Below are positions 1 through 32,016 of a stretch of DNA of 32,016 nucleotides, in pieces. The stretch's first letter is position 1. Every line of letters starts with the position of its first letter. The stretch spans positions 1-32,016 of the forward strand of contig JAGGVT010000135.1 in assembly GCA_021157815.1 (NCBI GenBank), read 5' to 3'. The DNA is from a bacterium. GTDB lineage: Bacteria > JAJVIF01 > JAGGVT01. The position numbers and the translations under genes were made by a program. The notes beneath the pieces are model-generated. The model was not told the DNA's origin and ran no database searches. It was given only the letters and a program-made list of their open reading frames with translations.

Positions 1-125
1 GTTGAAAAAGGGCTGAATGTAGGGGGTAGGTCTCTGTGCCTACCCTAAATATTGGCATAAATACAGGGCAACCACGGAGAGTTGCCCCTACGGTCTGGGA
101 CAAAACGGGGTTTTTCAACAGCCCC
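1..125. mobile_element. MITE-like element, left end cut by window edge
   Basis: The window opens inside an inverted terminal repeat (GTTGAAAAAGG) whose partner TTTTTCAACAGCCCC ends at 125. The same termini recur at 14016/14468 and, diverged, at 5961/6491 and 6085/6274. The interior holds a small hairpin (GGGTAGG / CCTACCC) and no reading frame. After it comes a CATTCCGGG...CCCGGAATCC palindrome (about 150-173) that is also seen near 6188-6212. It is a non-autonomous repeat; no transposase is visible. Confidence 0.6.
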
Positions 126-261
126 TTTCGCCGGAATAACAAGCTACTGTCATTCCGGGCTTGACCCGGAATCCATTCTTTCGCAAAGGTCTCAATAGTG
201 TACAATTTGAATTAATTTTATTTAAAGAATGAAAAACCTGCTTATAAGCAGGGTAGGGCAA

Positions 262-1221
262 ATGAAAAAGAAAAAAAGCAGCAGGAAAAAACAAGCGGAT
301 TTTTGCAACGATATGGATTTTAATCTCAAACAGTGCGAGACATTCTGCAAAGTTGTTGAATTAAAAAGTTTTTCAAAAGCCGCGGCGGATTTTCATATCA
401 CTCAGGCATCCGCGAGTGAGAGAGTTGCCAATCTTGAAAAAATTGTTGGCATAAAACTCCTCGACCGCCTTGGCAGACAGATTGTTCCATCCAGCGCTGG
501 AAAAATGCTCTACAAAAAAGCCAAAGAACTTCTGGCGTATAAAGAGCAGGCGTGCTGGGAGTTAAACGAATTTCTTGGCGTGCAGCGAGGCGATATTTCC
601 GTTGGTGGAAGCACAATCCCCGGTGAATTCATTCTGCCAATGCATCTTGGTGAATTCAGGCAATTGCATCCTGACATCCAGATAAAACTGGAAATCGGCG
701 ATACTCGTAAAATTGTAAATAAAATACTGGATGGCTGCCTTGAGATTGCGGTTGTTGGCTCAAAGGAAAGCAATCAACTTATTGTCAGCGAAAGACTGTG
801 GGATGATGAACTTGTTCTGGCTGTCAATTCCGAACACAGATGGGCATCGAAACGAAGAGTAACCATAAAGGAATTGCAGGATGAGCCTTTTATTATTCGG
901 GAATTGGGTTCCGCCACACGGTATATTGTTGAAAAACACTTGATGGATTCACAGAATCTGTCGTTCAATGATTTCAACATCGTTGCTGTTCTCGGAAGTT
1001 CAACAGCAGTCAAGGAGGGAGTCAAGAATAATCTTGGTGTCTCGATACTCTCCAAATGGTCAATCGTAAGCGAACTTGAATGCGGCAAAATCAAAGCTGT
1101 TCAAATACAGAATTTAAAGATACTTCGAAATTTCTTTCTAATACACGACAAACGTCGCGCCCAGTCGCCTTTGTGCAGTGTCTTCAGGCAGTTCCTTCTT
1201 GACAAGACATATGAGAAATAA
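262..1221 (+). CDS. LysR-family transcriptional regulator, selenium-locus type
   Basis: LysR-type regulator of about 300 residues. An N-terminal winged helix-turn-helix lies around the segment SFSKAAADFHITQASASERV and is followed by the typical linker helix and LLDRLGR. The C-terminal part reads as a periplasmic-binding-like effector domain (GDISVGGSTIPGEF, then ELGSATR). Three in-frame starts exist: 229, 262 and 313. I prefer 262 because a GGGTAGGG stretch lies just upstream; the HTH begins only after 313, so function is unaffected. A TACAAT hexamer at 201-206 could be the -10 box. The next gene on the same strand is a YedE-type transporter, a pairing known from selenium-metabolism clusters. 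The regulator therefore probably controls that transporter, perhaps through the palindrome at 1584-1600. Family assignment is firm; the selenium role is inferred from context. Confidence 0.85.
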   Translation: MKKKKSSRKKQADFCNDMDFNLKQCETFCKVVELKSFSKAAADFHITQASASERVANLEKIVGIKLLDRLGRQIVPSSAGKMLYKKAKELLAYKEQACWELNEFLGVQRGDISVGGSTIPGEFILPMHLGEFRQLHPDIQIKLEIGDTRKIVNKILDGCLEIAVVGSKESNQLIVSERLWDDELVLAVNSEHRWASKRRVTIKELQDEPFIIRELGSATRYIVEKHLMDSQNLSFNDFNIVAVLGSSTAVKEGVKNNLGVSILSKWSIVSELECGKIKAVQIQNLKILRNFFLIHDKRRAQSPLCSVFRQFLLDKTYEK

Positions 1222-1298
1222 CAAACAATAAAAAGGCCAACTCAGGGCACAATCGGGACAGTCTTTCATGCCGATAATGGAATTCTGAGACAGTTTCT

Positions 1299-1429
1299 CG
1301 GGTGCCGCTCGTAGATCCCGAGTTTATCGAGGGACCCACAAATCACGTCTTTTTGTGATTTGTGGGTGAACTGCGTATCTTCGCTGTAAATCACCCATAA
1401 AGCCGAGACGGCTGTATGGGCGGCACCCG
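1299..1429. repeat. 131-bp cloverleaf-like structured element
   Basis: A perfect 10-bp closing stem (CGGGTGCCGC 1299-1308 with GCGGCACCCG 1420-1429) encloses three hairpins. They are TCCC-GA/TC-GAGGGA near 1316-1334, a perfect 13-bp stem ACCCACAAATCAC/GTGATTTGTGGGT (1334-1346 and 1355-1367), and CCCATA-AAGCC/GGCTG-TATGGG (1394-1420). No ORF spans it. It could be a structured repeat or MITE, or an RNA element in the leader of the next gene. An adjacent TTCTGAGACAGTTT (about 1284-1297) matches a terminus seen at 6371-6385. Confidence 0.6.
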
Positions 1430-1450
1430 AGCTTTAGCTCAATTAAATAG

Positions 1451-1515
1451 CACCATGCTTTAGCGTGGTGCTTCCGAACCGGCAGCTTATACAAGCACCA
1501 CGCTAAAGCATGGTG
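1451..1515. repeat. Perfect 23-bp inverted repeat of a dispersed palindrome family
   Basis: The arm at 1451-1473 (CACCATGCTTTAGCGTGGTG plus CTT) is the exact reverse complement of 1493-1515. Each arm is itself a near-palindrome. Related short palindromes occur at 27220-27239 and 23442-23465, where they are followed by T-runs and look like terminators. In DNA or RNA this would form a long hairpin between lysR and yedE. Confidence 0.7.
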
Positions 1516-1552
1516 TTATTTCAACCTGGTTAAGATTATTTATAACATGTAA

Positions 1553-1572
1553 CCCGGTGTCCCTTCACCGGG
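1553..1572. repeat. Short GC-rich hairpin
   Basis: CCCGGTG (1553-1559) and CACCGGG (1566-1572) form a 7-bp stem with a 6-nt loop. No T-run follows, so I do not call it a terminator. It resembles the many CCCGG palindromes in the window. Confidence 0.4.
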
Positions 1573-1583
1573 GGAAATCCACA

Positions 1584-1600
1584 TATCGATTTTTTCGATA
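1584..1600. promoter_or_regulatory. Candidate LysR operator upstream of yedE
   Basis: TATCGA-TTTTT-TCGATA is a perfect 6-5-6 inverted repeat. Its inner part has the T-N11-A spacing typical of LysR boxes (T at 1586, A at 1598). It lies about 90 bp before the yedE start, next to a LysR gene. A weak promoter TTGGAC-16-TATATC may lie just downstream (about 1630-1657). Assignment rests on pattern and context only. Confidence 0.45.
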
Positions 1601-1692
1601 GAAGCCATTTCTCTATAAATAAATCCAGTTGGACATATAGGCATTGCTTGTATATCGTGATTTATAGATAAAATGAATCCATAGGAGATGCA

Positions 1693-2613
1693 GTGCGTAC
1701 AGGAATTAAGAATATATTTGCGACACGGTGGGGGATAATCCTTGTTGGCGCCATAATCGGGATACTCGCCTCGTTACTTCAAAAGCTAGGCAATCCGGGG
1801 AACATGGGAATTTGTGTCGCGTGTTTCAACAGGGATATCGCCGGAGCGCCCGGAATGCACCGCGCCGCTGTTGTCCAATACATGAGGCCTGAGATAATCG
1901 GATTCATACTTGGATCTGCGATTGCGGCGCTGCTTTTCAGGGAATTCAAATCACGCGGAGGTTCCTCTCCGATTGTTCGATTTTTACTTGGCGCGTTTGC
2001 AATGATTTGCGCACTGATTTTTCTAGGATGCCCGTGGCGCGTCGTGCTGAGACTGGCAGGCGGTGACTGGAATGCCGTTCCAGCGATTATCGGACTGGTT
2101 TTCGGTGTCTGGATTGGAACGTTGTTTTTCAGAAACGGATACACTCTCGGACGAAGTATCAAGATGAGCTCATTCGCCGGATGGATTTTGCCAATCACAA
2201 TGCTTGGATTCCTGATTTTGCGAATAATTTATCCACCAGTAGGAGTGGCTGGGGGATTTGAGGGGAAAGCTTACCAGAGCGGAGTACTCTGGTATTCGTT
2301 AAAAGGACCTGGAGCGGCGTACGCACCGCTTGCGCTTGCGCTTGTTATCGGACTAATCGTGGGGTTCCTCGCGCAGCGATCAAAATTCTGCACTATGGGT
2401 GCGTGGCGCGATGTCATTCTGTTTGGGCAAACTCATCTGCTTGGCTGATTTATCGCTCTGCTGGTCATGGCAACAATTACAAACCTGATACTCGGACAGT
2501 TCAATCACGGTTTCGAGGGTCAGCCTGTTGAATACGGCGCGACATTGTGTGGCTACGCTCTACAACTGGCGTACGATGAACTTGTTCGAATATGCATGAA
2601 CGAGGAGCCTTAA
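1693..2613 (+). pseudogene. yedE: YedE-type selenium/sulfur transporter, disrupted
   Basis: Start GTG at 1693 behind AGGAGA. The first 251 codons read as a polytopic YedE/YeeE-family membrane protein: RWGIILVGAIIG, GICVACFNRDIAG, FLGCPWRVVLRLAGGDWNA and FLAQRSKFCTMGAWRDVI are typical of the selenium-metabolism-associated YedE group. After HLLG an in-frame TGA (2446-2448) interrupts the frame. The same frame continues with clearly homologous sequence (FIALLVMATITNLILGQF, then GFEGQPV). Intact relatives usually carry Ser-Gly here, so a GGA-to-TGA change is the simplest origin. From about 2530 homology is lost and the frame stops at 2611-2613. The last membrane segments, with the second GGCP-type motif, are missing. 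I read this as a decayed gene with two lesions. Selenocysteine is unlikely because the expected residue is glycine and no good hairpin follows the TGA. Confidence 0.75.
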
Positions 2614-2630
2614 TGCGATTATGAATATTA

Positions 2631-3485
2631 TTGTCGGAACAGTACCGGAAGAAAAAGACACCGCTGCTCAGTGGCAATATTCGCCTTGATGGCGTCAAAC
2701 TGTTTGTGGATAACTATGAACTTGATATCAACCGCGGAACAAGCTCCCTTATGGCAGCCTCGGTACAGGTATCGCGGTTGTTTAACACTCCTCCACCGAT
2801 TGCGCTTGTCATCGGCGACAATGGCAACGGGGATGGCAGCAGGGAATTATATTCCCACCTGATTAATAATGATGATTCTCTTAACGCAAAAGTAATTACT
2901 TTTCATTATATTCAGCCGGAAGTTAATTTTCACAATAAGGTACTGAAAGTATTGAAGTCACTAAATCCTGCGCCAAAACTGATTGCCGATGCGGGGTACA
3001 TGTATGTCGCCAAGATGAGCGGACACGCAGCTGATTATGATCTCTTCACACCGGATGCGGGAGAAATAGCGTTTCTTGCCGACCCTCAGGCGCCGCATCC
3101 GTTTTACACTCGCGGTTTCCTTTTACAGGACGACATGGATATTCCACAAAAAGTGAAACAGGCGTATGATTATGCCAATACTTCGAGATTCATGATTGTT
3201 AAAGGTAGAACGGATTTCATCGTACGCGGCGGTAAAATAGTCGAGACAATTGACGAACCTGATGTTGAATACATGGAACCGATTGGGGGAACGGGTGACA
3301 CAATCACGGGGCTTGTATCGGCGTTGATTTATTCCGGCATGGATATTGCCAAAGCTTCTGTTGCCGCATGCAGAATTAACAGGCTCGCGGGTGAATTAAC
3401 AAATCCAACACCGGCAACTCAGGTTCATGAAATCATAGCGAGCATACCCCAGGCGATTCGAAAAATTCTCAATCCTGCCGGCTGA
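2631..3485 (+). CDS. Sugar-kinase/NAD(P)HX-dehydratase-like protein, probably frameshifted at 5' end
   Basis: Ribokinase-like fold protein of about 284 residues. Recognisable parts are NRGTSSLMAA near the N-terminus, a mid-region FTPDAGEIAFLADP, and a C-terminal kinase-like signature IGGTGDTITGLVSALI, where the GTGD aspartate is the usual catalytic position. As I recall them, relatives sit beside YedE in selenium clusters; their substrate is not established. The open frame only permits a TTG start at 2631 without a convincing ribosome site. An ATG at 2621 in another frame gives MNIIVGTVPEE, which looks like the family's true N-terminus. Removing one A from the AAAAA run near 2650 would join the two frames (…VPEEKTPLLSGNIRL). 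So the gene is either a recent frameshift pseudogene or carries a sequencing indel. It continues the decay seen in yedE. Confidence 0.65.
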   Translation: MSEQYRKKKTPLLSGNIRLDGVKLFVDNYELDINRGTSSLMAASVQVSRLFNTPPPIALVIGDNGNGDGSRELYSHLINNDDSLNAKVITFHYIQPEVNFHNKVLKVLKSLNPAPKLIADAGYMYVAKMSGHAADYDLFTPDAGEIAFLADPQAPHPFYTRGFLLQDDMDIPQKVKQAYDYANTSRFMIVKGRTDFIVRGGKIVETIDEPDVEYMEPIGGTGDTITGLVSALIYSGMDIAKASVAACRINRLAGELTNPTPATQVHEIIASIPQAIRKILNPAG

Positions 3486-3547
3486 TTTGTTGGCGGATTT
3501 ACTTTCTGTACATCGTATTTACTGCAAGGTATAAAATCGCAATATTG

Positions 3548-3627
3548 TTGTGGTGCGGGCATCCTGCCTGCATCTTCAGTCGTAACTTAAGATGTTAATA
3601 AATGCAGGCAGGATGCCTGCACCACAA
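3548..3627. repeat. 26-bp inverted repeat, GCGGGCATCCTGCCTGC family
   Basis: Arm 3548-3573 and arm 3602-3627 are reverse complements with one mismatch, around a 28-nt loop. A diverged copy of the same hairpin is found at 6065-6343, where a MITE splits it. The rest of 3486-3929 has no gene; a TCTGAGACAG fragment at 3658-3667 matches other repeat termini. Confidence 0.7.
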
Positions 3628-3879
3628 ATTTACTGGCTTTAAATCATTATCGTTGAGTCTGAGACAGATTGCTTGCTACACTCTTGCGTTTATCCATTAG
3701 ACCGATATTCACACCCTTTCCAATATCCTCTTCAGCTTTGGCATCTGATTGTATTGGCAAAAGCGAACAACGAATAAACTCGCGTTTATTTATAATTGCC
3801 TTTTGCATCTTAATTTGCAAAACAACATATAAATTTCGTATTTAATTCCTTAAATTATTTTCTATTTCATGAATTATGT

Positions 3880-3885
3880 TATACT
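3880..3885 (+). promoter_or_regulatory. Candidate -10 box for the AT-hook protein gene
   Basis: TATACT preceded by a T (TTATACT) lies 45 bp before the start codon in an AT-rich stretch. No good -35 hexamer is found 16-18 bp upstream. An alternative upstream pair is TTGCAA-18-TATTTA (about 3820-3849). Confidence 0.35.
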
Positions 3886-3929
3886 TGCGCCAGGTATTTT
3901 ATTCAATCATTCAGCCGCAGAGGTGAAGA

Positions 3930-4394
3930 ATGGGCAGACGTGAGTTAATAAAAGATCTCCAGGCGGAAATTAAAATGCTCAATGCTGAGATCAAAAAGAG
4001 AGAGGGAATCATTGAGCAAGTCATGGGGCTGGAGGACATTTCCGGAGTAGCCAAAACCAGAAAACGTAAACCCGGAAGGCCTCCTGGCAAAGCCACCAAA
4101 AAAGCTGGTAAAGCCGCCAAAACTGTCAAAAGACGTGGCCGCCCGCCGAAAAATGGAAGAAGGAAGAAAAAAGTTGCACGAAAGAAATACGTTACTCCGG
4201 TTGGCGAGCTTATCAAGGACGTACTTCGCACAATGAAACAGCCGACACTGGTTGATGATCTCGCCGAGAAAGTCCACAAGAAACACCCGGGACTTGGTGG
4301 GGTTAAATATCGCGCGATTGTTTCATCAATGGTCAGCCGTGATAGCCGGTTCAAAAGAATTGGCAAGCAAAAGGTTGCTTTGAAAGGCAAGTAA
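3930..4394 (+). CDS. Small basic DNA-binding protein: coiled coil, two AT-hooks, C-terminal winged-helix-like domain
   Basis: 154 residues, very lysine- and arginine-rich in the middle. Residues 1-35 form a likely coiled coil (LIKDLQAEIKMLNAEIKKRE). Residues 45-90 hold two AT-hook cores, KPGRPPGK and RRGRPPKN, embedded in AK/KK-rich sequence like bacterial histone-H1-like proteins. Residues 95-150 (TPVGELIKDVLRTM to RFKRIGKQKVAL) resemble a HARE-type or winged helix-turn-helix domain, with the pattern 'PTLVDDLAEKVHKKHP…SSMVSRDSRF'. The start ATG follows GAGGTGA at ideal distance, and a strong terminator ends the unit at 4463-4505, so it is monocistronic. It probably binds AT-rich DNA as a nucleoid-associated or regulatory protein; target and role are unknown. 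Confidence 0.8.
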   Translation: MGRRELIKDLQAEIKMLNAEIKKREGIIEQVMGLEDISGVAKTRKRKPGRPPGKATKKAGKAAKTVKRRGRPPKNGRRKKKVARKKYVTPVGELIKDVLRTMKQPTLVDDLAEKVHKKHPGLGGVKYRAIVSSMVSRDSRFKRIGKQKVALKGK

Positions 4395-4462
4395 TTCCCA
4401 CTCAGGGGAATTATCGATAATTGAAAATACAACATTGATATTTAGATGGATTAACTGGCTTG

Positions 4463-4505
4463 AAAATCCTCTTCATGATATGCATGAAGAGGATTTTCTT
4501 TTTTA
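4463..4505 (+). terminator. Intrinsic terminator
   Basis: Perfect 15-bp stem AAAATCCTCTTCATG (4463-4477) with its complement at 4483-4497, a 5-nt loop, then CTTTTTT. It ends the AT-hook protein gene. Confidence 0.9.
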
Positions 4506-4535
4506 CTTGTTGAGGCTACTGAAAAAGGAGTTAAA

Positions 4536-4616
4536 TTGTAGCCCGGTTTCTCATTAACCGGGGCAATGCGTGAATATTAACCTTGTTTTCCCGGCTAGTG
4601 AGAAGCCGGGCTACAA
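4536..4616. repeat. 18-bp inverted repeat (TTGTAGCCCGG family)
   Basis: TTGTAGCCCGGTTTCTCA (4536-4553) pairs with TGAGAAGCCGGGCTACAA (4599-4616) with one G-T wobble. The enclosed sequence holds CCGGGG/CCCGG fragments. It is a non-coding dispersed palindrome, not followed by a T-run. Confidence 0.65.
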
Positions 4617-4742
4617 TAAAATGAGAATTTTCCTGAGCGCTCTTCCTTTTGTTCATATATAATAATTAGATTGCATTAAGGATTTTCGTTTAAATCTCGA
4701 AATACATAATGGGGAAATTAATCCTGATGAATAATAAATTCA

Positions 4743-4772
4743 TTGTAATGACGATCTTAGTTTAGCTATTAT
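4743..4772 (+). promoter_or_regulatory. Candidate promoter for the GH130 gene
   Basis: TTGTAA (4743-4748), 18-bp spacer, TATTAT (4767-4772). The start codon follows 26 bp downstream. Both boxes match the sigma-70 consensus moderately. Confidence 0.45.
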
Positions 4773-4798
4773 TTCTATGAACATGGACGGTTTAACTG

Positions 4799-5761
4799 AT
4801 GCCCAACGCAATGTTCCGCGAACTTTTCAAGCGACACCCGCATAATCCACTGCTGACAGTAGATGACTGGCCTTATCCGTGCAATTCAGTCTTCAATGCC
4901 GGAGCAACGAAATTCGAGGATGATTATCTTATTCTTGTAAGAGTGGAGGATCACCGCGGATTTTCTCATCTTACTGCAGCGCGTTCTCATGATGGCATCA
5001 CCGATTGGAAAATCGATTCACAGCCTACGATGCTGCCTGAACCGGAAGAGCATCCCGAGGAAATCTGGGGAATTGAGGATCCGAGGATAACTCGAATCGA
5101 GGGTTCGGATTTCTGGGCGATTGCCTACACTGCGTTCTCTCGTGGCGGGCCTCTTGTTTCACTTGCGACGACAAGGAATTTCAAAACGTTCGACAGGCTT
5201 GGTCCGGTAATGCCTCCGGATGACAAGGACGCTGCGTTGTTCCCTGTCAGATTTGACGGCCGCTGGGCGATGCTGCATCGACCGGTTGGCACCGGATGGA
5301 TGGGAGCGCATATCTGGATTTCCTTCTCTCCCGATTTGAAGCACTGGGGCGACCATAAAATCGTTCTTAAAGCCAGAGAGGGCGGATGGTGGGATGCGAA
5401 TAAAATCGGTTTGTCTCCGCCGCCTTTGGAAACGCCTGAGGGATGGCTGATTCTATATCATGGGGTAAAGGATACGCCGGCAGGCTGCATCTACCGTCTT
5501 GGACTTGCACTGCTGGACAGGGATAACCCAACGAAAGTACTTAGAAGAGGTGACCAGTGGGTTTTCAGTCCGAAGGTGCCGTATGAGCGCGATGGCGATG
5601 TGGATGATGTCGTTTTCCCATGCGGATGGATTCTGGAAGGCGACATGGTTCGGATTTATTACGGTGGCGCGGATTCATGTATCGCGCTTGCAACCGCGAG
5701 TTTAAAGGATATCTTGGATTATCTCAGACAGTTTTCCGGCGGCGATTACAACGGCGCGTAA
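4799..5761 (+). CDS. GH130-family glycoside phosphorylase / glycosidase
   Basis: 320 residues with the five-bladed beta-propeller signature of GH130. In order: NSVFNAGATKFEDDYLILVRVED near residue 30, GIEDPRITRIEG around 91-102 with D94 as the probable catalytic acid, FPVRFDGRWAMLHRP near 142, GLSPPPLETPEGWLILYHG near 202, and a terminal IYYGGADSCIALATA. Family members phosphorolyse or hydrolyse beta-mannosides, for example beta-1,4-mannooligosaccharides or mannosyl-N-acetylglucosamine; the exact substrate cannot be read from the sequence. It has no signal peptide, so it is probably cytoplasmic. ATG 4799 has a weak ribosome site; ATG 4811 (MFRELFKRHPHNPLL) is a possible alternative. It is a single-gene unit with its own promoter candidate and a terminator at 5786. 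No sugar transporter or mannanase lies nearby. Confidence 0.88.
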   Translation: MPNAMFRELFKRHPHNPLLTVDDWPYPCNSVFNAGATKFEDDYLILVRVEDHRGFSHLTAARSHDGITDWKIDSQPTMLPEPEEHPEEIWGIEDPRITRIEGSDFWAIAYTAFSRGGPLVSLATTRNFKTFDRLGPVMPPDDKDAALFPVRFDGRWAMLHRPVGTGWMGAHIWISFSPDLKHWGDHKIVLKAREGGWWDANKIGLSPPPLETPEGWLILYHGVKDTPAGCIYRLGLALLDRDNPTKVLRRGDQWVFSPKVPYERDGDVDDVVFPCGWILEGDMVRIYYGGADSCIALATASLKDILDYLRQFSGGDYNGA

Positions 5762-5785
5762 CCCGGTTTGAATATTTGAAACTTC

Positions 5786-5815
5786 AAGATGGGTGCCCCG
5801 GCATCCATCTTTTTA
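5786..5815 (+). terminator. Intrinsic terminator after GH130 gene
   Basis: A 12-bp stem (AAGATGGGTGCC with GGCATCCATCTT, one G-T pair, 2-nt loop; 5786-5811) runs directly into TTTTT. It lies 25 bp after the stop codon. Confidence 0.85.
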
Positions 5816-6064
5816 TTTCTGTACTTACCATTCCCGTACTTTTTTTTTCCGTACTGTAATTAGTCGCCCCGCCGGGAGCTTCGGCACCCTTGCCGGAAAG
5901 CTGAGTGCGTCAGCACTCCTGTGAAAAACCAGGGCTTATGCCCCTTGCCAGCAAGGGTGGGATTGTTGAAAAACTGCCAATGTAGGGGCGAACCTTGGAG
6001 ACGGTCTCAGAACTAATAAATATCTAGTAAATATCCTGTGAATATCAAACAATTTTGTGCTGTG

Positions 6065-6343
6065 TTTTGTGCTGCGGGCATCCTGGGGCTGTTGAGAAAC
6101 CCTGGTTTAATTTTATCTTCCCTCAAAGATGGCAAATTGTCATTCTGAACTTGATTCAGAATCCACGTCTTCCAAGCTTGAAGATGGATTCCGGGTCAAG
6201 CCCGGAATGACATTGAATATACTTGATGGTTTTATTATGATTTTCTGGTCTATTAAACCTTTTTCAAAAGCCCCATCCTGCCTGCATCTTTTCAAATCTT
6301 ACGTTACATTAAAAAATGCAGGCAGGATACCCGCAGCACAAAA
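6065..6343. repeat. GCGGGCATCCT hairpin repeat split by an insertion
   Basis: TTTTGTGCTGCGGGCATCCT (6065-6084) pairs with AGGATACCCGCAGCACAAAA (6324-6343) with one mismatch. This is the same family as the hairpin at 3548-3627, but its left arm is broken at ATCCT by the inner MITE. Confidence 0.65.
6085..6274. mobile_element. Inner MITE (190 bp) with 5-bp target duplication
   Basis: The termini GGGGCTGTTGAGAAA (6085) and TTTTTCAAAAGCCCC (ending 6274) are inverted repeats of the window's GGGGCTGTTGAAAAA family. ATCCT flanks it on both sides (6080-6084 and 6275-6279). Removing one ATCCT and the element restores the host hairpin exactly. The interior carries two CATTC…GAATCC palindromes. Confidence 0.75.
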
Positions 6344-6483
6344 TTACTGGTTATTTGCACATTTCAATTAGTTCTGAGACAGTTTCCTTGTGTTCGCCCG
6401 GATGGTTAAGCATAAATACAGGGCGACCCACTAGTGGGCGAACACAAGGTTCGACACTACGGTTTGTGCCCAAACATGGTTTT

Positions 6484-7221
6484 TCAGGAACAACTAATCA
6501 CGGCTATAAAAAATTCAGCGTTGTTTAAATCACCAGCCGGGAAATTGTATGGCGTGTGCAATGCCAACAGGCCAACAGGATTCGAGATTTCATAATTCTG
6601 TTTTCCAAGCAAAGGCCCTATCCCAAGATTTTTTTTGAATTTCATGTATGCCTGTTTTATCCCGGATGATCCGGATTTGGCAATCTGGCTGAAATACTCC
6701 ACACCGTCTGGAAACACTGTGTTAATCGCGGATGAAAATTCGGTGAAATCATATTCATGTGTGTGGAATGGGTTGTCCACTGTGGACTTCACAAACGCCA
6801 CGTTAGGTGTGCTTAAGATTATTCTCCCGTTTTTTTTAGTAACTCTTTTAAGTTCATATAGCAATTTTTCGGGATTTTCGAGATGCTCAAAAATCTCAAA
6901 GGCAACGGACAAATCAAAGGACTCATTATCGAAAGGCATGTTTAAAACATCAGCGGTGATATAATCCGTATTGTTCAGGTGGAAATTATCATTCGCGAAA
7001 TCGATTGTTTCACCCGCGATATCAGCTCCGGTAACATGCTCAGCTTTTGACGCGAGGATATAGCTGCCATAACCTGCTCCGCATGCTGCATCCAGAACCT
7101 TTAACCCGTTTGAATAACCGAGCGCGAATTTGTAACGCGCGACATGTTCCTGAAGCAGGATGCGATCAACCTGGCCGGGTATCATGCGCTCGCCTGTGAA
7201 TTTCATGTCATTTCCCATCAT
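6484..7221 (-). CDS. Class I SAM-dependent methyltransferase
   Basis: 245 residues. After an N-terminal TGERMIPG motif comes the Rossmann core: motif I VLDAACGAGYGSYILAS at about 40-56, acidic motif II VTGADIAGETIDFA, then DVLNMPFDNESFDLSVAFEIFEHL and the post-motif RIILSTPNV. This is the methyltransferase-11/23 type often seen with surface-polysaccharide or natural-product genes; no substrate can be deduced. ATG 7221 and ATG 7218 both follow AGGTG, so the exact start is uncertain by one codon. It is transcribed divergently from the DnaB-like gene across about 140 bp. Its 3' end abuts the nested repeats, and the stop lies within the outer terminus of that element. Confidence 0.85.
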   Translation of the reverse strand: MMGNDMKFTGERMIPGQVDRILLQEHVARYKFALGYSNGLKVLDAACGAGYGSYILASKAEHVTGADIAGETIDFANDNFHLNNTDYITADVLNMPFDNESFDLSVAFEIFEHLENPEKLLYELKRVTKKNGRIILSTPNVAFVKSTVDNPFHTHEYDFTEFSSAINTVFPDGVEYFSQIAKSGSSGIKQAYMKFKKNLGIGPLLGKQNYEISNPVGLLALHTPYNFPAGDLNNAEFFIAVISCS

Positions 7222-7363
7222 TTACACCTGAAATCAGATGATTTCATCAAATTAGTGTATCACGACATCAGGTGGCGTGTATAGGAATGGTGTTTTAGTG
7301 GATATTAAATAGGGGGAAGATTGCATGTGCAATCAGATGAAAATATATATTTAAGGATGCGCA

Positions 7364-9016
7364 ATGTCTGACAGCATTAGAAAATTGTCTGATATTCTTG
7401 GTGCAGGGGATGAGCTTAGTCCAGACACCGAATCAACACAAATCGGTGTTCGGGTTGAGGATGTTCCCGATGAACCGAGCGCGCCAATAGTTCCACTCGA
7501 AGATACTCAGGATGATGATGCCTCCGAGGGAATTTCAGCATTTGGTAAAGAAACAGCAGCTGTGACAAATCAGCTTGTGATGGAGTGGGAAATTCTTGGC
7601 ATTTTCTTCAAGAATCCATCCAGAGACCTTGCGATGACTCTTCGCGATTTTGGCCCATCGCTGGTGCTGTACACATCTCAATGCCGCGGAATAATACAGG
7701 TTATTTTTGAAATGATTATTACCAGCAAGGAGATTGATTTTGCGACTGTAATTGAGGCCACCGAAAAGCAGAACGCGCTGGATGGTATCGGTGGGCAGGC
7801 GGGGGTTGAAACCCTGGTGAATTCAACATTCACGTCACCGGATGAATTCGCGATTGTTGTGCAACGCCTTAAGGATTATCACACAGTTAGAAAAATTCGC
7901 TCGTTAATGGAGTCTGGGCTTTCGCTCCTCAAGCAGGGCAAGCGCGACCCGCAGCAGATTATTAATATGCTGAAACTTGATATCGAGAGGATAAGCCAGA
8001 ATGCGAGTGGTGATGAGCCTCGCACTGTAGCGGCGATTCTTGATGATATTCATAACAAGACACTTATGGGCAAGATGTCCGGGTTCAAATCCTTTGCGAG
8101 CGGTTTTGATGCACTGGACAGGACAATCAAGGGGCTTGGGCAAGGGGAACTTATTCTTATTGGCGGTGCGCAAGGGGTTGGTAAAACCATTATGGCGCTT
8201 CAGATGGCGCGAAACCTGGCATGTTCCGGAGAGGTAAAAGTGCTTTATATCTGCTTCGAACATGGTGAGGAATATCTTCTTAAACGTTTGATTCCAATGG
8301 AAAGCGTAAATCCGTTCGGGCTTACCGCATTTGATCTTGGTCTTGTTGAGAAGGATGTTCTTGAGGGAATCAACAAGGCGAGCGAGGGAAAAGTCGGATT
8401 TACCGAACTGCTGCGAAGCAGTGAAAGAGGAAAAAAGGTTCTTGACAAGATTGAAGAGTACAAGAATGAGTTGGTTCTCTACAAGGGCAACACTTTCAAG
8501 ACGACTTTGCAGGCGATTCGCAGAATGGCAATCGACATGATGCATGAAAGCGGAAAACAGGTTGCGCTCGTCGTGGACTATCTCCAGAAAGTGCCTGTTT
8601 ATCCTGACCCGGCGAGTGAAAATGAAAAAGTAACTACTATTACAGAAGGATTGAAGGATATTGCGCTGACACTTGAAATTCCGATTATTGCAATTGTAGC
8701 CGCGGACAAGGAGGGCCTGAAAGCGAAACGCCTGAGGCTGTATCATCTGCGAGGTTCAAGCTCGATTGACTACGAAGCTGATATAGCGTTGATTCTCAAC
8801 GACAAGTCGAAGATTATTTCCAAAAGCAATATCGCTTATAACCCCAGTAAAATCGCTGAGTACAACAAGTGGGTTATATGTACAGTTGAAAAAAACAGGA
8901 CAGGGCGCAAAATGGTCGATTTGGAATTTCAGAAACATTTCAAATTCTTTTGTTTTGACCCGAGGGGACGCATTGTTCAGGAACAGCTGATAGAGGAAAA
9001 ACTGTTCAAGGAGTAG
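7364..9016 (+). CDS. DnaB-like replicative-helicase-family ATPase, diverged
   Basis: 550 residues. Residues 1-65 are acidic and low in structure. Residues about 70-210 resemble the DnaB N-terminal helical domain (WEILGIFFKNP, then IGGQAGVETLVNSTFTSPDE). From about 240 a RecA-type core follows: SGFDALDRTIKGLGQGELILIGG, Walker A GGAQGVGKT (K274), Walker B VALVVDYLQ (D405), then GLKDIALTLEIPIIAIVA and LRGSSSIDYEADIALILN. The C-terminus ends with RTGRKMVDLEF. It is diverged from canonical DnaB (the usual SQLNR segment reads IAIVAADKE), so it may be a paralogue of the replicative helicase. No dnaA, ssb, rplI or primase gene is nearby. AAGGA precedes ATG 7364 at 6 nt. Family is firm, cellular role is not. 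Confidence 0.75.
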   Translation: MSDSIRKLSDILGAGDELSPDTESTQIGVRVEDVPDEPSAPIVPLEDTQDDDASEGISAFGKETAAVTNQLVMEWEILGIFFKNPSRDLAMTLRDFGPSLVLYTSQCRGIIQVIFEMIITSKEIDFATVIEATEKQNALDGIGGQAGVETLVNSTFTSPDEFAIVVQRLKDYHTVRKIRSLMESGLSLLKQGKRDPQQIINMLKLDIERISQNASGDEPRTVAAILDDIHNKTLMGKMSGFKSFASGFDALDRTIKGLGQGELILIGGAQGVGKTIMALQMARNLACSGEVKVLYICFEHGEEYLLKRLIPMESVNPFGLTAFDLGLVEKDVLEGINKASEGKVGFTELLRSSERGKKVLDKIEEYKNELVLYKGNTFKTTLQAIRRMAIDMMHESGKQVALVVDYLQKVPVYPDPASENEKVTTITEGLKDIALTLEIPIIAIVAADKEGLKAKRLRLYHLRGSSSIDYEADIALILNDKSKIISKSNIAYNPSKIAEYNKWVICTVEKNRTGRKMVDLEFQKHFKFFCFDPRGRIVQEQLIEEKLFKE

Positions 9017-9175
9017 GGAAGAATACTAATTTGCATTGCTTGAAATCGATATTAAATTGAACATATCAGCCGGATTTATCCAGCTGTTATGGGCATAATT
9101 GCCACAAGAGCGACCGCAAGGGATGGCGGCCGTTCTTACTTGTCAGCCTGACAGCATTGCTCACTTTACAAAATT

Positions 9176-9366
9176 GGCTCTTCAATAAACTGTGTGGGTT
9201 GAGTTTAGATTTAGTAAAAAGAGGGGACTGTCCCAGCAAAGTGAATAAACACAGTATAAATAAGGGTTTACAGTATAGTATATTGATAACATCAGATTTG
9301 AAGTCTATGTGGACTGTCCCCTTTTTTTACGGGGGACAAATAACCCGCACAATTTATTGAAGCGCC
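9176..9366. mobile_element. MITE copy A, GGCGCTTCAATAAA family (191 bp)
   Basis: Imperfect 25-bp inverted termini (9176-9200 and 9342-9366) share CTTCAATAAA and GGGTT. The core at 9239-9314 is almost identical to cores at 14107-14183 and, inverted, 27411-27487. GGACTGTCCC motifs flank the core. No transposase is encoded. The remainder of 9017-9462 shows no gene. Confidence 0.7.
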
Positions 9367-9462
9367 ACAAAATTAAATCCTTTTTTTTAATGACAACTGC
9401 TTTTATAATTTCCATGCTAGTATAATTTAAAATGTAGCTATCTTTCTTTCTGGAGAGAAACC

Positions 9463-10770
9463 ATGAAATTACAACACACGTTTCAATTAATCATTGCGTT
9501 GTTTATCATGTTGGCGACGGTGTCATGCGAAACACCTCCGGCATCGGACAACTCGGAAACATCAGCGCGAATGATGCCGACAGACGAGTACAACTATCTT
9601 CTGGAAAGCGAGCACCTGTCCCAAATGCTGGAAAAAGTTGCAGGAATCGGTGAATTCGATTATGAATACGCTGAGATTCAATCAATAATAAAGAAATCAG
9701 GTTATGGCGAACCGGTTATAAAAGGCAAAACGGATGGCGAGCGTATCATTCTGGAAGCGGCGTTTCCTGTCGAAAGCGGATACGAGAAGAAAGCGAAAGT
9801 CCTGTCAAAACTGGCAAGTGACAGGATAATCCTTTCGGGACGAATAAAACCCGATCGTTTGGTTGGTTATTTCAAGATGCCCGGCCTTCAGAGTATTTTG
9901 GATACAGTCCATGATTATATCGATATCCTTATTGAAAACGATGAAGGACCGACAGGCAAAGCCAATCCAATGGTGCAAATATACGGCGCCTGTATGATGG
10001 GCGGTGTCAGCCTTCAGGAGGATGTATTTTCATGGATGGGAGATGAGATGGGCTGTGTCCTGTTTGTTGCCAGGGACAGTGAGGACAAGGATTATATCAG
10101 CTGCGCGGGCGCTCTCTCCATTAAGAACAAAAAGAACGCCAGTGACAAGATTTACAAACTAATGGGAATAGCGCAGCATTTACTGGGGAGTGATGTTGAT
10201 ACTGATGAAATCCTCACAGTGCGGAATTACAAATCTTTTGAGATACATGAACTAAATATGGAACTGCTCGGAGGTTATCAGGAATTTGCAGATGAAATCG
10301 GCCCAATCTCACCTGCGATTCTTTACACGAATGATTTCATTTTTATCTCCAATAACGAGAATGAGTTGGAACAACTTGCTGATATTTATGACCCCGGCGG
10401 TGCACAGGATGAGCGTGCAGCTTTTGCCGCGCATATTGACCTTGATGCTTTACTGAAATATTCGGCTGTGAATCGAAGGTTATTTATTGATAGTTTAAAG
10501 AAAGAATATGCCGATTCGCCTGATGACTTCAGAAAAATCGACGAATTATTCGATAAATTCGAAAACCTCAAGCAGAACACTGAGCTGGGAAAACTGAAGA
10601 AAGTGGTTAAATTTACTCCAAACGCTATTGTTCTAAGGATTGAATTTACTAAAACATCGCTTGAATTGTTTGAATTTTCAATGGAGCTGCTTTCATCTTA
10701 TCTCGGGGATAACGAACCAGCTGATTCAGCAAATGATTCAGACAACATTGAGGAGGAAATCAAGATCTGA
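9463..10770 (+). CDS. Probable lipoprotein of unknown function
   Basis: 435 residues. A lipoprotein-type signal peptide is visible: MKLQH, a hydrophobic stretch to residue 20 and VSC with C22 as the lipidated cysteine. The lipobox is not perfect because position -3 is Thr. The mature part is acidic and I recognise no family. It contains the motifs FKMPGLQSILDTVHDYIDIL and DVFSWMGDEMGCVLFVARD, and a Lys/Glu-rich C-terminal helix region; the FSWMGDE and FVARD stretches hint at the DUF3352-like substrate-binding lipoproteins, but weakly. GGAGAG precedes the ATG. ribD starts 6 bp after its stop, so both are probably one transcript, without an obvious functional link. Confidence 0.7.
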   Translation: MKLQHTFQLIIALFIMLATVSCETPPASDNSETSARMMPTDEYNYLLESEHLSQMLEKVAGIGEFDYEYAEIQSIIKKSGYGEPVIKGKTDGERIILEAAFPVESGYEKKAKVLSKLASDRIILSGRIKPDRLVGYFKMPGLQSILDTVHDYIDILIENDEGPTGKANPMVQIYGACMMGGVSLQEDVFSWMGDEMGCVLFVARDSEDKDYISCAGALSIKNKKNASDKIYKLMGIAQHLLGSDVDTDEILTVRNYKSFEIHELNMELLGGYQEFADEIGPISPAILYTNDFIFISNNENELEQLADIYDPGGAQDERAAFAAHIDLDALLKYSAVNRRLFIDSLKKEYADSPDDFRKIDELFDKFENLKQNTELGKLKKVVKFTPNAIVLRIEFTKTSLELFEFSMELLSSYLGDNEPADSANDSDNIEEEIKI

Positions 10771-10776
10771 CAAATC

Positions 10777-11952
10777 GTGGATTCAGGATATTCCGAAATC
10801 GAAATTAAACACATGAGTCTCGCGTTGAGCCTTGCCGAAAAAGCTGCTGGACTGAATCATCAGAATCCTCTTGTCGGGGCTGTTGTGGCGGATGGCGAAA
10901 CAGTGCTTGGCACTGGCTATCACCTGTTTGAAACTATCGAACATGCTGAACCCAAAGCTATTCGTGAGGCGGGTGAAAAAGCGCGGGGAGCATCCATTTA
11001 TGTCAACCTTGAACCATGTTCGCATTATGGCCGTACTCCACCATGTGTCGATGCCATTATCAAATCAGGAATTAGAAAAGTCTATTTTTCCATTTACGAT
11101 ACTGATGAACGTGTAAGCACGAATGGTGAATCAGCTTTGAAAAACGCTGGCGTTGAGGTCGATTGCGGATTACTCGCCAATCAGGCGACGGAATTGAATA
11201 GGGATTATCTAAAAGCCAGAGCGACCGGGCTTCCGTGGATTGTTGTAAAAGCAGCGATGAGTTTTGATGGCAAAGTCGGTACGGCTGGGGAAACGGGTTT
11301 ATATATTACATGCGACGAAAGCTTGAAAATAACACATGAACTAAGAGCATGGTGCGGTGGAATAATGGTCGGTGCTGAAACAGTTCGTATCGATAATCCG
11401 CAACTGACATGCAGGCTTGATTCTTTCAAGCATGTTAAAGCGGATTTCGATGATGGTGTTCTTTATCCAGTTTCACGGCAGGCGGATAACCCGGCGCGAA
11501 TTGTAATCAGCAGCAATCCGGATTTTCCGCCGAATACAAAACTCCTGGATACATCAGATACTCGCACGATTGTTATAACATCGAAAGATGCTGCAACCGA
11601 TTCGTTAAAGCAAATGGAATCGCATGGCGTTGAAATTATTCGCGCGGAATCGGTTGATGGCGAAATTGGCCTTTACGATCCCTTTCGAGAACTTGCCAAA
11701 ATGGGAATTATGAGCGTCATGGTTGAGGGCGGTGGAATATTAATCAATTCGCTGGAAAGCATGCGGCTTGTGGATGAGTTCTATATCTTCATCGCGCCTG
11801 TAATAATCGGTGGTGAGGATGCCCCATCATGGACTTCACAAGCCATCAAGGATATTATCTCATTTGAATTTCCAACAGAGGATATCCAAACTTTCAAATC
11901 CGGCAGAGACATTCTAATCCGGGCAAGAGTTAATCCAGGATTAATTACATGA
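10777..11952 (+). CDS. ribD: Riboflavin biosynthesis bifunctional deaminase/reductase RibD
   Basis: 391 residues with both RibD domains. The N-terminal cytidine-deaminase-like domain has zinc ligands H56 and E58 in EHAEPKAI, then C81 and C90 in EPCSHYGRTPPC. The reductase domain starts near 150 (PWIVVKAAMSFDGKVGT) with IMVGAETVRIDNPQLTCR and a terminal VEGGGILINSL. It deaminates diaminohydroxyphosphoribosylaminopyrimidine and then reduces the sugar using NADPH, the second and third steps of riboflavin synthesis. Length is close to normal. The start is GTG 10777; the AGGAGG at about 10751 is rather far, so ATG 10813 remains possible but would cut into the domain. No other rib gene is in the window. 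It ends 34 bp from the convergent FapA-like gene. Confidence 0.92.
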   Translation: MDSGYSEIEIKHMSLALSLAEKAAGLNHQNPLVGAVVADGETVLGTGYHLFETIEHAEPKAIREAGEKARGASIYVNLEPCSHYGRTPPCVDAIIKSGIRKVYFSIYDTDERVSTNGESALKNAGVEVDCGLLANQATELNRDYLKARATGLPWIVVKAAMSFDGKVGTAGETGLYITCDESLKITHELRAWCGGIMVGAETVRIDNPQLTCRLDSFKHVKADFDDGVLYPVSRQADNPARIVISSNPDFPPNTKLLDTSDTRTIVITSKDAATDSLKQMESHGVEIIRAESVDGEIGLYDPFRELAKMGIMSVMVEGGGILINSLESMRLVDEFYIFIAPVIIGGEDAPSWTSQAIKDIISFEFPTEDIQTFKSGRDILIRARVNPGLIT

Positions 11953-11986
11953 TTGGTTTTGATAACTTCGGGGAAAGTTTAAAATA

Positions 11987-13807
11987 TCATTGCTCAATGT
12001 TTTTAAGATCAGAAGCCTCGAGTGGCTCCATGACCAGTTTGAAATCTCGAACGATGAATTTTACACCTTTATATTCCTGCTTGACAGCCAGTTTGAATCG
12101 GTTGATATGAACAAAAACGTTTGGGTAAACAGTGCCAACGACACAAACATACTGATCCGATGCAACAACGGATTCTACAAAATCGGGGTCAATCTCCCGG
12201 ATGCTGTTTATAATTTCTCCCTTCCGCAATTCAAGTATTCCTTTTGAATCTTGAGCATTTTCATCATGCATTTCGTTACATTTCTGTGTTAGCTGATCAA
12301 TCTCGATTTCTATCTCAGATAGCTGTTTAATCAACTGGTCCATCATGCTGGTTTGTTCTTCAGTCAGTTTATCTGTTTTATCATGTAATGGGTTAATATA
12401 AACCTCGGTTCTGGGGGCTGACAGATTTCCGAGCCGGTTTGCCATAACATCTTTCTCGGCTGTTACTGAGCCTCCAGTAATGTATCCCTTTTTGCCAAGA
12501 GCTCTTACTGACTTTTTGGATTTGATATTGCAGTGATATGCATAATCCGTGATTACAACGTCACCATCAGCTTCGACAGTAACGCCTTCCATGAATTGCG
12601 CATGAACATTGCCGCCAGCTTTAAGATAAGCGTTTTGCTCCGCTCGAATTCCTCGATTGATTTGGATATTGCCTTCTGCCTCCAGATGAGCTGATTCACA
12701 TGTTTCATTGATGAAAATATCACCCTTTGCGATGATTTCGAAACCACTATCGACCTTTCCATTAATTGTAACATCACCGGCAAAATTGATGTTACCGGTT
12801 TCAAGGCCGACATCACCCTTGATATTTAGAACCGGCTCAATGCTTACTTGTCCGCCTATACTTTGTGGGATACCAGAAATTGTTGCAATCAGGTTGTTGG
12901 GATTCTTCGAGTCGATAATTGTGTTTTTTCCTACGGGTAGGATGGCTTCTTTTCCATGATTTTGTTTGATTTTTTTGCCTTTTACGTTATATCCAGGCGC
13001 TCCTTCACTTGGTGCAATCAGTTCGCAAAGAGTGTCGCCTTTCTCCACGCTTTCAAATATGCCAAGAGAATGGAAATCAGCGCGCCCCTTGTCGTCAATT
13101 TGAGGGCCATGTTTACTTTTTTGGGCGTCGAAATGGAATATTACAGTGCCCGGTTCACCATCGATTTGTGTAACTCCACGCGCAATTATTATGGGTTCCG
13201 CGCCATAACTTCCCTTGACAATTTCAGGAATAATATTTTCGCGAATCCCCTGAACAATACCAGCTTTCTTAAGCGCCATCATTATGTCCTCTTCATGCAA
13301 ATGCTGGTTCTCATCAGTTATATTAACCATGATGCTGGCTTCCATGCAGTCAGGAGTAAGGGTAATCTCAATATCCGGAAGTGTGCGAGTTCCCACACAA
13401 AACGAATAGTCTTTTGTTTCGTTTTTCTGGTGTCTGATTGCCTTCTCAATCGCTTTCATGTCAGGCGAGACATCGGAATAATTATCATATTGCAACTGCA
13501 TCAGAATATCCATTTTTGTGAGTGGGTTTTCTGAACCTTCCGGAATGATAGTTGCGATTACTTTGCTCGAGTCCTTTTCTGATAGTTTAAAAATGATGGA
13601 ATCGTCATGTTTTTGCGGAAGTATGCTTGAAACACGAAATAACCCGGATTCAGTATCCTTGAGCATCTCAGTGAAATCAGATTCATTGAAATCACTGGCG
13701 CCAAGTTCATCCAGTGATTCCTTAAGATCATCAAGGAAATCCTGGTCAGCCTGAGGGTTTTCGATATACAGGCCATCTTCCCGTATTAGTATTTTTACTG
13801 CCGCCAT
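11987..13807 (-). CDS. FapA/DUF342-family protein, paralogue 1
   Basis: 606 residues from ATG 13807, preceded by GAGAGG at good spacing; an upstream in-frame ATG at 13822 lacks a site, and alignment with paralogue 2 also supports 13807. The N-terminal half (to about 250) is the FapA-type domain ending in VIFHFDAQKSKHGPQID. Residues about 255-460 form a right-handed beta-helix-like region rich in short repeats (GDVGLETGNINFAGDVTING, GDIFINE, GNVHAQFMEGVTVEADGDV). A coiled coil follows (about 480-540) and a conserved tail. The family is named after a flagellar assembly protein but is common in non-flagellated bacteria; polymerisation like bactofilins is a reasonable guess. The gene follows paralogue 2 on the same strand, separated by a composite repeat. 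Confidence 0.85.
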   Translation of the reverse strand: MAAVKILIREDGLYIENPQADQDFLDDLKESLDELGASDFNESDFTEMLKDTESGLFRVSSILPQKHDDSIIFKLSEKDSSKVIATIIPEGSENPLTKMDILMQLQYDNYSDVSPDMKAIEKAIRHQKNETKDYSFCVGTRTLPDIEITLTPDCMEASIMVNITDENQHLHEEDIMMALKKAGIVQGIRENIIPEIVKGSYGAEPIIIARGVTQIDGEPGTVIFHFDAQKSKHGPQIDDKGRADFHSLGIFESVEKGDTLCELIAPSEGAPGYNVKGKKIKQNHGKEAILPVGKNTIIDSKNPNNLIATISGIPQSIGGQVSIEPVLNIKGDVGLETGNINFAGDVTINGKVDSGFEIIAKGDIFINETCESAHLEAEGNIQINRGIRAEQNAYLKAGGNVHAQFMEGVTVEADGDVVITDYAYHCNIKSKKSVRALGKKGYITGGSVTAEKDVMANRLGNLSAPRTEVYINPLHDKTDKLTEEQTSMMDQLIKQLSEIEIEIDQLTQKCNEMHDENAQDSKGILELRKGEIINSIREIDPDFVESVVASDQYVCVVGTVYPNVFVHINRFKLAVKQEYKGVKFIVRDFKLVMEPLEASDLKNIEQ

Positions 13808-14015
13808 ATAGCAGCCTCTCAATTACCATAGTATTAATTCAGCAACAATCCCCTTTTTCTGCCAAGACTAATGGAACGCTTTATTTACCGTGATAAAAAA
13901 ACGCTCCCGTATTATTAGTCTTTCATAAAGATTCCTGATAGCTCAATATTAATATCGTTGTTGTGAAGTGTTTTTTGCTTTATGATAATTACTATCCGGG
14001 AAAATTCGAACGAAA

Positions 14016-14468
14016 GGGGCTGTTGAAAAAGGGATAGATTTTAGGCGCTTCAATAAATCGTGTGGGTTGAGTTTAGATTGAGCAAAAAAAAAGGACTGTC
14101 CAAACCAAGTGAATAAATACAGTATAAATAAGGGTTTACAGCATAGTATATTGATAACATCAGATTTGAAGCATCATGTGGACGTACCCCATGATTGGGG
14201 AAAGCCCCTTTTTTTACGGTGGGGCAAATAACCCACACAATTTATTGAAGCGCCAGATTTTAATGTAACCCGGAATGCCTTTATAAAAAGACATGAATCA
14301 ATTCTGCAACGTTTGCAGGCATTCCGGGGTTCCGCATAGATAGCCACCTCCCAGGCATGCCTGATTCACCTTATAGATAATTGTTTCTTTAGTTCGGGAC
14401 GGCATGCCTGTCCTGAGCCTGCCGACAGGAACCGGGTTACGGGGAAAATAGGCTTTTTCAACAGCCCC
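14016..14468. mobile_element. Composite repeat with GGGGCTGTTGAAAAAG termini
   Basis: GGGGCTGTTGAAAAAG (14016-14031) is exactly inverted at 14453-14468. The 453-bp interior contains the MITE copy B at its left side and an unrelated GCATGCC/GGCATGCC- and CCCGG-rich segment at the right. There is no clear target duplication (CGAAA left, GAGAG right). It lies between the two FapA-like genes and may separate them transcriptionally. Confidence 0.65.
14044..14254. mobile_element. MITE copy B, GGCGCTTCAATAAA family (211 bp)
   Basis: 25-bp inverted termini at 14044-14068 and 14230-14254 (GGCGCTTCAATAAAT…GTGTGGGTT) match each other almost perfectly. The core 14107-14183 is nearly identical to copies A and C. 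Short open frames inside it are artefacts of the repeat. Confidence 0.75.
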
Positions 14469-14501
14469 GAGAGCAGGAAAAATGGTGATTATTTCGCGAT
14501 A

Positions 14502-16322
14502 TCATCGAGTAATGTCTTTGATATGAGAATTATCGAATGATTCCATGACTACTCTGTGTTTTCGTGCGAAGAATCTTACACCGTCAAATTCCTGTTTGAT
14601 TGTCATTTTGTGTTGGTTAATCTGGATATGAACATTGGGATGAACGACGCCAAGGACACCAATATACTGTTCAGACGCAAGAGCTGGATCAATAAATCCC
14701 GGATCGATTTGTCGGATTATTTTAACTGCCTCAACTTTCTGCCATTCAGCCTTTTCTTTTGCCGCCAGAGATTTTTCATCTGCTATTTCATCATATATCT
14801 CAGTTAACCGGTCAATCTCGATTTGTATTTCAGATAATTTATTAATCCACTTCTCCATCTTGTTGATCTGATTTTCAGTCAATTGAACAATTTCTTCGGA
14901 TGATGGGCTAACATAAATCTCGGTCCTGGGTGCTGACAGGCTTCCGAGTCGTTTTGTTATAATGTTTTTCTCAACTGTTACTGAGCCTCCAGCAATGTAG
15001 CCTTTTTTGCCAAGGACCCTGACTGAGTTTTTGGATTTGATATGGCAATGATAGGCATACTCCATGATTACAACTTCACCACCGGCTTCGATGGTAACTC
15101 CTTCCAGGAAAAGAGCGTGAACATTGCCGCCAGCTTTAAGAAATGCGTTTTTATCCGCTCGAATCCCACGGTTGATAAAGATATCGCCCTCTGTCTCCAG
15201 GTAAAGTGATTCAGATGTGTCATGGATATAAATATCATCCTTTGCGACGATTTTGAAACCATCATTGACCATTCCATTTACTCTAACAGCACCGACAAAA
15301 TCGATATCTCCTGTTTCAAGGCCTACATCGCCCTCGATATTAAGAATCGGCTCAACGCTGACTTGTCCATCCAGGTATTTGGGGATACCCGCAATCGTTG
15401 CAATCAGGAGGTTGGGATTATCCGGGTCTATCATTGTGTTTTTTCCACTGGGCAGGGAGGCTTCTTTTCCCAAATTTGGTTCAGTTTCATTGCCTTTTAT
15501 GTCATAACCTGGTATTCCCCTACCAGGTGAAATCAGTTCGCAAAGGATATCTCCCTTTTCAATACTTTCAAATATGCCCAGATGATGGAAATCAGCTCGT
15601 CCTTTAGTATCAATTTGAGGCCCACGTTTTTTCTTTTGGGCGTCGAAATGAAACATGACACTGCCAGGTTCACCATCGATAGATTCAATTCCTCGCGCGA
15701 TAACTTCAGGCTCCGGGCATTCATTTGCCTTGACAATTTCGTTGATGATATTTTTACGAATCCCCTGAACAACGCCAGCTTCCTTCAGAGTCATCATTAT
15801 GTCCTCTTCGTACACACGCTGGTTTTCGTGCGAGAATTGAACCAGGATGTTGGCCTCCATGTTATCAGGAGAAAGGAAAATCTCAATATACGGAAGATTG
15901 CGGATTCCTGCAATAAACGTGTAGATTTCAGTCTCGTGTCCCTGCTGTTCGATTGCATCCTCAATTGCTCTAATATCAGGTGTGACATCCTGAAAATTAT
16001 CGTATTCCAACTGAACCAGGATATCCAATTTCGAGAATGGTTTGCTTAAACCGCTTGGAATGATTGTCGCGACTATCTTGCGCGAATCTTCTTGTGATGG
16101 TTTAAACTGTATGGCATTGTTATGTTCTTGAGCATGTTTGCTTGATACACGAATAAAGCCGGATTCAGTATCCTTAAGCATCTCAACAAAATCAGGTTCA
16201 TTGAAATCACTGACACCAAGCTCATCCAACGACTCCTTCAGATCATCAATGTACTTCCGGTCAGCCTGAGGGTTTTCGACGTATAATCCATCTTTCTTGA
16301 TTAGTATTTGAACAGCCGACAT
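14502..16322 (-). CDS. FapA/DUF342-family protein, paralogue 2
   Basis: 606 residues with the same architecture as paralogue 1: N-terminal FapA-type domain, beta-helix repeats (GDVGLETGDIDFVGAVRVNG, GDIFINRGIRADKN), a coiled coil around 480-545 and a conserved C-terminal tail. The first 60 residues are roughly 70% identical between the two by eye, so they are an old tandem duplication. GAGG lies 9 bases before the ATG. It begins 9 bp after the mtaB stop codon and so probably belongs to an rlmN-mtaB-fapA transcript. Function is inferred only from the family: a possible self-assembling scaffold or envelope-associated regulator. Confidence 0.85.
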   Translation of the reverse strand: MSAVQILIKKDGLYVENPQADRKYIDDLKESLDELGVSDFNEPDFVEMLKDTESGFIRVSSKHAQEHNNAIQFKPSQEDSRKIVATIIPSGLSKPFSKLDILVQLEYDNFQDVTPDIRAIEDAIEQQGHETEIYTFIAGIRNLPYIEIFLSPDNMEANILVQFSHENQRVYEEDIMMTLKEAGVVQGIRKNIINEIVKANECPEPEVIARGIESIDGEPGSVMFHFDAQKKKRGPQIDTKGRADFHHLGIFESIEKGDILCELISPGRGIPGYDIKGNETEPNLGKEASLPSGKNTMIDPDNPNLLIATIAGIPKYLDGQVSVEPILNIEGDVGLETGDIDFVGAVRVNGMVNDGFKIVAKDDIYIHDTSESLYLETEGDIFINRGIRADKNAFLKAGGNVHALFLEGVTIEAGGEVVIMEYAYHCHIKSKNSVRVLGKKGYIAGGSVTVEKNIITKRLGSLSAPRTEIYVSPSSEEIVQLTENQINKMEKWINKLSEIQIEIDRLTEIYDEIADEKSLAAKEKAEWQKVEAVKIIRQIDPGFIDPALASEQYIGVLGVVHPNVHIQINQHKMTIKQEFDGVRFFARKHRVVMESFDNSHIKDITR

Positions 16323-16331
16323 GTAACGACC

Positions 16332-17645
16332 TCACGATTCACGCGGGATTGATTCGGCATATATCCCCTTTATTTGGTCAAAATATAATCGTGCTTCTTG
16401 AATCCCCAAATTAAAAACGTTCCCATATAATTGAGCCTTAATATAGTTATCAGATAATCCTATATTAGTATCATCGATGCGAGTGTCCTTTTGTTCTATA
16501 ACGAAAGTAAGAATCGTTGAGGATTGAGATTTTACAAACCGTTCACGTGAATAACTGTCAATCGCTTTTAATTTATTCAAACGTGATTTAATTTTATCCT
16601 GTGAAACCCAATGTTTTCCAACCGTGGCTGGAGTGCCATCCCGGGGGGAATATGTAAAAAGATGATAATAATCAATTGGAGTCTTTTTTAGATTTTCAAT
16701 CCCATTGTTGAAATCATCATCAGTTTCACCCGGGAAACCGATAATCAGGTCGGTTCCGATATTCCATCCGCTGTCAGCTGATTTTAATTTATCGAATAGA
16801 GGAATAATGTCCGAGATTGAGTAGGGGCGTTTCATCCTTTTAAGCACACTATCAGACGCGCTTTGAACAGGCGCGTGCAGGTGGCGGCAGATTCTGTGTG
16901 AATGTAAAAGAGCATCCAGCAATTCATTGTTTAATTCCATTGGTTCAATGGAACTCAGACGGACCCTGAACACGCCGTCAAGGTCATCAATAGCTCGAAC
17001 GAGATCAACCAGGTTCTCGTCAAATTCCCTTCCCCAGATTCCAAGATGAATTCCGGTCAGCACAATTTCGTAAAAACCCATCGCGGCAAGTTCGCTGATT
17101 CTGCTTAATACTTTGAGACGGCCTAACGATCTTGGATTTCCCCGCACATGCGGCACGATGCAGTATGAGCAGAATTGGTCGCAGCCGTCCTGTATTTTCA
17201 GCATCGCTCTGCTTTTACCTGTCGGCTTGACAACATCCAATCCGAACGATTCCTCGAAAGTTGGATCTGAAACATGAATTTCAGGTTCTGTGTTTTTTGT
17301 TAATATTTCCGGCAGGAATGACGCGATGTTCAATTTTTCCCTGTTGCCCAGGATTAAATCAACGCCATCTATTTTGGAAATGGCGTCTTTTGCCCATTGA
17401 GAATAGCATCCCGCGACAACCATGAACGCCTCAGGGTTTCGTCTCAATGCATTTCGGGCAGATTTGCGGGAATCAGCATCACCGCGATGTGTTACCGTGC
17501 ATGAGTTGATTACATACAAATCCGCGATTTCCTTAAACGGCACGATAACAAAACCGGCATCCATGAGAGACCGGGCAATCAGCAGTCCATCATACTGATT
17601 GGTTCTGCATCCAAGCGTGAATATCGCGGCTCGTTTATTTTTCAT
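16332..17645 (-). CDS. mtaB: tRNA t6A37 methylthiotransferase MtaB
   Basis: 437 residues from ATG 17645. An upstream in-frame extension to 17732 lies wholly inside rlmN and is unlike the family, so I reject it. The N-terminal UPF0004 domain shows FTLGCRTNQYD, SCTVTHRGDADSRKSARNA and VVAGCYSQ, giving its three cluster cysteines. The radical-SAM motif CDQFCSYC follows in KIQDGCDQFCSYCIVPHVRG. GCRTNQ and the HRGDADSRKS pattern point to MtaB rather than MiaB or RimO. It adds the methylthio group to N6-threonylcarbamoyladenosine 37 of tRNAs reading ANN codons. The start overlaps the rlmN stop by 11 bp (…GCAAATGAAAAATAA), suggesting translational coupling. Confidence 0.9.
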   Translation of the reverse strand: MKNKRAAIFTLGCRTNQYDGLLIARSLMDAGFVIVPFKEIADLYVINSCTVTHRGDADSRKSARNALRRNPEAFMVVAGCYSQWAKDAISKIDGVDLILGNREKLNIASFLPEILTKNTEPEIHVSDPTFEESFGLDVVKPTGKSRAMLKIQDGCDQFCSYCIVPHVRGNPRSLGRLKVLSRISELAAMGFYEIVLTGIHLGIWGREFDENLVDLVRAIDDLDGVFRVRLSSIEPMELNNELLDALLHSHRICRHLHAPVQSASDSVLKRMKRPYSISDIIPLFDKLKSADSGWNIGTDLIIGFPGETDDDFNNGIENLKKTPIDYYHLFTYSPRDGTPATVGKHWVSQDKIKSRLNKLKAIDSYSRERFVKSQSSTILTFVIEQKDTRIDDTNIGLSDNYIKAQLYGNVFNLGIQEARLYFDQIKGIYAESIPRES

Positions 17646-18657
17646 TTGCTGATAAATTACGCTTGCCGGCAAGCTGTCCGCAAGCGGCGGATATATCCGC
17701 TCCGAGTGATTTGCGAATAAAACACCTGACATTTCGTTTTCGAATTATTCTCTGGAATTCCAATACGCTTTTCTTGTCAGGGGCTGTAAACTTACCATCG
17801 GTTTCATTGAAGCGAATCAGGTTGATTTTTACATTATGTATATTACAAAGCGCGGCAGCTAGCTTTTCAGCGTCCTTTTTTGAATCGTTAATCCCGCGCA
17901 GCAGGACATATTCCAGCGTGATATCGCAGTCGAATTGTTCAATCGCGTTGATTATCTGAGTAAAGGAGGACAGTTTCCCCGATGGCATTAGTTTTTTTCG
18001 AGTGGCGTCATCAGCCGCGTTGAGTGAAATGGCAAGTTCCACTTTCGGATGCAGTTCATGAAAGCGTTTAAGCTCATCCATCAATCCGGCTGTTGAGAGA
18101 GTGATTCTCCTTTCAGAGAGAGCATAACCCTTTGGTTCGGACATGATTCCGACAAATTTATCAACCTCGTCGAAATTCAACAGCCCTTCGCCCATTCCCA
18201 TTAATACAATGTTATCCGGCCTGCGCGTTTCGTTTTGTGTGATAAGAACCTGCGCTGTTATTTCAGACGCTTTCAGGTTTCTTTTGAATCCCATGTTGCC
18301 TGTCGCACAGAAGGTGCATCCTATGGGGCATCCAGCCTGTGTTGACAGGCAAAAGGTGGCTCTGCCACTATCAGAGAACATCGCTACTGTCTCGATTTCA
18401 ACATCATCAGCAGCGAACAGTATTTTTCTGCAATCATCACTAGACCTTGTCACTTCAACCGGAACCAGGGGCATTGAAGAAAATTCATTCGATAGCGCTT
18501 CCCGTAATGGCAAGGGCAGGTTTGTCATGTCTGCCGGATTATAAACGCCCCTGACATACAGCCATTCAAAAATCTGTTCCGCGCGAAAATATCTCTCGCC
18601 GAAATCAACAATGAAATGTCCGAGCGTATCAAGTGTATGGTCCAGCAGATTATCCAT
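17635..18657 (-). CDS. rlmN: Dual-specificity rRNA/tRNA adenine-C2 methyltransferase RlmN
   Basis: 340 residues. The radical-SAM cluster is C110, C114 and C117 in QAGCPIGCTFCATG. C103 and C326 (ADISAACGQL) occupy the positions of the two catalytic cysteines of the family. Other family motifs are FRAEQIFEWLYVRGV near the start, NIVLMGMGEGLLNFDEV, RRITLSTAGLMDEL, LAISLNAADD and YVLLRGINDS. The enzyme methylates A2503 of 23S rRNA and A37 of some tRNAs. The family's A37 activity makes its coupling to mtaB, another A37 modifier, sensible. It is separated from the upstream Hsp70 gene by a terminator-like hairpin at 18670-18699, so it probably has its own start of transcription. Confidence 0.92.
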   Translation of the reverse strand: MDNLLDHTLDTLGHFIVDFGERYFRAEQIFEWLYVRGVYNPADMTNLPLPLREALSNEFSSMPLVPVEVTRSSDDCRKILFAADDVEIETVAMFSDSGRATFCLSTQAGCPIGCTFCATGNMGFKRNLKASEITAQVLITQNETRRPDNIVLMGMGEGLLNFDEVDKFVGIMSEPKGYALSERRITLSTAGLMDELKRFHELHPKVELAISLNAADDATRKKLMPSGKLSSFTQIINAIEQFDCDITLEYVLLRGINDSKKDAEKLAAALCNIHNVKINLIRFNETDGKFTAPDKKSVLEFQRIIRKRNVRCFIRKSLGADISAACGQLAGKRNLSANEK

Positions 18658-18669
18658 ATAAATAAACCC

Positions 18670-18699
18670 GTAAATAAACCCGGGTAAAAATACCCGGGT
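18670..18699 (-). terminator. Terminator-like hairpin between hsp70 and rlmN
   Basis: ACCCGGGTA (18678-18686) and TACCCGGGT (18691-18699) form a perfect 9-bp stem with a 4-nt loop. On the minus strand it is followed by TTATTTA, a weak T-run. It would end the Hsp70 transcript. Confidence 0.6.
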
Positions 18700-18735
18700 A
18701 ATTGATTTTATCTGTAAAATGAAATTCTTAAAACC

Positions 18736-20490
18736 TTAGCCCTGAACATCGGCATCGCTGAGCAACATCAGAAGCTTATCTGACATTGAATCGATTTTGG
18801 CATCATCCTTCTGTGCGATTGAATCCTGCAGGATTGATATGGTTTGCTCAATCTGCTCGCGAAGTACGGCATCAATATCGTTCCCTCGATCCATGAGGAA
18901 ATTGGTCGCATCGTTAATATAGAATTCAGCCTCAATCTGTGCGGGTGTCCTGTCCTCGATAGTTTCCAGTGTTTCTTCGCCTTCCGCACCGACAACTGTT
19001 GAGAGATGTTCTTTTGCAGCAGCTTTCTGGGCGTCAGACAAGCGTTCCCTGGATTGCTTGATTACGATATTGTTACGCGCTCCGGTTTCACGGTCAATTG
19101 CGGTAACGTTGACAATCCCGTTTACGTCGTAATCGAAAATTACCTCGACAACGGTTTCGCCCTTTGACTTCTGGCTCAGGCCTGCCAAAACGAATTCACC
19201 AAGGTCTGTGTTTCTTGACGCTTTCTTGTGATTTCCCTGCAGGACGTTGATTGTCGCCTCCTGCTGGTAATCCTGTGTTGTAACATATCGCCGTTTCTGG
19301 CTGCAGGGAATGGTGGTGTTTGCGTAGATAATCGGGCTGAACCTGTCTCCGATAACTTCGATGCCAAGAGTGTACGGCGCAACGTCAACAACAACAAGGT
19401 CATCAAGTTCGCCTGCTTTTACTCCTGCCTGAACAGCAGCGCCGATTGCGACGCACTCTTCCGGATGGATGTCTGAAAGCGGTTCCTTGTTGAGCAGATC
19501 CGTGATGAATTTCTTGACTATCGGAATCCGTGTCGTACCTCCAACCAGGATAACCGCGTCAAGTTCTTCATTAGCGATTTTGGATGCTTCCATCGCGTCA
19601 AGTACAGGCTGGCGGGTAGCCTCAACCAGATGTTCTATCATCTTTTCAAAATCGGCTCGAGTTATGTTCACATCAAGATGCTTGGGCTCATTTTCAACAC
19701 TGTAGAGAAATGGAATGTTGACATTGGTTTCAAGAAGTGTTGACAGGTCGATTTTTGCCCGTTCAGCGGCTTCGAGGATTCGCTGATGAATTGACAGTTT
19801 CATCTGCTCATCTTCAATTTCATCAAGGTCGATTCCTTCAGCTTCCTTGAATTTATCGAACAGGAATTTCGATACGATCAGGTCGAAGTCATCGCCACCA
19901 AGCATGTTGTTTCCGCTTGTGGCAAGGACCTTGAATGCGCCTTCAACCAGCTGGATGACCGAGACGTCGAACGTGCCGCCGCCATAATCGTAAACGAGCA
20001 GGTTGGATGTCTCTTCCTTGTGCTGGAATCCATAGGAAAGCGCGGCGGCGGTAGGCTCGTTGATGATTCGCTCAACCTTGAATCCCGCAATTTCGCCCGC
20101 GTCTTTTGTCGCCTGTCTTTGGGCATCCGTGAAATAAGCCGGGACCGTAATAACGGCTTCATCAATTGGTTTTCCAAAGTATGTTTCAGCGTCATTCTTG
20201 AGCTTGTTCAGAATCATGGCGCTGATTTCCTGAGGAGTGTATTCCTTCCCCATCATTGTGACTCTTTTGTCACTGCCCATAATCCTCTTGATAGAGGATT
20301 GCGTTCTTTCCGGATGGGCAACCGCCTGGTTCTTGGCGCTTTCGCCGACAAGAAGCTCACCGGTTTCAGAGAACCCCACAACTGAGGGTGTAATGGTTTT
20401 GCCTCTCTCGTTTAACACAAGAGTTGGTACGCCGTCCTTAATGGCAGCGACGAGAGAAGTAGTTGTTCCGAGGTCTATACCGACTATCAT
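18736..20490 (-). CDS. dnaK: Hsp70 (DnaK-type) chaperone, short form
   Basis: 584 residues, about 30-50 shorter than usual DnaK at the C-terminal lid. ATPase motifs: GIDLGTTTSLVA at 4-15, NEPTAAALSYG at 144-154, VYDYGGGTFDVS at 166-177 (most DnaK proteins read DLGGGTFDVS), and LVGGTTRIP further on. The substrate-binding part keeps DVAPYTLGIEV, then NVLQGN and NGIVNVTAIDRETG. The start follows AGAGGAG. No dnaJ, grpE or hrcA gene and no CIRCE element is next to it, so it may be a second, non-heat-shock Hsp70 and the symbol is only a family label. It stands between a large lipoprotein gene and rlmN, with spacing that suggests its own promoter. Confidence 0.88.
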   Translation of the reverse strand: MIVGIDLGTTTSLVAAIKDGVPTLVLNERGKTITPSVVGFSETGELLVGESAKNQAVAHPERTQSSIKRIMGSDKRVTMMGKEYTPQEISAMILNKLKNDAETYFGKPIDEAVITVPAYFTDAQRQATKDAGEIAGFKVERIINEPTAAALSYGFQHKEETSNLLVYDYGGGTFDVSVIQLVEGAFKVLATSGNNMLGGDDFDLIVSKFLFDKFKEAEGIDLDEIEDEQMKLSIHQRILEAAERAKIDLSTLLETNVNIPFLYSVENEPKHLDVNITRADFEKMIEHLVEATRQPVLDAMEASKIANEELDAVILVGGTTRIPIVKKFITDLLNKEPLSDIHPEECVAIGAAVQAGVKAGELDDLVVVDVAPYTLGIEVIGDRFSPIIYANTTIPCSQKRRYVTTQDYQQEATINVLQGNHKKASRNTDLGEFVLAGLSQKSKGETVVEVIFDYDVNGIVNVTAIDRETGARNNIVIKQSRERLSDAQKAAAKEHLSTVVGAEGEETLETIEDRTPAQIEAEFYINDATNFLMDRGNDIDAVLREQIEQTISILQDSIAQKDDAKIDSMSDKLLMLLSDADVQG

Positions 20491-20541
20491 CCTATGTCTC
20501 CTCTGACTTATACGATGAAAGATGAATAATTAATATCAACA

Positions 20542-20569
20542 TAAATAAAATTCCAGAGCCTAAAGTCAA
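20542..20569 (-). promoter_or_regulatory. Candidate promoter for hsp70
   Basis: Read on the minus strand: TTGACT (20564-20569), 16-bp spacer, TATTTA (20542-20547), about 50 bp upstream of the start codon. The -10 match is moderate. No inverted heat-shock operator is seen. Confidence 0.4.
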
Positions 20570-20743
20570 TTAACCATCCAACGGCAAAAGATTTTGGCAT
20601 GAATAGAATTTCAAAATGCAAAACATCACGCCACACCAAAGGCGTGAAGAACTATTATACATGAAAATTCCAGTAAAAAAAGATTTTCACCCTAAAAACT
20701 ACATCCCTGACAAAATTGGACATGCAATGTCAAATCGTCAAAA

Positions 20744-23152
20744 TTATTCCCAGTTAACCGGTTCCTGGTGAACGGAGAAGTATTCGTTCCCGTTTACGCT
20801 GCCATGCACCACTCGAAGAACATCATTAATTTGGTCAATCGACATGCATTGACACCCATGTTCCCGTATCGAGTAACGCGGATTTGACAGGCGTGAGTCA
20901 ATCCTGGTAAGGAAAAAACTGTCAATCCCGGAAATGTTTTCATTTCCTCCTCCGACGATCATCTGGCAATCCTGCGGACCAAATAGAATATCCGCTATAT
21001 AGTCGTAATTATCTATCGTGATGTCAGCAAGACCATTGTGAGGACCAGCCAGAACCCCATGCCATGGGTTGGGACTGCCATCATAGGTTGGATAGTATGT
21101 GCCATTGCACTCAATCCTGTAGAGACTGCCATTAGGGTCGTGATCGGTGAGAATGTAGAATGATTTATTGTGGAAATTAATCACAAAATCAAAAATCTCA
21201 CCCTGAAATGCAGAGTCGCTTGGTGGCGGAGGAAAAGCTGTTATCAGGTCGAAACCATAGGATAAATCCTCGTTATAGTTTTCTCCCGCCACGAATTTAT
21301 GCATATAATTGTCGCTGTCGATTACCCAGACATCATCATTTGGGTCTGTATCGATAGCGATAACTTTTTTTCCGTTTGTGTCAGTTGGATCAAGATCAAT
21401 GTCCGCCAAAATTTCCGATGTGTATGGGTAGCACAACCATATATGGAAAGTGTCTGTGGCGAACGCGTTCCTATTCTGAACTGTGACAACATCACCGGCA
21501 AATGACAGGTTACTGCCGGACCATGCGAGTCGATTTTGGGAATCGACATCAATCGATGAAACTCTGTAACCGGGTTCGCCTGTTCTAAAAGGCAGAAATC
21601 CGCCTGAGCCCGAATCCCACGCGACCCCGAGAATTCCACTTTGTTCGAGCGCGAATCTATCCTCTCCGGGATATGCCGTTGTGCCGTAATCGATATCGAT
21701 TATATTGGCGGGTGAGCCGCCGACTCCGACAACCGTGTCATCGGGGCGTTGTGTCGCACCAAATGGCTGAGAGTAAGTACAGCCGGACCAGTCGATTGGT
21801 GATGGAGGGCATCCGATTGTTCCAGTCTGGCGAATTTCAATTGGGATTATCTGATATGCTGTGTAGTCCGTGATATCCGGACCCCTGGTTGGAAAATCAT
21901 CGCCTTCAATGGGTTGAATCGGGAATGGTCCTCCCAGCCCCTCAAGGTCATCCCTGACTGCGATAAGCCCGTAGTACATGCCGGATTGAAGAGGTCCAGC
22001 CTCGATATTTCCAGGGCCTCCAAATTGGAAAACATAAGGCGCCGCGTCAGTTCCATTGCCGCCGGGTTCAGCCTGAAGCCGCGATTTTACCTCGAAGAAT
22101 CCAAAATCAGGGCAGCTTATTTCAACCTGATCGACATCGCTTTTTTCCTTCAAGCCAAGAAGGTTATTCGAATCAGGAAAATTCTCATCTCGATTACGCT
22201 GCGCCTGCCAGTCCTTGACATAAACCCGAACACACGCTGATGAGTTTACCTGTCCCTCCTCAAGAGAATCGTTATATGTTTCAGCGATAACCTGCCATGC
22301 TTCTTTCCTGTTGAATTCAGGAAGATAATATTCAGGCTCATCCCTTGTGAATCTGGTCGCGGATTGCCCATAACTGGCATCAACAATGAATGTGAACGAA
22401 AATATCTCTTCCGGCGGTGTGTTGAAAACGTAGGTTTGTGTATCCCAGTAGGAATTGACTGCCATTACATTATGGCCTTCCGGCTGGTATGGATCAAACG
22501 AGCCGGATGTCGGTTCGAGAAAGAAATTTTTGAATGGATTCAGGTTTCCGGGGTATTCCAGCGGCGGATCGAAATAGCTTCCAAGTGTTGAATCATCGAA
22601 ATGAGTAGTGTAACCATCAGCGTTTAACAGGAAATCCGGATCAGTCTGAATAATCTCGTTTGCGTTTCCATCGCCGTCAACATCCGACATAATCATTCCA
22701 AAGCTAACACCGCCGGGATGAAGCAGAATCCCGCGGACATCAAAAACGTGCAGGTCAGGCCGTGCGAGAAGGTCGGTGAAAGGATGGCGGATTTTGAAAT
22801 AAACTTTGATATTATGCTCGGGCGTCAACGCAATGCCGCTTAGTTTCAAACAATCCGTGCAGGGGATTTTGTTCATGAATTCGGTGATGTGCGAATCGAA
22901 TGAATCGCCGATTGCGCCGGCTTGCCTTAACGGTAAAACCTCACCGGTTAGCGTTTCAGGATTTATAACAACACTGAAGGAGCCGATGATGCCTTCGTAT
23001 GTAATGGCGCCTGTGCGCGCGACTGGCAGAAAATCCGCGGAGTCATTATTCGAAAACAAAGGTGAATTGTCAGCAGTTACAGCGTTTGTGCCACTGCAAC
23101 CTGCTCCGATAAGAGCATAAATTAATATGAGAAACAAAACGGTACGATACAT
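20744..23152 (-). CDS. Large secreted lipoprotein, unknown function
   Basis: 802 residues from ATG 23152, preceded by GGAGG at ideal spacing; the longer frame to 23191 adds 13 residues with no site. Signal peptide MYRTVLFLILIYALIGAGC with probable lipidation at C19. The first part has DVRGILLHPGG and SDVDGDGNANEI. A middle region is rich in aromatic residues and prolines and includes YYGLIAVRDDLEGLGGPF. The last third has short blade-like stretches (VIAIDTDPNDDVWVIDS, ITIDNYDYIADILFG) that suggest a beta-propeller of TolB/NHL type. Aspartate-rich loops such as DVDGDGNAN may bind calcium. I do not recognise a characterised relative. It probably sits on the outer face of the envelope. Confidence 0.75.
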   Translation of the reverse strand: MYRTVLFLILIYALIGAGCSGTNAVTADNSPLFSNNDSADFLPVARTGAITYEGIIGSFSVVINPETLTGEVLPLRQAGAIGDSFDSHITEFMNKIPCTDCLKLSGIALTPEHNIKVYFKIRHPFTDLLARPDLHVFDVRGILLHPGGVSFGMIMSDVDGDGNANEIIQTDPDFLLNADGYTTHFDDSTLGSYFDPPLEYPGNLNPFKNFFLEPTSGSFDPYQPEGHNVMAVNSYWDTQTYVFNTPPEEIFSFTFIVDASYGQSATRFTRDEPEYYLPEFNRKEAWQVIAETYNDSLEEGQVNSSACVRVYVKDWQAQRNRDENFPDSNNLLGLKEKSDVDQVEISCPDFGFFEVKSRLQAEPGGNGTDAAPYVFQFGGPGNIEAGPLQSGMYYGLIAVRDDLEGLGGPFPIQPIEGDDFPTRGPDITDYTAYQIIPIEIRQTGTIGCPPSPIDWSGCTYSQPFGATQRPDDTVVGVGGSPANIIDIDYGTTAYPGEDRFALEQSGILGVAWDSGSGGFLPFRTGEPGYRVSSIDVDSQNRLAWSGSNLSFAGDVVTVQNRNAFATDTFHIWLCYPYTSEILADIDLDPTDTNGKKVIAIDTDPNDDVWVIDSDNYMHKFVAGENYNEDLSYGFDLITAFPPPPSDSAFQGEIFDFVINFHNKSFYILTDHDPNGSLYRIECNGTYYPTYDGSPNPWHGVLAGPHNGLADITIDNYDYIADILFGPQDCQMIVGGGNENISGIDSFFLTRIDSRLSNPRYSIREHGCQCMSIDQINDVLRVVHGSVNGNEYFSVHQEPVNWE

Positions 23153-23434
23153 TAATTTTACCTCCACATATCCAAAAGGTATATTCCGCAACCGCCAATA
23201 ATGATATGAAAAGCATGATATTTTAAACAGACCGGCTGCATTACAATCGCCAAGTGGAAATCCCGATTAATTACACACGACATAATCATCATCTTTTAGT
23301 TAAGAATGTTTTACTAAAAATGATTCATTTTTATTGTACCACAAAAGATTCAATCAGATTAAGAGATGGAGTTGATTAAAATTCGCGTATGAGAATTTTC
23401 GCAGGAGCTCGGTATTTCCCTGAAGCATCCAGCT
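23153..23434. other. Intergenic region, no gene seen
   Basis: AT-rich DNA between the large lipoprotein gene and nrdJ. It should contain the lipoprotein promoter; TTGTAA at about 23245-23250 on the minus strand is one weak -35 candidate. No repeat or RNA gene is recognised. Confidence 0.5.
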
Positions 23435-23465
23435 AAAAAGAAGCACCACGCCAGGGCATGGTGCT
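23435..23465 (-). terminator. Intrinsic terminator of nrdJ
   Basis: AGCACCACGCC and GGCATGGTGCT (23442-23465) form a near-perfect stem. On the minus strand TTCTTTTT follows. It lies 26 bp after the nrdJ stop and belongs to the CACCACGC palindrome family also seen at 1451 and 27220. Confidence 0.8.
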
Positions 23466-23491
23466 GTTTGGGATTATGCCATGATTTTAAT

Positions 23492-25819
23492 TTAGCATTT
23501 GGAATAGCCGCAGGAACGGCACTTGACACAACCCTCGGAAAATTCAAGCATACCGCCGCATTCAGGGCATTCCGGCCCCATGTCTGCGATTTTCAATCCT
23601 CTCGCTTTTTTTGCGGTGCCATTTCCGTTCGTTGTTTCGTTAATCTCGTTCAAGCCAAGAGACAATTGGCCGCGTTCCTTTCTGGCTTTGCGCATGGCAA
23701 TGTAATCTTCGATAACCTGCCCGATTGCATCCGAGCAACTGGCAATCAATTTGCCATGATGCCATGTTGGATTCGGACACCTTATTCCGCGCAGCTGATC
23801 CACAATTTTCTCAGGATCAATGCCGGATTTCAATGCGAGTGAAATCAGGCGGCTTATCGCCTCGACATGGCTGGAGATGCATCCACCGGTTTTTCCAAGC
23901 TGCGAGAAAACCTCATACAGCCCGTACTCATCCTCGTTTACCGTGATATACATATTTCCGCATCCGGTTTTGACTTTCCTTGTCGAGCCGACGATTATAT
24001 CAGGCCGTTTCCTTGGTATAAGCCGCGATGGTGTATCCGATGGCGGCACATCGGACTTTTTCGATGTCGCACCGGTTGATAAAACCTGCAACTGGCGTGA
24101 GCCGTCGCGGTATATCGTAACTCCCTTGCAGCCAAGTTCATACGCCAGCCAGTACACTTTTGCCACATCCTCCTGTGTGGCTGAATTTGGAAAGTTAACC
24201 GTTTTCGATACTGCGTTGTCGCAGTGTTTCTGGAACGCCGCCTGCATTCGTATGTGCCATTCGGGAGATATGTCATGCGCTGTGACAAACACGCGGCGAA
24301 CATCCTCGGGTATTTCATCGAAGTGAGCAATGGTGCCTGCATCGGCGATTCGCTCCATCAATTCCTCTGAATAAAACTCACGTTCCTTCGCGACTTTCTC
24401 GAATATCGGATTGACTTCAACCAGGCGATCATTATCCATTACAGTTCGGACATAACTAATGGCAAACAAAGGTTCGATCCCACTGGAGCATCCGGCGATT
24501 ATGCTTATCGTGCCGGTTGGCGCGATTGTTGTTGTTGTCGCGTTTCGAATTGGCGGCTCGCCTTTTTCCTTGAAAATCGATTTGTTGAAATTGGGAAATT
24601 CACCTCGTTCCGTGGCGAGTTCCCGCGATGCTTCAATCGATTTATCGTAAATAAAAGACATGATTTTTTCGCCAAGATCAGTCGCCTCTTTTGAATTGTA
24701 TGGAATACCGAGGTGCAGCAGGAGATCAGCAAATCCCATCAATCCCAGACCAATCTTTCTGTTCGCGTAAGTCATCCTGCGAATTTCTTTAAGCGGATAA
24801 TTATTCATCTCAATGACATTGTCGAGGAATCTGACCGAGGTGTTGATAGCCGAAGTGAGTTCATCCCAGTTAAATTCGAGTCCCTTTGATGTCTCCTTGA
24901 GGAATTTATCCAGGTTAAGTGATCCCAGGTTGCATGATTCGTATGGCAGAAGCGGCTGCTCGCCGCATGGATTTGTGCTTTCTATTTCTCCAACTGACGG
25001 TGTTGGATTATCTCGATTTATCCTGTCGATGAAAACGATACCCGGTTCACCGCTGCCCCATGCTTTCTCGATTATCGAAGCGAAAATCTTTCCCGCGTTG
25101 AGTGAGCCCATCGGTTCGCCGTTGCGTGGATTAAGCAAACTGAAATCTTCCGAGTTGCGCGCTTTCTCCATAAATTCCTCTGTCAATGCGACAGAGATAT
25201 TGAAATTATTCAGCTCAGATAAATCCGCTTTACACGATATGAAATCCTCTATGTCGGGATGGTCCACTTTGAGAATGCCCATGTTCGCGCCGCGGCGGGT
25301 TCCGCCCTGTTTGATTGCTTCAGTGGCGGCGTTGAATACTCGCATGAAACTTATAGGGCCGGAGGAAACTCCTTTTGTCGATTGAACGACATCGCTTTTT
25401 GGGCGAAGGCGTGAGAATGAAAATCCGGTTCCACCGCCGGATTTATGAATCAACGCTGTATTCTTTATGGTTTCAAAAATATCTTCCATCGAATCACCGA
25501 CAGGCAGCACAAAACAGGCTGACAGCTGCTGCAAATCAGCTCCGGCGTTCATCAGAGTGGGGGAGTTTGGCATGAACTTCAATGTTGTCATCAAAAGATA
25601 GAATTCTTTCATCCATTTTTTGACATCACTTTTAGTCCCGCCGAATTTCAGTTCAGCCTCAGCAATGTTTTGAGCCACCCGGGTGATTAATTCATCGGGA
25701 GTCTCAAGCACATTGTGGCTGTCATCCTTTTTTAAATACCGCCTTTCAAGAACTGTATTTGCATTCTTTGACAGTTCGATAGGGGTTGTCCCTTTTGTTG
25801 TTGATTTTTTGGGGTTCAT
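23492..25819 (-). CDS. nrdJ: Class II (adenosylcobalamin-dependent) ribonucleotide reductase
   Basis: 775 residues. The barrel carries FMPNSPTLMNAG at 82-93, redox cysteine C102, HKSGGGTGFSFSRLRPKSD at 125-143 and GGTRRGANMGIL at 172-183. The active-site loop is NPCGEQPLLPYESCNLGS with N283, C285 and E287, and the second redox cysteine C296. ATTTTIAPTGTISIIAGCSSGIEP follows. The C-terminus ends in a cysteine cluster (C751, C754, C764, C767, C770, C775) that likely binds zinc and carries the dithiol that re-reduces the active site. It makes deoxyribonucleotides without oxygen using coenzyme B12. ATG 25819 is followed by MNPKKSTTKG; transcription comes from a strong promoter about 75 bp upstream. 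No cobalamin riboswitch or NrdR box is recognised in the leader. Confidence 0.95.
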   Translation of the reverse strand: MNPKKSTTKGTTPIELSKNANTVLERRYLKKDDSHNVLETPDELITRVAQNIAEAELKFGGTKSDVKKWMKEFYLLMTTLKFMPNSPTLMNAGADLQQLSACFVLPVGDSMEDIFETIKNTALIHKSGGGTGFSFSRLRPKSDVVQSTKGVSSGPISFMRVFNAATEAIKQGGTRRGANMGILKVDHPDIEDFISCKADLSELNNFNISVALTEEFMEKARNSEDFSLLNPRNGEPMGSLNAGKIFASIIEKAWGSGEPGIVFIDRINRDNPTPSVGEIESTNPCGEQPLLPYESCNLGSLNLDKFLKETSKGLEFNWDELTSAINTSVRFLDNVIEMNNYPLKEIRRMTYANRKIGLGLMGFADLLLHLGIPYNSKEATDLGEKIMSFIYDKSIEASRELATERGEFPNFNKSIFKEKGEPPIRNATTTTIAPTGTISIIAGCSSGIEPLFAISYVRTVMDNDRLVEVNPIFEKVAKEREFYSEELMERIADAGTIAHFDEIPEDVRRVFVTAHDISPEWHIRMQAAFQKHCDNAVSKTVNFPNSATQEDVAKVYWLAYELGCKGVTIYRDGSRQLQVLSTGATSKKSDVPPSDTPSRLIPRKRPDIIVGSTRKVKTGCGNMYITVNEDEYGLYEVFSQLGKTGGCISSHVEAISRLISLALKSGIDPEKIVDQLRGIRCPNPTWHHGKLIASCSDAIGQVIEDYIAMRKARKERGQLSLGLNEINETTNGNGTAKKARGLKIADMGPECPECGGMLEFSEGCVKCRSCGYSKC

Positions 25820-25893
25820 ACATTACCCTCTCTTGATGCCCATTGGCATTTTTAAGATTTAAATCTGAACAAGACCCTGATAAAGGGATGGCA

Positions 25894-25922
25894 ATTATAC
25901 TGTACTTACGTTTAGCCGTCAA
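25894..25922 (-). promoter_or_regulatory. Strong sigma-70-type promoter for nrdJ
   Basis: On the minus strand: TTGACG (25917-25922), exactly 17 bp, consensus TATAAT (25894-25899). Eleven of twelve consensus positions match. The leader to the start codon is about 70 nt. Confidence 0.8.
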
Positions 25923-26257
25923 GCATATAGATAAAGATAAATAATATTATCCGATATGCGTTAGATTCAAATCGATGTTAAGATACTTAAAATGATCACA
26001 ATAAACCTGATTTACATTAATCCAGTTCACTGGATTCGCTAGTATATTTCATCCCTTTACATACTCTGGCACCGTTATAAATCGGTCTTTGGAGTAAAGG
26101 GGCTAAATCTTAAAGGATTAAAATACATTAAGTCAAGGACAATCTGAGCGCTGGCAATTGTATAACTTTGAGACCATAAGTTAAGCAAACCTATGCAGAT
26201 ATGTCCCTCCTTTAAGCAAATAACTAACCATATCTTAACTGGATTCAACCAAAAATA
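25923..26257. other. Intergenic region between divergent nrdJ and aroE
   Basis: No gene. A small perfect palindrome AATCCAGT-TC-ACTGGATT lies at 26019-26036. A TATAAC hexamer near 26161 could be an aroE -10 box but has no clear -35 partner. Neither a tRNA nor a known riboswitch is recognised. Confidence 0.5.
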
Positions 26258-27187
26258 ATGACAAAAAAAACTGAAAAATTCGCTTTAATCGGCTCAAATA
26301 TCAAACATTCGCTCTCTCCTGTAATCCATAATGCTGTTTTTCGGCGCGACGGAATCAACGCAAATTATGAAATCATTGACATTCCTCACAATAAATTAAC
26401 CCGAAAACGATTCGATGAGCTAACATCACAATACCGTGGACTTAATGTAACATCCCCATTTAAAACAATTGTAGCAAATTTATTAAACGAAAATTCAAAC
26501 GGCAATCTGGGTGATATCGCTCAGGCGACAGGTAGTGTAAACACGGTTGATATTCATCCGGTTGATGGCGTAACGGGATACAATACTGATGTTATCGGAT
26601 TTCACCGCGGCGTGCTGGATATCATGGCGGCGATGGCATTTTTTCCAACACGATTAATTTTGCTTGGCGCGGGTGGTGTCGCAAGATCAGTTATCCATTC
26701 CTTCATTGGGCATTATGAAAAATACTCGATACCAAAAATTCCGGTGATAATTATATTCATGAGAGATCCGGACAGGAATTTGGATATTATTAATCTGGTT
26801 ACAGGCATCTCACATAAAGGCCAAAAATTACGCCTGCAGTTCATGCAGTGGGATGATATGGAAATCACAAAAGCGATGAAATTGGGAGGATTGTTTGTAA
26901 ACGCCACTCCGCTCGGATCTGTAATACGCAGTGACAGTTGCTCATTCAGTTTCGAGGGAAAAAAAGTGGACGCCGGGAAATCGCTGACTGCAGCTGACCT
27001 GGTCTATAATCCATCCGAAACAATATTCCTGAAAACCGCAAAGGAAGCGGGAGTGCGTACAATAGGCGGACTCGGCATGCTTGTTTATCAGGCGCTGGCA
27101 TCACTCGAAATCTGGTTCGGGCAACGCATAAGCGAAAAAGGGATATTCGATGCACTAAAAACCGAAGGCTTCATCTGGATAAAATAA
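26258..27187 (+). CDS. aroE: Shikimate dehydrogenase AroE
   Basis: 309 residues, about 30 longer than typical AroE. Shikimate-binding motif HSLSPVIHN at 17-25 (S18, S20), catalytic K69 in GLNVTSPFK, N95 and D111 in SVNTV and GYNTDVIGF, NADP-binding GAGGVARS at 137-144, and NATPLGS then DLVYNPSETIFL near the end. It reduces 3-dehydroshikimate to shikimate in the aromatic amino-acid pathway. No Shine-Dalgarno sequence precedes ATG 26258, but MTKKTEKFALIGSNIKHSLSP fits the family's N-terminus. No other aro gene is adjacent. A terminator follows at 27220. Confidence 0.9.
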   Translation: MTKKTEKFALIGSNIKHSLSPVIHNAVFRRDGINANYEIIDIPHNKLTRKRFDELTSQYRGLNVTSPFKTIVANLLNENSNGNLGDIAQATGSVNTVDIHPVDGVTGYNTDVIGFHRGVLDIMAAMAFFPTRLILLGAGGVARSVIHSFIGHYEKYSIPKIPVIIIFMRDPDRNLDIINLVTGISHKGQKLRLQFMQWDDMEITKAMKLGGLFVNATPLGSVIRSDSCSFSFEGKKVDAGKSLTAADLVYNPSETIFLKTAKEAGVRTIGGLGMLVYQALASLEIWFGQRISEKGIFDALKTEGFIWIK

Positions 27188-27219
27188 CCAACACATATTG
27201 CTTTGGCATATTCCCATAA

Positions 27220-27249
27220 CACCACGCTTTAGCGTGGTGCCATTTTTTT
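27220..27249 (+). terminator. Intrinsic terminator of aroE
   Basis: CACCACGC-TTTA-GCGTGGTG (27220-27239) is a perfect 8-bp stem followed by CCATTTTTTT. It is a member of the dispersed CACCACGC palindrome family. Confidence 0.85.
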
Positions 27250-27256
27250 CTTTTAA

Positions 27257-27280
27257 CCTGCTAACCTGCTAATTTACTAC
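27257..27280. repeat. 8-bp satellite, left fragment
   Basis: Three units of the 8-bp satellite CCTGCTAA / TTTACTAC, directly before the inserted element. The main block resumes at 27571. Confidence 0.7.
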
Positions 27281-27568
27281 ACTATTGTCCGGTTAAGTTA
27301 GAGACCTATTGCCGTATTGCTTATTAACAGACAACATACCGGCTTATTGGTATTTATAAGACATGAATATTAAGTGAATGTCGAATCGTTCTATCCGTAA
27401 AAAGGGGACAGTCCACAACAGGCTTCAAATCCGATGTTATCAATATACTATACTGTAAACCCTTATTTATACAGTACTTATTCACTTTTTTGGGACATTC
27501 ACCTTTTTACTACTATCATGGAGTATTCTCAGTTTTTACTTATCTTCAAATTTAACCGGACAGTAGTG
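27280..27568. mobile_element. MITE copy C: TGTCCGGTTAA termini around the shared core
   Basis: Imperfect 20-bp inverted termini (27280-27299, CACTATTGTCCGGTTAAGTT, with 27549-27568). Inside, at 27395-27510, lies an inverted copy of the core found in copies A and B, without their GGCGCTTCAATAAA ends. The element splits the satellite; removing it nearly restores the 8-bp register. Confidence 0.7.
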
Positions 27569-27570
27569 AA

Positions 27571-27674
27571 CTTACTAACCTACTAACCTGCTAACTTACT
27601 AACCTGCTAACTTAATAACCTGTTAACTTACTAACCTGCTAACTTACTAACCTGCTAACCTGCTAACTTACTAA
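27571..27674. repeat. 8-bp tandem satellite (13 units)
   Basis: Thirteen consecutive 8-bp units alternating CTTACTAA and CCTGCTAA with few changes. It ends 6 bp before the carboxyltransferase stop codon. It has stop codons (TAA) in one plus frame per unit and is non-coding. Confidence 0.9.
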
Positions 27675-27680
27675 CCTCTT

Positions 27681-29228
27681 TCACATCGGCATACACCCGT
27701 GCTTCTTCGGCGGTATTTCCTCATGCTTGTTCAGGAGCATTTCCAGACCCTGAATCAATCTCGGACGAGTATCCTGCGGTTCGATTATGTCATCAATATA
27801 ACCGCGTTTTGCGGCTATATACGGATGATTGAACTTTTCATCATATTCAGCCTGCAGTTTCTTGCGGGTTTTATCCACATCTTTCGCTTTTGCCAGTTTC
27901 GCATGATGAATTATATTCACCGCACCCCGGGACCCCATCACCGCTACCTCAGCGCTGGGCCATGCCAGATTCAAATCCGCGTGAAGTTGTTTGGATGCCA
28001 TCACGATATACGCTCCACCGTATCCCTTGCGAGTTATCACCGTCAGTTTAGGAACAGTCGCCTCGCAATAGGCGTACAGCATTTTCGCGCCGTGACGGAT
28101 TATCCCGCCCAATTCCTGATGTTTTCCCGGCAAAAATCCAGGTACATCCTGGAACGTGATTATCGGTATGTTAAACGAATCGCAGAATCGTATGAATCGC
28201 GCGGCTTTGTCCGATGAGTTGATATCCAGAACTCCCGCGAGTATCTTCGGCTGATTCGCGACCAACCCCACGACATGACCATCCAGGCGCGCGAATCCTA
28301 TTATAATATTACGTGCGAACAGCGGCTGGATTTCAAAAAACGAACCTTCATCGACCACTGCAAAAAGTATATCCATCATGTCGTACGGCCTGTTTGGTTC
28401 GTTCGGAATGATATCGGAAAGGAGTTTTTCCCGGCGGAACGGATCATCATTCGATTTGATAAACGGCGGATCCTCCATGTTGTTCAGTGGAAGGTAACTC
28501 AAAAGCGAACGGATCATCATCAGGCATTCTTCCTCATTCGACGCCACCAGATGCGCCACTCCGCTGGTCTGATTATGTGTTATCGCTCCACCCAGTTCCT
28601 CCGCTGTGATATCCTCGTTCAGAACCTCTTTAATTACCTGCGGCCCTGTCAGGAACATGTGCGATGTCTTTTTCACCATGAGGACGAAATCCATCAGCGC
28701 CGGTGAATAAACCGCGCCGCCTGCGCACGGGCCCATGATCGCGCTGATTTGCGGAATCACTCCGCTTGCCATTACATTGTGATAGAAAAGGTCCGCGTAC
28801 CCGCCGAGCGCGACAACTCCCTCCTGGATTCGCGCACCGCCGGAATCGTTTATCCCGACAATCGGACACCCGACCTTCCGCGCGTTTTCCATCATTTTGC
28901 AGATTTTCTTCGCGTGAACCTCGCCGAGGCTGCCGCCCATTACAGTGAAATCCTGCGCAAAAACGAAAATCTGACGGCCGTCGATTCGACCCGCGCCGGT
29001 TACTACGCCGTCCCCGGGGAACGTCTTGATGTCCTTCGTGCTCTCCGGTTCAGCAAACTGGTCGTATTCGATAAACGAATTCGGGTCAAGCAGAATTTCG
29101 ACACGCTCCCGCGCGGTCAGCTTGCCCTTTTCGTGCTGTTTCTGTATTGCCTTCTCGCCCCCGCCGGCGGTAGCGGCGAGACGTCGTTGCCTCAACTCCT
29201 CCAACCGTTCTTTCTGTGTCTTTGGCAT
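27681..29228 (-). CDS. mmdA: Methylmalonyl-CoA decarboxylase alpha / propionyl-CoA carboxylase beta subunit
   Basis: 515 residues from ATG 29228 (MPKTQKERLEELRQRRLAAT), which follows AAGGAG; the longer open frame to 29372 would run into the tracrRNA and is rejected. Carboxyltransferase motifs: KLTARERVEILLDPNSF, FAQDFTVMGGSLGEVHAKKI, INDSGGARIQEGVVALGGYA, GPCAGGAVYSPALMDFVLMV, then ITFQDVPGFLPG and RKGYGGAYIVMASKQLHAD. The C-terminus ends in PPKKHG, as in many decarboxylase alpha subunits. It moves a carboxyl group between biotin and propionyl-CoA, either as part of a sodium pump or an ATP-driven carboxylase. The partner subunits (biotin carrier, membrane beta subunit or biotin carboxylase) are not in the window, so the direction of use is unknown. 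Its satellite-rich 3' flank is unusual. Confidence 0.88.
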   Translation of the reverse strand: MPKTQKERLEELRQRRLAATAGGGEKAIQKQHEKGKLTARERVEILLDPNSFIEYDQFAEPESTKDIKTFPGDGVVTGAGRIDGRQIFVFAQDFTVMGGSLGEVHAKKICKMMENARKVGCPIVGINDSGGARIQEGVVALGGYADLFYHNVMASGVIPQISAIMGPCAGGAVYSPALMDFVLMVKKTSHMFLTGPQVIKEVLNEDITAEELGGAITHNQTSGVAHLVASNEEECLMMIRSLLSYLPLNNMEDPPFIKSNDDPFRREKLLSDIIPNEPNRPYDMMDILFAVVDEGSFFEIQPLFARNIIIGFARLDGHVVGLVANQPKILAGVLDINSSDKAARFIRFCDSFNIPIITFQDVPGFLPGKHQELGGIIRHGAKMLYAYCEATVPKLTVITRKGYGGAYIVMASKQLHADLNLAWPSAEVAVMGSRGAVNIIHHAKLAKAKDVDKTRKKLQAEYDEKFNHPYIAAKRGYIDDIIEPQDTRPRLIQGLEMLLNKHEEIPPKKHGCMPM

Positions 29229-29249
29229 ATCGCAATTCTCCTTGTCAAA

Positions 29250-29278
29250 CCCTGAGCGAACAAAGTGAGTCGAAGGGC
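29250..29278. repeat. Short dispersed imperfect palindrome in the mmdA leader
   Basis: CCCTGAGCG … CGAAGGG forms an imperfect palindrome around AACAAAGTGAGT. It lies about 25 bp upstream of the mmdA start and is non-coding. Confidence 0.35.
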
Positions 29279-29360
29279 ATTTTTCAAGAATGGTAATTAT
29301 ATCATTAATGATGGAGTTTTGAGTGTGATTGTGAATCCCATATTTGCAAGTGTTTCTGGC

Positions 29361-29467
29361 AATAAAAAACACCCCGCTAGGGAGGTGTCGTTGCGATACC
29401 TCAGTATCACTGCTTTCGGGACTTGACGTCCCTTACTGTGACTTGACTAGAAACACCGCATAAGTAC
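29361..29467 (-). ncRNA. Candidate tracrRNA for the adjacent Cas9
   Basis: On the minus strand, a transcript starting near 29467 would hold in order: an anti-repeat (about 29433-29460, containing CTAGTCAAGTCACAGT), then AAGG and a GGGAC-GTCAA-GTCCC hairpin (29418-29432), a 5-bp GATAC-TGAG-GTATC hairpin (29395-29408), and a terminator stem ACACCTC…GGGGTGT (29369-29388) followed by TTTTTT. The order of anti-repeat, AAGG, short hairpins and terminator is that of type II-C tracrRNAs, and the position next to cas9 is typical. About 105 nt. No repeat is in the window to prove the pairing. Confidence 0.72.
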
Positions 29468-29473
29468 AATATA

Positions 29474-29479
29474 TATAAT
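29474..29479 (+). promoter_or_regulatory. Candidate cas9 -10 box
   Basis: Consensus TATAAT 43 bp before the cas9 start. The region 16-18 bp upstream has no good -35 box; TTGACT at 29443-29448 is 25 bp away, too far. It overlaps the -10 box of the opposite tracrRNA promoter. Confidence 0.45.
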
Positions 29480-29503
29480 CTCATATTATGCCGCATTTGT
29501 CAA
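29475..29503 (-). promoter_or_regulatory. Promoter of the candidate tracrRNA
   Basis: On the minus strand: consensus TTGACA (29498-29503), 17-bp spacer, GATTAT (29475-29480). Transcription would begin about 29466-29469, just before the anti-repeat. Confidence 0.7.
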
Positions 29504-29521
29504 GCTATAGGAGAGTTGAAA

Positions 29522-32016
29522 ATGAGTAATGAAAATTTGAAGAAGAAGGTTGTTCTTGGTCTCGATGTAGGTTCCAGTTCTCTTGGCTGGGTTTTGATGA
29601 ACGAAGAGGAAGTATTGGATATTGGCTCCCGTATTTTCGAAGCCGGCATGGATGGCAATATCGAAAAAGGTACTGATGAATCCTACAATGTTCAACGTCG
29701 TGATGCCAGATTGACACGACGAAGACTGCAACGACGAACCAGGCGATTAATCAAACTGGCTTTGTATTTACAGAGAGTGGATCTATTACCAGAAAGTAAT
29801 ATAGAGGATTCTAAAATCAGGCATGAGTTTTTCAACACGCTTGATCGTTCGTTATCTGAAAAATACAACATGCCTCATGCGCTTCCGTATCTCCTTCGTG
29901 CGAAAGCGCTGGATGAAAAACTAACTCAACATGAACTCGGACGTGTGCTCTATCACATCTGCCAGAGACGCGGATTCCTGAGCAATCGCAAATCTCCAAT
30001 CAAGGATAAAGAAGAGCATGGCAAAGTTAAAGATGGCATTAAATCTCTTCGTGAAAAGCTAAGCGAGAATGATTCAAAAACTCTTGGAGAGTATTTCTCT
30101 AAGTTTGATCCGGATGACCGCATCCGAACTCAATACACCGCGCGCGATATGTATGATGACGAGTTCAATCTAATCTGGGATAAGCAGGCGGAATTTTATC
30201 CTGATATTCTTACTGATGATTTCAAGGACAAAATCTATCATGTGATATTTGACCAGCGACCGATTAAGTTTAAGAAAAGCACAATCGGTATGTGTGAACT
30301 TGAAAAGACCAAACGGCGCGCTCCCGCGCTTCTTCTGGATGCCCAACGATTCCGACTTATTCACATGATTAACGGAACTAAAATCTACGTGGACAATGTC
30401 GAGCGTGAATTGACTGATGAAGAGCGTGAAACTCTAATAAACAAACTCGAAACAGAAGGCGACCTTGCGTTCACAAAAGCTAAAAAGTTATTGGGCTTAA
30501 AAATGAAGAAAGATAAATTCAACTGGGAGGGCGGACCTGAAAAACGTTTCATCGGAAACAGGACATCCGCCGCACTGATTGAAATCTTTGGTGAGGAAAA
30601 ATGGAACTTATTATCTAAAGTGATGAAGGATCAAGTTGTTGAGGATATTCATTCAATTCAAAAGAATGAAACACTCCTTAAAAGAGGCTTGAACAAATGG
30701 GAATTAAGTGAGGAAAAAGCAATCGAACTTTCCGAGATTGCGCTGGAACCAGAATATCTCAAACTTTCAAGAGCTGCAATCGCAAAACTTCTTCCAAGGA
30801 TGGAAAAAGGCGAACACTATTCAACGCTCGTTAAGGAATTCTACGGCGACACCAAGGATGTCGAGGAACATGATATTCTCCCGCCTCTTTTTCAGGTTGA
30901 GAAATATATCAGTAATCCCGCTGTTATTCGTTCGCTTACTGAATTACGAAAAGTGGTGAATACAGTAATACGCGAACATGGCAAGCCGGATGAAATACAT
31001 ATTGAGTTCGCTCGTGAGCTGAAGCAAGGCAAAAAAAGCCGGCAGGCTGTTACAAAAAGAATCAGCGAAAATGAACAGTCTCGTTCAAAAGCGGCAAAAC
31101 GTATCATTGATGAATTGAAGATTCAGAACCCAACGCGAACAGATATCCTCAAAGTCCAGCTGGCGGAAGAATGTAATTGGGAATGTCCTTATACCGGACG
31201 ATCATTCAGCATCGGTGATTTGTTCAAGCCAACTCCGCAATTCGATATCGAGCACATCATTCCTTTCTCACGATGCCTCGACAATTCCTATCTCAACAAA
31301 ACGCTCTGCTGGTCGGAGGAAAACAAGAACGTTAAAAGGAACATGACTCCTTTCGAGGCATATTCAAATACTGATAAATGGGACGAAATTATTCAACGTG
31401 TGAAACGATTCAAAGGTGATGTCGCGCGTTTCAAACTTGCTCGATTCATGATGGATTCAAAAGGTGTAAAAGAAAAATTCGAGGATTTCTCCGCGCGGCA
31501 GCTTAACGACACCAGCTATGTCGCGAAACTCTCACAGCAATATCTACGGTTGCTTTATGGCAATGAATGGAGAAAACATATTGTTCCAACAAGTGGCGGT
31601 GTAACTTCTTTTCTTAGAAATGTCTGGGGGCTTAATTCAATTCTGCAGGATGGCGGCCCAAAAAAGGAACGCACAGACCATCGCCACCATGCTGTCGATG
31701 CGGTTGTAATCGCAATGACAAACCGCCGTACTCTCCAGATGCTCGCTTATGCAAACTCGCGTCGCATTAAACCGGAAAGGCTTTTCAATGATAAAGAAAT
31801 CAAACCGCCCTGGGAAACTTTCTGGGATGATGTTAAAGAGGCAATTGACGGCATTGTCGTTTCGCACCGCGTGTCAAACAAGGTCAGCGGACAACTGCAT
31901 GAGGAAACATTCTACGGACTCGGGCCAGATGAGGATGGCGACGGCAAGCCCGATTACTACACAATCACACGTCCGCTCACAGCTTTGAAAAAAACTGAGG
32001 TCGATAAAATCGTTGA
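29522..32016 (+). CDS. cas9: Cas9 endonuclease, type II-C-like, 3' end beyond window
   Basis: 831 complete codons, open to the window edge with no stop. ATG 29522 follows AGGAG at 8 nt. RuvC-I: LGLDVGSSSLGWVL with D15. Arginine-rich bridge helix at about 57-80 (RRDARLTRRRLQRRTRR). HICQRRGFLSNRK at 145-157 belongs to the recognition lobe. RuvC-II: IHIEFAREL with E495. HNH: FDIEHIIPFS with D575 and H578, then N601 in SEENKN. RuvC-III: HHAVDAVVIAM with H723 and D726. The WED and PAM-interacting part has begun and is cut off. The spacing matches small type II-C Cas9 proteins such as those of Campylobacter or Neisseria, so a full length near 1000-1100 residues is expected. All catalytic residues are present, so it should cut DNA guided by crRNA and tracrRNA. 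Its neighbour on the left is the divergent tracrRNA candidate; cas1, cas2 and the array should lie to the right. Confidence 0.95.
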   Translation, partial: MSNENLKKKVVLGLDVGSSSLGWVLMNEEEVLDIGSRIFEAGMDGNIEKGTDESYNVQRRDARLTRRRLQRRTRRLIKLALYLQRVDLLPESNIEDSKIRHEFFNTLDRSLSEKYNMPHALPYLLRAKALDEKLTQHELGRVLYHICQRRGFLSNRKSPIKDKEEHGKVKDGIKSLREKLSENDSKTLGEYFSKFDPDDRIRTQYTARDMYDDEFNLIWDKQAEFYPDILTDDFKDKIYHVIFDQRPIKFKKSTIGMCELEKTKRRAPALLLDAQRFRLIHMINGTKIYVDNVERELTDEERETLINKLETEGDLAFTKAKKLLGLKMKKDKFNWEGGPEKRFIGNRTSAALIEIFGEEKWNLLSKVMKDQVVEDIHSIQKNETLLKRGLNKWELSEEKAIELSEIALEPEYLKLSRAAIAKLLPRMEKGEHYSTLVKEFYGDTKDVEEHDILPPLFQVEKYISNPAVIRSLTELRKVVNTVIREHGKPDEIHIEFARELKQGKKSRQAVTKRISENEQSRSKAAKRIIDELKIQNPTRTDILKVQLAEECNWECPYTGRSFSIGDLFKPTPQFDIEHIIPFSRCLDNSYLNKTLCWSEENKNVKRNMTPFEAYSNTDKWDEIIQRVKRFKGDVARFKLARFMMDSKGVKEKFEDFSARQLNDTSYVAKLSQQYLRLLYGNEWRKHIVPTSGGVTSFLRNVWGLNSILQDGGPKKERTDHRHHAVDAVVIAMTNRRTLQMLAYANSRRIKPERLFNDKEIKPPWETFWDDVKEAIDGIVVSHRVSNKVSGQLHEETFYGLGPDEDGDGKPDYYTITRPLTALKKTEVDKIV

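Follow-up and report, generated by a model that had tools for sequence, protein, structure and literature searches.

A probable type II-C CRISPR-Cas locus with a predicted tracrRNA gene, cut by a contig end in a little-sampled bacterium

The window analysed here (32,016 nt) is the whole of contig C43, which belongs to an assembly of 3.2 Mb in 221 contigs that is 90.9% complete. Its right end is occupied by cas9 (29522..32016, plus strand), preceded by a Shine-Dalgarno-like AGGAG and represented by its first 831 codons, which run without a stop from the ATG at 29522 to 32014, i.e. to the end of the contig. The gene was identified by its reading frame and by family and fold matches. In particular, the protein matches the NCBIfam Cas9 family TIGR01865 over residues 11-823 (652 bits, E 2e-195) and contains the Pfam domains RuvC_III, HNH_4 and the Cas9 alpha-helical lobe. 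The visible parts are RuvC-I, the bridge helix, the REC lobe, RuvC-II, HNH and RuvC-III, and they include the hallmarks of Cas9, a three-part RuvC with an inserted HNH and, in addition, a REC lobe. Of about 1,060 residues, 831 are visible, and the contig stops short of nearly the whole WED/PAM-interacting region. The first-pass annotation had described an intact-looking, type II-C-like Cas9 running off the window. The family match and the catalytic positions, all of which are filled, confirm that the protein is a Cas9; it is intact over the visible 831 residues only, the C-terminal rest being beyond the contig end. The frame is indeed open to the last base, and its truncation is an assembly break, not merely the edge of the window, as the window and the contig end together and the assembly holds nothing to the right of 32016.

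By sequence and by fold, this Cas9 is closest to NmeCas9 (Neisseria meningitidis, type II-C), with which it shares the domain order and the catalytic residues; the two are about 28% identical when aligned by fold. NmeCas9 ranked first in a sequence search of the PDB (E 1e-80), and the top matches in both searches were NmeCas9, HpaCas9, GeoCas9 and ThermoCas9; SpCas9 was absent from the sequence matches at E 0.001. For the fold search we used an AlphaFold2 model based on 27 homologues (mean pLDDT 80), in which the placement of the domains is uncertain given the pTM of 0.39. Searched against the PDB, the model retrieved Nme1Cas9 first (E 1.6e-38), followed by ThermoCas9, HpaCas9 and GeoCas9; SaCas9 and SpCas9 ranked further down. 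This agrees with the sequence ranking. The assignment to type II-C, made already in the first-pass annotation, is therefore supported by the closest relatives, by the architecture of their loci, described below, and by the fold comparison, all of which agree. The model of Cas9d (II-D) was also tried and rejected, scoring 166 bits against a cut-off of 375.

The catalytic residues D15, E495, H578, N601, H723 and D726 are found at the positions proposed earlier. Five of them (E495, H578, N601, H723, D726) are invariant across 42 Cas9 sequences, and the position of D15 is occupied by D in 40 of the 42. The proposed HNH residue D575, however, did not hold as the HNH acid. It is conserved, but lies two residues ahead of the position of the 'DH' aspartate: in the alignment with NmeCas9, FDIEH stands over VEIDH, and the residue aligned with the aspartate (equivalent to SpCas9 D839) is E577, giving 'EH' in the window Cas9 versus 'DH' in NmeCas9. 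Across the window and L017-L060, position 577 carries E in 38 of 42 Cas9 sequences and D in three, and hence the glutamate is a trait of the group. E577 may still serve as a metal ligand. We suggest only tentatively, with the balance tilting against it, that the window Cas9 is part of a wide and seemingly little-characterised II-C branch of uncultured bacteria, in which Glu replaces the metal-ligand Asp of HNH and whose PAMs and cutting may differ from those of the tested II-C enzymes.

Directly upstream of cas9, between it and the divergent carboxyltransferase gene, the sequence contains a predicted gene for the tracrRNA partner of this Cas9, which had been overlooked in the first-pass annotation (29361..29469, minus strand, about 109 nt, divergent from cas9). 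It is recognised by a profile of its relatives and by anti-repeats at the same place in them. An nhmmer tracrRNA profile built from 20 relatives, with the window excluded, matched 29469-29360 on the minus strand (E 2.2e-10), its only match on either strand of the window. The same profile matched the same place in relatives outside the training set, e.g. L022, L025, L026, L029, L034, L039, L046 and L057, and anti-repeats were found at this place, upstream of cas9, in about 25 relatives. The putative anti-repeat (29434..29469, minus strand, 36 nt, TTGTACTTATGCGGTGTTTCTAGTCAAGTCACAGTA) is defined by its predicted duplex with the relatives' repeats. With the repeats of G140, L043, L051 and L024 the predicted energies ranged from -35.6 to -43.1 kcal/mol; in the shuffled-repeat control for these four near relatives the energies averaged about -14 kcal/mol and reached -29.1 kcal/mol at best. 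With the repeat of the more distant L042, the energy was -29.4 versus -27.0 kcal/mol for the best shuffle.

The predicted tracrRNA consists of the anti-repeat ATTGTACTTATGCGGTGTTTCTAGTCAAGTCACAGT, then AAGGGACGUCAAGUCCC, a nexus-like hairpin and a terminator hairpin. Its tail has three predicted hairpins (-27.5 kcal/mol), arranged in the same order as in L018, L020, L051 and L052, and the predicted fold of the 139-nt region beats those of 198 out of 200 shuffles. RNAalifold recovered only 6 pairs from the tracrRNA alignment, as the loops are variable, and Rfam yielded a sub-threshold match only, at this same place. The gene is flanked by a candidate promoter (29475..29503, minus strand; TTGACA, 17 nt, TG-extended GATTAT), whose expected start coincides with the first bases of the anti-repeat and whose consensus match of 10/12 is, as a count alone, not unusual for the region. 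It ends in a consensus-matching intrinsic terminator with an 8-pair stem and a T run (29368..29389, minus strand). A possible cas9 promoter, TTGACT-16-TACAAT (29443..29470, plus strand), overlaps the anti-repeat and is proposed from a consensus match only.

A protein scan of genome contigs with the single window protein gave no matches, while a three-row alignment search of the contigs found 34 named loci with Cas9 at 32-49% identity. These come almost wholly from metagenome bins assigned to Planctomycetota, Acidobacteriota, Zixibacteria, Hydrogenedentota, Kiritimatiellota and other phyla. The best Cas9 relatives are those of G140 (50% identity) and G106 (47%). The Cas9 frames of the relatives are mostly 1,000-1,150 codons long and are followed downstream by type II Cas1 (TIGR03639), Cas2 and then the array; for five relatives the cas1 or cas2 families were confirmed, and the array stands close behind. 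Arrays of 36-bp repeats are carried by more than 25 loci of relatives, and an array is present in most relatives with enough flanking sequence. When the repeat was searched for outside the arrays, most of the loci that include an array as well as upstream sequence had their best match immediately before cas9, on the opposite strand. The resulting layout, tracrRNA(-) / cas9-cas1-cas2-array, is standard for type II-C.

In the tree, the window Cas9 falls inside a 35-row clade (SH-aLRT 98) without a supported close neighbour. Most members of the II-C clade of uncultured bacteria (L017-L052), which spans Planctomycetota, Acidobacteriota, Zixibacteria, Hydrogenedentota, Fermentibacterota and others, have Cas9 proteins 38-50% identical to that of the window. 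They have the tracrRNA in the same place and a common repeat family like AGTRTACCTGAGCGGCGATTCCC...CACAGC. The window differs from this clade by ordinary sequence divergence only, the nearest neighbour being at 50%. The unplaced lineage noted in the first-pass annotation fits the data set, which contains only four genomes of this phylum; among these four, G002, of the same class as the window genome, has a far more distant Cas9, and no Cas9 was found in the remaining two. This patchy distribution hints at exchange between lineages.

Two observations concern the surroundings of relatives. In G140, cas9 and the tracrRNA are immediately preceded by a frame (L003:4268-5227, minus strand) that by its translation resembles a tyrosine-recombinase-like integrase, a possible vehicle of transfer. 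The 39.1-kb contig L051 (IMGVR_UViG_3300018080_000328; also L064 and L065), classed as viral, carries a complete relative system of cas9, cas1, cas2, about 60 repeats and a tracrRNA. The system adjoins tape measure, portal and terminase genes, with a helicase/PLD protein and a Type ISP restriction enzyme beyond it, and the contig may represent a prophage beside a host defence island or a CRISPR-carrying phage.

As the contig ends inside cas9, the C-terminus, cas1, cas2 and the array cannot be read here. In the rest of the genome's own assembly we found no cas1, no cas2 above the cut-off and none convincing, no match to the Cas9 C-terminus, and no further copy of the predicted repeat (expected to resemble the anti-repeat in reverse complement, near ACTGTGACTTGACTAGAAACACCGCATAAGTACAAT); neither the window nor the assembly contains a repeat-spacer array. 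In a control, the C-terminal query found the homologues of G106 (E 8e-13) and G015 (E 2e-6) and missed those of G066, G083 and G008, which makes the negative result fair, not absolute. The most economical explanation is that the missing remainder of the locus was left unassembled or unbinned. By analogy with the relatives, it would comprise cas1, cas2 and an array running in the same direction as theirs.

That the missing parts are found nowhere else in the assembly is also what one would expect of a decayed or orphan cas9, broken past 32016 or deprived of its array and adaptation genes and thus a non-immune remnant. We consider this improbable, since all 831 codons are open, every catalytic position is kept, and the tracrRNA retains its promoter and terminator, whereas such parts would decay in a remnant. 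Moreover, the contig simply ends there, and the lack of cas1, cas2, the C-terminus and repeats fits a loss at the contig end of a 91%-complete assembly. The RuvC and HNH domains are also common to IscB and other transposon-borne Cas9-like nucleases that use an omega-RNA. IscB and IS605-associated nucleases, however, are short (under about 600 aa) and have no REC lobe, features not seen here: the window protein has a full REC lobe, its relatives are 1,000-1,150 aa long and adjoin cas1, cas2 and arrays, and a separate tracrRNA with an anti-repeat stands in place of an omega-RNA. We reject an origin of this kind.

The window thus very probably closes with the left-hand part of a type II-C CRISPR-Cas locus of the ordinary sort. 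The locus adds a member to a known family, found in a little-sampled bacterium, and is no new kind of system. If it works as the Cas9 family does, Cas9 would be guided by a crRNA:tracrRNA duplex: transcription of the tracrRNA would run leftward from near 29469, and its 5' anti-repeat would pair with the repeats of an array that lay beyond cas9-cas1-cas2 and fell past the contig end. RNase III, which is needed for duplex processing in most type II systems and is encoded in the same genome (E 1.5e-60), would trim the duplex; the RNP would find a PAM beside a matching protospacer, where HNH and RuvC would cut the two strands.

The placement of tracrRNA and cas9 in the window fits the common published layout (PMC7708072, PMC10278012). 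The type II-C loci of PpCas9 and DfCas9 comprise a cas9 of 1,055-1,079 aa, cas1 and cas2, all of them preceded by the tracrRNA, and the array of the DfCas9 locus is transcribed against the cas genes (PMC7708072). These enzymes come from other organisms and have had their activity and PAM measured, whereas the window Cas9 is known from its sequence. In a survey of type II systems of uncultivated microbes, an upstream tracrRNA (79%) and its reverse orientation (70%) were the most frequent (PMC10278012). The window adds one II-C Cas9 with a defined tracrRNA from a phylum with four genomes in the data set, and its set of repeat, tracrRNA and Cas9 belongs to a clade found across many uncultured phyla. 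The tracrRNA gives a basis for a guide scaffold, and the understanding of CRISPR is unchanged.

Family searches of the window genes confirmed that the neighbours of cas9 are housekeeping genes, as previously described. A 16-bp unit CTAACTTACTAACCTG is repeated in tandem in about 6 copies (27569-27677) in the stretch that separates the genes for shikimate dehydrogenase and the carboxyltransferase. An 815-aa frame between the genes for Hsp70 and the B12-dependent ribonucleotide reductase (20744-23191, minus strand) had no Pfam or NCBIfam match. Finally, two adjacent genes of similar length with the FapA (flagellar assembly protein A) domain (11987-13822 and 14502-16322, minus strand) apparently arose by duplication.
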